Shown here piece by piece: positions 1-59,367 of a stretch of DNA of 59,367 bases. Both the position numbers and the translations under genes were made by a program. The stretch spans positions 1-59,367 of the forward strand of contig JALQYJ010000031.1 in the NCBI GenBank assembly GCA_023254175.1, read 5' to 3'. Origin of the DNA: Runella sp. Its GTDB lineage: Bacteria > Bacteroidota > Bacteroidia > Cytophagales > Spirosomataceae. Every line of letters starts with the position of its first letter. The stretch's first letter is position 1. The notes beneath the pieces were generated by a model that did not search any database, had not been told where the DNA came from, and was given only the letters and a program-made list of their open reading frames with translations.

Positions 1-194
1 CATTAGACCCCTACCGTGAGATTGCCGACATCGACGAAGAGAGCAACAGTTTCCCACGTCAGCCGACGCAACCAACGCGTTTCCAGATGTTTAAAGGTGG
101 CGGTTTCCAACGTGGTGGCTCTAACCCGATGCGTGAAGCCCAACAAGCTCAGCCGCCGAAGGCAGGGCAGCAGGGAGGCGCTAAAAACGAGTAA
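1..194 (+). CDS. C-terminal end of a probable M1-family metallopeptidase (5' end outside window)
   Basis: An open frame enters from the left edge (first complete codon at position 3) and stops at 192-194. It encodes about 63 residues starting LDPYREIADIDEESNSFPR, followed by a Gln/Gly/Pro-rich low-complexity tail. From memory of the family, M1 zinc aminopeptidases of Bacteroidota end with a very similar 'DPY.E.AD.d..NN.fPR' strand and a variable hydrophilic tail, so I call it the end of such an enzyme. The catalytic HExxH region lies outside the window, so activity cannot be judged. The RidA gene follows after 30 bp on the same strand and may be co-transcribed. Confidence 0.6.
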   Translation, partial: LDPYREIADIDEESNSFPRQPTQPTRFQMFKGGGFQRGGSNPMREAQQAQPPKAGQQGGAKNE

Positions 195-224
195 TTTTTT
201 TACCCATCAATCATACATAAACGA

Positions 225-617
225 ATGTCACAACGAGTCAATCTCTCCACTGGAGCCCCCTGGGAAGCTATTATTGGTTATTCCCGCGCAGTCCGTATCG
301 GCAACATTATTGAAGTCACAGGTACAGTCGCTGCCGATGAAAATGGCCCCGTAGCCGTCGGAGACGCCTATGGCCAAACCAAATTTATCATTGAGAAAAT
401 CGAGAAAGTGCTCGTTCAAGCAGGCGCCTCGCTCAAAGATGTCGTAAGAACGCGTCTATTTGTGACAGATATTGCGCAATGGGAAACGTACGGACGCGCA
501 CACGGAGAGTTTTTTGGAGAGATTCGTCCTTGTACGACAATCGTCGAAATAAGCAAACTCATTTCTCCCGAATACCTCATTGAAATTGAAGTAACGGCTA
601 TTTTACAAGGAGCCTAA
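225..617 (+). CDS. RidA family (YjgF/UK114) enamine/imine deaminase-like protein
   Basis: The product is 130 residues, the usual length for this family. RidA proteins are trimeric cytosolic enzymes that hydrolyse reactive enamine/imine intermediates released by PLP enzymes. Visible family features are the GNIIEVTGTVA strand near residues 26-36, RTRLFVTDI at 75-83 and the signature RPCTTIVE from residue 101. Arg101 sits where the substrate-carboxylate-binding Arg of RidA is found. The start is ATG at 225. The divergent C-terminus (LISPEYLIEIEVTAI) suggests one of the other Rid subfamilies rather than canonical RidA, so the exact substrate is open. A strong hairpin follows and ends transcription before the convergent manC-like gene. 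Confidence 0.9.
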   Translation: MSQRVNLSTGAPWEAIIGYSRAVRIGNIIEVTGTVAADENGPVAVGDAYGQTKFIIEKIEKVLVQAGASLKDVVRTRLFVTDIAQWETYGRAHGEFFGEIRPCTTIVEISKLISPEYLIEIEVTAILQGA

Positions 618-634
618 AATTCATTCATTTATTC

Positions 635-672
635 AACCTCCCGAAAGTCCAAAACTCTCGGGAGGTTTTTTT
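635..672. terminator. Bidirectional intrinsic terminator
   Basis: The arms AACCTCCCGA (635-644) and TCGGGAGGTT (658-667) pair perfectly and are followed by a T-run. It lies between two convergent genes and has A-rich sequence on the left, so it can serve both. The loop resembles the hairpin at 37753-37775. Confidence 0.85.
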
Positions 673-676
673 ATTA

Positions 677-1747
677 TTAAATATATTGATTTCCAAGCGC
701 TTTAGCATCTGCCACAAAATCTCGCACGCGCTGTTCTTCATCAATTTTACAAATCATAAGTACCCCATCGTTTTCAGCGACAATGTACCCTTCCAACCCC
801 TGTACTACCACTAGCTTGTCTTTAGGCATTTTGATAATGCAATTTTTGGTATCGTAAAGCATCAGCTTACCATCCGTTGCATTTCGTTCTTCATCTTTGG
901 TCGAAATATCATACATCGACTTCCAAGTTCCCAAATCGGACCAACCCAAATCGCTCAAAACAACAAATACATTTTCTGCTTTTTCCATGATACCAAAGTC
1001 AATGGAAATATTTTTGCAAAGCATGTATGCTTTTTCGATGAACTCTTTTTCAGTTTCAGTATAGTAATCGCTTTTACCTTCGGCAAATACCTCAGCTACT
1101 TCGGGCAAATGTGCCTCAAACGCCTTAATAATAGTATTGACACTCCAGATAAAGATACCTGCGTTCCACACAAAATCACCACTTTCCAAAAACTTAATGG
1201 CAATTTCGAGTTGAGGCTTTTCGGTAAATGTTTTTACTTTTTTGACCAACCCTTCAGAAGGCAAATACTGAATGTACCCGTAACCCGTATCAGGTCGAGT
1301 GGGTTGGATACCCAACGTAATCAAGACCTCCTCTTGAGAAGCAGTCTCAATTGCCACTCCAATTTTTTCTTTAAATATCTCTTCTTTTAAAATAATATGA
1401 TCGGCGGGAGCTACCACTACCGTTGCCTGAGGGTCTTTAGCCGCAATTTTATAACAGGCATATGCAATACACGGAGCGGTATTACGGCGGTTAGGTTCCA
1501 GCAATATTTGATCATCGGTCAGGAAAGGTAACTGCGTTTTTACTAACTGATAGTACTCCGAACTCGTTACCACATAAATATTTTCGTCAGGACAAATACC
1601 TTCGAATCGACCCGCAGTTTGTTGAAGTAATGTTTTCCCAGTTCCTAATACATCATGAAATTGTTTCGGATTATTGTTACGACTAAATGGCCAGAAGCGA
1701 GTTCCGACTCCCCCTGCCATGATGATTACGTATGTATGTTGATTCAT
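677..1747 (-). CDS. manC: Mannose-1-phosphate guanylyltransferase (GDP-mannose pyrophosphorylase)
   Basis: This 356-residue cytosolic nucleotidyltransferase makes GDP-mannose from mannose-1-phosphate and GTP, a donor for surface polysaccharides. The nucleotide-binding signature AGGVGTRFWPFSR is at residues 11-23, EPNRRNTAP at 84-92, PADH at 114-117, TGYGYI at 154-159, FTEKP at 174-178 and WNAGIFIW at 194-201. The length fits the single-domain type; the C-terminal phosphomannose isomerase domain of longer ManC proteins is absent. ATG at 1747 places the signature at the expected distance from the N-terminus. It stands alone between two terminator-like or intergenic regions, not inside a polysaccharide cluster, although one lies about 6 kb away. 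Confidence 0.93.
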   Translation of the reverse strand: MNQHTYVIIMAGGVGTRFWPFSRNNNPKQFHDVLGTGKTLLQQTAGRFEGICPDENIYVVTSSEYYQLVKTQLPFLTDDQILLEPNRRNTAPCIAYACYKIAAKDPQATVVVAPADHIILKEEIFKEKIGVAIETASQEEVLITLGIQPTRPDTGYGYIQYLPSEGLVKKVKTFTEKPQLEIAIKFLESGDFVWNAGIFIWSVNTIIKAFEAHLPEVAEVFAEGKSDYYTETEKEFIEKAYMLCKNISIDFGIMEKAENVFVVLSDLGWSDLGTWKSMYDISTKDEERNATDGKLMLYDTKNCIIKMPKDKLVVVQGLEGYIVAENDGVLMICKIDEEQRVRDFVADAKALGNQYI

Positions 1748-1789
1748 TAATCTAAGGTCAAAATAGATGAATAGGTGTAATTGAACTCG

Positions 1790-2869
1790 TTAGCGCGTGA
1801 TTCTCTCCACATTTTTCCAGTAATTTTCTATACGCAAAGCTACGTTTTCTCGGATGCTCTGCCAAAAAAGATTAAAATCTGCGCTATGCCAGACCTTGGT
1901 ACGAAGGAAGATACGCCCTTTGACGTAGGGTTTGTGTATCCACAAGAGACCTTGGTGTACTTGGGCATCGGCCAACTGAGGATAAAAAGTAAACCGCAAT
2001 CCCACCCCTCCTTTATTGAGTTTTTTAGGCGCATACTCTTCATCTAAACGCCACGTTAGGGGATTAGTACATACAGCCGTCGAAAAATGATAGGTTTGGT
2101 ACTTTTCGGGGAAATAGTTTCGTAGATAGGTGTGCCAAGATGCAAAGCCTCCCGTTTCCTCGGGATCGCGAGCAGGTTTAATAAATTGAAACTCGTCTGG
2201 TTGGGCAGGCGGCCCTGCTATATCACCTACCAGATAAGCAAAAACCAGTTTTTGTTGCAACAGTTTTCCGTCAAAGAACTCTTTGAGAAGCCGTTTGGCG
2301 TGTAACGTACCTTGGCTATGCGACGCAATGACAACCGGTCGTCCTTCTTGATAATGGCTCAAATAATATTCAAATGCCTTCTTGACATCGCTGTAAGCCA
2401 AGTCAAGCGCTTGTTGTCTATCTCCTTGATTTGGTGTGACGAACGAATAATAATGCGCCTGCCGATACCTCGGTGCATAGACTCGGCACGAACCATTGAA
2501 AACCGAGGCTTGGTTTAAAATCGTTGACTCATCTACTTTTTTATTGAGGGCAGCATCGTTAATATCCGCATTCCATTCAAATGCTCCTTCTGGAGGTTGC
2601 TCCGTGTAAATGGTGGGGTGAACGAAGAATACGTCCACTGTTGCTTCCGCCTGTCGATCTTTCAACTCTGGAGCTTTTCGAGGTAAACTGTCAGCGGCAT
2701 CCTTTTTAGTAGGTAATGCGGCCCAACTCGTTGTATGAGAATAATCTGGTGCAGCAGGGGCGGTCCCGATGTTATACGAATTCCGCAATACCACCTGTGA
2801 ACTTCCACTGAGATACAGTCCTATTATCCCACTAATAGTCCAAAATAAACGTTTTTTCGAAAATTTCAT
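1790..2869 (-). CDS. DUF3089 alpha/beta-hydrolase-like exported protein
   Basis: The protein has an N-terminal hydrophobic segment (KKRLFWTISGIIGLYLSG) suggesting export or membrane anchoring, followed by the conserved DUF3089 block: VDVFFVHPTIYT, NQASVFNGSCRVYAPRYRQ, ALDLAYSDVKKAF and the nucleophile-elbow-like VIASHSQGT with Ser at about residue 185. DUF3089 proteins are lipase-like hydrolases without a well-established substrate. The longest frame begins at a TTG (2887); ATG at 2869, giving a basic residue cluster before the hydrophobic stretch (MKFSKKRLFW), is the more credible start, for 359 residues. It is a single gene, divergent from the TonB receptor at 3009. Confidence 0.85.
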   Translation of the reverse strand: MKFSKKRLFWTISGIIGLYLSGSSQVVLRNSYNIGTAPAAPDYSHTTSWAALPTKKDAADSLPRKAPELKDRQAEATVDVFFVHPTIYTEQPPEGAFEWNADINDAALNKKVDESTILNQASVFNGSCRVYAPRYRQAHYYSFVTPNQGDRQQALDLAYSDVKKAFEYYLSHYQEGRPVVIASHSQGTLHAKRLLKEFFDGKLLQQKLVFAYLVGDIAGPPAQPDEFQFIKPARDPEETGGFASWHTYLRNYFPEKYQTYHFSTAVCTNPLTWRLDEEYAPKKLNKGGVGLRFTFYPQLADAQVHQGLLWIHKPYVKGRIFLRTKVWHSADFNLFWQSIRENVALRIENYWKNVERITR

Positions 2870-3008
2870 TTTGTATTTTTCTAACAATTATGCGTGCCTA
2901 ATAGTTTTATAATATGAATATACAAAGCGCAAATTGTAAATTATCTTTAAAAGAGCGAATATTACGCAGTAAAATTATTATAAGAGCAACTAAAACCAAT
3001 TAAAACCT

Positions 3009-6000
3009 ATGAGTAAATCACTACGTAATGCCGTATTGTACCTAACGGCATGGCTAGTCAGTGCAGGCGCGTTACTGGCTCAAACCAAACTATCGGGTAA
3101 CATTACCGATGCAAACACGCGTGAGGGTTTAGTCGGAGTAAGCATTCAGGTAAAAGGAAAAGTAATTGGTACTATCACCGACTCAAAAGGGAACTTTTCT
3201 TTGACCACCACCACGCCTACCCCTTTTGCCTTGATAGTATCTTCGGTAGGATTTGAAACGCAAGAGATACAAGTTACTGGCAACCGCTCCGACATCAAAG
3301 TATCGCTTAAAGAACAAATAATGCTTGGCCAAGAAGTGGTAGTATCTGCTTCGCGGGTGGAAGAAAGTGTGATGCAATCACCTGTGACTGTTGAAAAAAT
3401 GGACATCCGTGCCATTCGCGATAACGCCTCTCCGTCTTTCTACGATGGATTAGCTACCATGAAAGGGGTAGATATGGCTACGCAAAGTTTGTTGTTCAAG
3501 TCTATTAATATGCGTGGATTTGGCTCTACAGGAAACCCGCGTACAGTTCAGATGATTGACGGGATGGATAACTCAGCTCCGGGTCTTAATTTCCCAATCG
3601 ATAACATCGTGGGGATGCCTGAACTAGACGTGGAAAGCGTTGAAATCCTCCCTGGTGCAGCATCAGCTCTCTACGGCCCCAATGCTCTTAACGGCTTGAT
3701 TTTGATGAATAGCAAGAGCCCCTTCTTATACCAAGGCCTTAGCGCTGCGGTAAAAACTGGGGTAATGTCTGCCAGCAATCGTACACAAGTTTCTTCTCCA
3801 TTTGGTGATGTTTCGATTCGTTATGCCAAAGCATTCAACAACAAAGTAGCGTTTAAAATCAACCTTAGCTACATCCAAGCTAAAGATTGGCAATCGACAG
3901 ATTATAGCAACCTAAACGTTGGTGGAAATGCAAATCCGCTTAGAGGAGCCGGTACAAGAACAGACTATGACGGAACGAATATCTACGGCGACGAAATACA
4001 GGCTAACATGCAAACGGTGGCTAACTCGCTTATTGCAGCCAAATTATTGCCCTCTGCTGCATTAGCGTTAATTCCTAATACGAACGTGAGCCGTACTGGG
4101 CTTTTGGAAAATAGCTTGGTGGATAACAACGTGAAGAGCTTCAAATTTAATGGAGCGCTTCATTATCGGCTCTCAGAAAAAGTAGAGGCGGTTGGTCAAG
4201 TAAATTATGGTTTCGGGACGACTCTTTACACAGGTACTGGTAAATACTCGCTTCGTAATTTTAATTTGACGCAAGCCAAATTAGAACTCAGAGGGGATAA
4301 CTTTACGTTGAGAGCTTACACAACCCAAGAGCGCTCAGGAGATTCATATACGGCTGGTTTAACGGCTGTATCAATGCTTAACTCTGTAAAACCTCACGCT
4401 AATTGGTTTGGAGAATACGTAGGAGCCTTTGCAGCCGCTCGTGGCGCAGGCATGGCCGAAGAACAAGCCCACCTAGTAGCTCGCCAAAATGCAGACAAAG
4501 GTCTTCCTACTGCTGGTACAGCTGAGTTCAACTCTTTATTAGACAAATACAGAAATATGTCTATTGCTCAAGGGGGGGGAGGCTTCCTAGATAAAACTAA
4601 CTTGTATCACCTTGAAGGGGTCTATAACTTCAAAAACCAAGTTAAATTTGTTGACCTATTAGTAGGTGCCAATTATCGTCAGTATCAACTTCGCTCTGAA
4701 GGAACACTTTTTGCTGATTTAAAAGATGGCCGTGATGGAACCATTCCTATCAATGAATACGGTGCTTTTGTACAAGCTGGTAAAAAACTCTTTGGTGATC
4801 ACCTCAAGTTATCGGCCTCGCTCCGTTATGACAAAAACCAAAACTTTGAAGGACAGTTCTCACCAAGGGTTTCGGCTGTAACGACATTTGGCGACCAAAA
4901 CATCCGTCTTTCTTACCAAACAGGCTTCCGAATCCCAACCACACAAAACCAGTACATTGACCTACAAACACCTGGAGGAACATTGGTGGGTGGTCTGCCT
5001 GAATTTGACAAACGCTACAACCTTGGCACGGGAGTACTTCGTGAAACACTCGTAGATTTTTCTATTAATCCATCAAAGTACGTCACTCAAGCAGTGATTG
5101 ACCAAGCTAGAGCTTACGCAACAGCAGCGGTTACGGCCCAACTTTCAGCAATTCAAGCGGGCGTAACGGCGGCTGTTCAAGCTCAAGTGACCGCGGCCGT
5201 TCAGGCACAAGTAAGTGCAGCCGTTGCTGCAGGGCAAATTCCTGCCGCAAACGCAGCAGCAGCAGTTCAGGCAGGGGTAGCTACTCAGATGGCTACCGAC
5301 GCAGTGAAGCAGTCGATTGCTACTAATGTACAAAATGAGGTAGTAAAGCAAGTAACTGCCGTGACAACACAGGTTGCTCCAGCTTTTGCGCTCGCAACAT
5401 TGCCTAAATATCAAGCCAAAGCTCTTCGCCCAGAACGTGTAAAATCGTTTGAAATTGGGTACAAAGGTCTTATTAGCAAAAAATTGATGTTAGACGCTTC
5501 GTATTACTATAGTGTATATCAAAACTTTATCGGAGGAGTAACTATTGTAGTACCAACCGCTGCCGTAGGGCCTGGCTTACCAATCGCTTCGGGGCTAGCT
5601 AGTGGTAGCACCCGTGCAGGCTTCTCTCGGCCAGCCAATAGTGATAAGGACATCGTCGTAACAGGTTTCTCTATCGCACTTAACTACTCGCTTCCAAAAG
5701 GCTATTTTATGGGAGGAAACTTTGCCAACAACGTATTGAAAGATTTTACCCCTACGCCTGAGCTTCCTTATTCTGGATTCAATACGCCTCAAAATCGTTT
5801 TAACGTTAATTTTGGCAAGCGCGCTGGTAGTGGTGAAAAATTTGGGTTTAACATCGCTCTCAAGCACCAACAAGGGTTTATCTGGCAATCAAGCTTTGTT
5901 ATTCCAACAACTACTGGAGTACCTTTGTTCTCGAACACCGACGTTCCTGCTTTTACCAACTTAGACGCTCAAGTAAGCTACAAACTGGCTAGCTTAAAAT

Positions 6001-6122
6001 CTCTCTTGAAAATCGGTGGGACTAACATTGGTGGAAAGCCTTACATCCAAGCCTTTGGAAGTCCAGCCATTGGCTCGATGTACTATGTTTCGTTGACTTT
6101 CGACGAGCTACTTAATAAATAA
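3009..6122 (+). CDS. TonB-dependent outer-membrane receptor with CarboxypepD-reg N-domain
   Basis: This 1037-residue protein has a signal peptide (about 1-25, ending ALLAQ), a carboxypeptidase-regulatory-like beta-sandwich (about 27-107, GNITDANTREGLVGVSIQVKG) and a TonB plug (about 115-235, with MRGFGSTGNPRTVQMIDGMDN and EILPGAASALYGPNALNG). A long beta-barrel follows and ends with a TonB-receptor-type aromatic terminal strand (YYVSLTFDELL). Such receptors take up ligands across the outer membrane using TonB energy; the substrate cannot be read here. No SusD-like or DUF4249 lipoprotein is adjacent, unlike the receptor at 46286. An Ala/Gln/Val-rich stretch at about residues 690-795 with repeated 'AAVQAQV' units interrupts the barrel and is unusual. 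ATG at 3009 directly precedes the signal peptide. A terminator follows. Confidence 0.93.
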   Translation: MSKSLRNAVLYLTAWLVSAGALLAQTKLSGNITDANTREGLVGVSIQVKGKVIGTITDSKGNFSLTTTTPTPFALIVSSVGFETQEIQVTGNRSDIKVSLKEQIMLGQEVVVSASRVEESVMQSPVTVEKMDIRAIRDNASPSFYDGLATMKGVDMATQSLLFKSINMRGFGSTGNPRTVQMIDGMDNSAPGLNFPIDNIVGMPELDVESVEILPGAASALYGPNALNGLILMNSKSPFLYQGLSAAVKTGVMSASNRTQVSSPFGDVSIRYAKAFNNKVAFKINLSYIQAKDWQSTDYSNLNVGGNANPLRGAGTRTDYDGTNIYGDEIQANMQTVANSLIAAKLLPSAALALIPNTNVSRTGLLENSLVDNNVKSFKFNGALHYRLSEKVEAVGQVNYGFGTTLYTGTGKYSLRNFNLTQAKLELRGDNFTLRAYTTQERSGDSYTAGLTAVSMLNSVKPHANWFGEYVGAFAAARGAGMAEEQAHLVARQNADKGLPTAGTAEFNSLLDKYRNMSIAQGGGGFLDKTNLYHLEGVYNFKNQVKFVDLLVGANYRQYQLRSEGTLFADLKDGRDGTIPINEYGAFVQAGKKLFGDHLKLSASLRYDKNQNFEGQFSPRVSAVTTFGDQNIRLSYQTGFRIPTTQNQYIDLQTPGGTLVGGLPEFDKRYNLGTGVLRETLVDFSINPSKYVTQAVIDQARAYATAAVTAQLSAIQAGVTAAVQAQVTAAVQAQVSAAVAAGQIPAANAAAAVQAGVATQMATDAVKQSIATNVQNEVVKQVTAVTTQVAPAFALATLPKYQAKALRPERVKSFEIGYKGLISKKLMLDASYYYSVYQNFIGGVTIVVPTAAVGPGLPIASGLASGSTRAGFSRPANSDKDIVVTGFSIALNYSLPKGYFMGGNFANNVLKDFTPTPELPYSGFNTPQNRFNVNFGKRAGSGEKFGFNIALKHQQGFIWQSSFVIPTTTGVPLFSNTDVPAFTNLDAQVSYKLASLKSLLKIGGTNIGGKPYIQAFGSPAIGSMYYVSLTFDELLNK

Positions 6123-6142
6123 ACATCTCTCTAACAAACAGC

Positions 6143-6175
6143 AAACGGCTTCGGGGTAACTCGAAGCCGTTTTTA
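6143..6175 (+). terminator. Intrinsic terminator after the TonB receptor
   Basis: The arms AAACGGCTTCG (6143-6153) and CGAAGCCGTTT (6162-6172) are perfect complements around an 8-nt loop and are followed by Ts. It lies between convergent genes and may also end the minus-strand esterase. Confidence 0.85.
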
Positions 6176-6196
6176 TATTGTACCAAAACTCAGCTA

Positions 6197-7489
6197 CTAT
6201 TTCCCAGTCAATTTATTAACTAGCCAGCCCGTCATTCGTTCGTTTTGTTCGGGGTATGTCCAGTGCCCCGTTTCAAGCGCTAAAAACAACTCTTTAGGGG
6301 CTGAAATAACGTTATAAGAGGCGTACATCGACGTTGGCGGACAGGTTTCATCGTTGAAGCCCCACGAGTAGTACCCTGGAACTTTAACTCTCCGTGCAAA
6401 ATTTACCACATCATAGTAGCCAATCGTTGCCACTTTGTCGGGTTTATTGCCAAATGCAATCGTGTTTTTGTCAAAATAATGCGGCCATCCTCCTGCACGC
6501 CCTTTCAAGTACCCCGTCACATCTGATAGGGCTGGATAAAACGCCCCCAGCCACTTGACGCGACTGTCTAACCCTGCCGTTATAATCGACAATGCTCCGC
6601 CTTGGCTTCCTCCCGTTACGGCCAGATTTGTGCCGTCGTATTGCGGCAAACTCGTCAAGAAATCGTTGGCACGCAAACAGCCTAAGTACACCCGTTTGTA
6701 ATAAAAGCGGTCGCGGTCGTCCATATTATACGCCCAATAACCGTTGAAAGCTCCTGCCCCCAAGTCGGCATATACCGAAGTTTCCATCGTCACTGGAATA
6801 CCGTGGATTCCGATTTGCAACGTAATGATTCCTTTTTCGGCATTAGCAATATCTCCCCCGTACGGGCGCACGCCCGCCCCTGGTACGTGAAGCAAGGCAG
6901 GGTATTTTCCTTCTTTTTTGGGAACGCACAAAATCCCGTAGAGGCGCGCTCCTACGCGAAAATTCTGGATATTGACGTGATAAACGTTTACCTTTTCTGT
7001 ACAACGTTCGGGCAAGAGCGTCATTTTTGCGTCCAAAGGAATTTTGGCTAAATCTGCCTTTGCATTAGTCCAAAATGTATCAAAGTCTGAGGGGTTATCA
7101 ACCGTCGGCTGAATACTCAATGGGTCAAAGCCCGCCGTAGCTAGCCCTTTGTATTCTTTCCCATCGATTTCTGCAAATGCGATACAGCGCAGAAAACCAG
7201 CCATTTTCATGGTACCAGCATCTACCGTCAGCGAGCCTGTTGGGAGTGAAAGGGTTTCTTTTTTTGTCGGCTCCATTTTTTCAGGGCCAACTTCGTAACG
7301 AATACGGGCATTTTTCACCAAATTGCCATTTTGGAGTACCGAGATGGTAAACTTCACATTTTCGCCCGCCTTGTACGTCCAGTCGAAGTGATCGGGAGCC
7401 ACTACTACTTTGTAAAATCGTTCGGCAGGTTGCCCAAGTGCCACCCAACTAATAAAAAGGTAAATGGACACAAAAAAGCTCTTTTTCAT
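6197..7489 (-). CDS. Acetyl xylan esterase / cephalosporin-C deacetylase-like exported hydrolase (AXE1 family)
   Basis: This 430-residue protein has a signal peptide (MKKSFFVSIYLFISWVALGQ), an N-terminal beta-rich domain (about 25-130) and a C-terminal alpha/beta-hydrolase domain. The nucleophile elbow GGSQGG has Ser295, and Asp380 (GFNDETCPP) and His409 (ETGHW) complete a convincing Ser-Asp-His triad. AXE1-family enzymes deacetylate xylan oligosaccharides or related esters; here the protein is expected in the periplasm or outside. The extra N-terminal domain makes it longer than the classic enzymes of about 320 residues. It is a single gene divergent from the polysaccharide operon. The family assignment is firm; the physiological ester is inference. 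Confidence 0.88.
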   Translation of the reverse strand: MKKSFFVSIYLFISWVALGQPAERFYKVVVAPDHFDWTYKAGENVKFTISVLQNGNLVKNARIRYEVGPEKMEPTKKETLSLPTGSLTVDAGTMKMAGFLRCIAFAEIDGKEYKGLATAGFDPLSIQPTVDNPSDFDTFWTNAKADLAKIPLDAKMTLLPERCTEKVNVYHVNIQNFRVGARLYGILCVPKKEGKYPALLHVPGAGVRPYGGDIANAEKGIITLQIGIHGIPVTMETSVYADLGAGAFNGYWAYNMDDRDRFYYKRVYLGCLRANDFLTSLPQYDGTNLAVTGGSQGGALSIITAGLDSRVKWLGAFYPALSDVTGYLKGRAGGWPHYFDKNTIAFGNKPDKVATIGYYDVVNFARRVKVPGYYSWGFNDETCPPTSMYASYNVISAPKELFLALETGHWTYPEQNERMTGWLVNKLTGK

Positions 7490-7577
7490 GTGGTAGAGAT
7501 TAAGGTTTGAATACTATAAAATGTAAAAAGAAGACGTATACAAAAGGACACTTGCCTCTTTTTCTATGCACATTTTG

Positions 7578-7585
7578 TATTTTTG
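7578..7585 (+). promoter_or_regulatory. Bacteroidota -7 promoter element (TATTTTTG)
   Basis: This is a perfect TAnnTTTG followed by C; a weak TTG lies 23 bp upstream (7552-7554). It overlaps the furthest-upstream TTG start of the next gene (7583), which therefore is unlikely to be translated. Confidence 0.5.
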
Positions 7586-7615
7586 CTCCTTAAAAGGTCT
7601 AATCTAGCGTTTATC

Positions 7616-8659
7616 TTGACCTCTGCCCCACAAAAAGTCGTTGTTTTACCAGATGCTGGCTCTGAAAACCCTTTTCAGTACGAGCTAGTTCGCTATCTAC
7701 AAAGCCAAGGGTTAGATGTTGTAGTTGGGAAAAAATATACCATCGGCTCTACTTGGAAAGGCATTTTGACGCATCGCCCTACGGTACTCTACTACGATTG
7801 GGTGCATAGTTTTATTTTGGGTAAATCGCGCTTATGGACCTACCTCAAATCGTTGATTTTTGTAGTTGAAATTTTGGCCACACGCTATTTGTTCAAAATT
7901 CGTATTGTTCATACACTTCACAACCTCCAAAACCACGCAGGGCTTTGGCTTCGTTGGGAACGTTTTATGTATGGATTTTTTCTCAAAAAATGCCACAAAA
8001 TCAGAGTGTATTCGGAAGAAACGCGCCAAACGGCCATCGAACAATTTTCTCTGCTGCCCGAGCGCATAAAGGTGATTCAGGATTTGCCTTATCATTTGTA
8101 CTACCCCAACACTCTCTCCAGAAACGAATGCCGAAAACGGCTGAGCCTTAAAGACGATGAGTTTGTGTATTTGTTTTTTGGTGAAATCAAACCCTACAAA
8201 GGTGTCAGCGATTTGATTGATGCCTTTTCTAAAATAGCTCGTCCCAACGACCGCTTAGTGATTGCAGGCAAAAGCTACGACTCCACTTTTTTTGCGCCTA
8301 TTGAAAAGGCCGCCCAAGCCAACTCTTCTATACTTCTTCACCACCGTTTCATTCAAGACGACGAAGTCCAAATATTTTTCAACGCTGCCGACGTGGTCAC
8401 GCTGCCGTTTATTCGCATCGACCATTCTGGTTCGATCGACTTGACACTCTCGTTTCGTAAACCCATTGTTACGCTAAAAACCGACGCCACCGCTCGGATG
8501 TTGGCGCACCAATCCACACTTCTGTTTGAAACACCCTCCCAACTCCCCACTTGTCTAAAAATCGCGCCCGAGTTGCCCCTCGAAACGATTGGCGACAAAA
8601 ATTTTGCCATTGCTGATTCAACCAATTACCGCGACCTTACCTTACTTACCACCCTGTGA
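7616..8659 (+). CDS. Glycosyltransferase (GT4/GT1-like), first gene of a polysaccharide operon
   Basis: This cytosolic or membrane-associated glycosyltransferase with two Rossmann-like halves has about 347 residues. The N-half begins SAPQKVVVLPDAG and contains HTLHNLQNH. The C-half has the donor-domain features GEIKPYKGVSDLIDAF and LPFIRIDHSGSIDLTLSFRKPIV, the latter aligning with the acceptor-facing E-x7-E region although the Glu residues are replaced. Start choice: the frame is open from TTG 7583, but that codon lies inside a promoter element, so TTG at 7616 is preferred. The stop overlaps the next gene by 4 bp (GTGA), so the two are translationally coupled. Sugar specificity is unknown. 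Confidence 0.8.
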   Translation: MTSAPQKVVVLPDAGSENPFQYELVRYLQSQGLDVVVGKKYTIGSTWKGILTHRPTVLYYDWVHSFILGKSRLWTYLKSLIFVVEILATRYLFKIRIVHTLHNLQNHAGLWLRWERFMYGFFLKKCHKIRVYSEETRQTAIEQFSLLPERIKVIQDLPYHLYYPNTLSRNECRKRLSLKDDEFVYLFFGEIKPYKGVSDLIDAFSKIARPNDRLVIAGKSYDSTFFAPIEKAAQANSSILLHHRFIQDDEVQIFFNAADVVTLPFIRIDHSGSIDLTLSFRKPIVTLKTDATARMLAHQSTLLFETPSQLPTCLKIAPELPLETIGDKNFAIADSTNYRDLTLLTTL

Positions 8660-9423
8660 AAGAAAAATTAAAAACCCTGCTTCGGAAAAACCTCATTTAT
8701 CAGCTCAATCAGCTACGATTGCAGTGGCAGAGTATTCCCTATCGGCTTGGGGATGGGGTGGAATGCCCTATTTGCCAGAGCCATTATCGGGCTTTTATGC
8801 CTTTTCGGTATCGGACAAATGCCTATTGCCCCAATTGTAAGTCGCTTGAAAGGCATCGATACATTTTTTTAGCCCTCCGCGACCGTCTTGGTTTTTTCTC
8901 AGCTCCCGGCAAAAAAGTGCTGCACTTTGCACCAGACATCTGCCTGATTTCCAGCATTAAAGCGTCACCGTACATCGACTACGTCACGGCCGACTACATG
9001 ACGTCTTTTACGAGTAGTATTACCGTCAAACCCGACCATATAATGTCGATTGATGACATTAAATTTGACAATGATACATTCAACGTAGTAATTGCAATTG
9101 GAATTTTGGTGATGGTTCCCGACGATACGAAAGCCATGCGTGAAGTACTACGCGTACTTAAACCTGATGGTTATGCCGTTTTTCATGATCCCATCAACAA
9201 GGACTTTCCAACCTCATTTTCGGATGCTAAATTGACCAAAGAAGAAAAACAAAAGTTGTATCACAGCCACGACCAACGGTGGTATTACGGCGCCGATTAT
9301 GCCGACCGCTTGCGCGCACAAGGGTTTAGTGTGGAAGACGATACTTTTATCCAAACCATTGATTACAAACGCTATGGCATCTCGCCCACAGAACGGGTAT
9401 ATATAGCTCGAAAAACCACATGA
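8656..9423 (+). CDS. Class I SAM-dependent methyltransferase with N-terminal zinc ribbon
   Basis: The product has 255 residues with GTG start and 4-bp overlap with the preceding gene. An N-terminal four-cysteine module (C37xxC40 and C58xxC61, in ECPICQSHY and AYCPNCKSLERHRY) precedes a Rossmann methyltransferase domain with a degenerate motif I region (KKVLHFAPDI), an acidic residue after strand 2 (VTADYM) and the typical FDNDTFNVVIAIGIL and REVLRVLKPDGYAVF. The family is known from polysaccharide and secondary-metabolite clusters, and the context here points to O- or N-methylation of a sugar or a glycan end. The 4-bp overlap with the downstream glycosyltransferase (ATGA) shows tight coupling. 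The acceptor is unknown. Confidence 0.85.
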   Translation: MKEKLKTLLRKNLIYQLNQLRLQWQSIPYRLGDGVECPICQSHYRAFMPFRYRTNAYCPNCKSLERHRYIFLALRDRLGFFSAPGKKVLHFAPDICLISSIKASPYIDYVTADYMTSFTSSITVKPDHIMSIDDIKFDNDTFNVVIAIGILVMVPDDTKAMREVLRVLKPDGYAVFHDPINKDFPTSFSDAKLTKEEKQKLYHSHDQRWYYGADYADRLRAQGFSVEDDTFIQTIDYKRYGISPTERVYIARKTT

Positions 9424-10556
9424 AAATCGTATTTTGTACCAATGCTTTCGAAAATGTCACCAACGGCCCCGTCCGATTTGCGAACATTATTCTCGAAATC
9501 AACCAACGTTTTCCCGAACATGAACTACGGGTTTTGACCGAAGATGTGTCTGACAAACACCTCGCTTCGCTCCAATACGTACATAAAGTTACCGTCAACA
9601 TTCCACGATTATTGAAGCCAATTGGGCAAATTTTACGATGGTTTATTTATTATCGCCACGTCAAAGCCTTGGAGAAGTCGTTTGATTTTAATGTATTGGT
9701 CTATATCAATTCGTTCAATGGTATGTGGGCCAGTTTGGTTTCCAATAAGCCTACGGTCGGCATGATTAACGACGAAAAAAACATGCTAGCAACATGGGGC
9801 AACTTTGAGTGGAAACCTCTGTGGTTCAAACGGTTTATATTTCAACAATTTGAAAGACTTTCAGCTAAAAAACACCGCCTTGTGATTGCCAATTCGGAGT
9901 TTTTGCAAGAGCGAATTCAAAAAACTTACCAATTGCCAACAGCGAAGGTGACAAAACTCTACAAAACTATCCCTCTCGAAGGCATTGAGTTCAACCCTCA
10001 TCGTTCATTTGGGAATCCTATTAATGTGCTGTTTGTAAAAGCCGATTATTTGGTAGGACAACTGCCATTAGTAGTAGCAGCCCTTAAAAACCTTTCACAG
10101 TATTCGTTTCACCTTACCGTCATTGGCCCCGAGCCTTGGTTTGAAAAACACCTTCGTTCGTTTTTTATGAATACTCCCAATATCCAACTCGATTACCAAG
10201 GCCCCCAACCCCAAGCACGCGTGTACGAAGCGATGCGCAGCCACGACATTTTTTGTGTGCCATCGTATACGGAAGCCTTCGGTGTGGCCAATATCGAAGC
10301 CCTTGCCCACGGTATATCGGTAATTAGTTCGCACGTGGGCGGAATTCCCGAAGTGGTTGATAATGCGAACAATGGCTGGTTGATTGAGTCGGGGAGCGTA
10401 GAAAGTTTGCAATTAGCTTTGTTAGAGTGCATCGAAAACCCGCAATTACGGCGACAAAAAGCCGAAAACGGGCGAAAATTCATTCAAAAATTTTCCAAAG
10501 GCGAAATGTTACGCAACTTTGTACAAATGCTTGAATCGGTAGTTGACACACGCTAA
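9420..10556 (+). CDS. Glycosyltransferase family 4 protein
   Basis: The 378-residue product has the GT-B fold. The C-terminal donor-binding domain shows FCVPSYTEAFGVANIEALAHGISVISSHVGGIPEVV, containing the retaining GT4 E-x7-E motif (Glu in TEAFGVANIE) and a GGxPE loop. The N-terminal half contains TNAFENVTNGPVRFANIILEI, a start typical of GT4 enzymes. It most likely transfers a sugar from a nucleotide donor onto a lipid-linked or growing glycan at the inner face of the cytoplasmic membrane. ATG at 9420 overlaps the previous stop. The polymerase gene follows after 20 bp. Confidence 0.9.
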   Translation: MKIVFCTNAFENVTNGPVRFANIILEINQRFPEHELRVLTEDVSDKHLASLQYVHKVTVNIPRLLKPIGQILRWFIYYRHVKALEKSFDFNVLVYINSFNGMWASLVSNKPTVGMINDEKNMLATWGNFEWKPLWFKRFIFQQFERLSAKKHRLVIANSEFLQERIQKTYQLPTAKVTKLYKTIPLEGIEFNPHRSFGNPINVLFVKADYLVGQLPLVVAALKNLSQYSFHLTVIGPEPWFEKHLRSFFMNTPNIQLDYQGPQPQARVYEAMRSHDIFCVPSYTEAFGVANIEALAHGISVISSHVGGIPEVVDNANNGWLIESGSVESLQLALLECIENPQLRRQKAENGRKFIQKFSKGEMLRNFVQMLESVVDTR

Positions 10557-10576
10557 CCGACGCAGAACGATAACTT

Positions 10577-11827
10577 ATGCAATGGCGAGGGATTTTTCGA
10601 AACAGAGAATTGTGGGATTGGCACTTGATGATGTATTTCCTCAATATTTTCTTGGTGGTCTACGGCTACGGGTTACGAGGCGAGGCATTCCAAGCAGCAA
10701 AACTATTCAGAACAGGCCTCGTGGTAGTTGCTTTGCTTGGAGTTGTATTTGCCCAAGGCCAAGTAAAATACATTTTTAATCAGCAAAAAAACTGGGCGCT
10801 TTACGGATTTATCGGCCTCAATCTCATTGTTTTACCCTTCAGTGTCAATGTATTGTGGAGTTTTGAGCGCCTTGCCGCATGGATTCCTTTTTTGATTTAT
10901 AATAACTACTTTATCATTTACCTCTTTAAGCAATATTCCAAAGACGAAGCAAAAATCAAGCTGCTACAAATTTTCAGTTTGGTGTATTTTTATCCAGTCG
11001 TAGTAATGTTTGGGACAGGAATGGCCTTTCAAACGGAAAACGTTTACGGCCAATACGTAGGTGCTTACAAAGCCAACGTTATTGGGTGGGCGTGTACGAT
11101 GTTTGTCGTGTGTAGCTTTGACCTGTATGCCAATCGGAATATGCCTCGGTGGCTTCAATTCTTATTTTTGTGCATGGCATTACTTACCCTTTGGGCGATT
11201 GTACTTACGGGCTCACGAAGCAGCTATGTAGGGTTAGCTCTTTCTTCCGCCATTCTGATTGCAAGAAACCAAAAAATTTCGATTTACTTCAAAGCCGCCG
11301 CACTTAGCTGTATTTTGGCCTTTGCTTATTACATTGTAGCAAGCCCCGATTCTGTGGTCAATTTACGTTCAAAATACGCCGGAATGCGCCGTCAACGCGG
11401 GGAAATTCGCTTTCAACTAGCCAAAAAAGCATTTGATGTGTTTACCAACGACCCCGGGGTCTTGTTTACAGGATTTGGGTTTGACAACTTCAGAGCAGGT
11501 TTAGAAATATATGCCGATGTCCGCACCGACCTAGCCTCGCACAATTCCTACCTCGAAATCTTATTTTCAGGCGGGATACTTACGTTCCTTTTTTTCTTAA
11601 TTTTTTACGTCATCAATGCCTTTTGGGTCTACATACGCTACGATAGCCCCTATTATGTTTTTCTGCCTTCGTTGATGATTATTCCCTATTTCGAATCAAA
11701 CCTCAACGCAGGGCAGTTTTTATTTTTTCCTTGGATGACCGTCTTGTTTTATTACATCCACGTTCGTTCGTTACAAATTCCTGTGCAAGAAATGAGCCTC
11801 AGTAAAACGTCAAAAGGGGAAGCATAG
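10577..11827 (+). CDS. O-antigen polymerase/ligase-like membrane protein (Wzy/WaaL family)
   Basis: This very hydrophobic 416-residue protein has about ten to eleven predicted transmembrane segments, a short cytoplasmic N-terminus, a GSRSSYVGLALS segment and a large periplasmic loop containing VDVFTNDPGVLFTGFGFDN-type sequence and the HNSYLEILFSGG motif, all typical of O-antigen ligase/polymerase proteins. Enzymes of this superfamily polymerise repeat units or ligate glycan to lipid A core at the periplasmic face. It is the last gene of the four-gene operon that begins at 7616, and a terminator overlaps its stop codon. Polymerase and ligase cannot be separated from sequence alone. Confidence 0.85.
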   Translation: MQWRGIFRNRELWDWHLMMYFLNIFLVVYGYGLRGEAFQAAKLFRTGLVVVALLGVVFAQGQVKYIFNQQKNWALYGFIGLNLIVLPFSVNVLWSFERLAAWIPFLIYNNYFIIYLFKQYSKDEAKIKLLQIFSLVYFYPVVVMFGTGMAFQTENVYGQYVGAYKANVIGWACTMFVVCSFDLYANRNMPRWLQFLFLCMALLTLWAIVLTGSRSSYVGLALSSAILIARNQKISIYFKAAALSCILAFAYYIVASPDSVVNLRSKYAGMRRQRGEIRFQLAKKAFDVFTNDPGVLFTGFGFDNFRAGLEIYADVRTDLASHNSYLEILFSGGILTFLFFLIFYVINAFWVYIRYDSPYYVFLPSLMIIPYFESNLNAGQFLFFPWMTVLFYYIHVRSLQIPVQEMSLSKTSKGEA

Positions 11828-11840
11828 GCTTCCCCTTTTT
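11812..11840 (+). terminator. Intrinsic terminator overlapping the stop codon of the polymerase gene
   Basis: The arms AAAAGGGGAAGC and GCTTCCCCTTTT flank the TAG stop (11825-11827) and a T-run follows. The stem begins inside the coding sequence. Confidence 0.8.
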
Positions 11841-11861
11841 GTGTCTTGGAAGAGCGATTGA

Positions 11862-12206
11862 TTACTTTTTCTCTTCTTCTTCGCTACCTCCAAAAAGGCC
11901 CTTGATAAACCCTGTGGCTTTGTCGAGTGCCTCACCCGCCTCTTCTTTGAGGTCTTCAAACTTTTCTTGAGCCTCAGCTGCCAATTCTTCGGCTTTAGCT
12001 TTGGCTTCTGTCAGTGCTTCTTCAGCCTCGGCTTTCATTTCTTCAGCTTTGGCGGCGGCTTGTGCCTTCAAGCCTTCTACGTCCACACTTTGGATTTTTT
12101 CCGTAATTTCTTCTTTCAACTCCTGAAATGTTTCTTGTGCTTCTGAAGCTAATTCTTGTGCTTTCGCTTTGGCTTGTTCGGCTGCATTTTTCAATTGATT
12201 TTCCAT
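11862..12206 (-). CDS. Short Ala/Glu/Lys-rich helical protein (LEA/apolipoprotein-like)
   Basis: The product has 114 residues almost entirely of A, E, K and Q in heptad- or 11-mer-like spacing, predicting a long amphipathic helix. Two copies of a unit of about 29 residues can be seen: QAKAKAQELASEAQETFQEL (about 10-29) and EAKAKAEELAAEAQEKFEDL (about 67-86). This suggests internal duplication. The C-terminus has a small hydrophobic patch (ATGFIKGLFGG) and then an acidic-basic tail. There is no signal peptide. Similar proteins are linked to stress or membrane binding, but no function can be assigned. A -7 element lies at 12258-12265 upstream, back-to-back with the serine palmitoyltransferase promoter. 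Confidence 0.75.
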   Translation of the reverse strand: MENQLKNAAEQAKAKAQELASEAQETFQELKEEITEKIQSVDVEGLKAQAAAKAEEMKAEAEEALTEAKAKAEELAAEAQEKFEDLKEEAGEALDKATGFIKGLFGGSEEEEKK

Positions 12207-12257
12207 GCTTAATCGTATTATGTTATGTGGTTTAAAATAAGTGATTGTAAGTTACTA

Positions 12258-12265
12258 CAAATTTA
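12258..12265 (-). promoter_or_regulatory. -7 promoter element for the LEA-like gene
   Basis: On the minus strand the sequence reads TAAATTTG, a full TAnnTTTG match, 52 bp upstream of the ATG. No clear -33 TTTG was seen. Confidence 0.45.
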
Positions 12266-12394
12266 AGAGAAACCCAATGGGTTGCACCACTCATCACATT
12301 AATTTTCAGTCAAACACGCGCCCTAAATTAGATTTTGGCGGGTTGTCTACTTGGTTCAAACGCAAGCAATAGCCGTCAGTAACACCCCTAACCC

Positions 12395-12425
12395 TTTGAA
12401 ATTGAGTCAGGAATTTTTATTTTTG
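12395..12425 (+). promoter_or_regulatory. Complete Bacteroidota promoter upstream of serine palmitoyltransferase
   Basis: TTTG at 12395-12398, a 19-bp spacer and TATTTTTG at 12418-12425 match the Bacteroidota consensus in both boxes and in spacing. The expected transcription start near 12429-12430 leaves about 46 nt of 5' leader before the GTG start. Confidence 0.75.
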
Positions 12426-12475
12426 TACAAAATTTATCTTAAAGTTGTATTTAACTCTAAAAATAGCGTAAATAA

Positions 12476-13744
12476 GTGGATATTTTCGAGAAACTACGCA
12501 ATAACTGGGGTCCTATTGGGGCGGCTGCAAAAGCCCTTAATAGCCACCACTATTTTTCATTTCCAAAGCTAGAAGGAGAAATCGGTCCCCATATGAAATT
12601 TCGTGGAATGGACGTCCTCAACTGGAGTTTAAATAACTACCTAGGTTTGGCTAATCATCCTGAAGTTCGTAAGGCCGATGCCGAAGGAGCAGAAAAATGG
12701 GGTTTAGCGTATCCTATGGGTGCTCGTATGATGTCGGGAAACTCAGATTTACACGAAATTTTCGAGAAAGAATTGGCTGAGTTTGTTGGCAAAAAAGAGG
12801 CTTTCTTACTCAACTACGGTTATCAAGGCGTTATGTCAGTAATTGAGTGTGTCTGTGACCACCGCGATGTGATTGTCTACGATGCTGAGGCTCACGCTTG
12901 TTTGATTGATGGTATCCGCTTACACAAAGCCAAAATGGGGCAGTACTACAAGTTTAACCATAACGATATGGAAAGCTTGGAAAAGAACCTCATTCGCGCT
13001 ACTAAATTGGCCGAAGAAAAAGGCGGTGGCGTTCTTGTTATTACGGAAGGTGTGTTCGGAATGTCAGGGAAAGTGGGAAGCCTCGACAAAGTCGTTGAAC
13101 TAAAGAAAAAATATAATTTCCGCCTTTTGGTAGACGATGCCCACGGTTTTGGAACCATGGGTGCCAATGGGGGTGGCGTCGCCGAGCTTTTTGGCGTAGC
13201 AAAAGAGGTCGATTTGTACTTCTCGACGTTTGCCAAATCAATGGCTGCCATCGGTGGATTTATCGCCGCCGATGATCCAGATATTATCATGTACCTCAAG
13301 TACAACATGCGCTCACAAACCTACGCCAAAGCCCTCCCAATGCCTTACGTGGAAGCTGGCCGCAAACGTTTGGAGCTTATCAAAGCGCATCCCGAACTTC
13401 GCGAAAAACTCTGGACAATTGTCAATGCCCTTCAAAATGGTCTCCGCGAACTTGGGTTTAATATTGGTGAAACTACCTCTCCTGTGACTCCTGTGTTTAT
13501 GCAAGGCCTTGAAGGTGGGCTTCCTGAAGTAACCAACATGGTGCGCGATTTGCGCGAAAACATGGGAATCTTCTGTTCTATCGTTGTTTATCCTGTGATT
13601 CCAAAAGGACAAATTATCTTACGTTTGATTCCGACTGCGGCTCACACACTCAAAGACGTAGATCGTACCTTGAAAGCTTTTGACACTATGCGTTCTAAAC
13701 TCGACGCAGGCGTGTACCGCGCTGGCCTCGAAGTAATCGCCTAA
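12476..13744 (+). CDS. spt: Serine palmitoyltransferase (alpha-oxoamine synthase family)
   Basis: The 422-residue PLP enzyme would condense L-serine with an acyl-CoA to start sphingolipid synthesis, a hallmark pathway of Bacteroidota. Visible features are the WSLNNYLGLANHPEV block (50-64), the PLP-stacking His140 (DAEAHACLIDG), DDAHGFG (220-226) and the Schiff-base lysine Lys254 in TFAKSMAAIGGF. The N-terminus MDIFEKLRNNWGPIGAAAK and the FPKLEGEIGPHMKF block match Bacteroidota serine palmitoyltransferases as I remember them. The start is GTG at 12476, with no ATG nearby. Related 8-amino-7-oxononanoate synthase or 2-amino-3-ketobutyrate ligase activities are possible, but no biotin or threonine genes are near. 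A strong promoter and terminator frame it as a single-gene unit. Confidence 0.82.
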   Translation: MDIFEKLRNNWGPIGAAAKALNSHHYFSFPKLEGEIGPHMKFRGMDVLNWSLNNYLGLANHPEVRKADAEGAEKWGLAYPMGARMMSGNSDLHEIFEKELAEFVGKKEAFLLNYGYQGVMSVIECVCDHRDVIVYDAEAHACLIDGIRLHKAKMGQYYKFNHNDMESLEKNLIRATKLAEEKGGGVLVITEGVFGMSGKVGSLDKVVELKKKYNFRLLVDDAHGFGTMGANGGGVAELFGVAKEVDLYFSTFAKSMAAIGGFIAADDPDIIMYLKYNMRSQTYAKALPMPYVEAGRKRLELIKAHPELREKLWTIVNALQNGLRELGFNIGETTSPVTPVFMQGLEGGLPEVTNMVRDLRENMGIFCSIVVYPVIPKGQIILRLIPTAAHTLKDVDRTLKAFDTMRSKLDAGVYRAGLEVIA

Positions 13745-13764
13745 ACGATTTTGGTTTTGTATTT

Positions 13765-13803
13765 AAAAGCGAGTGCTTCTTAGGAGGTTGCTCGCTTTTT
13801 TTA
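13765..13803 (+). terminator. Intrinsic terminator after serine palmitoyltransferase
   Basis: AAAAGCGAG (13765-13773) pairs with CTCGCTTTT (13791-13799) and a T-run follows. Confidence 0.8.
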
Positions 13804-13861
13804 TGGTAAAAAATGGGGAGTTTTGACGTCAACGTTCTTTTACTAAAAACCCCCTTTTCCC

Positions 13862-14956
13862 ATGAAATCGATCCCATTTATACTTCTGTTAGTCATTAAT
13901 AGCTTACTGGTCACAGCCAAACCGCTTCGGCTAGGTATCGCGGGATTTACCCACGACCACGTTCATCAAATTCTGGGCCGTCCCGATAAAGGTGATGTCG
14001 AAATCGTGGGAGTGGCCGAGCCTAATCGCGACTTAGCGATGCGTTATTTAAAACGCTATAAATTGTCCGAAAAACTGTGGTATCCATCGCTCGAAGCCAT
14101 GATTGCGGCCACTCAGCCAGAAGCGGTCTGTGCTTTTAATAGCATTTATGAGCATAAACAAGTGGTCGAAATTTGTGCACCCAAAGGTATTCATGTGATG
14201 GTAGAAAAACCCTTGGCTGTAAATCGTGAACACGCCGAAGTTATGGTCAAATTAGCTCAAAAGCACAACATTAAGTTGTTGACCAACTTTGAAACAACTT
14301 GGTACGCCAGCCACCAAGAAGCCTATCGGATGATTAAAGAACAAAATGCGCTGGGCGAAATTCGGAAGGTGGTAGTGCACGATGGGCACAGAGGCCCCCG
14401 CGAAATTGGCTGTTCGGAAGACTTTTTATCGTGGCTCACCGACCCCACTATGAATGGCGGCGGTGCCATCATCGATTTTGGGTGCTATGGTGCCAACCTA
14501 ATGACATGGCTCATGGAGGGCGAACGCCCATTGTCGGTCACTGCCATTACCCAACAAATTAAGCCTACTGTTTACCCAAAAGTAGACGACGAAGCCACCA
14601 TCATTCTTACCTATCCGCACGCCCAAGCCATCATTCAAGCTTCTTGGAATTGGCCTTTTGACCGAAAAGACATCGAAATTTATGGGCAAAAAGGCTACGT
14701 AGTCTGTGATAAAAACCTCCAAATGCGTGTGCGACAGGGAGACGGCAATCAACGCGACGCCTCCGAGCAACTTCAAGCACTTACCCCGCTTTCAACCCCT
14801 TATAACGACCCATTTTCATATTTTGGCGCGGTCATCAAGGGCGAAATTGTTCCTAAAAAAGAGTTATCCTCCCTCGAAATTAACCAAGTAGTGGTTGAGA
14901 TTTTGGATGCGGCGGTACAATCTGCCAAAACGGGGAAGACGATTTCTTTGAGGTAG
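13862..14956 (+). CDS. Exported Gfo/Idh/MocA family oxidoreductase
   Basis: This 364-residue NAD(P)-dependent dehydrogenase-like protein has an apparent signal peptide (MKSIPFILLLVINSLLVTAK). It has a Rossmann domain starting LRLGIAGFTHDHVHQ (usual GxGxxG replaced by GIAGFTHDH), the family motif VEKPLAV at about 114-120, and a C-terminal substrate domain with GGGAIIDFGCYGANLMTWLM. Family members oxidise or isomerise sugars and inositols, or use tightly bound cofactor for glycoside cleavage. Periplasmic members are common in Bacteroidota that degrade glycans. The start is ATG at 13862 with the hydrophobic segment directly after. Neighbours give no substrate hint. Confidence 0.87.
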   Translation: MKSIPFILLLVINSLLVTAKPLRLGIAGFTHDHVHQILGRPDKGDVEIVGVAEPNRDLAMRYLKRYKLSEKLWYPSLEAMIAATQPEAVCAFNSIYEHKQVVEICAPKGIHVMVEKPLAVNREHAEVMVKLAQKHNIKLLTNFETTWYASHQEAYRMIKEQNALGEIRKVVVHDGHRGPREIGCSEDFLSWLTDPTMNGGGAIIDFGCYGANLMTWLMEGERPLSVTAITQQIKPTVYPKVDDEATIILTYPHAQAIIQASWNWPFDRKDIEIYGQKGYVVCDKNLQMRVRQGDGNQRDASEQLQALTPLSTPYNDPFSYFGAVIKGEIVPKKELSSLEINQVVVEILDAAVQSAKTGKTISLR

Positions 14957-14993
14957 TGTAGTATAGGGGGGCGGGGTGCTCACAACCCCCATA

Positions 14994-15965
14994 CTACGGA
15001 ACAACAACTAATTTGCCCATCGCTCGGCGTTCGAGCATATCGTATAGCGCCTGCGGGGCTTCTTCGAGCGAATAGGTTTTTTGGATATGAGGTTTGAGTT
15101 CGCCCGTTTGGTACCATTGAAACAACTCCGTAATGTTCTGAAAGTTAGCTTTGGGCTCTCGTTCAGCAAAAGCCCCCCAAAATACCCCAACGATAGCGCA
15201 ACCTTTCAGAAGGGCCAAGTTGAGCGGAATTGTGGGTATTTGTCCCGCAGCAAAACCTACCACCAAATACCGTCCTTTCCAATTCATCGCACGCAGCGCA
15301 GGTTCGGCGTATTTATCCCCCACGGGGTCATAAATCACGTCCACACCACCGCCCGTTATTTCTTTTAGGCGTTCGCGAAGATCTTCTTTTGAATAGTTGA
15401 TCACGGCATCGGCACCGTACGATTTACAAAGGTCTAGCTTTTCATCGCTCGATGCCGCCGCAATTACCTTTGCGCCCATAATTTTACCCAAATTGACCGC
15501 TGCTAAACCTACCCCTCCTGCCGCTCCAAGTACAAGCAGCGTTTCTCCCGCTTTCAATTCGGCACGGTCTTTCAGAGCATGATACGATGTCCCATAAGTG
15601 TACATGAGTGAAGAAGCAACCTGATAATCCATTTTGGGTGGCATCCGAAACACTCGATGGGCTTTAACGGCCAACTCTTCCGCAAATCCACCCCAGCCTG
15701 GCATCGCAAATACATCGTCTCCTACTTTGAGATGCATTACTCCTTCGCCCACTTTTTTGATGACCCCTGCGACTTCGCCTCCTGGCGCAAAAGGAAAGTC
15801 TGGTTTAAATTGATATTTGCCTTGAATAATAAGCGTATCAGGGAAATTAACCCCGCAGGCTTTGACCGAAATAACCACCTCGCCCGCTTTCGGAACAAGC
15901 GGGGCTATGTCTTCAACGATAAGACAATCAGGAGTTCCGTACTGTTTGCAGAGAAGTGCTTTCAT
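14994..15965 (-). CDS. NADPH:quinone oxidoreductase / zinc-independent alcohol dehydrogenase-like
   Basis: The product has 323 residues of the medium-chain reductase superfamily. The N-domain shows ACGVNFPDTLIIQGKY and FPFAPGGEVAGVI; the Rossmann fold has VLGAAGGVGLAAVNLGK (AAGGVG nucleotide-binding motif) and a conserved YDPVGDKYAEPALRAM. The catalytic zinc ligands of alcohol dehydrogenases are missing, as in quinone oxidoreductases. The frame extends upstream to 16040, but the ATG at 15965, giving MKALLCKQYGTPD and preceded by an aaggag-like purine stretch on the minus strand, is the natural family start. Three palindromes lie in the intergenic region upstream. The physiological substrate (quinone, enone) cannot be told. 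Confidence 0.88.
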   Translation of the reverse strand: MKALLCKQYGTPDCLIVEDIAPLVPKAGEVVISVKACGVNFPDTLIIQGKYQFKPDFPFAPGGEVAGVIKKVGEGVMHLKVGDDVFAMPGWGGFAEELAVKAHRVFRMPPKMDYQVASSLMYTYGTSYHALKDRAELKAGETLLVLGAAGGVGLAAVNLGKIMGAKVIAAASSDEKLDLCKSYGADAVINYSKEDLRERLKEITGGGVDVIYDPVGDKYAEPALRAMNWKGRYLVVGFAAGQIPTIPLNLALLKGCAIVGVFWGAFAEREPKANFQNITELFQWYQTGELKPHIQKTYSLEEAPQALYDMLERRAMGKLVVVP

Positions 15966-16058
15966 AAGGGAAGGAGGTTTGTTTTCTCTTAAAGCAAAAA
16001 AAAATACCGCCTTACTTTTTTGACAGTTATGGGTACACACATCACCCGCTGAATATCC

Positions 16059-16074
16059 AGAAGAAGCTTCTTCT
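16059..16074. repeat. 16-bp perfect palindrome upstream of the quinone oxidoreductase gene
   Basis: AGAAGAAGCTTCTTCT is self-complementary. It lies about 95 bp upstream of the oxidoreductase start and is the first of three palindromes in this intergenic region. Confidence 0.6.
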
Positions 16075-16098
16075 TCGACATGATAAAATCACTTTTGA

Positions 16099-16145
16099 GG
16101 ATGGTATAATAGAAGACAAGATTAGTATCTTCCATTATACCATCC
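16099..16145. repeat. 18-bp inverted repeat (one mismatch), 11-nt loop
   Basis: The left arm 16099-16116 starts GGATGGTATAAT and the right arm 16128-16145 ends ATTATACCATCC. Seventeen of 18 positions pair. There is no T-run on either side, so a simple terminator is less likely than an operator or RNA structure. Confidence 0.65.
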
Positions 16146-16180
16146 CCAAAAATAAAATTTGCTGATTAACAACTTATTAC

Positions 16181-16224
16181 AATACTCGTGTATTTTTATT
16201 GGTATATAAAAATACACGAGTATT
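16181..16224. repeat. 19-bp perfect inverted repeat at the 3' end of the CocE-like gene
   Basis: The arms 16181-16199 (AATACTCGTGTATTTTTAT) and 16206-16224 are exact complements around a 6-nt loop. The right arm enters the stop codon of the minus-strand hydrolase gene. It may work as its terminator, although no clear U-tract follows on that strand. Confidence 0.7.
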
Positions 16225-18097
16225 ATTTCAAAACTTGCACTTCGACCGCACTTGATGCTCCTTTTTGATGATAAACAGTGTGTGTAGCTTTAATAAAGTC
16301 TGAATCATTAGCAACGTAGATATTAGGCACAAACTTCTGTGGATTTCGGTCGAATAGCGGAAAAGCCGTACTCTGAACCTGTATCTGAATACGATGACCT
16401 TTCTTGAAAGTATGCAACACATCCTGCAAACGGAAGTTCACGTCCGTCATTTTATTAGGTACTAACGCCTCGGGTTTTTCAAATGAATTTCGGAAGCGTG
16501 CTCGCATGATTTCACTACGCACCATTTGGTGATAATTGCTTAAAATTACATTTTTATGAGGCATAAAAGCATGATTAGGCTCTTCGCCTGGGTAGACATC
16601 TATCAGTTTCACAAAAAAGTCGGCATCAGTTCCTGTTGTACTAATCTTGAGCTTGGCCGTTATTTCTCCGCCCAATGTAATATCTTCGGTAAGAGGCTCC
16701 GTCTGAAACGTTAACACATCCGTGCGACGAGCCGCAAAGCGTTGGTCTTCCGACATATAATTAAACGGTGTGAAACCCATCGTTTCGGTATTGTCTTCAA
16801 TGTAAGGTACTGGCTTGAGAGGGTCGCTGATGTATTCTGTTTTTGAAGCAACTTGCGACGGAGCATCAAATGATAGCTTTCCGTTGGCATGAAAATACAG
16901 CGTTTTCTTTTCAGCAGCGGCGGCAGGCCAACGGTCAAATTTTTCCCATTGCTTTTTACCCGTATTAAACAAGTACGCATCAGGTAATCCTGTCTTACCG
17001 TCACCTGCGCCTTTCAAAAAGTGTTTAAAGAACGTACTCTCAATTTCGCGTTGGTAAAACGTAGCTACACTATCTCCAAAATAAACGTTACTGTGAAGTG
17101 TATGCCCCGTCTCCGCCGACCACCTACCGTGCCCAAAAGGCCCCATCACGAGGGTATTGTAGGTCGAAGGGTTATTTTTTTCTAGGGTTTTATAGACTGT
17201 GAGTGGACCATACAAATCTTCGGCATCAAACCAGCCTCCTACCGTCATTACGGCGTGTTTTACATTTTTCAAATGCGGAACTATGCTACGTTTTTGCCAA
17301 AACTCGTCGTAATTAGGATGGTCTTTATGCTCTTGCCAAAAGAAGTTGTCTTTATAATACTTGTCAAAATTTTTAAGCGAACCCAGGTCAAGATTAAACT
17401 GGTAGCCATCTTGGGTTTTCGCCTGCATCATCTGTGGCATCCACCAATGCGCCGTGGTTGGTTTTTCGTGCTGAATCCCAAACACAGGAAACGTCAAGAA
17501 ATACCCTTGCGTAAATGCACCATTGTGGTGAAAATCGTCAAAGAAAAAGTCAGAAACAGGCGCTTGGGGCGACGATGCTTTGAGAGCAGGGTGTTGGCTT
17601 AACGCACCCGCAACCGTATAAAAACCAGGATAACTAATCCCCCACTGACCCACGCGCCCGTTGTTATTGGCAATATTTTTCACCAACCATTCTATCGTAT
17701 CGTAGGTATCCGACGATTCGTCTACCTGAGTGGGCTTGGTTTTATTGGCAATCTGCGGAGTCATGTTGGTCCACGGCCCTTCGCTCATGTAGCGTCCACG
17801 AACGTCCTGATACACAAAGATATACTTATCTTTCATCAAAAATTTATTGGGGCCTAACTGGCCAGGAAATTTGCCTTCACCGTAAGGAGCTACGCTGTAA
17901 CACGTCCGTTGCATCAAAAACGGATAAGTATTAGAAGCAGACGCATCCTTTGGTACATACACAATCGTGTGCAACTTCACCCCGTCACGTACCGGAATGT
18001 CGTACTCGGTTTTTGTATAATTTTCTTTCACCCAGTCTACTTGGGCATACACAGCGTGTTGTAAGGCAACAACACAAACAAGAATCCACTTTTTCAT
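16223..18097 (-). CDS. CocE/NonD family hydrolase (S15-like acylase/peptidase), exported
   Basis: The 624-residue enzyme has a signal peptide (MKKWILVCVVALQHAVYAQ), an alpha/beta-hydrolase domain and a C-terminal jelly-roll domain of the X-Pro dipeptidyl-peptidase C-terminal type (about 430-620). The family entry motif YQDVRGRYMSEGPW is at about 96-109, the nucleophile Ser155 sits in QWGISYPGFY, and GGWFDAEDLYG and GPFGHGRW supply the Asp and His regions. Known relatives are cocaine esterase, glutaryl-7-ACA acylase and alpha-amino-acid ester hydrolase; the natural substrate here is unknown. Its ATG overlaps the stop of the upstream membrane-protein gene (ATGA), so the two form an operon. Confidence 0.88.
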   Translation of the reverse strand: MKKWILVCVVALQHAVYAQVDWVKENYTKTEYDIPVRDGVKLHTIVYVPKDASASNTYPFLMQRTCYSVAPYGEGKFPGQLGPNKFLMKDKYIFVYQDVRGRYMSEGPWTNMTPQIANKTKPTQVDESSDTYDTIEWLVKNIANNNGRVGQWGISYPGFYTVAGALSQHPALKASSPQAPVSDFFFDDFHHNGAFTQGYFLTFPVFGIQHEKPTTAHWWMPQMMQAKTQDGYQFNLDLGSLKNFDKYYKDNFFWQEHKDHPNYDEFWQKRSIVPHLKNVKHAVMTVGGWFDAEDLYGPLTVYKTLEKNNPSTYNTLVMGPFGHGRWSAETGHTLHSNVYFGDSVATFYQREIESTFFKHFLKGAGDGKTGLPDAYLFNTGKKQWEKFDRWPAAAAEKKTLYFHANGKLSFDAPSQVASKTEYISDPLKPVPYIEDNTETMGFTPFNYMSEDQRFAARRTDVLTFQTEPLTEDITLGGEITAKLKISTTGTDADFFVKLIDVYPGEEPNHAFMPHKNVILSNYHQMVRSEIMRARFRNSFEKPEALVPNKMTDVNFRLQDVLHTFKKGHRIQIQVQSTAFPLFDRNPQKFVPNIYVANDSDFIKATHTVYHQKGASSAVEVQVLK

Positions 18098-19692
18098 GGT
18101 TTGAGGGTTTGTTTGATGAGCAAATAATCTCCTGTTGAATTAGTTAATCGTTTTTCAAATCCTAACGAAGCATGGTTTTTCAAGAACTCCTGAAAACCCG
18201 CGTCCTTTGCAAAATACGCTTGCATATCTTGGGTCATCAAAATGAAGTTGATGTTTTTGGATTTTACGAATTCCGTAAAATTACCTAAAGTATACTCTTC
18301 TACGTGAATCCAGTCGGACTCTTCTTTTAAAAAAACTCGGTACCAATCTCGCTCAAGCACCCGTAGGCGTGTACTGGGTTGAATGGCTTTGATGAAGCGA
18401 ATATTGTCAGCAATAGGCGTAGGTATGGGTTGCGAATAAGAAGAATACCGAACTCCCACAAACACTAACAAAGCACCCAATGCCAACGCTCCTTGGGGTA
18501 AATAAGAAAGAATATGAATCTTACGCCAAGCAATCGGTTTGACAACTTGGGCTAATAACCAAAAAATGAGAATCAAATGGAATACCAAGTAGTGGGTACG
18601 TGGGTAAATAAGAACCGTAGCAATCAACGAAGGTAACAGCAACACTAGCACAGCTACAAGCCCCCAAACATCAATTGAAAGCTTTCTAAAGTTTTGAAAG
18701 GTACGACGATAATCTAAGCTTGCCGCAAAAAGCAACGCCACAAGCCCCACCACTACTATCCGCCAGCGCGAGTACCATCCTCGGAGGAGAGTTTGGTAAA
18801 ACGTGTCTACCCCATTTTGGACATTAGCCGATAATGTATGCGTGATATTCGTAAAAACGTGTTTCAACGTCCATTTAGGCTGTTTTTTAAGGGCGTCTGC
18901 AAAGGTTTCGACGTTATTTCCCAATACTTCATGAAACAACTTTAACTGAGCTTCAATCGTGCTGGGTTCTGGTTGGCGATTCCAGGCACTGTAATTCACC
19001 ACAAAATGCTGCTGAAACGCCACGGCACTGCGGCTGTCATCACCACCAAACAAAGGGTTCCCAAAAAGAAGATGGAGTGCTACAGAACCTACCACAAAAC
19101 TTCCTCCCCACCCTGCCCAGCGTTTGGCTGTAGAGGTGTCGTTCCACAACCAGCCCAAGGCAATGGCTGTCCCACAAAGAAAAGACACATAAAACTCTGG
19201 ACGAATATAGGAGCAAATCAAGCCAGTAAAAGCCACCAACAAAAAACGCAAATACTGAGGCCACGCTTTGATATGAATCAGAGCGAGCGTTCCTAAAATC
19301 AAACAAAAGGGTGCAATAGAGATTTTGGGGTTGAGTGGAAGATTTTGGTTGGAGAATAAAAATAGAACGCCTAGCCACGCACTTACTCCAGCAGACAGGC
19401 GCAACGACCTAAACCAAACAAAAACTCCCAAGCCCGCCAAAACGCTCAAAATCGCCCAGTTGGCGTAGTACAAATCAAGGCTATCTGGCACAAATAAATG
19501 CTCAAAAGCGTACCAAGCAGCATACAGAGGGCCCCATTGTACGCCACCTATAAATGGAATGGCGAACGTCAAACCCGACCCTAAGTAAGTCGTTTCATCA
19601 CCAAACTCAACATCTTTCCACGCAGTAATGTCGTGTACCAAAACCCACCCTGCTACTGCAACGATGAGCAGTCCAAACCAATGTAAACGCAT
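18094..19692 (-). CDS. Multipass membrane protein, probable GT-C-type glycosyltransferase (function not recognised)
   Basis: About 532 residues with roughly ten or eleven hydrophobic helices over the first 400 residues and a soluble C-terminal domain of about 120 residues. The early luminal sequence WKDVEFGDETTYLGSG contains an acidic pair after the first helix (EFGDE), which is where GT-C glycosyltransferases (GT39/ArnT-like) carry their catalytic Asp/Glu, so a lipid-linked-sugar glycosyltransferase is plausible but not proven. The longest frame starts at a TTG (19728); ATG at 19692 (MRLHWFGLLIVAVAG) starts directly before the first helix and is preferred. The 4-bp overlap with the CocE-like hydrolase suggests joint expression, a pairing I cannot explain. 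Confidence 0.7.
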   Translation of the reverse strand: MRLHWFGLLIVAVAGWVLVHDITAWKDVEFGDETTYLGSGLTFAIPFIGGVQWGPLYAAWYAFEHLFVPDSLDLYYANWAILSVLAGLGVFVWFRSLRLSAGVSAWLGVLFLFSNQNLPLNPKISIAPFCLILGTLALIHIKAWPQYLRFLLVAFTGLICSYIRPEFYVSFLCGTAIALGWLWNDTSTAKRWAGWGGSFVVGSVALHLLFGNPLFGGDDSRSAVAFQQHFVVNYSAWNRQPEPSTIEAQLKLFHEVLGNNVETFADALKKQPKWTLKHVFTNITHTLSANVQNGVDTFYQTLLRGWYSRWRIVVVGLVALLFAASLDYRRTFQNFRKLSIDVWGLVAVLVLLLPSLIATVLIYPRTHYLVFHLILIFWLLAQVVKPIAWRKIHILSYLPQGALALGALLVFVGVRYSSYSQPIPTPIADNIRFIKAIQPSTRLRVLERDWYRVFLKEESDWIHVEEYTLGNFTEFVKSKNINFILMTQDMQAYFAKDAGFQEFLKNHASLGFEKRLTNSTGDYLLIKQTLKP

Positions 19693-19748
19693 ACAGAAAA
19701 ATTTGTCGAAGCCATCAAACCCCGACAATGCACTTTTGTATCAATAAA

Positions 19749-20195
19749 TTATATCGCTTTGGCAGTATCTACCGGAACAGGCGCACGTTGAACCTGCGGC
19801 TGCGGGGGCATCTGCTGATGCAGTTGGGTAGGTATCAGCTCTACCGAAATCACAAAATATTTTGTGTCTCCATTCCACGGAAGCGTAAAAAACTTCTCTT
19901 CGTAATGCAATGCCACCCGTTGGCCTGTCCGCTGCGACTCGTTTAGCGCATTCACGACAGCTTCATTATCGTCATCTACCGAAAAATCCCAGGTAGTAGA
20001 ATTGAAAGTTCCTGTTCCGTCCGACATTCCACCTACCATCAATTGACCTTCGTAGGTTTTAAAAACATATCCTTTTCGGCTCAACTTCACCAACGAGCCT
20101 ACGCGTGTACCATCGCTATAATAGCCAAACGTTACGTAATAAAAAATTCCCCCTACAATCAGAAAGAAAACCACAAGAAAGAGCCACTTACGCAT
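19749..20195 (-). CDS. Small membrane-anchored protein, conserved in Bacteroidota
   Basis: From the ATG at 20195 the product has 148 residues: one N-terminal transmembrane helix (MRKWLFLVVFFLIVGGIFYYV) and an extracytoplasmic domain with YYSDGTRVGSLVKLSRKGYVFKTYEGQLMVGG. Proteins with this YSDG..G...K.S.KG..FKTYEG pattern are widespread in Bacteroidota and, as I recall, are often wrongly labelled 6-phosphogluconate dehydrogenase; nothing here supports that activity. The C-terminus is Pro/Gln-rich. The frame is open 90 bp further upstream, but that part lacks features of a protein. It is divergent from glmM. Confidence 0.75.
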   Translation of the reverse strand: MRKWLFLVVFFLIVGGIFYYVTFGYYSDGTRVGSLVKLSRKGYVFKTYEGQLMVGGMSDGTGTFNSTTWDFSVDDDNEAVVNALNESQRTGQRVALHYEEKFFTLPWNGDTKYFVISVELIPTQLHQQMPPQPQVQRAPVPVDTAKAI

Positions 20196-20292
20196 AATCT
20201 TGTAAAAATTAGAGTGTTGAATAGTTTGAGAGGCGAACTTCGTAAAAGTCGTTGGATTTTGCAAGAAGCACCTGTTTATGACCAAAAATTAC

Positions 20293-20300
20293 TACTTTTG
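20293..20300 (+). promoter_or_regulatory. -7 promoter element upstream of glmM
   Basis: TACTTTTG matches TAnnTTTG, 34 bp before the GTG start. The -33 box is not clear. Confidence 0.5.
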
Positions 20301-20334
20301 AGCCCATCATACGACAGTAAAAAATTAAACTAAA

Positions 20335-21735
20335 GTGACTCTAATAAAATCAATCTCGGGTATTCGTGGTACGATTGGAGGTAAGACGGGAGATTCGCTT
20401 ACACCTATTGATGTTGTAAAATTTTCAGCAGCTTTTGGAACGTGGCTTAAACGCACTCAGCCCAGCAACTTACGCATTGTGATTGGGCGTGATGCAAGGC
20501 TCTCAGGAGAGATGGTATCCAAACTTGTGGTAGCAACGCTTCAAGGCATTGGTTTTGAGGTAATCGACCTTGGTCTTTCAACTACCCCTACGGTAGAAAT
20601 TGCTGTTCCAATTGAAAACGCAGCAGGCGGTATCATCCTTACTGCAAGCCATAACCCTATTCAGTGGAATGCCCTTAAACTTCTTAATGACAAGGGAGAA
20701 TTTATTTCGGGTCAAGATGGTGCCGATGTACTCGCTTTGGCCGATAGCGAAGATTTTGACTTTGCCGAAGTTCGTAAATTGGGTAGTTATCGTACCGATG
20801 ATACCTACTTTCAAAAACACATTGACTTGATTCTTGACTTGCCCTTGGTCGACAAAGATGCTATTGCTGCTCAAGATTTTAAAATTGCCGTCGATGCTGT
20901 AAACTCTACAGGTGGAATTGCAGTACCGATGTTGTTGGAAGCTTTGGGAGTAAAAAAGGAAAATATCAAACTCATCAACTGCGAGCCCACGGGAAATTTT
21001 GCGCACAATCCCGAACCACTTCCCGAAAACTTAGTTGAAATCAGCGGAGAACTTAAACGGGGTAATTATGATCTTGGGATTGTTGTTGACCCCGATGTAG
21101 ACCGCTTGGCTTTGATTTGCGAAGATGGTTCGCCATTTGGCGAAGAATACACCCTTGTTGCCGTAGCAGATTATGTATTAAAACATACCCTTGGTAATAC
21201 CGTCTCCAACTTGTCATCAACAGCGGCGCTTCGGGACATTACCCAAAAAGCAGGAGCCCAGTATTTTGCCGCTGCGGTAGGAGAAGTCAACGTAGTTGAA
21301 ATGATGAAAGCCCAGAATGCCATCATCGGTGGTGAAGGCAACGGAGGGATTATTTATCCCACCTTACATAATGGACGCGACGCCCTCGTAGGAATTGCGT
21401 TGTTTTTAACCCACTTGGCGAAGTTCGGAAAGTCGGTATCAATTCTACGAAGCATGTACCCCAATTATTTTATTTCAAAGAATAAAATCGAACTCACTCC
21501 CGAAATCGACGTAGACAAGGTACTTGAAAAGATCAGCAAGAAATACGCCAAAAACCCCGTCAATACCATCGACGGTGTAAAAATTGAATTTGATAAAGAA
21601 TGGGTACACTTACGTAAATCGAATACGGAACCCATTATTCGAATTTATTCAGAATCAGAAACGGAGTCAACGGCCAACCACCTGGCTCAAAAAATCATTG
21701 CTGACATAAAAGAAGTCATTACCTCTAGCTTATAA
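20335..21735 (+). CDS. glmM: Phosphoglucosamine mutase
   Basis: The 466-residue phosphohexomutase interconverts glucosamine-6-phosphate and glucosamine-1-phosphate for peptidoglycan and lipid A precursors. All four family motifs are visible: the phosphoserine loop TASHNP with Ser105, the metal loop DPDVDRLA (about 252-259), the sugar loop GGEGNGG (about 335-341) and the phosphate-binding RKSNTEPIIRIYSE near 424-437. The N-terminus IKSISGIRGTIGG matches GlmM rather than phosphomannomutase/phosphoglucomutase, although those activities cannot be fully excluded. The start is GTG at 20335; no ATG lies upstream in frame. The gamma carbonic anhydrase gene follows after 12 bp. Confidence 0.88.
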   Translation: MTLIKSISGIRGTIGGKTGDSLTPIDVVKFSAAFGTWLKRTQPSNLRIVIGRDARLSGEMVSKLVVATLQGIGFEVIDLGLSTTPTVEIAVPIENAAGGIILTASHNPIQWNALKLLNDKGEFISGQDGADVLALADSEDFDFAEVRKLGSYRTDDTYFQKHIDLILDLPLVDKDAIAAQDFKIAVDAVNSTGGIAVPMLLEALGVKKENIKLINCEPTGNFAHNPEPLPENLVEISGELKRGNYDLGIVVDPDVDRLALICEDGSPFGEEYTLVAVADYVLKHTLGNTVSNLSSTAALRDITQKAGAQYFAAAVGEVNVVEMMKAQNAIIGGEGNGGIIYPTLHNGRDALVGIALFLTHLAKFGKSVSILRSMYPNYFISKNKIELTPEIDVDKVLEKISKKYAKNPVNTIDGVKIEFDKEWVHLRKSNTEPIIRIYSESETESTANHLAQKIIADIKEVITSSL

Positions 21736-21747
21736 TTTACCCTTTTT

Positions 21748-22236
21748 ATGAACCACGTCGCCTTTATTGCTCCTACAGCCTGTGTGATGGGCCAAGTGAC
21801 CCTCGGTAAAGACGTATCAGTTTGGTACGGTGCGGTCATTCGCGCCGACGTAGAAAAAATTAGCATCGGAGCCCGTAGCAATATCCAAGATACGGCCGTA
21901 CTGCATGCTGATTTTGGCTCACCAACCATTATTGGAGAAGATGTTACGGTTGGTCATGGAGCAATTGTACACGGCGCAATTGTCGGGGATGGCTCGTTGA
22001 TTGGAATGCGAGCAACGATTCTAAACAACGCTAAAATTGGAAAGTTTTGTATCATTGGAGCCCATGCCCTTGTCACTGAGGGGATGGAAGTTCCTGATTT
22101 TTCGATGGTGGTTGGCACACCAGGAAAAATCATTAAACAAATTTCCGCAACTTACGCTCAAAAATTGCTTGAAAGTGCCGCTCATTATGTTGAAATGGGA
22201 TATAAACATGCAGGAGGTTTTTTCTCTCTACTATGA
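21748..22236 (+). CDS. Gamma carbonic anhydrase family protein (left-handed beta-helix)
   Basis: The 162-residue hexapeptide-repeat protein forms a left-handed beta-helix, normally a trimer. The three zinc ligands of gamma carbonic anhydrases are present: His53 (VLHAD), His70 (VGHG) and His75 (IVHG). The arrangement fits the YrdA/PaaY/CaiE subgroup, in which CO2 hydration has been shown for some members only. The C-terminal helix (TYAQKLLESAAHYVEMGYKH) packs against the helix in this family. ATG at 21748 lies 12 bp after glmM, so the genes probably share a transcript. Confidence 0.9.
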   Translation: MNHVAFIAPTACVMGQVTLGKDVSVWYGAVIRADVEKISIGARSNIQDTAVLHADFGSPTIIGEDVTVGHGAIVHGAIVGDGSLIGMRATILNNAKIGKFCIIGAHALVTEGMEVPDFSMVVGTPGKIIKQISATYAQKLLESAAHYVEMGYKHAGGFFSLL

Positions 22237-22293
22237 TAATAATTGTTTTGTAACAAAGTAGCATCATTGGGGAACTAGACAGTTTTTTGGCAT

Positions 22294-22301
22294 TATTTTT
22301 G
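22294..22301 (+). promoter_or_regulatory. -7 promoter element upstream of the haloperoxidase-like gene
   Basis: TATTTTTG, a full TAnnTTTG match, lies 57 bp before the ATG. A TTG at 22267-22269 is 24 bp upstream, longer than the usual spacing. Confidence 0.5.
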
Positions 22302-22358
22302 ATATAGATTTTCTGCTATACACCTTACTTATCAAGCAGTTAACCCAGACGATTAAGT

Positions 22359-23747
22359 ATGAAAGATAACCTATTTGTCCGTTTGCTCAGGAGGAAGCTA
22401 TCTAAAGTTGCTGTTGCTTTGGTTACTCTATCTATATATAGTTGTCGTGATGTAAGCCAAGATACAATTGAACCTACTGTCATCTCTAAAGAAGCCGAAA
22501 CTTATGCTCCTGACGTAGCCGTCAAGTGGGCTGAGCTAGATTTGATGCTTACTCAAAATAGTCCTGGGTTTACTCCTCCCGTAGCCTCACGAGCATTAGG
22601 ATATGCAGGAATAGCTCTCTACGAGGCCGTAGTGCCAGGTATTAAAGGCAATCGTTCATTAGTAAAACAACTCAATGGCTTGACAGAATTACCTGTGCCT
22701 GAAGCCACCCAAGAATACAATTGGGCAGCTAGTGCCAATGCGGCTCAAATTTACATGGCTAAAAATCTTTGGCCAACAGCCAACGAAGCCACCAAAAAGA
22801 AAATTGATTCGTTGGGAACGGCCATCCGGAATGACCTTATCACTGGTAGCAGCCAAGCCATTGTTGAACGTTCGGAAGCTTTTGGTTACGCAATTGGAAA
22901 GGCTATTTGGGACTGGTCTAAAACCGACGGTGGTCACGAAGGATTCAATCGAAACTTCCCTTCTACCTTCAAAGTTCCTGTTTTCCCTGGCTCATGGCAG
23001 CCTACCGAAAACGGCCAAACCATTCCTATGCAGCCGTATTGGGGACAGAACCGCACTTTTTTAGCAGCGAATGCTCTCTTAATACCTCCGTCTCCTTTAG
23101 CAGTTTCAACCCAAATCAGCTCGCCTTATTTTCAACAATACTACGACGTTTACAAGAAAAATATTAGCCTTACCCAAAACGAAAAAGAAATAGCTGTGTG
23201 GTGGGCCGATGACCCAAGCGAGACTTTTACGCCCCCAGGGCACTCGTATAATATTGCGAAAATTGCGGTAAAAACAGGCAACATTAAATTAGACAAAGCC
23301 GTTGAAGCTTTTGCTCGTACAGGAATTGCCGTAGCTGATGCCTTTATCATTTGCTGGAAATATAAATACACCTTCCATAACGAACGCCCTTATACCTTTG
23401 TGCGTCGTGCTATTGACCCTAACTGGGTTCCGTTTTGGCCTGCACCGCCTTTCCCTGGATACGCTTCTGGTCACGCCACTCAATCCTCGGCCTCTGCAGT
23501 GGCACTTGAGGGTATTTTTGGAACTTCGTTTGCCTTTGTTGATGATTCTCATGTAAAGCGCGGAAAAGACACCAAAAGAAATGTAGAATTTAAAGCTCGT
23601 AGCTTTAAGTCTTTTCAGGAGGCAGCTTCCGAATCGGCCTATTCTCGCTTTTTGGGGGGTATTCACACCTTCCAAGACAATGATACTGGATTGAAAGAAG
23701 GTAAAAAAATAGGCGTAAATATCAATACTTTGGCTTGGAAAAAGTAA
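22359..23747 (+). CDS. Vanadium-dependent haloperoxidase / PAP2 superfamily lipoprotein
   Basis: This 462-residue exported protein has a hydrophobic N-terminus ending in a lipobox-like LSIYSC with Cys29, so it is probably a lipoprotein. The all-helical catalytic domain shows the haloperoxidase/acid phosphatase motifs in order: KYTFHNERPY, then PPFPGYASGHATQSSASA (with SGH) and SRFLGGIHTFQDNDTG (R and catalytic His). These residues bind vanadate in haloperoxidases or phosphate in PAP2 phosphatases, so either oxidation of halides or phosphatase activity is possible. Bacteroidota have many such proteins of unproven activity. A terminator follows; no obvious partner gene is near. Confidence 0.87.
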   Translation: MKDNLFVRLLRRKLSKVAVALVTLSIYSCRDVSQDTIEPTVISKEAETYAPDVAVKWAELDLMLTQNSPGFTPPVASRALGYAGIALYEAVVPGIKGNRSLVKQLNGLTELPVPEATQEYNWAASANAAQIYMAKNLWPTANEATKKKIDSLGTAIRNDLITGSSQAIVERSEAFGYAIGKAIWDWSKTDGGHEGFNRNFPSTFKVPVFPGSWQPTENGQTIPMQPYWGQNRTFLAANALLIPPSPLAVSTQISSPYFQQYYDVYKKNISLTQNEKEIAVWWADDPSETFTPPGHSYNIAKIAVKTGNIKLDKAVEAFARTGIAVADAFIICWKYKYTFHNERPYTFVRRAIDPNWVPFWPAPPFPGYASGHATQSSASAVALEGIFGTSFAFVDDSHVKRGKDTKRNVEFKARSFKSFQEAASESAYSRFLGGIHTFQDNDTGLKEGKKIGVNINTLAWKK

Positions 23748-23795
23748 AGTAACTACAATAGAGATTTAATAGAACTCCCGCCTTATACTATTTTC

Positions 23796-23848
23796 AACTT
23801 TCGCTCATCGAACAGGCAATTGCCTCTTTGGTGAGCGAAAGTTTTTTT
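23796..23848 (+). terminator. Intrinsic terminator after the haloperoxidase-like gene
   Basis: AACTTTCGCTCA (23796-23807) pairs with TGAGCGAAAGTT (23832-23843) and is followed by a run of Ts. Confidence 0.82.
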
Positions 23849-23865
23849 AAGGTAACGGTTTTTTC

Positions 23866-23873
23866 TATTTTTG
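23866..23873 (+). promoter_or_regulatory. -7 promoter element upstream of the OmpH gene
   Basis: TATTTTTG fits TAnnTTTG. The expected start near 23878 would give a 5' leader of about 118 nt before the GTG. Confidence 0.45.
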
Positions 23874-23995
23874 TCACCATTGGAACTATCTCTTTTCTTT
23901 ATAAAGTAAATTTTTGGAAATCAACTCTTTACAAAATCAAGCATGAAAGAGACCTGTTTACGATTAACTTTTTAAAACTTTAAAACAACTTTACA

Positions 23996-24604
23996 GTGAA
24001 AAACGGACTACTTATTTGGAATGCAATTTTGACTTTGGCCGTCGTTTTTTTGGGATACCAACACTTCCAACATCACTCTTCGGGGGGAGACAGCAGCAGC
24101 ACTCCTGATGCCGCAAAAGGCAAAAAAATTGTTTATGTGCAAGCAGATTCGCTTCTCAAAAACTACGATTATTATAAAGACTTTCAAAAAGAATTTGAAA
24201 GCAAAGGCTTTCAGTTAGAAAATGATTTAGCTAACAAAGGTCGCTCGTTCCAAAACAAAGTGGCATTTTTCCAACAACGTGCACAGCAAGGCGCTCTTTC
24301 ACAAGACCAAGCTCAGGCGGCTCAAGCTCAACTTGGCAAAGAAGAGCAAGACATCACTAAATACCGCGATGAGCAACTTCGTAAGTTGGAAGAGGAGCGT
24401 TTGAAAAAAACAGAAGAGTTTTATACCAACATCTTCGATTATATCAAAAAATACAACAAAGAAAGTGGCTACGAATTTGTATTGGGCTACAGCAAAGGTG
24501 GAGGTATTTTGTTTGCCGATGCAAGCCTTGACGTAACCAAGAAAATCGTAGAAGGGCTTAACAAAGAATACAAAGAGAAAGACGCAGCTAAAACCAAAAA
24601 ATAG
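23996..24604 (+). CDS. OmpH/Skp family periplasmic chaperone
   Basis: The 202-residue product has an N-terminal hydrophobic segment (LLIWNAILTLAVVFLGY), a low-complexity linker rich in Ser, Gly and Asp, and an OmpH/Skp domain starting KIVYVQADSLLKNYDYYKDF. A long predicted coiled coil follows (about 70-145, LEEERLKKTEEF) and a C-terminal YEFVLGYSKGGGILFADASLDVTKKIV that is very typical of the family. Skp proteins hold unfolded outer-membrane proteins in the periplasm as a trimeric jellyfish. The N-terminal segment may be an uncleaved anchor. The start is GTG at 23996. Terminators lie on both sides, so it is monocistronic. Confidence 0.9.
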   Translation: MKNGLLIWNAILTLAVVFLGYQHFQHHSSGGDSSSTPDAAKGKKIVYVQADSLLKNYDYYKDFQKEFESKGFQLENDLANKGRSFQNKVAFFQQRAQQGALSQDQAQAAQAQLGKEEQDITKYRDEQLRKLEEERLKKTEEFYTNIFDYIKKYNKESGYEFVLGYSKGGGILFADASLDVTKKIVEGLNKEYKEKDAAKTKK

Positions 24605-24621
24605 GCCTACTTTTTCTTGAG

Positions 24622-24662
24622 AAGCGGTAGCATTTCTATATTGAAGTGCCACCGCTTTTTGT
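24622..24662 (+). terminator. Intrinsic terminator after the OmpH gene
   Basis: Arms 24622-24636 and 24643-24657 form a 15-bp stem with one mismatch and a T-run after it. Confidence 0.75.
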
Positions 24663-24769
24663 TTATAAGGAGCCATTTTTCGAATAAATTCAACGTTTAC
24701 ACTCTAACTACATACCTATCATCGTTTTTTTATGGCTCTTTGCGCTATGCAATTCTTTCAGGTACTTCG

Positions 24770-24919
24770 ATGTCCGCTCCTTATGTAGTGGAGCTTTTAC
24801 TTACCAAAGGCGTCGGTATTCCTATGTCGGGTATCGCAACAAACGACCCCGACGAATTAACAGACCCCATCGCTATAGCCAGCAAAACGCAAGTAGTAAT
24901 AGCGGTTGTTGATAATTAG
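24770..24919 (+). CDS. Possible small protein of 49 residues, unrecognised
   Basis: An ATG at 24770 opens a frame of 49 residues (MSAPYVVELLLTKGVGIPMS..., ending TQVVIAVVDN) that stops 4 bp into the convergent batA gene. Codon choice and composition look protein-like, and the sequence has no repeats. The frame is open further upstream through LRYAILSGTSMSAPYV, which resembles the active-site serine block of subtilases (GTSMxxP), but the following residues do not continue like a subtilase and no other catalytic motif is present. It could be a small orphan gene, a relic of a protease gene, or chance. No promoter box was seen. Confidence 0.3.
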   Translation: MSAPYVVELLLTKGVGIPMSGIATNDPDELTDPIAIASKTQVVIAVVDN

Positions 24920-25947
24920 TCTTCTAAAACGTTGGCGATAAACGTAACTTTAAGAAAGAGCAAGGTTAAAAAGAAGGTAATTGCCCAATTAAGATAGATT
25001 CTGTAATAATCTTTGACCTCTTGGTAACGTCGGTTTTTGACATTTACTCGCTCAAGGCGGTCAATTTGTCGAAATACGTGGGTGAGGGTGGTATTATCGG
25101 TAGCTCGATAGAATTGACCGTTGGTAGTGGCAGCAATTTGTTTGAGAATGGCTTCGTCGGCTAAAGAATTTACCACCTTGCTAGTGCCTAGCGAATCGCG
25201 CACTGTTCTTGTCATAAAAGGCTTCCCCACTGCAATCGTATAAACACGTATCCCAAACGCCTTTGCAAGCTTGGCCGCCGTGGTAGGGTCGAGGTTACCT
25301 GCGGTATTATCGCCATCGCTAAGCACAACAACTACTTTTGATTTAGTCATACTTTCCCTCAGTCGATTAATACACACAGCCAAGGCACTCCCAACGGCAG
25401 TACCCGCCACCGTAATCATTCGATGATCAACGTTTTCCAAAAAATTGTAAATCAACTCATAATCGTTGGTAAGGGGACAAAGTGTAAAGGCTTCTCCCGC
25501 AAATACGACCAAGCCTACTCGGTCTTGCAATCGGCCACCAATAAACTTTTTGGCTACACTTTTGGCCGAACTGAGTCGGTTAGGGGGCAAATCTTGTTCT
25601 AGCATTGAGTCTGAAATGTCCAATGCCAACATAATATCAACTACTTCGGCATCTCGTTCAGTAACAGTATTGATTAACTGAGGACGAGCGAGGGCAATCA
25701 GCAAGCAACTGAGCGCTAGAAAACCCGTCAGAGGAAACAAATAGCGAAAAGCCACAGACCAGCTGCGGGGTGCATCTTTATCGACAAACGTAACGCCAAG
25801 CTGCTGAAATGCTCCCGCCTGAAACGCATTGCGTAGCCAAAACGCCACGGGAATGGCCAAAACACCATACAAATAGTACGGATGCGCCCACGAAAACGCT
25901 TGGAGTTTTGCCAAGGTAAACCACTCAAGAGAAAGCCAATCCCACAT
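24916..25947 (-). CDS. batA: BatA-like von Willebrand factor A membrane protein
   Basis: The 343-residue product has two N-terminal transmembrane segments (about 20-37 and 70-88), a von Willebrand A domain with a complete MIDAS motif (MLALDISDSM, Asp-x-Ser-x-Ser, plus SDGDNTAGN further on), and a C-terminal transmembrane helix (WAITFFLTLLFLKVTF). This is the BatA architecture from the Bacteroides aerotolerance locus; such proteins usually sit with MoxR, BatB and TPR proteins. Here the upstream genes are DUF4834 and a broken RND exporter and no batB follows, so the locus is either incomplete or dispersed. Its stop codon overlaps the stop region of the small convergent frame. Confidence 0.87.
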   Translation of the reverse strand: MWDWLSLEWFTLAKLQAFSWAHPYYLYGVLAIPVAFWLRNAFQAGAFQQLGVTFVDKDAPRSWSVAFRYLFPLTGFLALSCLLIALARPQLINTVTERDAEVVDIMLALDISDSMLEQDLPPNRLSSAKSVAKKFIGGRLQDRVGLVVFAGEAFTLCPLTNDYELIYNFLENVDHRMITVAGTAVGSALAVCINRLRESMTKSKVVVVLSDGDNTAGNLDPTTAAKLAKAFGIRVYTIAVGKPFMTRTVRDSLGTSKVVNSLADEAILKQIAATTNGQFYRATDNTTLTHVFRQIDRLERVNVKNRRYQEVKDYYRIYLNWAITFFLTLLFLKVTFIANVLED

Positions 25948-25964
25948 AGATACGTCAGTCGAGG

Positions 25965-26207
25965 TTAGTCTTTCACTTCTTCGTAGTCCACGTATTCACC
26001 GCCGTTGAAGCGCGACGAGTCAGATTTGGACGGTTTGGCATCTACTCTAATCTCGCCTTCACGGCGCTGTTGAGTAGCTTGGTTAGTTTTTCGTTGTTCT
26101 TTGACCAACTGACGTCCCACCAACAACCAAAACATAAATCGGCGGAAACCTGGAACAAAAGCTACCAACAAGATGAAGATGAGTATGATATTAAAAAGTA
26201 TTTTCAT
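25965..26207 (-). CDS. DUF4834-like small membrane protein
   Basis: The 80-residue protein has one N-terminal transmembrane helix (ILFNIILIFILLVAFVPGF) followed by an Arg/Gln-rich cytoplasmic tail that ends GGEYVDYEEVKD. The acidic tyrosine-containing end is the recurring feature of DUF4834 proteins of Bacteroidota, whose role is unknown. Its ATG overlaps the stop of the upstream broken exporter gene (ATGA), and batA begins 17 bp downstream, so all three are in one minus-strand unit. Confidence 0.78.
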   Translation of the reverse strand: MKILFNIILIFILLVAFVPGFRRFMFWLLVGRQLVKEQRKTNQATQQRREGEIRVDAKPSKSDSSRFNGGEYVDYEEVKD

Positions 26208-27170
26208 TGTTCTAGTTTTTTATTCATCCATAACAAAAACGCAGGAAGAAGGATTAAATTGGACAACATTCCGATTAACAAGGTAATAGAAACCAAAATT
26301 CCCAATGCCACTGTGCCTTTAAACGTAGACGCTGTAAAAATAGCAAATCCTATGAAAAGTATTATAGCCGTGTAAAACATACTAATCCCTGTAAACTGAA
26401 TTGTTTGAGAAACAGCTTCGGCGACGGTTCGGCCTTTGTTCCGAAATTCGTCTTTGTATTTGGTCAAAAAGTAAATCGTTCCGTCGGACGAAAGCCCAAA
26501 AGCAATGCTAAAAATGAGCGTTGTTGACGGTTTGAGGTGAATCCCTGCAAATCCCATAATCCCCGCCGTAATCGCCAACGGTACCAAGCTAGGAATAACG
26601 GCAATCAGAATCATTCGCCAATTACCAAACAAAACCACCATCAAGGCCGAAATCAATCCAATAGCTAGTAATGTACTTTCAACGAGGTTTTGGAGCAAAT
26701 AATCGTTGCCTTTGGTAAACACCACGCTGTTACCCGTAATTTTTGCTTCGTATCTCTCTTCTTTGTCAACCCACTTGCCTGTCGCTGGATTACTATTAAA
26801 AATACTGTCAATTTTAGGTTGAAGCAGGTCGTACAATTTCCCTCAAATTGGCGTTTGAAACCACTTCTTTTACGCCCTCAATCTTTTTGATTGCTTGATT
26901 GAGTTCGTACCAGTCGCTAAATAGTTCCTTCTGAAACATTTTGTCGGTTGCTACCCCCATCACAAGTACGTTTCCATCTTCACCATACCTTGCTTTAAAT
27001 GCCTCGTACAATTGAAAATTAGTGTCTGAAACAGGTAAAATTTTGGCCAATTCGTAAGAAAGCCGAACTTTGGAGGCTTGATACCCCATAAAACCTGTTA
27101 GCACCACCACCAAAGCCAGTAGTACTGTACGATTTTTTAAAATAAACTTAGAAGTGGCTTGCCAAAACAC
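26204..27170 (-). pseudogene. RND/MMPL-family exporter gene, internally deleted and frameshifted
   Basis: Two reading frames together encode the two ends of an RND/MMPL transporter. The first (GTG 27170 to stop near 26814) gives the N-terminal helix and periplasmic start: FILKNRTVLLALVVVLTGFMG, SYELAKILPVSD, FKARYGEDGNVLVMG, IKKIEGVKEVVSNANLREI. The second (from about 26836 to 26204) gives the last part: YLLQNLVESTLLAIGLISALM, IPSLVPLAITAGIMGFAG, FSIAFGLSSDGTIYFLTKYKDEF and further helices. Intact relatives have about 770-800 residues; only about 310 are left, so roughly 450 residues including helices 2-6 are missing at the junction near 26825, and the remaining parts are out of frame. Translational coupling to DUF4834 survives. 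An assembly artefact is an alternative. Confidence 0.82.
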
Positions 27171-27204
27171 ATGAGTAGGGGTTAAATTAAAAGTCGAACA
27201 ATCA

Positions 27205-27212
27205 CAAATGTA
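27205..27212 (-). promoter_or_regulatory. -7 promoter element for the exporter/DUF4834/batA unit
   Basis: On the minus strand TACATTTG matches TAnnTTTG 34 bp upstream of the GTG at 27170. It lies immediately before the divergent GAF gene. Confidence 0.5.
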
Positions 27213-27226
27213 AAGAATATCAACGG

Positions 27227-27724
27227 ATGGCAGAAACACTTCATCTTCCGCAAACAACCAATCGTAAGCTTATCTACGAAAGCCTTTATCCACAGATTGA
27301 AGCGCTCGTAGAAGGCGAAACCGACCTCACTGCCAATCTTGCCAATATTACGGCAGCACTCAAACAAGGGTTTCAGTTTTTTTGGGTAGGATTTTACGTA
27401 TCCAAACAAGGTCAGTTAGTCCTTGGTCCTTTTCAAGGCCCCATTGCTTGCACCCGAATCCAGTACCATAGAGGAGTGTGTGGGGCTTGTTATACTCGCC
27501 GCGAAACCATCATTGTGCCAGATGTAGAACAGTTTCCTGGACATATTGCGTGCAGTTCAGCATCAAAGTCAGAAATTGTTTTGCCTGTTTTTGACGCCAA
27601 CGGCGAGGTAGCAATGGTGCTTGATATCGATAGCGACCAGCTAAATGATTTTTCAGAGATAGATGCCGAAGGATTAGAGAAAATCACTGCCTTAATTGGC
27701 CGTCTTATGATTACGGCTACTTAA
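27227..27724 (+). CDS. msrC: Free methionine-(R)-sulfoxide reductase (GAF domain)
   Basis: The 165-residue single GAF-domain enzyme reduces free L-methionine-(R)-sulfoxide in the cytosol. The catalytic cysteines of fRMsr are present with the right spacing: Cys75 (GPIACTRI), Cys85 (RGVCGACY) and Cys109 (GHIACSSASKSEIVLPV), corresponding to the three cysteines of the E. coli enzyme 10 and 24 residues apart. An extra Cys88 is also seen. The VPDVEQFPGHIACSS block is diagnostic. ATG at 27227 is the only reasonable start. The 3' end overlaps the convergent GT9 gene by 8 bp. Confidence 0.93.
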   Translation: MAETLHLPQTTNRKLIYESLYPQIEALVEGETDLTANLANITAALKQGFQFFWVGFYVSKQGQLVLGPFQGPIACTRIQYHRGVCGACYTRRETIIVPDVEQFPGHIACSSASKSEIVLPVFDANGEVAMVLDIDSDQLNDFSEIDAEGLEKITALIGRLMITAT

Positions 27725-28688
27725 TTTCTTTGATTTCGAACTGAAGCGAAAGCTCATTCATACACTTAAAATGCCCTTTAGGACAGCGTTTATTGCCAAT
27801 TTTAGAGCACGGGCGGCAAGTAAGTTGGCGGTTTTCCAGAATTACAAAGTTGGTTAGGTAGGGGTACATTCCAAATTCAGGTACAGTATTTCCCCAAATC
27901 GAATACACTTTTTTCTTGAAAGCCGCTGCTACGTGCATCAGGCCTGTATCATGGCTAAAAACCAATTTTGACTGTTGTACTAGTGAAGCCGACTGGTTGA
28001 AATTGCATTTCCCGCAAGCATTATAAACTCGTTCTTCTCCTAGCGCTTGTTCGATTACCTCCCCATTTTCGGCATCTTCTTTTCCGCCTAACAATACTAT
28101 TGGGTAATTGATTTTTTGACAAAGCTCAATCATCCGTGCCAAGGGTAGTTTTTTGGTTTCGTGCTGACCACCAATGGCATAGGCAACGTAGCCCTTTTGG
28201 TACGTAGCAGGCAGCCAGTCGGGCTCAATGATGTCTTTGTACGGGATAAAATAATCTAACCCTTTCTTATCATTGATAATCCCCAGTTTTCTAACAGCAT
28301 CTAAATAGCGCTCCACAATGTGAACATCGGGCATGGCTTTGACTTTAAAATTGACAAACAGCCATTTTTCCCAGTTTAACTTATTAAAACTATACGATTC
28401 TACCCCCAACGCCGTTTTTAATTGGAAGGTACGGAGGTTGTTGTGCAAATCGATGACTACATCAAACTTCTCTTGCCTCAGCGTCCCAATAAGCCCCCAA
28501 AGGGTTTCTTCCAACACGTGAATTTTATCAATGTAGGGGTTGTCAGCAATCAAAAACCGATATGAAGCCTTCGTTACGTAATGTAATTCAATATCAGGAC
28601 GTTGAGTTTTGAGGCAACGTACCACGGGTGTCGTCAGTACGATGTCACCAATGGACGAAAACCGAATCACCAAGACTTTTAAAGGCAT
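27717..28688 (-). CDS. Glycosyltransferase family 9 (heptosyltransferase-like)
   Basis: The 323-residue GT-B enzyme starts with the GT9 signature VLVIRFSSIGDIVLTTPVVRCLK (about 5-27) and contains DVVIDLHNNLRT, IVLLGGKEDAENGEVI and the donor-site segment KLVFSHDTGLMHVAAAFKKKVYSIWG. GT9 enzymes add heptose or related sugars to the lipopolysaccharide core at the inner membrane. The Cys-rich C-terminus (TCRPCSKIGNKRCPKGHFKC) is frequent in Bacteroidota members and might bind a metal. ATG 28688 places the signature correctly. It is not linked to other core genes here, although the KdsC-like phosphatase lies 2 kb away. Confidence 0.9.
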   Translation of the reverse strand: MPLKVLVIRFSSIGDIVLTTPVVRCLKTQRPDIELHYVTKASYRFLIADNPYIDKIHVLEETLWGLIGTLRQEKFDVVIDLHNNLRTFQLKTALGVESYSFNKLNWEKWLFVNFKVKAMPDVHIVERYLDAVRKLGIINDKKGLDYFIPYKDIIEPDWLPATYQKGYVAYAIGGQHETKKLPLARMIELCQKINYPIVLLGGKEDAENGEVIEQALGEERVYNACGKCNFNQSASLVQQSKLVFSHDTGLMHVAAAFKKKVYSIWGNTVPEFGMYPYLTNFVILENRQLTCRPCSKIGNKRCPKGHFKCMNELSLQFEIKEIK

Positions 28689-28724
28689 GAACGTATAGGG
28701 TTCGTAGAAACTTGACTTTTATGA

Positions 28725-28732
28725 CAAAACTA
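28725..28732 (-). promoter_or_regulatory. -7 promoter element upstream of the GT9 gene
   Basis: On the minus strand TAGTTTTG matches TAnnTTTG, 36 bp from the ATG. A -33 box was not recognised. Confidence 0.42.
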
Positions 28733-28764
28733 ACTAATTTTACTAAAAAACAGCCTTCCGAATT

Positions 28765-29088
28765 ATGTTAGATAAACTTTTTGACTTCAAGAACGACCGT
28801 CGTTTGAGTGTCTATTTGTACCGTGCAGGCTTTGGTTTGTGGCTCGTTTACATCTTATTAGGTGCAAGTTTTCTCCACGAATTCGTGGCTTATCGCGTGC
28901 ATTGTGCCATTATGTGCGGCTTTTTTATGGTTTTTGGCCTTTCGGCCTCCATGTACTACGACTACTACCACCACCACGAAGAATTTGAGCAAAAAAAGAA
29001 GTGGCTTATCATTAGCTACCTCATCCTTTTTGGGCTACTCTACTTCTTTGTTTTTAAAGACAAAGCCGTTTCTCTTAATCTATTTTAA
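28765..29088 (+). CDS. Small three-helix membrane protein, unrecognised
   Basis: The 107-residue product has three predicted transmembrane segments (about 23-41, 45-63 and 81-98). A His/Tyr-rich loop, YYDYYHHHEEFEQKKK, lies between the second and third. The histidine cluster could bind metal but no family was recognised. The ATG at 28765 is clear. It is convergent with the siroheme gene, whose stop lies 3 bp downstream of its own stop. Confidence 0.7.
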   Translation: MLDKLFDFKNDRRLSVYLYRAGFGLWLVYILLGASFLHEFVAYRVHCAIMCGFFMVFGLSASMYYDYYHHHEEFEQKKKWLIISYLILFGLLYFFVFKDKAVSLNLF

Positions 29089-29091
29089 GAG

Positions 29092-29658
29092 TTATTTCAT
29101 CACGTTGGTAATTTCGTTGAGTTTTTCAAGTTTATCTTGAAAGTCTCCTTTGAGTTTGTTTCTTATTTGTTGCAGATTATCCAACGTTGCTTGCAACGAA
29201 TCGGGTAGAATCTCTTCTAAGACTTCTCGAAAACGCTTGGCAAAAGTGGGTGATTTGCCATTGGTTGAAATAGCAATCTTTAAATCGCCTTTTTTTACCA
29301 CCGAGCTTAGGTAGAAGTCGCAAAGTTCGGGGGTGTCAGCTACGTTAACCAAAATCTTGCGAGCTTTGCAGTCTTGCTGTACCTGATGGTTTACCGCTTT
29401 ATCATTGGTACCTACAATCACAATATCGCGACCTCCCAAAAAATGAGGCTCATATCGCTGATATATTAATTCAACACTGGGGTGCGACAGCGACAGGTCT
29501 TTAATTTCTTCGCGGATTTCGGGGGCAACGAGCGTGACCTGCGTCTGGGGAGAATTGACCAATACAGCCGTCAATTTTTCTAACCCCACGTATCCACCTC
29601 CTACGATGAGTACATGAAGTTGCTCAAGTTTCAAAAAAACAGGAAAGAGTGTATTCAC
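29092..29658 (-). CDS. Precorrin-2 dehydrogenase / sirohydrochlorin ferrochelatase (siroheme synthase N-domain)
   Basis: The 188-residue product corresponds to the CysG N-terminal/Met8 domain, which oxidises precorrin-2 to sirohydrochlorin with NAD and can insert iron to make siroheme. The NAD-binding VLIVGGGYVGLEK is at about 16-28 and the diagnostic NVADTPELCDFYLSSVVKKG and AISTNGKSPTFAKRFREVLEE follow. The uroporphyrinogen methyltransferase domain is absent, so SUMT must be encoded elsewhere. The start is GTG at 29658. Siroheme serves sulfite or nitrite reductase; no such gene is in the window. Confidence 0.88.
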   Translation of the reverse strand: MNTLFPVFLKLEQLHVLIVGGGYVGLEKLTAVLVNSPQTQVTLVAPEIREEIKDLSLSHPSVELIYQRYEPHFLGGRDIVIVGTNDKAVNHQVQQDCKARKILVNVADTPELCDFYLSSVVKKGDLKIAISTNGKSPTFAKRFREVLEEILPDSLQATLDNLQQIRNKLKGDFQDKLEKLNEITNVMK

Positions 29659-29718
29659 AGATTCATTGTTTTAAGTTGTAGTTTCTCAACAACCTTTTCC
29701 TCCGATATTGTTCACTCC

Positions 29719-30159
29719 TTATTTCACTCTTGTCCAACTATCGGTGCGACCTATGAGCGAAATACCAACAAAACCTCTCACATCCAATTGATTAGCGCTC
29801 AACAGTTTCATTTTACAACTATACTCTTTTCCATTTTCAGGGTCATAAATTTTACCACCTTCCCACACATTATCGCCATCATATAAAAAGTTATTCAAAT
29901 TAATCATACCCAAGATAGGGCGTGATTTCTTTTGGGTGTCTGGGTTATTTTTGTCCAACCTAGGCTTACCCGTGACTTCATCATTGGGTTCTTTGAGCCA
30001 AACTATTTTACCAAAATACTTTTCTCCTTGTTTATAAATTTGAACATGCCCCTTTTTAGAGCCAGTCAACCACGTACCTAAACAAGCATCTGCCTTTCCT
30101 TGCGCTAAGAGTTGCAGCGACAAAAATGTCATAAAAAGCATTACTTTTACTTTTTTCAT
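29719..30159 (-). CDS. DUF2147 exported protein
   Basis: The 146-residue protein has a signal peptide (MKKVKVMLFMTFLSLQLLAQ) and a DUF2147 domain: LGTWLTGSKKGHVQIYKQGEKYFGKIVWL, GMINLNNFLYDGDNVWEGGKIYDPENGKEYSCKMKL and DVRGFVGISLIGRTDSWTRV. DUF2147 is a lipocalin-like beta-barrel of unknown ligand, common in the periplasm of Bacteroidota and Proteobacteria. The start ATG at 30159 precedes the signal peptide directly. It appears monocistronic. Confidence 0.88.
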   Translation of the reverse strand: MKKVKVMLFMTFLSLQLLAQGKADACLGTWLTGSKKGHVQIYKQGEKYFGKIVWLKEPNDEVTGKPRLDKNNPDTQKKSRPILGMINLNNFLYDGDNVWEGGKIYDPENGKEYSCKMKLLSANQLDVRGFVGISLIGRTDSWTRVK

Positions 30160-30273
30160 CTTGAAAATGGTTTTTTAGTTTGAATAATGAACGCAAGTTC
30201 TTTTGTTTTTATTACAGATACAACAACCCGTTCAAAACATTGTCATACAAAGTTTTTGTAGTATTTTTTATCT

Positions 30274-30981
30274 ATGACTTCTGACATAAACGCAATTTTT
30301 ACCCAGCTTGGGGGAGAATTTATCACACCTATTTCCGAATTGACCCAAAAACTATCGTCGGTCAAAGCGTTTATTTTTGACTGGGACGGAGTCTTCAACG
30401 ACGGCACCAAAAACGAACAAGGGAGCAGCAATTTCAGTGAAGTCGATTCAATGGGCACCAATCTTTTGCGCTTTGGTTGGTGGCTTTCTCAACAATCCAT
30501 GCCCTACATAGCAGTGATTTCAGGCGAGCGTAACTTGCTTTCGTTTCAACTCGTCCAGCGAGAGCATTACCATGCTTGCTATTTTAGAATAAAGCACAAA
30601 ATTGAGGCACTCGAACATTTTATGAGCAGCAGGGGGCTGAAAGCCAACGAAGTAGCCTTCTTTTTTGATGATGCTCTCGACTTGTCCATTGCCGAGCAGT
30701 GTGGCGTGCGGATTTTGATACGTCACAAAGGCAACCCACTTTTCCAAAAGTATGTCATCAAAAACAAACTTGTTGATTACATAACGGCTCAAGACGGGGG
30801 GAATTTTGCCGTACGAGAAGGATGTGAATTGATACTTGGCCTGCAGAAAGTTCACGACCAAACCATCGACGAACGGTTGCGGTTTTATCCTTATTACAAC
30901 AACTATCTCACCGAGCGACAAGCCATCCAAAGCCAATTTTTTACCCTTGTCGACGGCCAATTTGAACCCCAGTCCGTCTAA
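30274..30981 (+). CDS. KdsC-like HAD family phosphatase
   Basis: The 235-residue HAD-superfamily protein has the motif [15 protein letters not shown] (nucleophile Asp in FDWDG), motif II VISGERN, and motif [24 protein letters not shown]. The similarity to 3-deoxy-D-manno-octulosonate-8-phosphate phosphatase is best in the first half. It is longer than KdsC (about 170-190 residues) by an N-terminal extension of about 28 residues and a C-terminal one, which weakens a direct assignment to Kdo synthesis. nuoB starts 57 bp downstream with its own promoter. Confidence 0.75.
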
Positions 30982-30999
30982 CTTTCACTACGTTTTACC

Positions 31000-31013
31000 T
31001 ACCTTTGTCAAAG
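31000..31013 (+). promoter_or_regulatory. -7 element TACCTTTG overlapping palindrome CTTTGTCAAAG, upstream of nuoB
   Basis: TAccTTTG is at 31000-31007 and the 11-bp palindrome CTTTGTCAAAG at 31003-31013. The same composite recurs at 43852-43866. It makes a TTG start at 31005 impossible and supports ATG 31038 for nuoB. Confidence 0.6.
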
Positions 31014-31037
31014 TTTAGCATTCCGACAGCGAGTAGC

Positions 31038-31562
31038 ATGGATTTACAGAACAATAGACTCAAAACAGGCGACGGAGGTGTGATTGTCACTAGCGTCGAA
31101 GACTTACTCAATTGGTCGCGGCTTTCGTCGCTTTGGCCTATGGGATTTGGCTTGGCCTGCTGTGCCATCGAAATGATGGCCTCGTATGCCTCCAACTACG
31201 ACCTAGAGCGTTTCGGGATTTTCCCACGCCCTTCGCCGCGTCAATCGGACGTAATGATTGTAGCTGGAACCGTGACCTTCAAAATGGCCGACCGCATCCG
31301 CCGCCTTTATGAACAAATGCCAGAGCCTCGCTATGTGATTTCGATGGGGAGTTGCTCCAACTGCGGCGGGCCCTATTGGGAGCACGGCTACCACGTGGTA
31401 AAAGGAGTAGATAGAATCATCCCCGTCGATGTATATGTGCCAGGCTGCCCACCGCGCCCTGAGGCCCTGATTGGTGGTTTTTTGAAATTACAAGAAAAAA
31501 TCAGCACTGAGCACCCTCTTGCACCGAAGCTCCTTCTAGAAATGGAAAAAGAAAGTGTATAA
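31038..31562 (+). CDS. nuoB: NADH-quinone oxidoreductase subunit B
   Basis: From ATG 31038 the product has 174 residues. NuoB carries the terminal [4Fe-4S] cluster N2 of complex I next to the quinone site at the cytoplasmic membrane. The four ligands are visible: Cys41-Cys42 (LACCAIEMM), Cys106 ([12 protein letters not shown]) and Cys137 ([11 protein letters not shown]). Start choice: the frame is open to a TTG at 31005, but a promoter element covers that position. nuoC follows after 53 bp. Neither nuoA upstream nor nuoD downstream is found in the window, so this is an isolated nuoBC pair. Confidence 0.95.
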
Positions 31563-31615
31563 CAAAGCTTTTGTACCATCGAGCCTCTGGGCAAGCATTA
31601 CAACTTTTACTCCCC

Positions 31616-32113
31616 ATGACATTTTCAGAAATAACTCAGGTGCTAAACGACCAATTTGGGATAGATTCTTTTTCGGTCGTCAACCAAAAAATTAGCCAAC
31701 CTATCATTCAAATTCAGGCAAATCAATTGCTCGAACTATGTCAATTTTTAGCCAGCGACGAGCGCTTGTTTTTTGATTATTTAGCGTGTATTACGGGTAT
31801 CGACAACGGCTCAACCGCCCATACGATGGAGGTGATTTATCATTTGACGTCGATTCCGTACGAGCATAATTTAGCCCTCAAGGTAATCGTCGAACGCCCC
31901 ACTGACGGCCTACTTCCAAAGGTACCCTCAGTGAGTCACATCTGGCGAACAGCCGACTGGCACGAGCGCGAAACCTACGATTTAATCGGGATTTTCTTCG
32001 AAAACCACCCCGACTTACGCCGTATCTTACTGCCCAACGATTGGGATGGACATCCGCTTCGTAAGGACTACCAAGAGCAAGAATTTTACCACGGTATCAA
32101 AGTAATTTATTGA
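31616..32113 (+). CDS. nuoC: NADH-quinone oxidoreductase subunit C
   Basis: From ATG 31616 the product has 165 residues with the NuoC/30-kDa subunit domain. The C-terminal signature ERETYDLIGIFFENHPDLRRILLPNDWDGHPLRKDY (about 120-155) is unmistakable, and FDYLACITGID lies earlier. The frame continues 45 bp upstream from a weaker start, but MTFSEITQVLNDQFG is a normal NuoC beginning. NuoC is part of the peripheral arm of complex I. It is not fused to NuoD (as in enterobacteria), and no nuoD follows. Confidence 0.93.
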   Translation: MTFSEITQVLNDQFGIDSFSVVNQKISQPIIQIQANQLLELCQFLASDERLFFDYLACITGIDNGSTAHTMEVIYHLTSIPYEHNLALKVIVERPTDGLLPKVPSVSHIWRTADWHERETYDLIGIFFENHPDLRRILLPNDWDGHPLRKDYQEQEFYHGIKVIY

Positions 32114-32253
32114 TTATCAAGGCGTAAAAAAAAGTTCTTGACATATTCAAAAAAAATACTATCCTTCGCAACAATTTCCAGCCTAAAAACGTTGGATTTG
32201 CACAATTCGACCGGTTAATTAACCTATTTTAGAACCAATAAAAGGAAGAGAGT

Positions 32254-32475
32254 ATGTATTGGACATTGGAACTAGCCTCCTATTTAGAAGACGCGCCTTG
32301 GCCCGCTACAAAAGATGAATTAATTGACTTTGCTATTCGCACAGGAGCACCGTTAGAAGTAGTCGAAAACCTTCAAGAACTTGAAGACGATGGTCAACCC
32401 TACGAAAGTATCGAGGAGATATGGCCTGACTATCCTACGAAAGACGACTTCTTCTTCAACGAAGACGAATACTAA
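32254..32475 (+). CDS. DUF2795 small acidic protein
   Basis: The 73-residue soluble protein MYWTLELASYLEDAPWPATK... with TGAPLEVVENLQELEDDGQPYESIEEIWPDYP belongs to DUF2795, a short helical family of unknown function that is highly conserved in Bacteroidota. It is strongly acidic at the C-terminus (DDFFFNEDEY). A purine-rich aaggaagagag stretch lies just before the ATG. A large hairpin follows. Confidence 0.87.
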   Translation: MYWTLELASYLEDAPWPATKDELIDFAIRTGAPLEVVENLQELEDDGQPYESIEEIWPDYPTKDDFFFNEDEY

Positions 32476-32516
32476 TCGAATTCTCTGTTGTCTTAATCAA
32501 AGAGCGATTTCTCAAA

Positions 32517-32568
32517 CCCTCTCATTAGCCTTCGGTCGAAGGTGCAAAATGAGAGGGTCGTCTTTTTG
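32517..32568 (+). terminator. Long hairpin terminator after the DUF2795 gene
   Basis: Outer arms CCCTCTCATT (32517-32526) and AATGAGAGGG (32548-32557) enclose an inner hairpin CCTTCG-GT-CGAAGG (32529-32542). A T-rich stretch lies a few bases downstream. Confidence 0.72.
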
Positions 32569-32628
32569 TTCTATACCATTTTATCAAAAATAAATTTCCC
32601 TTTCTGACGCTTCCATTCCTCTTCTCTT

Positions 32629-32636
32629 TACCTTTG
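32629..32636 (+). promoter_or_regulatory. -7 promoter element of the cobalamin-riboswitch operon
   Basis: TACCTTTG matches TAnnTTTG and is followed by C. It lies about 40-60 bp before the riboswitch core, as expected for its transcription start. Confidence 0.55.
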
Positions 32637-32671
32637 CAATAGTTTTGGGCGCCTCTTGCTTTCTTCAACGA

Positions 32672-32860
32672 ACGCTTCGATGGCTTAATAGGGAATTCGG
32701 TGCAAAGCCGAAGCTGTCCCCGCAACTGTAAGTTTCATCCCCAATTCGCTCTTTTACTACAAAAACCACTGGTCAACAGCAAACTGCTTTTTATCAAGCG
32801 TTTACTCTCAACTGGGAAGGTGCTTGAGCGATGAAACGAGTCAGGAGACCTACCTAAAAT
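32672..32860 (+). promoter_or_regulatory. Cobalamin (B12) riboswitch
   Basis: The conserved core GGGAATTCGGTGCAAAGCC begins at 32691 and continues into AAGCTGTCCCCGCAACTGTA (32711-32730). The B12 box GAGTCAGGAGACCTACC lies at 32838-32854. The order and spacing match the cobalamin riboswitch family. The boundaries are estimates. It lies 70-80 bp before the membrane-protein gene at 32932; the sequence between, with a purine stretch (ggaggagcc, about 32881), may carry the expression platform. No obvious T-run terminator is present, so control of translation initiation is more likely. Confidence 0.92.
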
Positions 32861-32931
32861 CATGCTTAGTCGCTGCGTACGGAGGAGCCCGTCCCAATTG
32901 ATTTAGAATATCTATTTTTTCAAAAATTAGA

Positions 32932-33522
32932 ATGAAACAATCCATCAATCCTCGTTTCAGTACGTTGTTATGCTTTATTCTTGTCTTGGCACTGATTCGC
33001 ATCATCAACGTAGCCCAACTTTCGCCCGTTGCTAATTTTACGCCACTAGGAGCAATGGGGCTCTTTGCTGGAGCGTATTTTTCGCAGCGTTGGAAAGCCT
33101 TCTTTTTTCCATTGCTCACACTTTTCATTAGCGATATTGTCATCAATAACGTCATCTATGGCGGCAAATACGGCTTTATCTACGGAGGCTGGTACTGGGT
33201 TTATGGCATTTTTGCCTTGATTGTTCTTCTTGGCAATGTACTTCTCAAGAAGGTAAACCTAAAAAACGTAGTCGTTGCTGGAGTAGTAGCAGTACTCACG
33301 CATTGGGTATTGTCAGATTTTACAGTATGGTTAGGTGGCGGTACCGACCTCCGAACACAACTTCCCCTCAGTCACGATTGGGCTGGGTTACAACAAGCTT
33401 TAATGCAAGGTTTCCCTTTTATGCGCAACTTTCTTGCGGGTACGCTCGCATACAGTGCGCTTTTTTTTGGGGGTTTTGAGTTACTCAAGATGCGTTTTCC
33501 ACAACTATCGGTGACCGAATGA
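32932..33522 (+). CDS. DUF6580/ECF-S-like membrane protein under B12 riboswitch control
   Basis: The 196-residue integral membrane protein has about five or six helices. It contains VANFTPLGAMGLFAGAYF near the N-terminus and the glycine/tyrosine-rich YGGKYGFIYGGWYWVYGIFA in the middle, features I associate with the DUF6580 family, a substrate-binding (S) subunit-like group. The riboswitch directly upstream strongly suggests a role in corrinoid or precursor uptake, for example as a vitamin or lower-ligand transporter. No ECF ATPase/T subunits or btu genes are adjacent. Its stop overlaps the ATP-pyrophosphatase gene start (ATGA), which couples the two. Confidence 0.8.
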   Translation: MKQSINPRFSTLLCFILVLALIRIINVAQLSPVANFTPLGAMGLFAGAYFSQRWKAFFFPLLTLFISDIVINNVIYGGKYGFIYGGWYWVYGIFALIVLLGNVLLKKVNLKNVVVAGVVAVLTHWVLSDFTVWLGGGTDLRTQLPLSHDWAGLQQALMQGFPFMRNFLAGTLAYSALFFGGFELLKMRFPQLSVTE

Positions 33523-34235
33523 CGCTCAAAGCACTCATGAACTGGTCGGGAGGCAAAGATTCTGCTTTGTCTCTCTACCACGTTTTGCAACAACCCGACG
33601 TAGAAATTACTCACTTGCTTACATCACTCAATGATGCTTTCGGACGGGTTTCTATGCACGGGGTTCGTGAAGAATTACTCGATCAACAAGCACAAGCCTT
33701 AGGCCTACCGCTTATCAAACTTCGGCTTCCCGAAACGGTTTCGATGGAAGAGTATCATCACCGCATGGCTGAAACGTTGGCACCACTCATCGTCTCGGGC
33801 ATCACTCATTCGGTGTTTGGAGATATTTTTTTGGAAGACCTTCGTCAACACCGAGAAGAACGTTTGCAGCGAGTAGGGCTCACGGGGCTATTTCCCCTGT
33901 GGAAACGACCTTCACGCGAATTGCTCAACGAGTTTTGGGAAAAAGGGTTTCAAACCGTCGTTGTTAGCATCAATGGAAATCTCCTCGACTCCTCGTTTTG
34001 TGGACGCTTGCTGAACGAGGAGTTTGTGAGAGACTTGCCACCGCACGTTGACCCATGCGGTGAGAATGGTGAGTTTCATACGTTTGTTTTTGACGCTCCC
34101 TATTTTTCAAGACCAATTCATTTTCAAATAAGTGAAACGGTGGAAAAAACATACCATTACACCACTGCTGAGGGGGAGGTAATCACGACCTCTTATTTTT
34201 TTACGGATTTACTTCCTTCAGTACCTATTAACTAG
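33519..34235 (+). CDS. Dph6-like PP-loop ATP pyrophosphatase (diphthine-ammonia ligase family)
   Basis: The 238-residue PP-loop protein has the SGGKDS ATP-binding motif at residues 10-15 (MNWSGGKDSALSLY) and the family segments FGDIFLEDLRQHREERLQRVG and DPCGENGEFHTFVFDAP, the latter typical of ATP_bind_4/Dph6 domains. Eukaryotic and archaeal Dph6 amidates diphthine on elongation factor 2; bacteria lack diphthamide, so the bacterial substrate must differ. Being translated by overlap from a cobalamin-riboswitch operon, it may amidate a corrinoid side-chain carboxylate or precursor during salvage. That is inference; the family and ATP site are seen directly. Confidence 0.87.
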   Translation: MTLKALMNWSGGKDSALSLYHVLQQPDVEITHLLTSLNDAFGRVSMHGVREELLDQQAQALGLPLIKLRLPETVSMEEYHHRMAETLAPLIVSGITHSVFGDIFLEDLRQHREERLQRVGLTGLFPLWKRPSRELLNEFWEKGFQTVVVSINGNLLDSSFCGRLLNEEFVRDLPPHVDPCGENGEFHTFVFDAPYFSRPIHFQISETVEKTYHYTTAEGEVITTSYFFTDLLPSVPIN

Positions 34236-34317
34236 CCAACGCTTTACTCAATGTTTAAGAAGTATCTTACACAAGGCTACTTCTTTTTATTTTCTGCCTT
34301 AAATGCCCAAAAAATTT

Positions 34318-34325
34318 TATTTTTG
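34318..34325 (+). promoter_or_regulatory. -7 promoter element for yqgE
   Basis: TATTTTTG matches TAnnTTTG. It lies inside the longest open frame (from 34251) and thus argues that translation starts downstream, at GTG 34365. Confidence 0.5.
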
Positions 34326-34364
34326 TCTCCTGAAAAGTCACTATTTCACCAATCGACAAACGTT

Positions 34365-34919
34365 GTGCCAATAAAAAAGCCCGCCACAGGGAAACTTTTA
34401 ATCGCTGAACCCTTCTTAGAAGACACTAATTTTAAGCGGAGTGTAGTGTTTATGTGCCAACATAACGAGCATGGAACGTTTGGGCTAGTTCTTAATCAAC
34501 CCACTAATTTAAAGTTGAACGATGTATTAAGAGAACCTGTTGTCAATAACTTGCCTTTGTATTTAGGAGGCCCCGTTGAGCAAAATACCTTGCATTTTTT
34601 GCATCAACTCTCGTTCATTGAAGACTCTATTCCTGTTGGTGGTAATTGTTTTTGGAGCGGCGATTTTGAGCAAATTGTCAGCCTTCTCAACGTTGGCAAA
34701 ATAACCGAGCAAGATATCCGTTTTTTTATTGGATACTCAGGTTGGTCAACAGGCCAGCTTGAAGATGAGATTAACGAAAAAGCATGGATTATCGCAGATT
34801 CTACCCCCTCTTTTCTGTTTGACACTCCAGCAGACCAGCTTTGGCGATCTGTTTTGAGACAAATGGGCGGCGAGTACCGAGTCAAATCACATTACCCAAT
34901 CGACCCTAGTTTGAATTAG
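34365..34919 (+). CDS. yqgE: YqgE/AlgH family protein
   Basis: From GTG 34365 the product has 184 residues, the usual YqgE length: PIKKPATGKLLIAEPFLEDTNFKRSVVFMCQHNEHGTFGLVLNQPT. Further conserved parts are LYLGGPVEQNTLHFLH and IRFFIGYSGWSTGQLEDEINEKAWI. The family (UPF0301) is of unknown biochemical function; AlgH is linked to regulation in Pseudomonas. The frame is open to an ATG at 34251, but the extra 38 residues are not family-like and contain a promoter box. A PorT-type barrel gene follows after 25 bp. Confidence 0.9.
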   Translation: MPIKKPATGKLLIAEPFLEDTNFKRSVVFMCQHNEHGTFGLVLNQPTNLKLNDVLREPVVNNLPLYLGGPVEQNTLHFLHQLSFIEDSIPVGGNCFWSGDFEQIVSLLNVGKITEQDIRFFIGYSGWSTGQLEDEINEKAWIIADSTPSFLFDTPADQLWRSVLRQMGGEYRVKSHYPIDPSLN

Positions 34920-34944
34920 GAGACTACCTTAATTAACTATCATA

Positions 34945-35532
34945 ATGAATTTGAAACACAAATTATTCCTTTTTTTTGCACTTTTATCTTTCGGTGTTAC
35001 CGCCCAAACCCTCTACATAAAACCTCATTTTGGGGCAAAAGCTGGGATTAATATTGCACATAGCAATTATTCTCCCAACTTTATCTACAGCTTAAAACGG
35101 CAGTCTCACCCTAATTTGGGCGTATTTTTTCGTTACCGTACTCCAGACAAAAAATGGGTTCTTCAACCCGAAGTGCAGCTTTCGGTACGCGGAGGAACGT
35201 TTAAGGGAGAAACACAAGTAGTTCGTAATAACTTCAACTACGGGAGTTTTGTACCCACCGTTGGTTATACCATTACCGAGGGACTCACCTTCGAATTGGC
35301 ACCTGAGTTTAGCTACCTACTTCATAATCCTAATACAATTGTTCCGCTCCGCAAAAACGAATTTAGCTTAGGCTCTGGGCTTCGTTTCGATTTCATGGAC
35401 ATGGCCGAAGATTTTAGCCTAAACCTTCGCTACGTACATGGTTTCACTAATATTTCAAGCACAACTACTGAATCACTGTATAACCGTACCTTGCAAGTAT
35501 CGGTCATTTACAATTTTTACAAGAAAAAATAA
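34945..35532 (+). CDS. PorT-like outer-membrane beta-barrel protein
   Basis: The 195-residue protein has a signal peptide (MNLKHKLFLFFALLSFGVTAQ) and an eight-strand-like barrel with alternating aromatic/polar residues: FGAKAGINIAHSNYSP, PNLGVFFRYR, WVLQPEVQLSVRGG, FVPTVGYTITEGLTFELAPEFSYLL, NLRYVHGFTNI and a terminal LQVSVIYNFYKKK. The GxKAGxN opening is typical of 'PorT family' barrel proteins in Bacteroidota. True PorT of the type IX secretion system is similar in size, so a role in secretion cannot be excluded. The trp leader promoter begins 29 bp after its stop. Confidence 0.83.
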   Translation: MNLKHKLFLFFALLSFGVTAQTLYIKPHFGAKAGINIAHSNYSPNFIYSLKRQSHPNLGVFFRYRTPDKKWVLQPEVQLSVRGGTFKGETQVVRNNFNYGSFVPTVGYTITEGLTFELAPEFSYLLHNPNTIVPLRKNEFSLGSGLRFDFMDMAEDFSLNLRYVHGFTNISSTTTESLYNRTLQVSVIYNFYKKK

Positions 35533-35560
35533 CACCGTTTGACACCTTACAAAATAAAAA

Positions 35561-35591
35561 TTTGGTTTTTTAAAACACGCTTGTACTTTTG
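35561..35591 (+). promoter_or_regulatory. Complete Bacteroidota promoter of the trp leader
   Basis: TTTG at 35561-35564, a 19-bp spacer and TACTTTTG at 35584-35591 match the consensus in both boxes and in distance. With the usual offset, transcription would start at about 35595-35597, on or beside the leader peptide ATG at 35596. Confidence 0.78.
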
Positions 35592-35595
35592 TGAC

Positions 35596-35652
35596 ATGAA
35601 TTTAACTGTAAAAAATATAAGCTGGTGGTGGCGTTCTTCTTGTCCGAGATGA
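35596..35652 (+). CDS. trpL: Tryptophan leader peptide (18 residues, three consecutive Trp)
   Basis: The frame encodes MNLTVKNISWWWRSSCPR and stops with TGA at 35650-35652. The Trp codons are at 35623-35631, just before the first pairing segment of the attenuator. Ribosome stalling here at low charged tRNA-Trp would free segment 2 to form the antiterminator. There is no ribosome-binding site, and the promoter position suggests a leaderless or nearly leaderless mRNA. It is too short for standard gene callers but its placement in front of trpE is decisive. Confidence 0.88.
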   Translation: MNLTVKNISWWWRSSCPR

Positions 35653-35724
35653 ACAGGTAGCACTATGCTCACTTTTTTACCCAAAAAAGCCCGCTGTTCA
35701 TCCAACAGCGGGCTTTTTATTTTT
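35633..35724 (+). promoter_or_regulatory. Transcription attenuator of trpE (alternative hairpins 1:2, 2:3 and 3:4)
   Basis: Segment 1 (35633-35639, GTTCTTC) can pair with segment 2 (35648-35654, GATGAAC) with one mismatch. Segment 2 (35648-35656, GATGAACAG) pairs perfectly with segment 3 (35694-35702, CTGTTCATC) as antiterminator. Segments 3 and 4 form the terminator: a 15-bp perfect stem of 35684-35698 with 35704-35718 followed by TTTATTTTT. Antiterminator and terminator overlap and exclude each other, as in the enterobacterial trp attenuator. Confidence 0.88.
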
Positions 35725-35749
35725 ACGCACATCTAATCTCAAACGATAT

Positions 35750-37195
35750 ATGACAACGACCGACACTACCTTCAAAATCACTACCCAAAGCCGAAAACTA
35801 CTCGGTGATATGCTTACGCCCGTAGGTGTTTACCTCAAACTTCGCGATAAGTTTCCGTACACCGTTATGCTCGAAAGTGCTGAGTATCATGGAATGGAAC
35901 ACGGCTTTAGTGTTATTGCCTGCGACCCAGTTGCTTCATTTGTCATCGACGAAGACATAGTCACTCAAACTTTCCCTGATGGAAGCGAAGAATCTTTTCG
36001 TTTGCCTTTCCGCAAGCAAGCTATGAAAACGCTGCGTGAGTTTATTCAACGTTTTGATGCCCCAAAAAACGAACACCCATTTATCAACGGGGGCTTATTT
36101 GGGCACATTACGTACGATTCGGTAGAGTATTTTGAAGACATTGATATTCAGGACAAAACTCCTGACAATGCCATTCCTCAAATGGTATATCGGATTTATC
36201 GGTTTGTGATTGCTTTCAACCACTTCAAAGACGAAGTGTATCTTTTTGAGCACGATTATGGCGTAACCCGCGACGACGCGAATCATAGTAAGTCGATAGG
36301 TATGGATTTGGACTCGCTCGAGATGATTGTGAAAGCTCCCAAAATGGCAACGTTCCACTTTAAAGCCCAGGAAAGCGAACAGAGCAACGTTACTGATTCC
36401 GAAATGGAGGGTATCATCCAACAGTGCATCAACCACTGCTTGCGCGGCGATGTTTTTCAGATTGTTCCATCGAGAAGATTTAGCAAAAAATTTGAGGGCG
36501 ACGAGTTCAACGTTTACCGTGCTTTGCGTTCGGTCAACCCTTCACCGTACTTGTTTTTCTTCGATTTTGGAGGGTATAAAGTGTTTGGGTCTTCTCCCGA
36601 AAAACAAATTTTTATCAAAAACGGTCACGCCGAAATTCACCCCATTGCTGGTACATTCCGCCGCACAGGTGACGACGAAAAAGACGCCGAACTCGCCCGC
36701 CAATTAGCTGCTGACCCCAAAGAAACGGCTGAGCACGTAATGCTTGTTGACCTCGCACGCAATGACTTGAGTCGTAGCTGCGACGTTGTCAAAGTAGAAA
36801 CGTACAAAGAAGCCCAGTTCTTCTCGCACGTTATTCACCTAGTTTCAAAGGTTACGGGCAAAATGAGCGCAGGTGTCAACCCCCTTCAACTCGTTGCTGA
36901 TACTTTCCCCGCAGGAACACTTTCGGGAGCCCCTAAACACAACGCCATGACCATCATCAACCGCCTCGAACGTACCAATAGAAGCATTTATGGAGGAGCA
37001 CTTGGGCATATTAGTTTCAACGGAGACTTCAACCACTGCATTACGATTCGTACGTTTTTGAGTAAAAACAATACATTATTTTACCAAGCAGGAATGGGGG
37101 TTGTGGCCAAGTCAAACATAGCATCCGAAATGCAAGAAGTAAACAATAAATTGGCTGCACTCCGCAAAGCAATTGAGCTTGCTAATGAATTGTAA
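35750..37195 (+). CDS. trpE: Anthranilate synthase component I
   Basis: The 481-residue product uses chorismate and ammonia (from TrpG) to make anthranilate, the first step of tryptophan synthesis. The N-domain has the Trp feedback motif MLESAEYHG (about 39-47), in place of the common LLES, and the chorismate-binding domain contains DVFQIVPSRRF, PSPYLFFFDFGGYKVFGSSPE, HPIAGTFRRTGDDEKD and FPAGTLSGAPKHNAM. The Trp-binding motif and the attenuator separate it from PabB. The component II gene (trpG), usually next, is missing: a truncated secreted-protein remnant lies downstream instead. Confidence 0.93.
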   Translation: MTTTDTTFKITTQSRKLLGDMLTPVGVYLKLRDKFPYTVMLESAEYHGMEHGFSVIACDPVASFVIDEDIVTQTFPDGSEESFRLPFRKQAMKTLREFIQRFDAPKNEHPFINGGLFGHITYDSVEYFEDIDIQDKTPDNAIPQMVYRIYRFVIAFNHFKDEVYLFEHDYGVTRDDANHSKSIGMDLDSLEMIVKAPKMATFHFKAQESEQSNVTDSEMEGIIQQCINHCLRGDVFQIVPSRRFSKKFEGDEFNVYRALRSVNPSPYLFFFDFGGYKVFGSSPEKQIFIKNGHAEIHPIAGTFRRTGDDEKDAELARQLAADPKETAEHVMLVDLARNDLSRSCDVVKVETYKEAQFFSHVIHLVSKVTGKMSAGVNPLQLVADTFPAGTLSGAPKHNAMTIINRLERTNRSIYGGALGHISFNGDFNHCITIRTFLSKNNTLFYQAGMGVVAKSNIASEMQEVNNKLAALRKAIELANEL

Positions 37196-37296
37196 AAAAG
37201 CTTAATGCAACTTTTTTACAAAGTTTACCTATCTATCTTTGTTTCGTTTGTAACGTATGTATTTTGTATCATCAAAATAACAACGAGAATGTGTAA

Positions 37297-37749
37297 CTGT
37301 TTACGATTTGTGAGGGGAGGGATTGGTTTATTTTATTGGCTGTATTTTGCGCCCAGCTTTCGTTTGGACAAGGAATCGTTGACCTAACATCAGAATCTGA
37401 AACGACAAGATGGTTACCCGATGGATCACTTTCACAGAACTTTGACAATCTAGGAACTCCGTCCGTATCCGTTACCGCAAACATTCAGGGAGCAACTGCT
37501 CGTTTTAATAACAATACCCCTCGAAGCGACTCCCGTGACCTATGGTTTAGTATAAATTTAGGGAGCCTTACGGAGGTAGTGACAATCTCATTTACTTTTA
37601 GCGGCTCTGCATTTGGCTTAATCGGTTTCGATATTCACGCGGCCTCTACCAATAGCGTCATCGTTCGCCCTCACAGTACGCCTGATAACGGGCTTTATTT
37701 TGTGACTTATCAAGGCCGTGTCACTCAGAATTTATGTAAAAATCGTTAA
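37297..37749 (+). pseudogene. Truncated secreted-protein gene remnant
   Basis: An open frame from an in-frame stop (37294-37296) to the TAA at 37747-37749 lacks a good start codon; the first possible one is TTG 37336. Its beginning, ILLAVFCAQLSFGQG, looks like the end of a signal peptide, and the next 120 residues (GIVDLTSESETTRWLPDGSL..., DLWFSINLGSLTEVVTISFTFSG) look like an extracellular beta-rich domain. The last eight residues are encoded by the left arm of an inverted repeat that copies the 3' end of the neighbouring minus-strand gene, so the natural C-terminus is lost. The domain is not recognised. I read it as a fragment left after a rearrangement. Confidence 0.6.
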
Positions 37750-37797
37750 CAGTCCGAAAGTTTTGAACTCTCGAGCTGTTAACGATTTTTACATAAA
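37731..37797. repeat. 22-bp perfect inverted repeat between the remnant and the DUF gene
   Basis: Arms 37731-37752 and 37776-37797 are exact reverse complements (for example CGTTAACAG/CTGTTAACG at the inner ends). The right arm includes the last codons of the minus-strand gene, and the left arm is an inverted copy. The 23-nt loop includes a small hairpin-like CCGAAAG...CTCTCG. It may also act as a terminator for both convergent units. Confidence 0.75.
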
Positions 37798-38313
37798 CTC
37801 CCGCTGAATTTCATCTTTCACAAATTTGAGCGCTAGTGCCGTAGGATTACGGTTTTCTTGTATAATTTTTTCAAAGATTTTTTTCGATAATTCAATTGGT
37901 GCCGCGTCAGGTTTCACTTCTACGGAAGCCTGATTGATGAGCGTCACTACTTCCTGTTGAGCCGAACGTATCTGCTCCCAAGCATCGTGGCTCATATATA
38001 CTTGCTGTGACAGGTTGTGATTAAACTCTTCTCGAACTTCGTGTAAAAGAATTTGTTGAAAATCAAGGGATTGAGTAGCAATTCCATTGGTACGAATTAA
38101 TAAATTGTTGGGACTGATTCTCTCCAAAAATAAGCACATTCGCTCATACGCTTGCAAACGAATTGGGAAAGCAAGTTCTACATTTTTACGCTCCAACTCT
38201 ACTTGTTTTTCGGTCAATTGTTTTTTGAGAAATGCCGTTACAGTCAGGTACATCGCATACAATACAAGCGCCGAGGGAAGAATAATTTTTAATAGGTCAG
38301 TGACGATTTCCAT
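37789..38313 (-). CDS. Membrane-anchored protein, DUF7935-like
   Basis: The 174-residue protein has one N-terminal transmembrane helix (LLKIILPSALVLYAMYLTV), a charged coiled-coil-like stretch (KKQLTEKQVELERKNVEL), and a conserved soluble part LRLQAYERMCLFLERI-like: here FPIRLQAYERMCLFLERISPNNLL, then LLHEVREEFNHNLSQQVYMSHDAWEQIRSAQQEV. The pattern recurs in Bacteroidota proteins I know as DUF7935; the number is from memory. The function is unknown. It is divergent from the HesB-like gene and its 3' end forms one arm of an inverted repeat. Confidence 0.72.
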   Translation of the reverse strand: MEIVTDLLKIILPSALVLYAMYLTVTAFLKKQLTEKQVELERKNVELAFPIRLQAYERMCLFLERISPNNLLIRTNGIATQSLDFQQILLHEVREEFNHNLSQQVYMSHDAWEQIRSAQQEVVTLINQASVEVKPDAAPIELSKKIFEKIIQENRNPTALALKFVKDEIQREFM

Positions 38314-38412
38314 TGATTTGTTGTTTAATTACCTATACAAGGTTTATTCCCGCAAAGAACGGAAAGTATCACCAAAATAGTACATCGAAGATCGACAAAC
38401 ATATAAAGTAAC

Positions 38413-38703
38413 ATGGTAGCCGCTCCTCCTATTCGTATTTCTGAAATAGCAAAACGAGAAATTATTGAGACTCTTACTGCTAATAAAATTCCCGATAGTT
38501 ATGGTTTACGTGTTGGCATGAAGGGAGGAGGCTGCGTAGGGCAATTTCTTTTGGGTTTTGACACTCCCTCTGAGCACGACCAGGTACACCTGATTGATGG
38601 CATCAAAGTGATTATCGACAAGCGCCATCTGATGTATGTCATCGGTACCGAAGTGGACTTTGAAGAAACCGACAATGGAATAGGCTTCACCATCGCAAAA
38701 TAA
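38413..38703 (+). CDS. HesB/IscA-like domain protein lacking the C-terminal Cys pair
   Basis: The 96-residue product has the A-type Fe-S carrier fold: ISEIAKREIIETL, LRVGMKGGGCVGQFLLGF, DGIKVIIDKRHLMYVIGTEVDFEE and GIGFTIAK. Functional IscA/SufA/ErpA proteins use one Cys in GGCSG and a CGC near the C-terminus; here only Cys41 remains and the chain ends where the CGCGSSF tail would follow. It may be a short HesB-like subfamily with another metal role, or a truncated carrier. No suf/isc genes are nearby. Confidence 0.8.
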   Translation: MVAAPPIRISEIAKREIIETLTANKIPDSYGLRVGMKGGGCVGQFLLGFDTPSEHDQVHLIDGIKVIIDKRHLMYVIGTEVDFEETDNGIGFTIAK

Positions 38704-38768
38704 TTAGCTGACAGCGAGACACTTATTAATACTTACTAGCAAAAAACAATATTTGGCACGATTTTAGG

Positions 38769-41700
38769 GTGTTCTATAAAAAACTCAAACCCTATTTTTC
38801 GACGTCCGTGCAGCAAATTAAACGACATATTTTTGCTTTCCTGGCCTTTACATCTTTTCTGTTGGCACTATTATCATTTTTTATATTTGAAAGAGGCGCA
38901 TTAGGAGCATCAAAGGAAAAGTATTTTTCGGCCGTCAAAGAACGAGTGAAGCAAGAGCTCAACATCTCCCAAAAAGAACTTGGGGAGATTATGACCGCTG
39001 TCTCTCAAAACACCTCTCACCAATTTTCAGACTACCGCTGCCCTACCAAATATCCCTATTATATTTTTCAAAACGGACACCTCGTTTTTTGGTCAGATTA
39101 TCGTTTTATCCCTGAATACGAATCTATTCGAAAAATTGCTCAGACCCAATTGGTCACGTTTGAACAAGGAAAGTTTCTTGTAAGTCGTCGAGAGCTAATC
39201 CAAAACGGAACGAGGGTTGACGTGGTGTCAGTCATCAATTTATACAGCCACTACAAAAACCAAAATAATTACTTTCAATCGGGATACAATACGGATTTAT
39301 TTTCGATTGATCCACTTGAAATTTCGACCCGTTTGGGGCCCATTTACAGTAACGTACTCGATGACAACACGCACTTCCTTTTCTCTATTACTCCCCCTGA
39401 GTTTGAGACATACAATCAAACTACGCCCGTCAATACCATTATTTGGGCTGGATTATGTATTTTATTCTTAGGAGTTTACGTAGTTAGTTGGATACTACGT
39501 TGGAGTCGTCAGCGTCATTTCGAGCGTGCTTTTATTCTTTTGACTCTTTACCTCATGTTACTGCGGCTTGGGATGTTGTATTTTGGGGTTCCGTTTGTCT
39601 TCTATGAAAATGACATTTTCAACGCAAAGTTTTATGCTTCATCACCCATTGCTCCTTCACTGGGCGATTTACTGCTCAATTCGCTGGTCGTCTTCATTTT
39701 AGTATTGTACTTGGCAAACTTTTATTTCCGTTCCAAAATTTACTCCAAATTACTCCGCGTTTCGGGCGTACCTAAAGTGTTACTATCAAGTGTCTTTGTG
39801 ATGCTCAGCTTTGGCGTATTTTATGGTTGTTTTTCGGAGTTACAGGATATTTACGAAAATTCACAGTTTACACTCGACATAACACTAAGTATTTCTTTTT
39901 CAGTACTAAAAATTGTTTGTATTATTGTATTTATCTGTATATCAAGTATTTATTTTCTTGGAACGCACTTATTTATCAGCCTTTTTATTCGGTTTAACCG
40001 CAAAAATAGGATTCAGGGAACGCTCATTTTTCTAGTAAGCTTTGGTGTATTTGTTCTGCTTCTTTGGATTGTTAACGAAGATATTAGGTGGATTATCGGA
40101 ATTCATGCCGCGTACTTTATAGTTCTTTACTTTTGGAAATTTCCTCGCATCCTCTATTCGTTCAGATACCGTACGACCATCTATTATTTCACAGGAGCAT
40201 TTTTCTGGGCTTTGGTCACTACTTACGTGGTGTATACTGAGGAAGACCGAAAAGATATTACCAACAAGAAAGAATTTGGGCAAAAAATTATTGCAGAAAA
40301 TGACCCCCTAGGCGAATTTTTAATCAATCGCGCTAAAGATTCTATCAGTAAAGACACTGATATTCAATCCACTTTTATTAGCGACACCGTGCTTTCGCGT
40401 GAGCGTATTCAGCAAAAAGTAAAAAGTATTCACTTAGACAAGTACTTTGACAAATACGATATCGAAGTGCTTTCGTTTAAAGCCGATGGGCAGCCTCTTG
40501 ACAATACCTTCGATGCCCTCTATTTTGATGAATACACCCAACCCTATCGACAAGCCAAGTATCAAACAAGTTATCCGTCGTTGTTTTTTATCAATGATGT
40601 GGTCAATAACTTTAAAAAGCAGTACCTCAGCCTCATCGATATTCGACAAAATTCTCTGCTATTGGGGTGGGTTGTACTCAACTTAAACCCACGCGAAGAT
40701 CAGCCAAAAAACGTCTATCCTGAGTTGTTGATGGACAAAAAGTTTGTTCCAACGCCCGAAACACGACAGTATAGCTATGCCATCTATGATTCACAAAAAG
40801 AGCTTATGTACAGTTCGGGTAGCTACAACTACGAACGTAAAATGCCAATCTCTGTTCTTGATGACTCCACTCTTTTTGACCATGGGCTCCTTCGGTACGA
40901 TTACAAGCACGTAGGAAGTAGGGACAAAAACAAACGGTACGTGGTTGTTTCCTCTAAGTCGTACCCGGTTAAGACACTGACCTCCAACTTTTCGTTTTTG
41001 TACTTAGTATTGGTGCTGTACGTTATCTGTATTATCGCAGTCTATGCGCTCAAATACGGCTTCCATCAGTTAAAAATTAGCTATACCACCAAAATCCAAA
41101 TCTTACTGAACGCTGCTTTTTTCTCGCCGCTGATCCTGATAGTGTTGATTACGTTTAGTGTCATTAGCACCAACTACTTTAATAACCAGGAAAGTGCTTA
41201 TTTGTCCAGCACCAAAAACATTGCCACCAACTTTGTTCAATACTTGGAAGAACACCAGCGGGGGGAGCGTAGCCAAGATGCTTTGATGGAAGAATTGAAC
41301 AAGATTGCCCGTGACGCCAACGTTGATATCAATTTCTTTTCAAACGACGGCACGTTATACATGACTACCAAACCGCTCATTTATGAAAGTAGGTTACTAT
41401 CAAAGTGGATTAATCCCGATGCCTACATTCACCTTATTCAAGACCGTGAAAATGAGGTTTTATTGGACGAATCATTGGGTAAAAAACAATACAGAACAGC
41501 TTACGTAACAGTACGAGCCAGTCGAAATAGTAAGCCACTTGGCGTGCTCAGTATCCCACATTTTGATTCAAAACCTGAGTTAGACCGCCAAATTATTGAA
41601 GTTATCTCCACGATTTTGCGCATATTCGCCTCTATGTTTGTGGTGTTTTTGCTGCTGTCCTACTGGACATCTAACCTTTTGACAATACCGCTCCGAATCA

Positions 41701-42551
41701 TGACGCAGAAGTTTAGTCGCATCAATTTACACCAGCTCAACGAGCCCGTAGATTGGAAATCCGACGACGAAATCGGGACATTGGTGAAGTCGTACAACGA
41801 TATGCTCAAAAAACTCAGCGAAAGCAAAGAAGAGTTAGCCAAAAATGAAAAGCAATCGGCTTGGCGTGAAATGGCGAAACAAGTCGCTCACGAAATCAAA
41901 AACCCACTGACACCAATGAAGTTGACGATTCAGCAACTTCAGCGAACAATGCTCCGTGATTTGCCCCCCAACATACCACAAAGCGAGCGAATTCGGCGAA
42001 CGTTTGAATCGCTTATTGATCAAATCGACAACATTAGTGATATTGCCACGTCGTTTTCTGATTTTGCCAAAATGCCGTTGCCCAAAAACGAGTTGTTCGA
42101 AATTTCTTCCGTCCTCAACAAAGCGGCCGATTTGTATTCCGACGACCCCAAAATCACCTTACAAAGAGACATCAGGATCCAGCGGGTCAACGTCATGGGC
42201 GACCGGCAGCTCATTGGGCGTATCATCACCAACCTCATTATCAACGGCATTCAGTCCGTGCCCGAAGGCCGTCGTCCTGAGGTTTCACTGCGACTTCGTA
42301 CCGATGAGGGGAACGTCTACATTGAAGTTCAGGACAACGGAAACGGGATTCCCGAGCCCATTCGCCCAAAAGTATTTTTGCCCAACTTTAGCACCAAACA
42401 AGGCGGCTCTGGGTTAGGTTTGGCCATTGCCAAACGAGGCATAGAACACGCTGGAGGGAATATTTGGTTCGAAACGGAAGATGGAGTAGGGACTTCGTTT
42501 TTCTTGTCGCTTCCGCTTACCCATAGTCCACTACTTTCAGAAGTAAAATAA
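38769..42551 (+). CDS. Giant NtrY-like sensor histidine kinase (1260 residues)
   Basis: The N-terminal half has a membrane helix near 22-45, a periplasmic sensor-like region (about 50-220) and then some seven to nine further helices (about 225-490). A second extracytoplasmic sensor-like region follows (about 500-730), then more helices (about 740-800) and a third loop (about 810-940) before the last helix. The cytoplasmic end has HAMP (about 960-1015), HisKA with the phospho-acceptor in KQVAHEIKNPLTPMKL (His about 1040) and an HATPase with NLIINGIQSV, VQDNGNGIPE and GGSGLGLAIAKRGIEHAGG. The NPLTP context is typical of NtrY kinases. No response regulator gene lies next to it. The start is GTG at 38769. 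A bidirectional terminator follows. Confidence 0.87.
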   Translation: MFYKKLKPYFSTSVQQIKRHIFAFLAFTSFLLALLSFFIFERGALGASKEKYFSAVKERVKQELNISQKELGEIMTAVSQNTSHQFSDYRCPTKYPYYIFQNGHLVFWSDYRFIPEYESIRKIAQTQLVTFEQGKFLVSRRELIQNGTRVDVVSVINLYSHYKNQNNYFQSGYNTDLFSIDPLEISTRLGPIYSNVLDDNTHFLFSITPPEFETYNQTTPVNTIIWAGLCILFLGVYVVSWILRWSRQRHFERAFILLTLYLMLLRLGMLYFGVPFVFYENDIFNAKFYASSPIAPSLGDLLLNSLVVFILVLYLANFYFRSKIYSKLLRVSGVPKVLLSSVFVMLSFGVFYGCFSELQDIYENSQFTLDITLSISFSVLKIVCIIVFICISSIYFLGTHLFISLFIRFNRKNRIQGTLIFLVSFGVFVLLLWIVNEDIRWIIGIHAAYFIVLYFWKFPRILYSFRYRTTIYYFTGAFFWALVTTYVVYTEEDRKDITNKKEFGQKIIAENDPLGEFLINRAKDSISKDTDIQSTFISDTVLSRERIQQKVKSIHLDKYFDKYDIEVLSFKADGQPLDNTFDALYFDEYTQPYRQAKYQTSYPSLFFINDVVNNFKKQYLSLIDIRQNSLLLGWVVLNLNPREDQPKNVYPELLMDKKFVPTPETRQYSYAIYDSQKELMYSSGSYNYERKMPISVLDDSTLFDHGLLRYDYKHVGSRDKNKRYVVVSSKSYPVKTLTSNFSFLYLVLVLYVICIIAVYALKYGFHQLKISYTTKIQILLNAAFFSPLILIVLITFSVISTNYFNNQESAYLSSTKNIATNFVQYLEEHQRGERSQDALMEELNKIARDANVDINFFSNDGTLYMTTKPLIYESRLLSKWINPDAYIHLIQDRENEVLLDESLGKKQYRTAYVTVRASRNSKPLGVLSIPHFDSKPELDRQIIEVISTILRIFASMFVVFLLLSYWTSNLLTIPLRIMTQKFSRINLHQLNEPVDWKSDDEIGTLVKSYNDMLKKLSESKEELAKNEKQSAWREMAKQVAHEIKNPLTPMKLTIQQLQRTMLRDLPPNIPQSERIRRTFESLIDQIDNISDIATSFSDFAKMPLPKNELFEISSVLNKAADLYSDDPKITLQRDIRIQRVNVMGDRQLIGRIITNLIINGIQSVPEGRRPEVSLRLRTDEGNVYIEVQDNGNGIPEPIRPKVFLPNFSTKQGGSGLGLAIAKRGIEHAGGNIWFETEDGVGTSFFLSLPLTHSPLLSEVK

Positions 42552-42554
42552 TAA

Positions 42555-42590
42555 AACAGACCATCGCAAAACGATGGTCTGTTTTATTTC
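42555..42590. terminator. Bidirectional intrinsic terminator
   Basis: AAAACAGACCATCG (42555-42568) pairs perfectly with CGATGGTCTGTTTT (42574-42587) around 5 nt. It lies between the convergent kinase and acyl-CoA dehydrogenase genes, with A and T runs on both sides. Confidence 0.85.
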
Positions 42591-42596
42591 TAGCCT

Positions 42597-43811
42597 TTAT
42601 TTTTTTCGGGTATCGAGGCCATAGCCTTTTAAAATAGCTCTTGCCAAGGCGGTTTTGTGTACTTCGTCGGCGCCGTCGTAGATACGCGCCGCTCGCTCGT
42701 GAGCGTACCAGTACGACAGCAATACGTCGCTGGTCATTCCTAGCCCACCGTGGGTCTGAATGGCACGGTCAATCACCCGAAGCATCATATTAGCCGTAAA
42801 AAATTTAATCATCGAAATTTCGTCCCGTACGGCAGCAGCCCCCTGCTCGTCAATGTACTTGGCTGTACGCAATACGAGCAAACGCGCGGCGTCAATTTCA
42901 GCCCTACTTTCGGCGATAAATCCTTGGATGAATTGCTTTTCACCCAACATAACGCCTTCTTCCATCTCCCGGCTAACAGCATAGCGGCACATCAAATCAA
43001 AACTTCGCTCAGCAATCCCAATAAAACGCATACAGTGGTGAATCCGACCAGGGCCGAGGCGCTCTTGTGCCAACAAAAAACCCGCTCCTTCAGGCCCAAT
43101 TAGATTTGACTGAGGAACCCGAACGTTTTCATAGAGCATCTCAGCATGACTCGCCCAGCTATCGCCCGCGTGGCCCATAATGGGGATATTGCGTACCAGT
43201 TTTACCCCAGGTGTATCCATCGGAACTATGATTTGGCTGGCTCGTTTGTGCGGAGCGGCATCTGGATTGGTTACGGCCATCACCACGGCAAAAGCCGCGC
43301 CGTCGGCACTGCTGGTAAACCATTTGTGGCCATTAATCACGTAATCATCCCCGTCTTTGACGGCCATCGTGCCCATGCGCGTAGGATTGGATCCTGCAAA
43401 TTCGGGCTCCGTCATGCTAAAGCAGCTACGGATTTCTCCGTCCATCAGGGGCTTTAAATACTGCTCTTTCAAGTGTGCTGGAGCGTATTTGTGCATCAGT
43501 TCGGTATTCCCAATATCGGGAGCTTGAGTATTGAACACAAAATGCCCAAAGGGTGAACTGGCCAGTACTTCGCTGATTTGGCCAAATTCGCAAAGCGTAA
43601 GGTTTAGCCCACCGTCTTCTTCGGGTAAGTGCAATCCCCACAAACCTGTTTTTTTGACCAACTGCCGTTTTTGCTGAAGAATCGGCTCAACGTGCGAGAA
43701 GTCATGGGAAAGGTATTCGGGCGTTTCGAGTGGATATAACTCACTCTCAATGAAGGTTTTGATTTTCGGAAGGAGCTTTTTAATGCGCTCTGTAACAAAA
43801 AGTGATTCCAT
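42597..43811 (-). CDS. Acyl-CoA dehydrogenase (ACAD10/11-like)
   Basis: The 404-residue FAD enzyme oxidises acyl-CoA at the alpha-beta position. The N-domain has WGLHLPEEDGGLNLTLCEFG; the FAD-binding segments are CFSMTEPEFAGSNPTRM and ING HKWFTSSADGA-like; the C-domain has LAQERLGPGRIHHCMRFIGIAER, IQTHGGLGMTSDVLL and ERAARIYDGADEVHKTALAR. The DGADEVH ending points to the ACAD10/11 subgroup rather than short/medium-chain enzymes. It starts with ATG 43811 and is divergent from the double ABC ATPase gene; the shared region carries back-to-back promoters. Confidence 0.92.
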   Translation of the reverse strand: MESLFVTERIKKLLPKIKTFIESELYPLETPEYLSHDFSHVEPILQQKRQLVKKTGLWGLHLPEEDGGLNLTLCEFGQISEVLASSPFGHFVFNTQAPDIGNTELMHKYAPAHLKEQYLKPLMDGEIRSCFSMTEPEFAGSNPTRMGTMAVKDGDDYVINGHKWFTSSADGAAFAVVMAVTNPDAAPHKRASQIIVPMDTPGVKLVRNIPIMGHAGDSWASHAEMLYENVRVPQSNLIGPEGAGFLLAQERLGPGRIHHCMRFIGIAERSFDLMCRYAVSREMEEGVMLGEKQFIQGFIAESRAEIDAARLLVLRTAKYIDEQGAAAVRDEISMIKFFTANMMLRVIDRAIQTHGGLGMTSDVLLSYWYAHERAARIYDGADEVHKTALARAILKGYGLDTRKK

Positions 43812-43828
43812 AAAGTTATAGATTTAAG

Positions 43829-43836
43829 CAAATATA
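43829..43836 (-). promoter_or_regulatory. -7 promoter element for the acyl-CoA dehydrogenase gene
   Basis: On the minus strand TATATTTG matches TAnnTTTG, 18 bp from the ATG at 43811. The leader would be very short. Confidence 0.5.
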
Positions 43837-43851
43837 AAGTATTTAGACTAC

Positions 43852-43885
43852 TAACTTTGTCAAAGTACCAAACTTTGACAAAGTT
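43852..43885 (+). promoter_or_regulatory. -7 element plus paired palindromes at the ABC ATPase promoter
   Basis: TAACTTTG (43852-43859) overlaps ACTTTGTCAAAGT (43854-43866). A second copy in reverse complement, ACTTTGACAAAGT, lies at 43872-43884, 5 bp further and 2 bp before the ATG. Each copy is itself nearly palindromic. The arrangement resembles a two-site operator over the promoter and start codon. Confidence 0.6.
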
Positions 43886-43886
43886 C

Positions 43887-45344
43887 ATGATTACACTCCA
43901 AAACGCTTTTGTTCGTCGCTACGACACCGTTGTTTTATCCGACCTTTCGCTCACCATTCAAACGGGTGAACAATGGGCCATCATCGGAGAAAATGGAAGC
44001 GGAAAGTCTACATTGCTAGAGATTTTGGCGGGGAAATGGCCGATTTGGCGCGGAAAATTAACCCACGATTACGGCGACGTGTTGCTGTCAAAAGTAGCCG
44101 AATTGGTTCCGTCTGATTACTCTTTCAATCGCATCATCAAATCCGCCGCACAGTATTATCAACAGCGTTTTCATAGCCACGAAGCGGAAGTTGCACCCAC
44201 TGTTCGTGAAGTACTAACCAATCAGCTCAAGCCCGTAGGCACGGTTGACGACCATTCGGTGGTACTTCCTCAAAACACCATTAGCGAAGCTGATTTACTT
44301 GCTACTTGCCAGTTGCTATCCATCGAACACTTACTCGACCGTCATTTTGTGACCTTGTCCAACGGTGAAACTCGGCGGATGCTTTTGGCGCGATCGTTGC
44401 TCAAAAAACCGCAATTATTGCTTTTAGACAACCCGTTTTCGGGGTTGGACGTCCCCTCACGCGAAGTACTAAGAAACGCCCTTTCGCACCTCAAAGAAGC
44501 AGGGGTGACCATTGTATTGGTTACTTCTTCGGTCGAAATTCCCCAAAGTGTCACCCACGTGGTACGATTGAAAGAAGGGAGAATTATTTCGGAAGAAAAA
44601 TCGCTTTCGGAAACCGACAAAGCTACGTTTCAGCCCAGCGCCGTAGTTCCGATTTCTCCGAAGTATAATTTTTCGTTGGCGGTCAACTTGCGTAACATCA
44701 CCATTACTTACAGTGGTAAAAAAGTGCTCAATAACGTCAATTGGCAAATCAAAAAAGGGGAGAAATGGGCACTTGTTGGCCCTAATGGGTCAGGAAAATC
44801 GACGTTGTTGAGTATTTTAACCGCTGATAACCCTCAACGTTTTGCCAATGATTATGACTTGTTTGACCTCAAACGAGGCGGCCCGTCGATGTGGGACGTA
44901 AAGAATAAAATTGGGCACGTTTCGCCCGAATTGCACTTGTATTTCCCCCAAGAAACAACCGTTTTTAAGACCATTGCTTCGGGCTTTTTTGACGCTACGG
45001 GGGTGTATTTTCGAAAATTAACAGAAGACCAACTACAACAAACCCAAGCCGTTGCCGAATGGCTCAACGTGGGTTCGTTGCTCGATAAATTATTTAAAAA
45101 CCTTTCCAAAGGCCAACAACGCCTCGTTTTATTGGCAAGAGCGTTAGTGAAACATCCGCCGCTGCTGATTTTAGACGAACCCTGCCAAGGGCTGGATTTT
45201 GCCGCAGTAGAGCATTTTAAGGAAGTGGTCAACGCCGTCTGTGATTCACAAGAGCAAACGCTCATTTACGTTTCTCATTATCCTTACGAAATCCCAAGCT
45301 GCGTTACCCAAACCCTTCACCTCTCCGAAGGCATTGTCTGTTAA
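43887..45344 (+). CDS. Double-domain ABC ATPase (ModF/PhrA-like)
   Basis: From ATG 43887 the product has 485 residues with two ABC nucleotide-binding domains and no membrane part. Domain 1 has Walker A GENGSGKST, signature LSNGETRRMLLARSLL and Walker B LLLLDNPFSGLD; domain 2 has GPNGSGKST, LSKGQQRLVLLARALV and LLILDEPCQGLD. In domain 1 the catalytic Glu after the Walker B Asp is replaced by Asn, so only domain 2 looks fully active. The size and order resemble ModF (molybdate locus) and related soluble ABC proteins; no mod genes are near. Start choice: a promoter box covers the possible TTG at 43857. Confidence 0.88.
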   Translation: MITLQNAFVRRYDTVVLSDLSLTIQTGEQWAIIGENGSGKSTLLEILAGKWPIWRGKLTHDYGDVLLSKVAELVPSDYSFNRIIKSAAQYYQQRFHSHEAEVAPTVREVLTNQLKPVGTVDDHSVVLPQNTISEADLLATCQLLSIEHLLDRHFVTLSNGETRRMLLARSLLKKPQLLLLDNPFSGLDVPSREVLRNALSHLKEAGVTIVLVTSSVEIPQSVTHVVRLKEGRIISEEKSLSETDKATFQPSAVVPISPKYNFSLAVNLRNITITYSGKKVLNNVNWQIKKGEKWALVGPNGSGKSTLLSILTADNPQRFANDYDLFDLKRGGPSMWDVKNKIGHVSPELHLYFPQETTVFKTIASGFFDATGVYFRKLTEDQLQQTQAVAEWLNVGSLLDKLFKNLSKGQQRLVLLARALVKHPPLLILDEPCQGLDFAAVEHFKEVVNAVCDSQEQTLIYVSHYPYEIPSCVTQTLHLSEGIVC

Positions 45345-45347
45345 GGG

Positions 45348-46280
45348 CTAATTCCCGTCTTTGGGTTTTGCTTTTTTGGCGTCAATCACTTCGGTGAATG
45401 TACTAACCGCCGCCGCGCCAAAAAAGCCCAACGCTTTGCGCCCCTTTGGATTGGTGTTTTGTATGTTACTATAAATATTGGACGGAGCCGTTGCAAAAAG
45501 TCCTTGGTTATTCGACTCAGTCCGTACTTGATTTAAGAAATAATATCCTTCCAACGGAATACTGCAAAGCTCTACTTTGACCGTGTCTTTTTCTTTGTAA
45601 AACTCGGGAGAAATAGCACGACGAATGGGCAAAATAAAACGTAAACCGTCGCTGTTGGCGCCTGGGCTAAACGCGGCATCGTACGCGATGGTGACTTCGG
45701 TAGTTTTGTTGAAATACTTACCGTTTTTGTAGCTTTTTATCCAGTAGCAGTCTCCCGCCCCCATTGGGTCACGGGCAAAAAACTCCGCCGTGTAGCCTTC
45801 TTTAGGAGCATCATCCGCTGGAGCAATGGGTAATTTGTCAAAGAAATAAGTCACTGAGTCGATTTTAGGAACCCGATTAAGCTTGCTCACTGCGGTATAT
45901 TCTTCGGTTCCTATTCTGATGCGCAAAGTATAGGTTCGTCCTACCCGCCCAATAGTATCGCTGATAGCAACTGGCTTCCAAACGTAGTTTCCATCTTTTT
46001 TAAAGTCAACAAAACTAAAGACTCGGCCTTTATCGTCCGACACCGTTACTGTAGCTCCCAAAACAGGCTTAGCGGGTGAATTATCAAAATACCCCGCCGA
46101 CTCCGTCAGGCGAATGGATTGGCTTGTTTGTTGGTTTGTCACCCAGCCATCAACTACTAGCTGGGGCGCACCTGCTTTTACGTCCAAATCCACCACATCT
46201 TCACAACTTGTGAGGGTAGTTACGGTCAAAAATGCGAGGGTAATATAAGTCAAAAGAGTATAAAGCGTGTTCTTGTTCAT
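45348..46280 (-). CDS. DUF4249 lipoprotein
   Basis: The 310-residue exported lipoprotein has a lipobox LTSC with Cys26 (TVTTLTSCEDVVDLD). The N-terminal part (PQLVVDGWVTNQQTSQSIRLTESAGYF, GATVTVSDDKGRVFSF) and later GREYTLRIRIGTEEYTAVSKLNRVPKID-type sequence identify DUF4249. These proteins almost always sit beside a TonB receptor and may cap it or bind its ligand at the surface. The receptor gene lies upstream with a gap of only 5 bp, so the two are co-transcribed. Confidence 0.9.
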   Translation of the reverse strand: MNKNTLYTLLTYITLAFLTVTTLTSCEDVVDLDVKAGAPQLVVDGWVTNQQTSQSIRLTESAGYFDNSPAKPVLGATVTVSDDKGRVFSFVDFKKDGNYVWKPVAISDTIGRVGRTYTLRIRIGTEEYTAVSKLNRVPKIDSVTYFFDKLPIAPADDAPKEGYTAEFFARDPMGAGDCYWIKSYKNGKYFNKTTEVTIAYDAAFSPGANSDGLRFILPIRRAISPEFYKEKDTVKVELCSIPLEGYYFLNQVRTESNNQGLFATAPSNIYSNIQNTNPKGRKALGFFGAAAVSTFTEVIDAKKAKPKDGN

Positions 46281-46285
46281 GGCGA

Positions 46286-48643
46286 TTAAAATTTAAAGTT
46301 GTACGTAATGGCAGGAACCACCGAGCCAATCACCGCGTAACGAACGGCCTCGGTTTTGAGGTTATTATCCTCGTTTTGTCGTACGTACATTGAAAACGGA
46401 TTACGACGATTATAGACATTATAAATACTAAGCACCCACTCCCCTTGGCCTTTCCCGAAGAGCTTTTTCTTCGATTTAAGCGTCGCACCTAAGTCAAGAC
46501 GATGGTAAGCAGGGATACGGGCAGCGTTGCGACTGTTATCCACATTTTGTGGCAACGTCCAGCCTCCCCATTCAAAACGGTTGGTTGGGAAAGTCGCAGG
46601 CGTCCCTGTATTAAAAGCAAAATTGGCCGAGAAACTCAAACGGTCGTTGAGTTGATATAATACGACCGTCGAAAGGTTGTGGGTTTTGTCAAAACGCGCA
46701 GGAAACCAATTGTCGTTGTTGATACCTTCTATTTTACGTTCCGTACGCGCAAGGGTATAACTTAACCAGCCCGTCAGCTTACCACGATTTTTTTTTACAT
46801 ACACCTCAGCTCCATACGCCCGACCGTTACCAAAAAGTAAATCACCTTCAAGATAGGTATTGAGCAACAAATCGGAGTTAGCTACATAGTCAACTTGATT
46901 TTGAAGCTTCTTATAATACACCTCTAACGATGCCTCATACGTGTTTTCTTGGAAGTTTTGGAACCAGCCCAATGCCACTTGGTCGGCTATTTGGGGCTTA
47001 ATAATTTTGGAACTCAACGTCCACACATCCAACGGTGAACTCGCTGCTGTGTTTGATAATAAGTGTAAGTACTGAGCTGTTCGGTTATAGCTCGCCTTGA
47101 TTGAAGTGGAAGAATTTAGCTCAATTTTGGTCGAAAAACGCGGTTCCCAGTTACCATACGTATTTATCACGCCCGATTCGTATTTTTTCTCCGAAACGGG
47201 TAGTTTTCGTTCCCCTTTCACAACTTCTAAAAATTCGTAGGCCGTCCCTGGGCCTAAGTTTCGGAAATACGAGTACCGAATCCCGTACTGAAACGACAAC
47301 GATTCGTTGAGTTTTTGGTCATTCCCGATGTACAAAGACGACTCGTCGGCATAACGTGGGTCTAAGCTAATATTTCGTTCCTCACCGCTCGAAATTGCCG
47401 TCGCCGTGCCTGGTTTGGTGCTGTAATTGATGTACTGTCCACCGAAAGTAACCGTATTGTTAGGCGTAAGATAGTACGTAAAATCGGGCTTCATACTCCA
47501 GGTCTTAATGTTCGAATTCCACTTAAATTTATCCCCGCTTTGGCGCGTATTATTACGGTCCGATTCTAAACCATAGTCATAATTTGAATAGAATGCGGTG
47601 GCATTCATAAACAATTTGTTGTTAAAAATGTGGTTCCAACGAACCGTTGCTGTTTGGTTTCCCCATTCAAAACCAAAGTCCGCCCCAAAAACGTCGCGTC
47701 CGAAATAGCCCGAAGCAAAGACCGTATTTTTATCATCAATTCGGTAATTGGCTTTGGCTGTAAGGTCATAGAAATAAAAGCGCGAATTTTTTAAATCTCC
47801 GTTCAAGAACGGCTTAGCCAGTACATCAATATACGAACGACGCCCCGCCACAATGAATGAACCCTTGCCTTTGGCAAATGGCTGTTCGTAACTTAAACGG
47901 GAGAAAATGGTCCCAATTCCACCGTTAATTTCCCGTTTTTTGGCATTTCCCTCCTTCAAACGGACGTCTAAAATCGACGAAATGCGGCCACCATACTGCG
48001 CAGGAATCCCGCCTTTGACGAGTTTTACGTCTTTGACCGCATCGGGATTAAACACCGAGAAAAACCCAAATAAGTGCGAGGCATTGAAGACGGGTGCTTC
48101 ATCGAGCAGGACTAAGTTTTGGTCAATATTTCCTCCCCTGACGTTGAACCCGCTGGCTCCTTCGCCCACGCTCGTTACCCCAGGAAGCAATTGAATACTC
48201 CGCACCAAATCCACTTCCCCGAGCAAGGCTGGCATTTGTCGAATGGTTTTCATTTCCACCTTGTTGACCGACATTTCAATGTTCTTGACGTTTTCGTCTT
48301 CTTTGGTGGTTTTGACAATGACTTCTTGCAGCTTCACACTTTCGTCCTTGAGCTCGATACTTAGCTTTAAATCGTCGGTAAGTGTCACTTTTTTTTCTAC
48401 CTTTTCGTAGCCAATGTAATTGAAGACCAACGTGTAAGAGACGCCTGTCGGCAGGTTCAAGGCATAATAACCGTAGTCGTTGGTCACGGTTCCATTCCCT
48501 ATTTCCCGAACATAGACCGACACCCCAATCAGGCTTTCGCCGTTGGAGGCATCTTTGATGTATCCGCTAATCGTTCGTTTTTCTTGGCTGTACACCCACG
48601 TGGCCATCCCTAACCACAACAAAATACTAAAAATATGTTTCAT
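46286..48643 (-). CDS. TonB-dependent receptor paired with the DUF4249 lipoprotein
   Basis: From ATG 48643 the product has 785 residues: signal peptide (MKHIFSILLWLGMATWVYSQ), CarboxypepD-reg domain (TISGYIKDASNGESLIGVSVYV), plug domain (VRSIQLLPGVTSVGEGASGFNVRGGNIDQNLVLLDEAPVFN) and a 22-strand barrel ending VPAITYNFKF. The frame is open 24 bp further up, but the extra MAYHLLSA precedes the signal peptide unnaturally. Receptors of this size with 'RGG..DQNLVLLDE' are the standard partners of DUF4249 proteins. The ligand is unknown. Confidence 0.92.
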   Translation of the reverse strand: MKHIFSILLWLGMATWVYSQEKRTISGYIKDASNGESLIGVSVYVREIGNGTVTNDYGYYALNLPTGVSYTLVFNYIGYEKVEKKVTLTDDLKLSIELKDESVKLQEVIVKTTKEDENVKNIEMSVNKVEMKTIRQMPALLGEVDLVRSIQLLPGVTSVGEGASGFNVRGGNIDQNLVLLDEAPVFNASHLFGFFSVFNPDAVKDVKLVKGGIPAQYGGRISSILDVRLKEGNAKKREINGGIGTIFSRLSYEQPFAKGKGSFIVAGRRSYIDVLAKPFLNGDLKNSRFYFYDLTAKANYRIDDKNTVFASGYFGRDVFGADFGFEWGNQTATVRWNHIFNNKLFMNATAFYSNYDYGLESDRNNTRQSGDKFKWNSNIKTWSMKPDFTYYLTPNNTVTFGGQYINYSTKPGTATAISSGEERNISLDPRYADESSLYIGNDQKLNESLSFQYGIRYSYFRNLGPGTAYEFLEVVKGERKLPVSEKKYESGVINTYGNWEPRFSTKIELNSSTSIKASYNRTAQYLHLLSNTAASSPLDVWTLSSKIIKPQIADQVALGWFQNFQENTYEASLEVYYKKLQNQVDYVANSDLLLNTYLEGDLLFGNGRAYGAEVYVKKNRGKLTGWLSYTLARTERKIEGINNDNWFPARFDKTHNLSTVVLYQLNDRLSFSANFAFNTGTPATFPTNRFEWGGWTLPQNVDNSRNAARIPAYHRLDLGATLKSKKKLFGKGQGEWVLSIYNVYNRRNPFSMYVRQNEDNNLKTEAVRYAVIGSVVPAITYNFKF

Positions 48644-48814
48644 AGCTGACAATAAGTGGTAAGCCACTGTTACTTGTTTGTGAATAAAAGAAGAAGTTTA
48701 CATTTGTACTTTTTCAGTATAAAAACGATATAAACCTACGTTTTTGTTTAAAAAAATAAGACTAAGTTGGAACAAAGTGCCAAAAAAGTCGCGTGAACGG
48801 GAAAAATACTCCCA

Positions 48815-48856
48815 CCAAGAAGAAAGGCGCTGTGGATACAGCGCCTTTCTTCTTGG
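48815..48856 (-). terminator. Intrinsic terminator of the hexosaminidase gene
   Basis: A 19-bp perfect stem is formed by 48815-48833 and 48838-48856 (inner pairs GGCGCTGT/ACAGCGCC) with a 4-nt loop. It lies just beyond the minus-strand stop at 48879. Confidence 0.82.
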
Positions 48857-48878
48857 GTATGTCTCATACGTTATTCTT

Positions 48879-51188
48879 CTAATCTACCACCACTTCATCC
48901 ATGGCAATGGTCGTGGGGCGACCTGCTTCTGGATGACCTGCGGGGGCATTTCCTGCATTTTTGGCCCGTACTCGAATATACCGCGCCCGCGCCGTTTTGA
49001 AATCAGCAACCACAGGTAAGATTTGCCATCTACCCTCTAGCTGGTACGTCACAGGTTGCGCCAAGGCTTCTTTGAAACTTTCGCCGTCGCGCGAAAGGCC
49101 AATTTCCACCGAAGTAGGAGGGAAGATGTTGTTCAAAATCAGTTTTAAGAAATTGGTCGACACTTTGGTCACAGGTTTTACCTCGCCCAAATCAATCGTA
49201 ATTTCCAAATCTTTGCCCGAAATCTGCACCCATTCTGCACTGTTTTGAGGGCTTTGAGCCACCTGCCCGTCAGTCAGTTTCTTTTTATCAGGGTCAACCC
49301 AGTCGGCAGGGGCGTTAGCATATTTGTATGGTTTTCCTTTGGCGCGGTGCACAAAGAATTTTTCTTCAAAAGTAGCGCCAGCGGTCGTAATGGCCTTGAT
49401 CGTCGTGATTTTGTCCAACGTTATCGGCATGGTGTATTCCGTCGAGCCAGTCGTAGGTTGCTTGCCGTCGGTGGTGTAGTACGTTTTGCTGTCCGAGTCC
49501 AATTTATCCAAACGCACCTGCAACTGCCCTTGGTTGTTGAACTGCGTCACCGCCCGAATGTCCAAAATACGTTTTGAATAATTGACTTTGAGATAGTCTA
49601 ATCGTTTTAAATGCTCTTTCAAACGCATTGCAAAATCTTCAAAGTTTTTAACGCCCGAAGGCATCCAAGCCGATTCCGCAATGGCCGTAGCCCGAGGAAA
49701 CGTCATGTATTCAGCCTGTTCGGGAGTTGGAATATATTCCGTCCAAAGGTTTCCTTGTACTCCCAAAATGTATTTTTTAGACGCCTCGTCAAAGCCATCG
49801 GCGGGATCATAGCCATACACCTTTTCGATGGGTAAATACCCACCAATCGCCAGCGGTTCTTTGGCAGGATTACCTTGGTAATAATCGAGGTAGTAGTAGG
49901 TCGTCGGCGTCATGATGACATTGTGCTTTTGCTTAGCTGCTTCGATACCACCTGCCGTGCCTCTCCAGCTCATGACAGTCGCGTTGGGAGCCACGCCACC
50001 TTCCAAAATCTCGTCCCAACCAATAATGCTTCTTCCTTTGGAATTGACAAACTTCTCAATCCGTTTGATGAAGTAGCTTTGCAGCTCGTTTTCGTCTTTT
50101 AAGCCTTGTTTTTTTATCAATTCTTGGCAAAATGTACTCTGTTTCCACGCCTCTTTGGGGCATTCGTCACCACCAATGTGTACGTACTTACTTGGGAAAA
50201 GCGCCATTACTTCCGTCAACACGTCCTGCAAAAAAGTAAAGGTTTTTTCCGTGGGGCAAAACACGTCGTACATCACGCCCCATTTGGTGCCCACTTGGTA
50301 GTTTTTTGAAGGCTCACACCCCAATTCTGGATAAGCCGCCAACGCCGCTGTTGCGTGCCCTGGCAGTTCGATTTCGGGGATAATCGTGACATATTTCGAC
50401 TGAGCGTACTTCACGATGTCTTTGATTTCGGCTTGGGTATAAAATCCACCGTACTCTTTTCCGTCGTATTTCTGAGGGTAATTTTCTGAGTAGTACCCCA
50501 CAAGCGTTTCCTTGCGTTTTGAGCCCACTTGTGTGAGTTTAGGGTACTTCTTTATCTCAATGCGCCAGCCTTGGTCATCGGTCAAATGCCAGTGCAATAC
50601 GTTCATTTTGTGAACGGCTAGTAGGTCGATGTATTTTTTGACAAACGAAGCAGGCATAAAATGGCGCGCTACGTCGAGCATCAACCCTCGGTGCACAAAG
50701 CGAGGTTTGTCTTGAATTTTGCAAACGGGCATCGTCCACGCCACGTTTTCGACGGGTGTTGGACTAAATACGGCCGTGGGTAGCAGTTGAAGGATCGTTT
50801 GTAAACCATAAAAGGCTCCTTGTGGTGTCGCCGATTCCAGAATCACGCGCTCTTTTCCTACTATCAATTTATAGCCTTCGTTTCCTAAGCCCAAGGCTTT
50901 GTTCAAACGAATAAAAATCGTGTTGGTTGCCGTGGGGGAAGCAGCGAGCGCAATCGCCAAATTCAATTTAGAGGCTGTTTTAAGCACACTAGCCAACGAT
51001 TGTGCAATGGGTTTCAGTAACGCATCTTTGGCGTTTACAACGATTTTGGTCTGCCCATTCACCACAAACTGGCCCTCACCGCCATTGAACTGCGCAGGAA
51101 ATGGCACCAAGTTATAGCTATTGTCTTGGGCATAAAGTGAGGTATAGCAAATGAAAGCCAGAGAGAAAACAAAAAGTAATTTCTTCAT
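48879..51188 (-). CDS. Beta-N-acetylhexosaminidase (GH20), exported
   Basis: From ATG 51188 the product has 769 residues: signal peptide (MKKLLFVFSLAFICYTSLYAQ), GH20 N-terminal alpha/beta domain (about 25-155), and a catalytic TIM barrel beginning KPRFVHRGLMLDVARHFM. Key residues are HWHLTDDQGWRIEI (199-212) and the catalytic pair Asp341-Glu342 in HIGGDECPKEAW. A CHB_HEX_C-like domain (YYTTDGKQPTTGSTEY) and an F5/8-type C-terminal domain (LEITIDLGEVKPVTKVS) follow. It removes terminal GlcNAc/GalNAc from glycans such as chitin oligosaccharides or glycoproteins. The upstream extension to 51308 has no family similarity. Confidence 0.93.
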   Translation of the reverse strand: MKKLLFVFSLAFICYTSLYAQDNSYNLVPFPAQFNGGEGQFVVNGQTKIVVNAKDALLKPIAQSLASVLKTASKLNLAIALAASPTATNTIFIRLNKALGLGNEGYKLIVGKERVILESATPQGAFYGLQTILQLLPTAVFSPTPVENVAWTMPVCKIQDKPRFVHRGLMLDVARHFMPASFVKKYIDLLAVHKMNVLHWHLTDDQGWRIEIKKYPKLTQVGSKRKETLVGYYSENYPQKYDGKEYGGFYTQAEIKDIVKYAQSKYVTIIPEIELPGHATAALAAYPELGCEPSKNYQVGTKWGVMYDVFCPTEKTFTFLQDVLTEVMALFPSKYVHIGGDECPKEAWKQSTFCQELIKKQGLKDENELQSYFIKRIEKFVNSKGRSIIGWDEILEGGVAPNATVMSWRGTAGGIEAAKQKHNVIMTPTTYYYLDYYQGNPAKEPLAIGGYLPIEKVYGYDPADGFDEASKKYILGVQGNLWTEYIPTPEQAEYMTFPRATAIAESAWMPSGVKNFEDFAMRLKEHLKRLDYLKVNYSKRILDIRAVTQFNNQGQLQVRLDKLDSDSKTYYTTDGKQPTTGSTEYTMPITLDKITTIKAITTAGATFEEKFFVHRAKGKPYKYANAPADWVDPDKKKLTDGQVAQSPQNSAEWVQISGKDLEITIDLGEVKPVTKVSTNFLKLILNNIFPPTSVEIGLSRDGESFKEALAQPVTYQLEGRWQILPVVADFKTARARYIRVRAKNAGNAPAGHPEAGRPTTIAMDEVVVD

Positions 51189-51815
51189 ACGTAAATAATC
51201 GTCGTTTAGGGAACAAAGGAAGTAAAAAACGGCAGCAATCGAAAAATTAGTGTGTAAGCAGCCAAAAATAACAACGCCCCAACTTGGGTATTGGACGGGC
51301 AACTTCATAAAAAAACTATTAATTTATTTAAACCAATTTTTAAAGGAAATGTGCTACAAAAGCATATATTTTCGAGCAACAATGATTTTGAATGGCTTTG
51401 TTGCGTGGTTAACTCAAATTAATAAAATACAAACCTGAACACGTTTTTGGGGTGGTCTATTTTAGACGGACAGTTTACTTTGCAGGTTTAGTAATTGATT
51501 TTGATAATTATAATTTTGAAAGAAAAGCATTACATTTTTAGCACTATTCACAAAATTAATAAGACTTTAGTTTGAAAAAAACTAGATAATCTCATTCTAA
51601 TATATGGCTTGTAAATACTAACAATTCTATCCCTAATTTTAATTTTTTGCTTATCGTAGTGGTGCTTTTGTTATCGGTATATTTGTCTAATAGTTTTGAA
51701 AATTTTAGATTTTTTTGTGCTATATTTTAATGTATTAGTTTCATTTAATTTTTTTTAATTCAATTGCACCGTTTGATAAAAGATATAAACTCTCCCGCTT
51801 CCTAGCTCTCGTCTT

Positions 51816-52240
51816 TTAATAAGATTTTTTGCGTAATTTACTATAAATAAGGTGTTTTTTATATTGTTCTTTAAACTTACTCCTAGGCACTTCAAGTTTA
51901 TTCCTCTGACAAATTTCTGGAATTATCTTCCCCCAAATCCATTGGCATGATTTCCATAAAAGTTTAATTTCTGTGGGAAATCTGATGTAAACTTCATAAA
52001 AATTCGCATCTTTTAACAAGATAGTTTTATCTGGAATTTCGTCACGTTAATTCTCAATAATTTTACGCTGAAACTCTTCAAAATTCACCTGTTTATCTAG
52101 GTAAGAACAGGCTTTTGATACAAAAAAATATCTCTAATCATTTCATTATCAGCTAATAATTTTTCGTAAAAATAACTAAATTTTTCAGTCTGTGTTAAAT
52201 CTTTATAATAATTTTTCGTCACTGAGTTTTAGGTAATGCT
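51816..52240 (-). pseudogene. Decayed IS1182-like transposase fragment
   Basis: The minus strand can be read through stops and shifts as TKNYYKDLTQTEKFSYFYEKLL, then FEEFQRKIIEN-stop-RDEIPDKTILLKDANFYEVYIRFPTEIKLLWKSCQWIWGK and EVPRSKFKEQYKKHLIYSKLRKK. As I recall, IS1182-type DDE transposases contain a similar block ('DAT.YES.IR.PTD.KLLWE...RSKF..Q...Y...SK.RKK'). The first Asp of the DDE triad would be the one in LLKDANFYE. At least one stop (near 52050) and two frame changes are present, and the C-terminal half with the rest of the active site is missing. No inverted terminal repeats were identified. Confidence 0.65.
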
Positions 52241-52486
52241 TGAGGAACATTAAGCCAAAATAGCCCTGTTTAGGAAGCCAAGAGGGGGCACTAACCATCG
52301 TTTTTTTTAGGAAGTATTCAACTAAATATTTCTAATCAATAGTCTGATAAATAGCCCCTAAATCGGTGTAATTCTTAAAAATATACAATTTGGAAGAGTT
52401 TGCATATTTTGGCTCTTTTTTGGGACTATTTTATTTACAAAAATCTGTATATCAACAAGTTAAGCCTATAAAGGGAAACCTAAAGT

Positions 52487-52526
52487 AAAGAAAACGCCCC
52501 AACCGAAGTCAGGGCGTTTTCTTTTA
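52487..52526 (-). terminator. Intrinsic terminator of the rpoBC operon
   Basis: AAAGAAAACGCCC (52487-52499) and GGGCGTTTTCTTT (52512-52524) form a 13-bp stem about 20 bp after the rpoC stop, with an A/T-rich tail on the minus strand. Confidence 0.8.
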
Positions 52527-52546
52527 TAAACTTACGGGGAAACCTG

Positions 52547-55500
52547 TTAGTTTGCTAATTCACGTTTGCTACGACGTGAGCCACTGCGCTCACGTGATTC
52601 GGTCACGGTTTCGAGTTCTTCTTTCGAACCAATGATGTTTTTCTGGTAGCGACGAACGCCAGTTCCTGCTGGAATGAGGTGACCTACAATTACGTTTTCT
52701 TTCAAGCCATCGAGGGTATCGCGTTTTCCGCGTACGGCTGCTTCACTCAACACTTTGGTCGTCTCTTGGAAAGACGCGGCAGAGATAAAGCTCTCGGTAC
52801 CCAACGACGCCTGGGTAATACCCATCAAAGTGGGCTGAGCAACGGCCGCTTTCGCATCGCGTGCTACTACCAAACGCTGGTCACGGCGCTTGAGGGTCGA
52901 ATTTTCGTCACGCAAACGCCGTGCCGAAATCAACATACCAGGCTTCACGTTTTCAGAATCTCCCGCATCTTCTACCACTTTCATGTCAAGAACACGGTCG
53001 TTTTCTTCACGGAATGTCCACTTATCCACTGGTTGCATTTCCAAGAAGTTGGTATCTCCAGCTTCCATGATTTCTACTTTCTGCATCATTTGGCGTACAA
53101 TACACTCGATGTGCTTATCGTTGATTTTCACCCCTTGGAGGCGGTAAACTTCCTGAATTTCGTTCACCAAATACTCTTGTACTGCCGTTGGGCCTTTGAT
53201 TGACAAGATGTCACTAGGAGTAATGGCTCCGTCAGAAAGTGGCTCACCCGCTTTCACATAGTCACCATCCTGTACCAAGATGTGTTTCGACAAAGGCACA
53301 AGGTATTTTTTACGAGTACCGTCTTTCGACTCGATGTTGATTTCGCGGTTACCACGTTTTACCACACCGTAGATAACTACCCCGTCGATTTCGGATACTA
53401 CGGCTGGGTTCGATGGGTTTCGAGCTTCGAACAATTCCGTTACCCGTGGAAGACCTCCCGTGATATCGCGTGTTTTACCAAGTGTACGTGGCAATTTTGC
53501 CAACGGCTGACCTGCTTTCACGGTTGATCCATCTTTAATTACCAAGCGCGCCCCTACTGGTAAGTTGTAAATCTTCTCATCGGCGTCGGTTAAGAGCGGG
53601 CTCTTTCCTTTGACCAAGATACCCGGGTTTTTGGTACGGTCACGCGTTTCAATAATCACCTTTTCTTGGAAGCCCGACTGTTCGTCGATTTCTTCGCGGA
53701 ATGTGATACCTTCTTCGATTGATTCGTACTCAACAGCTCCGTTAAATTCTGACAAGATTACAGCGTTGTAAGGATCCCAGTTACAAAGCTCTTGACCTTT
53801 TGTAACGCGCTCACCTTCTTTCACTAACAACGTAGCTCCGTAAGGAACGTTATTTCCAATCAACACTTGTCCGTTGGTTTCGCTCACGATACGAATTTCA
53901 CCCGAACGACCCATTACAATCGTTACTGGATTACCATCGTTATCGGTCGATTCTACGGTACGCATATCTTCAAATTCAATCTTACCTTCAAATTTCGCCT
54001 TGATGTTGGCTTCTACGGCAATGTTTTGGGCAGTACCCCCCACGTGGAAGGTACGAAGTGTCAGCTGCGTACCTGGCTCTCCGATTGACTGTGAGGCAAT
54101 CACCCCAACCGACTCTCCGATTTCGGCCATACGGCTCGATGCCAAGTTACGTCCGTAACATTTCGAACAAACTCCACTGCGCGTTTCGCAGGTCAATACC
54201 GAGCGAATTTCGACAGTTTCGATGCTTGTTTCGTCGATACGAGCCGCAATTTCTTCCGTAATCTCTTGGCCTGATGACAGGATTAATTCACCCGTAAGTG
54301 GGTCAAGAACATCATGTACAGAAACACGTCCCAAGATACGCTCAGATAGAGGCTCAACGATGTCTTCGTTGTCTTTCAACGCTGAAATTTCGATACCACG
54401 CAAGGTTCCACAATCAACCTCGTTGACAACCACATCTTGGGCTACGTCGTGCAAACGACGAGTCAAGTAGCCCGCATCGGCTGTTTTCAAGGCCGTATCG
54501 GCCAAACCTTTACGTGCACCGTGCGTAGAGATAAAGTACTCAAGGACGTCAAGACCCTCCTTAAAGTTAGAAAGGATTGGGTTTTCGATGATTTCTCCAA
54601 CGCCCCCAGCAAGGTTTTTCTGAGGTTTCGCCATCAAACCACGCATCCCCCCCAACTGACGTACCTGCTCGCGAGAACCACGGGCTCCCGAGTGCATCAT
54701 CATGTACACCGAGTTGAAGCCTTGTTGGTCATTCTCCAATTGAGTCAAAAGCGTGTTTGCCAATTTCGTGTTGGTACGTGTCCAAACGTCGATAATTTGG
54801 TTATAACGCTCGTTTTCGGTGATAAGACCCATCATGAAGTTGTCCATCACGCCTTGTACTTCTTCTTTCGCACTTTCGATGAGCTGCCATTTTACGTCTG
54901 GGATTTTAATATCACCCAAACCGATTGACAATCCACCTTTAAAGGCTGTTTGGAAACCAAGGTGCTTGATGTCGTCCAAGAACTGCGCACAACGAGCGTT
55001 ACCCGCAATTTTGAAAACGTGTCCAATGATTTGCTGAAGTTTTTTCTTCGTCAACAATTCATTGATATATCCTACTGATTCTGGAACACACTGATTAAAC
55101 AACAAGCGTCCAGCAACCGTGTCAATCAATTTCTTCTCAAGGGTTCCGTCTTCGTTACGAACAGTTACACGGCACTTGATGTGCGCATGTTTCGAAAGTT
55201 TCCCTTCGTTAATCGCAATGATTACTTCTTCTGCTCCGTAGAAAGTCATTCCTTCGCCAATGATAGGCACCTCTGGGGTCGATTTACGTCCTTTTGTTAC
55301 GTAATACAGACCCAATACCATGTCTTGTGAAGGTACGGTAATTGGCGCTCCGTTGGCAGGGTTCAAGATATTGTGCGATGACAACATCAACAATGATGCT
55401 TCCAAAATTGCCTCTTGCCCTAGTGGTACGTGTACCGCCATCTGGTCACCGTCAAAGTCGGCGTTGAAGGCCGTACATACCAATGGGTGCAATTGAATCG

Positions 55501-56878
55501 CTTTTCCTTCAATCAACTTAGGTTGGAAGGCCTGAATACCCAAACGGTGAAGCGTTGGAGCACGGTTAAGCAATACAGGATGACCTTTCAATACGTTTTC
55601 CAAGATGTCCCAAACAACAGGGTCTTTGCGGTCAACGATTTTCTTGGCCGATTTTACCGTTTTAACGATACCACGCTCAATTAACTTACGGATGATAAAC
55701 GGCTTAAACAACTCTGCTGCCATGTCTTTGGGAAGACCGCACTCATGAAGTTTGAGTTCTGGACCTACCACAATTACCGAACGACCCGAGTAGTCAACAC
55801 GCTTACCAAGCAAATTTTGACGGAAACGTCCTTGCTTTCCTTTCAACATGTCTGAAAGTGATTTCAAGGCACGGTTACCTTCCGAACGTACTGCGTTTAC
55901 TTTACGGCTGTTGTCGAATAGCGAGTCAACGGCTTCTTGTAACATCCGTTTTTCGTTACGCAAAATCACTTCTGGTGCTTTGATTTCAATCAGACGCTTC
56001 AAACGGTTGTTACGAATGATTACACGACGATAGAGGTCGTTAAGGTCAGACGTAGCAAAACGTCCACCGTCCAAAGGTACAAGCGGACGAAGTTCTGGCG
56101 GAATCACAGGTACCATACGGATCACCATCCATTCTGGGCGGTTTTCGATACGTGTATTGGCGTCACGAAGCGCTTCTACTACCTTCAAACGCTTCAAGGC
56201 TTCCGCTTTACGCTGCTGCGATGTATCGTTGGCGGCATTGTGGCGCAATTCGTACGAAAGTTCGTCAAGGTGAATACGCGACAACAACAACTCTAGACCT
56301 TCTGCCCCCATCTTGGCGATGAATTTGTTAGGGTCAGTGTCAGGGAGAAGCTGATTCTCACGTGGTAGACGATCCATGATATCCAGATATTCATCTTCCG
56401 TCAAGAAGTCCATTTTGTTGACTCCGTCTTCCGCCTTAACCCCTGGTTGAACTACTACGTAGCGTTCGTAATAGATGATTTGGTCCAATTTCTTGGTCGA
56501 TAAGCCTAACAAATAACCAATTTTGTTGGGTAAGCTACGAAAGTACCAAATGTGTGCAACAGGAACTACCAATTCGATGTGTCCCATGCGCTCACGACGT
56601 ACTTTTTTCTCCGTTACTTCCACCCCACAACGGTCACAGATAATACCCTTATAACGAATACGCTTATACTTACCACAGTGGCATTCCCAGTCTTTTACGG
56701 GTCCGAAGATACGCTCACAAAAGAGTCCACCCATTTCAGGCTTATAAGTCCGATAGTTGATGGTTTCAGGTTGCGTTACTTCACCGTAAGAGCTTTCTAA
56801 GATAGACTCTGGCGAAGCCAAACTGATGGTAATCCGCGAAAAGTCACTATTGATTTTCTTGTTTTTCTTGAATGACAT
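52547..56878 (-). CDS. rpoC: DNA-directed RNA polymerase subunit beta'
   Basis: The 1443-residue product is full length. The N-terminal zinc site has Cys66, Cys68, Cys81 and Cys84 ([24 protein letters not shown]). The catalytic Mg-binding NADFDGDQM lies at about 470, and the second zinc site [16 protein letters not shown] is near 900. The bridge and trigger regions ([13 protein letters not shown] and similar) are present. With beta, alpha, omega and sigma it makes RNA. The ATG at 56878 follows rpoB by 102 bp; this spacer contains a 12-bp inverted repeat. Confidence 0.98.
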
Positions 56879-56912
56879 TTTCGATATGATTTGTGTGAAA
56901 TTTTTGTTTAGG

Positions 56913-56975
56913 GTTTAGAGTTTACTGTGAAAAGTTTAGGGTTGTATTGTCAACCGCAAACAATAAACTCTAAAC
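56913..56975. repeat. 12-bp inverted repeat in the rpoB-rpoC spacer
   Basis: GTTTAGAGTTTA (56913-56924) is the exact reverse complement of TAAACTCTAAAC (56964-56975), 39 nt apart. A related GTTTAGGG unit recurs inside the spacer. In the transcript it could form a stem between the two genes. Confidence 0.55.
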
Positions 56976-56980
56976 ATTGA

Positions 56981-59367
56981 TTAGTCCATCGTAATTTCGA
57001 GTGCAAGGCCACGTAATTCGTGAATCAATACATTGAATGATTCTGGAATATTGGGCTTCGGAAGGTTCTCACCTTTCACGATAGCTTCGTAGGCTTTTGC
57101 ACGTCCAATTACGTCATCAGACTTCACGGTCAAAATCTCTTGGAGGATATGCGATGCTCCAAATGCTTCAAGTGCCCAAACCTCCATCTCTCCGAAACGC
57201 TGTCCACCAAACTGAGCTTTACCTCCCAATGGTTGCTGCGTAATGAGCGAGTATGGTCCAATTGAACGGGCGTGCATTTTATCATCCACCAAGTGGCCCA
57301 GTTTAAGCATGTACATAATACCTACTGTAACTGGTTGATCAAACTTATCACCTGACTGTCCATCGTAAAGCGGCGTGCGTCCAAACGAAGGAATACCAGC
57401 CTCGTTCAATTCAGAAACTACTTGTTCTTCCGTTGCTCCGTCAAAGATAGGAGTAGCGTACTTACGGCCTAATTTACGACCAGCCCATGCTAAGATGGTT
57501 TCGTAAATCTGACCGATGTTCATACGTGAAGGTACCCCAAGTGGGTTCAACACGATGTCCATTGGGGTTCCATCGGCCAAGAAAGGCATGTCTTCATCGC
57601 GAACGATTTTAGCCACAACTCCTTTGTTACCGTGGCGACCCGCCATTTTGTCCCCTACTTTGAGTTTACGTTTCTTAGCGATATATACTTTTGCCAATTT
57701 CACGATACCCGCAGGTAGTTCGTCACCTACTTCCAACGTAAAGCGGTCACGCTTGAAGCGTCCCGAAATCTCATTGCGGCGTTTTTGATAGTTCTTCACC
57801 ATCTCAAACAACAGCTTGTTCGTCGTTGGCTCATCTGTCCATCCTTCGATGATTAAGTCACCCAAAAGGTTCACTTCTTCAGGCACTACATAACCACCTT
57901 CGTCACGGTACGGGTTTTTATCTGGGAAGATGTTGTTGATGATGTTCACACGGCTAAATTTCACGCCTTTACTCATGATTTCTTCGCCAAATTTGTGCTT
58001 CACACCCGCACTCGTTTTGCCATCAAGCAACTCTACCATTTTATCGATGAGAACTTCACGGAGTTTGCTTAAGTCGCGTCCGTAGTTTTTCATCAACACT
58101 TTCAACTCGTCTTTTTGTTTTACACGCTCATCGCGGCCTGGACGAGAGAAAAGTTTAGTATCTACAACCACACCTTTCATTGATGGAGGTGCTTTACGTG
58201 AGGCATCTTTCACGTCACCCGCTTTATCTCCAAAGATGGCGCGGAGAAGTTTTTCTTCTGGAGTTGGGTCAGACTCTCCTTTTGGAGTAATCTTACCAAT
58301 CAAAATGTCACCTTCTTTTACTTCTGTACCCACACGTACGATACCGTTTTCGTCGAGGTTCTTCACGGCTTCCTCACTTACGTTTGGAATCTCAGCCGTC
58401 AATTCTTCCTCTCCACGCTTCGTATCACGTACTTCTAGGTCATATTCTTCGATGTGAATAGAAGTAAAAATATCTTCGCGTACTACACGCTCCGAAATCA
58501 CAATCGCATCCTCGAAGTTATATCCTTGCCAAGGCATGAATGCCACGAGAAGGTTACGTCCAAGCGCCAATTCACCGCCTTCAGTGGCGTATCCTTCACT
58601 TAAGATTTGTCCTTTCTCAACTGGCTGGCCTTTCAAAACCATTGGCTTGAGGTTGATACAAGTATCTTGGTTGGTACGACGGAATTTCACTAAATCGTAA
58701 GTGACAACATCGCTATCGAAACTTACCAAACGCTGCTCATACGTACGTTCGTAACGAATCACAATTTTAGTAGCATCAACAAACTCAACCACCCCGTTAC
58801 CCTCTGCTACCACCAACGCACGTGAATCGCGAGCGACACGGCCTTCAAGGCCTGTACCTACGATAGGTGCTTGTGGACGAAGCAATGGTACGGCTTGGCG
58901 TTGCATGTTTGAGCCCATCAAGGCACGGTTGGCATCATCGTGCTCCAAGAATGGAATCATTGATGCCGCTACCGATACAATCTGGTTTGCAGCAATATCC
59001 ATCAACGACACTTGTGAAGGCTCTACCATTGGGAAGTCCCCTTCAAAACGCGTCTTGATTCTATCAACTAAGAAGTTTCCATTGTCATCTACCGAAGCAT
59101 TCGCTTGAGCGATATAACGTGAATCCTCTTCTTCTGCGGTCAAATACACTAAATCATCGGTTAACTTACCGTCGTTGATTACGCGATATGGTGTTTCAAT
59201 GAAGCCCATGCTGTTGGTTTTAGCGTACACACAAAGTGACGAAATCAAACCAATGTTTGGCCCTTCAGGAGTTTCAATCGTACAAAGACGGCCATAGTGC
59301 GTATAGTGAACGTCACGAACCTCGAAACCTGCACGTTCGCGGCTCAAACCACCAGGTCCAAGGGCTG
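56981..59367 (-). CDS. rpoB: DNA-directed RNA polymerase subunit beta (5' end outside window)
   Basis: The frame runs to the right edge ([41 protein letters not shown]), so the N-terminal part of about 500 residues is missing. Inside are [41 protein letters not shown], and the C-terminal [27 protein letters not shown], all strongly conserved parts of beta including the rifampicin-region downstream boundary. It ends with [16 protein letters not shown]. It is the promoter-proximal gene of the rpoBC unit. Confidence 0.97.

Follow-up and report, generated by a model that had tools for sequence, protein, structure and literature searches.

Does trpE of this Runella sp. lie behind a tryptophan attenuator, and does the mRNA that encodes its leader peptide begin directly on the start codon? 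The window, i.e. the whole stretch of 59,367 nucleotides analysed here, was the subject of an earlier note, which described an 18-residue frame with three consecutive Trp codons and mutually exclusive helices in front of trpE, and which raised the possibility of a leaderless start. We consider it very likely, from sequence and comparison, that trpE is controlled by a ribosome-mediated transcription attenuator whose leader-peptide mRNA is leaderless. Graded separately on the same grounds, ribosome-mediated attenuation of trpE appears strongly supported and the leaderless start of its leader mRNA appears well supported.

The leader frame and its helices

The frame and the alternative helices were borne out at all of the positions that had been given for them. 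The elements between the leader start codon and the end of trpE are:

35596-35652, + strand, leader peptide frame MNLTVKNISWWWRSSCPR, 18 codons, ATG at 35596, stop codon TGA at 35650-35652
35623-35631, + strand, three Trp codons (codons 10-12), read from the sequence; two of the three aligned codons are invariant across 34 leaders
35633-35641, + strand, strand 1 of the 1:2 hairpin, from the fold of 35632-35722, directly 3′ of the Trp codons
35646-35654, + strand, strand 2 of the 1:2 hairpin, from the same fold, overlapping the antiterminator 5′ strand
35648-35656, + strand, antiterminator 5′ strand GATGAACAG, exact complement of CTGTTCATC, containing the stop codon
35694-35702, + strand, antiterminator 3′ strand CTGTTCATC, within the terminator 5′ arm and loop
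35684-35718, + strand, intrinsic terminator from the terminator scan, 15 pairs followed by ATTTTT
35750-37195, + strand, trpE, 481 codons, anthranilate synthase component I, ATG at 35750

The frame at 35750-37195 we take, by eye, to be trpE. In a genome contig search its product matched loci of R. defluvii and R. limosa best, at 97% identity, and no further trp genes were recognised by eye just 3′ of it within the window. Two details of the arrangement are added here to those of the earlier note: the UGA stop codon of the leader falls within the antiterminator 5′ strand, and a predicted 1:2 hairpin would mask that same strand.

Folding of 35632-35722 gave a z of -6.4 against dinucleotide shuffles, none of 200 being as good. 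When the terminator 3′ arm was left out, the segment 35640-35705 adopted the antiterminator fold (z -3.1, 2 of 200 shuffles as good), and the window's own antiterminator (locus L001) reached p 0.005 against shuffled segments. In 200 Markov shuffles of the window, short ATG frames with TGGTGGTGG averaged 0.06 per shuffle; in none of the 200 did such a frame have a -7 box exactly 4 nt 5′ of its ATG, and in none was it joined to a perfect terminator. The real window holds two short ATG frames with TGGTGGTGG, one of them with the box and one with the terminator.

At the gathering threshold, Rfam returned for the window solely a cobalamin riboswitch away from the leader (RF00174, 32630-32871, + strand, 95 bits, 5′ of a frame at 32932). 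The Trp_leader model RF00513 aligned weakly over 35620-35721, scoring 27.5 bits against a gathering cut-off of 41. The element of the window would work like RF00513, yet is no member of that model.

Conservation and compensatory pairing in relatives

The earlier note had proposed that relatives be checked for the Trp codons and the pairing. Both are conserved, the latter with compensatory changes. In the family of Runella (code f1, which we take to be Spirosomaceae), 101 genomes were searched, 99 had a TrpE match and the upstream regions of 87 were examined. All 87 carry a frame with two or three consecutive Trp codons (WW or WWW) 5′ of trpE and 86 have a terminator call, while a WW frame turned up in 69 of 1740 shuffled upstream regions. 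Named genomes supplied 80 loci, of which 79 extended far enough upstream; the frame is present in all 79 and the terminator call in 77. A phylum-wide search gave matches in 170 of 198 genomes, and the 28 further loci used were the best-scoring ones, which biases this sample to near kin; a WW (or WLW) frame is present in all 28 and a terminator was called in 27, although the frame of one (L179) may be due to chance. Twenty distant relatives were picked by hand at 35-40% TrpE identity and scored for frames alone: one or more short WW or W.W frames are present in 14 and none in six, and one frame among the 14 (L297, W.W only and far upstream) looks like chance. From the frame counts in the family, phylum and distant samples, the trp leader looks old in the phylum, though not universal.

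Individual leaders depart from the common form. L011, L100, L111 and L179, the four rows of the tree that received no leader call, failed the terminator filter, and each of them has a short WW (or WLW) frame; L013 has no ATG frame and by eye starts with GTG. The Trp run is preceded by 9-11 codons in all 22 leaderless family leaders described below, and by 8-10 codons in 53 of 63 leadered ones, with seven codons in three and two codons in seven others, where an inner ATG was taken.

Pairing was followed in an alignment of 34 leaders from 14 genera, with Dyadobacter, Larkinella, g13 and genera with TrpE below ~60% identity left out. Within Runella, GATGAACAG/CTGTTCATC is replaced by GATGAGCAA/TTGCTCATC, a compensatory exchange. 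Over the 34 sequences, 93.7% of the antiterminator cells are paired and 22 are changed on both sides; for the terminator (11 aligned pairs) these values are 99.2% and 73, and for the 1:2 hairpin 69% and 24, with two-sided changes in six of its eight pairs. In cells paired, two-sided cells and covariation score, all three helices exceeded every one of 500 shuffles and also all slid registers, in a shuffle test that is inflated by relatedness. Pairs with a two-sided change were as numerous in 61 of the 500 shuffles for the antiterminator, 29 for the terminator and 4 for the 1:2 hairpin; pair types were as numerous in 84, 0 and 38 respectively. For the antiterminator, two of five covariation measures (two-sided pairs and pair types) thus fail to beat the shuffles. 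The 1:2 hairpin fails in the register of the window in 9 of the 34 rows, which come from two groups of genera. When each of the 193 loci of all sets was scored on its own, the antiterminator surpassed its shuffled counterparts in 108 at p ≤ 0.05 and in 59 at p ≤ 0.01. Taken singly, many Dyadobacter loci and the majority of the phylum sample fall short of significance, and the antiterminator of L010 is weak (p 0.10). The antiterminator strand overlaps the stop codon in 85 of the 193 loci.

These data bear on two readings that dispense with a translated leader. The hairpin could be a plain terminator of the upstream gene, with the Trp-rich frame there by chance, and a strong hairpin does stand behind a gene (34945-35532) that runs in the direction of trpE. 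Chance would have to account, however, for Trp frames in 87 of 87 family genomes as against 69 of 1740 shuffled regions, and for the covariation of the antiterminator; moreover, the leaders persist under a different upstream context, e.g. rRNA or tRNA-Pro. We therefore regard this reading as very improbable, and give still less credence to the sensing of tryptophan by a TRAP-like protein, a T-box or an aptamer with no ribosome involved. Such a sensor would fit a terminator/antiterminator switch 5′ of trpE, but no T-box is among the 34 Rfam matches up to E = 10 in 35500-35800, and the one match at the gathering threshold is the cobalamin riboswitch elsewhere. Relatives, moreover, keep the tandem Trp codons and keep them in the same frame relation to the helices, for which translation is the best explanation.

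Several observations concern the surroundings of the attenuator. In Dyadobacter, Larkinella and two other genera (L042, L044, L059, L091, L124 and L151), the attenuator and trpE lie shortly 3′ of the end of an rRNA operon; the 23S end and/or 5S was found upstream of trpE in six of ten loci tested. An rRNA operon end at this place would explain why many draft contigs start ~370-760 nt before trpE. No rRNA match was obtained in the Runella window. A tRNA-Pro (cgg) gene is located 5′ of the trp attenuator in L089, L091, L151 and L155, following the 5S gene in L091 and L151; that of L155 is on the minus strand of a reverse-stored locus, i.e. in the direction of trpE. In L011, visual inspection had suggested a tRNA, which could not be confirmed. 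In g28 (L166, L168 and L169), the attenuator is ~530-600 nt 5′ of trpE with a gene-like stretch between, and may control two genes. In L027, 25-nt units (by eye, GGATCCGCTCAGCCACCGATATGTC) are repeated in tandem between attenuator and trpE. Finally, the motif CTATG, possibly a pause site, occurs between the antiterminator strand and the terminator (35657-35683 in the window, and in relatives) in 19 of 75 distinct spacers, compared with a mean of 2.5 and a maximum of 7 in shuffled spacers, with relatedness left in.

The promoter box and the predicted 5′ end

Three elements bear on the 5′ end of the leader mRNA:

35561-35564, + strand, -33-like element TTTG, read from the sequence, with a 19-nt spacer to the -7 box
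35584-35591, + strand, -7 box TACTTTTG of the Bacteroidota primary sigma factor (consensus TAnnTTTG), followed by TGAC and the ATG at 35596
35596, + strand, predicted +1, the A of the leader ATG, placed from a box at -12 to -5

In mapping studies, the TAnnTTTG box of Flavobacterium psychrophilum is located at -12 to -5 (PMC9723704), and that of F. johnsoniae extends from T-12 to G-5, spacings of 4 or 5 nt from box to transcription start being accepted for probable promoters (PMC6847099). With the box at -12 to -5, as in these flavobacteria, the 4-nt gap in the window would put the +1 on the A of the leader AUG; a spacing of 5 nt would place the start on the U, so the leaderless +1 stays a prediction. 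TACTTTTG also matches the refined consensus TAHHTTTG reported for F. johnsoniae, whose promoters have a -33 motif far less evident than the -7 box (PMC6847099). TTTGG or TTTTG at a spacer of 18-19 nt is found in many, not all, of the leaderless relatives. The leaderless start considered possible before thus gains support from the published start positions of TAnnTTTG promoters and from a box-ATG gap that is kept at exactly 4 nt.

Leaderless mRNAs are a minority in the Bacteroidota that have been mapped, making up 5.5% of the mRNAs examined in F. psychrophilum (PMC9723704). For B. thetaiotaomicron, ~3.7% of 5′ UTRs are shorter than 10 nt. Among the window's 41 larger ORFs, not one has the box at 0-16 nt. 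In 400 kb of another Runella genome (272 ORFs), the box precedes the ATG by 4, 5 and 6 nt in four, two and two cases; the same scan gave one case at 0-3 nt, none at 7-9 nt, 36 at 10-40 nt and 49 at 41-100 nt. The eight cases at 4-6 nt seem to form a small separate peak, suggestive of a small leaderless class in Runella.

Box, four nucleotides and ATG follow one another (last box base G or A) in 22 of the 87 family genomes, representing nine genera: every examined genome of g1 (Runella, 7), g7 (1), g8 (1), g15 (1), g20 (3), g22 (1), g23 (6), g34 (1) and g35 (1), and of no other genus. Counted in these 22 are L115, L125 and L135, with TAnnTTTA instead of TTTG. Over all sets, 33 loci with 22 distinct leaders have the 4-nt gap, including L110 (TACATTTA, 4 nt), which is doubtful as a relaxed-pattern match outside the leaderless clades. 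With L110 excluded, the tetranucleotide that separates the box from the ATG exists in 11 versions, and the N-terminal residues of the peptides differ as well. L121 and L128 were not counted as leaderless; their box is 3 nt before a longer in-frame ATG/GTG start, besides the conserved inner ATG. In neighbouring groups the box is mostly 17-42 nt before the ATG, L012 having also an alternative ATG at 9 nt. Three rows of the family f7 (probably Flavobacteriaceae) have a 5-nt gap (SH-aLRT 98), and a few other phylum-sample rows have gaps of 6-10 nt. No box was found in 29 of the 158 classified rows, including most of Larkinella and Hymenobacter.

The 158 rows were reduced to 117 for a TrpE tree, leaving out identical proteins and four-fifths of rows L042-L081 (mostly Dyadobacter). 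One leaderless clade unites g8, g7 and Runella (13 rows, SH-aLRT 100) and another g23, g35, g15, g22, g34 and g20 (13 rows, SH-aLRT 86). In the reduced tree, 26 of 99 rows are leaderless, with at least three state changes, and a single clade was rejected (p-AU 0.001), in a test from which 17 long-branch rows were removed and before which the groups had been seen.

Other amino acid leaders of Runella were compared in eight genomes. A his leader with a GTG start, HHH to HHHHH and a box 24 nt 5′ of the GTG was found in five of eight his loci (L202, L204-L207) and not in the other three. A leu leader, an LLL frame with a terminator-like hairpin behind it close to a LeuA-like gene, was found in four of seven leu loci (L210-L213), with the box 40-41 nt before the ATG, and not in the other three. 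No credible leader was seen at the homoserine dehydrogenase (thr) and short HMGL-like loci of Runella. Frames of leuA2 with a box at 3 nt were discounted, as their position is beyond the start of the matched coding region. In Runella, therefore, the trp leader appears leaderless, while the other leaders found (his and leu) appear leadered. The source genome (G000) measures 4.85 Mb at 99.9% completeness; 11 of 12 other listed Runella genomes have 6-8 Mb, and G300, with 4.3 Mb, is also small.

The Trp attenuator could be real and its working transcript nevertheless have a normal 5′ UTR, made from an upstream promoter or by read-through, with the box minor or unused. The upstream gene (34945-35532) is co-directional, and a scan of 34500-36500 called no + strand terminator between 35532 and 35684, so that read-through transcripts could have a long 5′ end; most Bacteroidota mRNAs are, besides, leadered. 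What we would not expect of an unused box is that TAnnTTTG/A should keep a distance of exactly 4 nt to the ATG in nine genera and 22 of the 87 family genomes, with flanks and the four intervening bases varying, and we consider a normal 5′ UTR unlikely. We also think it improbable, to about the same degree, that besides attenuation in cis the terminated leader RNA persists as a stable leaderless mini-mRNA or sRNA and has a function in trans, through the RNA itself or its peptide, in the manner of rnTrpL/peTrpL of Sinorhizobium meliloti. This role would suit a predicted start on the AUG, release by termination and a trpE that stands alone in the window, but the peptide varies between genera outside the Trp run, and the 1:2 helix may dictate which residues follow WWW.

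A proposed mechanism and its known counterparts

Sequence and comparison show the elements themselves, their conservation and the compensatory changes; the +1, leaderless initiation, stalling and a response to tryptophan we infer. In the attenuator as we picture it, RNA polymerase would start at 35596, the A of the leader start codon; a ribosome would initiate at this 5′-terminal AUG and translate the 18 codons. If Trp-tRNA is scarce, the ribosome would stall at 35623-35631 and cover strand 1 (35633-35641); 35648-35656, being free, would then pair with the terminator 5′ arm, and trpE would be transcribed. If Trp-tRNA is plentiful, the ribosome at the UGA would cover 35648-35656, the terminator would form and a leader RNA of ~125 nt would be released. 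Without translation, the 1:2 hairpin would also favour termination. The coverage of strand 1 and of the antiterminator strand is reasoned from the footprint of a ribosome.

A Trp leader-peptide attenuator would accordingly guard trpE across the family and beyond, in a phylum without Shine-Dalgarno use, and its predicted start without a 5′ UTR is kept exactly in every examined genome of nine genera. The sister genera with the box mostly 17-42 nt upstream, and the leadered his and leu leaders of Runella, provide a natural matched set that could serve to test the effect of leaderless initiation on ribosome-polymerase coupling. More tentatively, and with considerable doubt, we suggest that starting without a 5′ UTR is a working part of the device and that leaderless Trp leaders were separately selected at least twice in the family, with a near-leaderless case (5-nt gap) in another family of the class and in parallel with Streptomyces and Sinorhizobium. 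If this is true, the ribosome would load once the 5′ end emerges, fixing the ribosome-polymerase timing that attenuation requires, and trpE would be tied to the supply of ribosomes competent in leaderless initiation.

The trpL leader of Escherichia coli has tandem Trp codons, 1:2, 2:3 and 3:4 helices and a stop codon near strand 2, and the Runella leader resembles it in the Trp codons, the place of the stop codon, the 2:3 and 3:4 helices and a predicted 1:2 hairpin. In E. coli, trpL is preceded by a 5′ UTR that includes a Shine-Dalgarno site, and a full trp operon follows it. The Runella leader mRNA differs in its predicted leaderless start and in an RF00513 score below the family cut-off. Closer in phylum and promoter type are the leader-peptide attenuators of F. 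psychrophilum, where the authors see strong clues to such attenuation before amino acid operons; in its main text that paper has no mention of 'tryptophan', and leaderless leader frames are not described in the text available (PMC9723704). The earlier note had also made a point of attenuation that works without a ribosome-binding site. Given that Bacteroidia ribosomes fail at Shine-Dalgarno recognition (PMC9976891), this is nothing special here, and an SD-like 4-mer within 20 nt 5′ of the ATG is absent in 181 of 190 leader frames (all loci, leaderless included).

Nor is the leaderless design, which had been taken for the unusual part, without precedent, as it is already stated for two Trp leaders. 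In Streptomyces lividans, trpL1 encodes 18 residues with WWW before a monocistronic trpE and is transcribed leaderless, like several other leaders (PMC8079986). The likeness to Runella extends to Rho-independent termination; unlike Runella, S. lividans belongs to the Actinobacteria and uses a promoter with a TAnnnT -10 element (PMC8079986). In S. meliloti, the 5′ end of rnTrpL coincides with the ATG of trpL, trpE(G) is located apart from the other trp operons, and the leader forms mutually exclusive structures, all features that Runella shares or is predicted to share; the S. meliloti leader differs in its 14 amino acids and in the trans functions reported for its RNA and peptide (PMC7298713). 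Searches of the open-access literature, judged by titles, abstracts and text passages, turned up no report of a leaderless Trp leader in Bacteroidota. The working principle was thus already known; what Runella and its relatives add is the phylum, a predicted zero-length 5′ end that is conserved exactly, and the recurrence of that end in separate clades, and the leaderless Trp leader of Runella probably had an origin separate from those of the known leaderless leaders.
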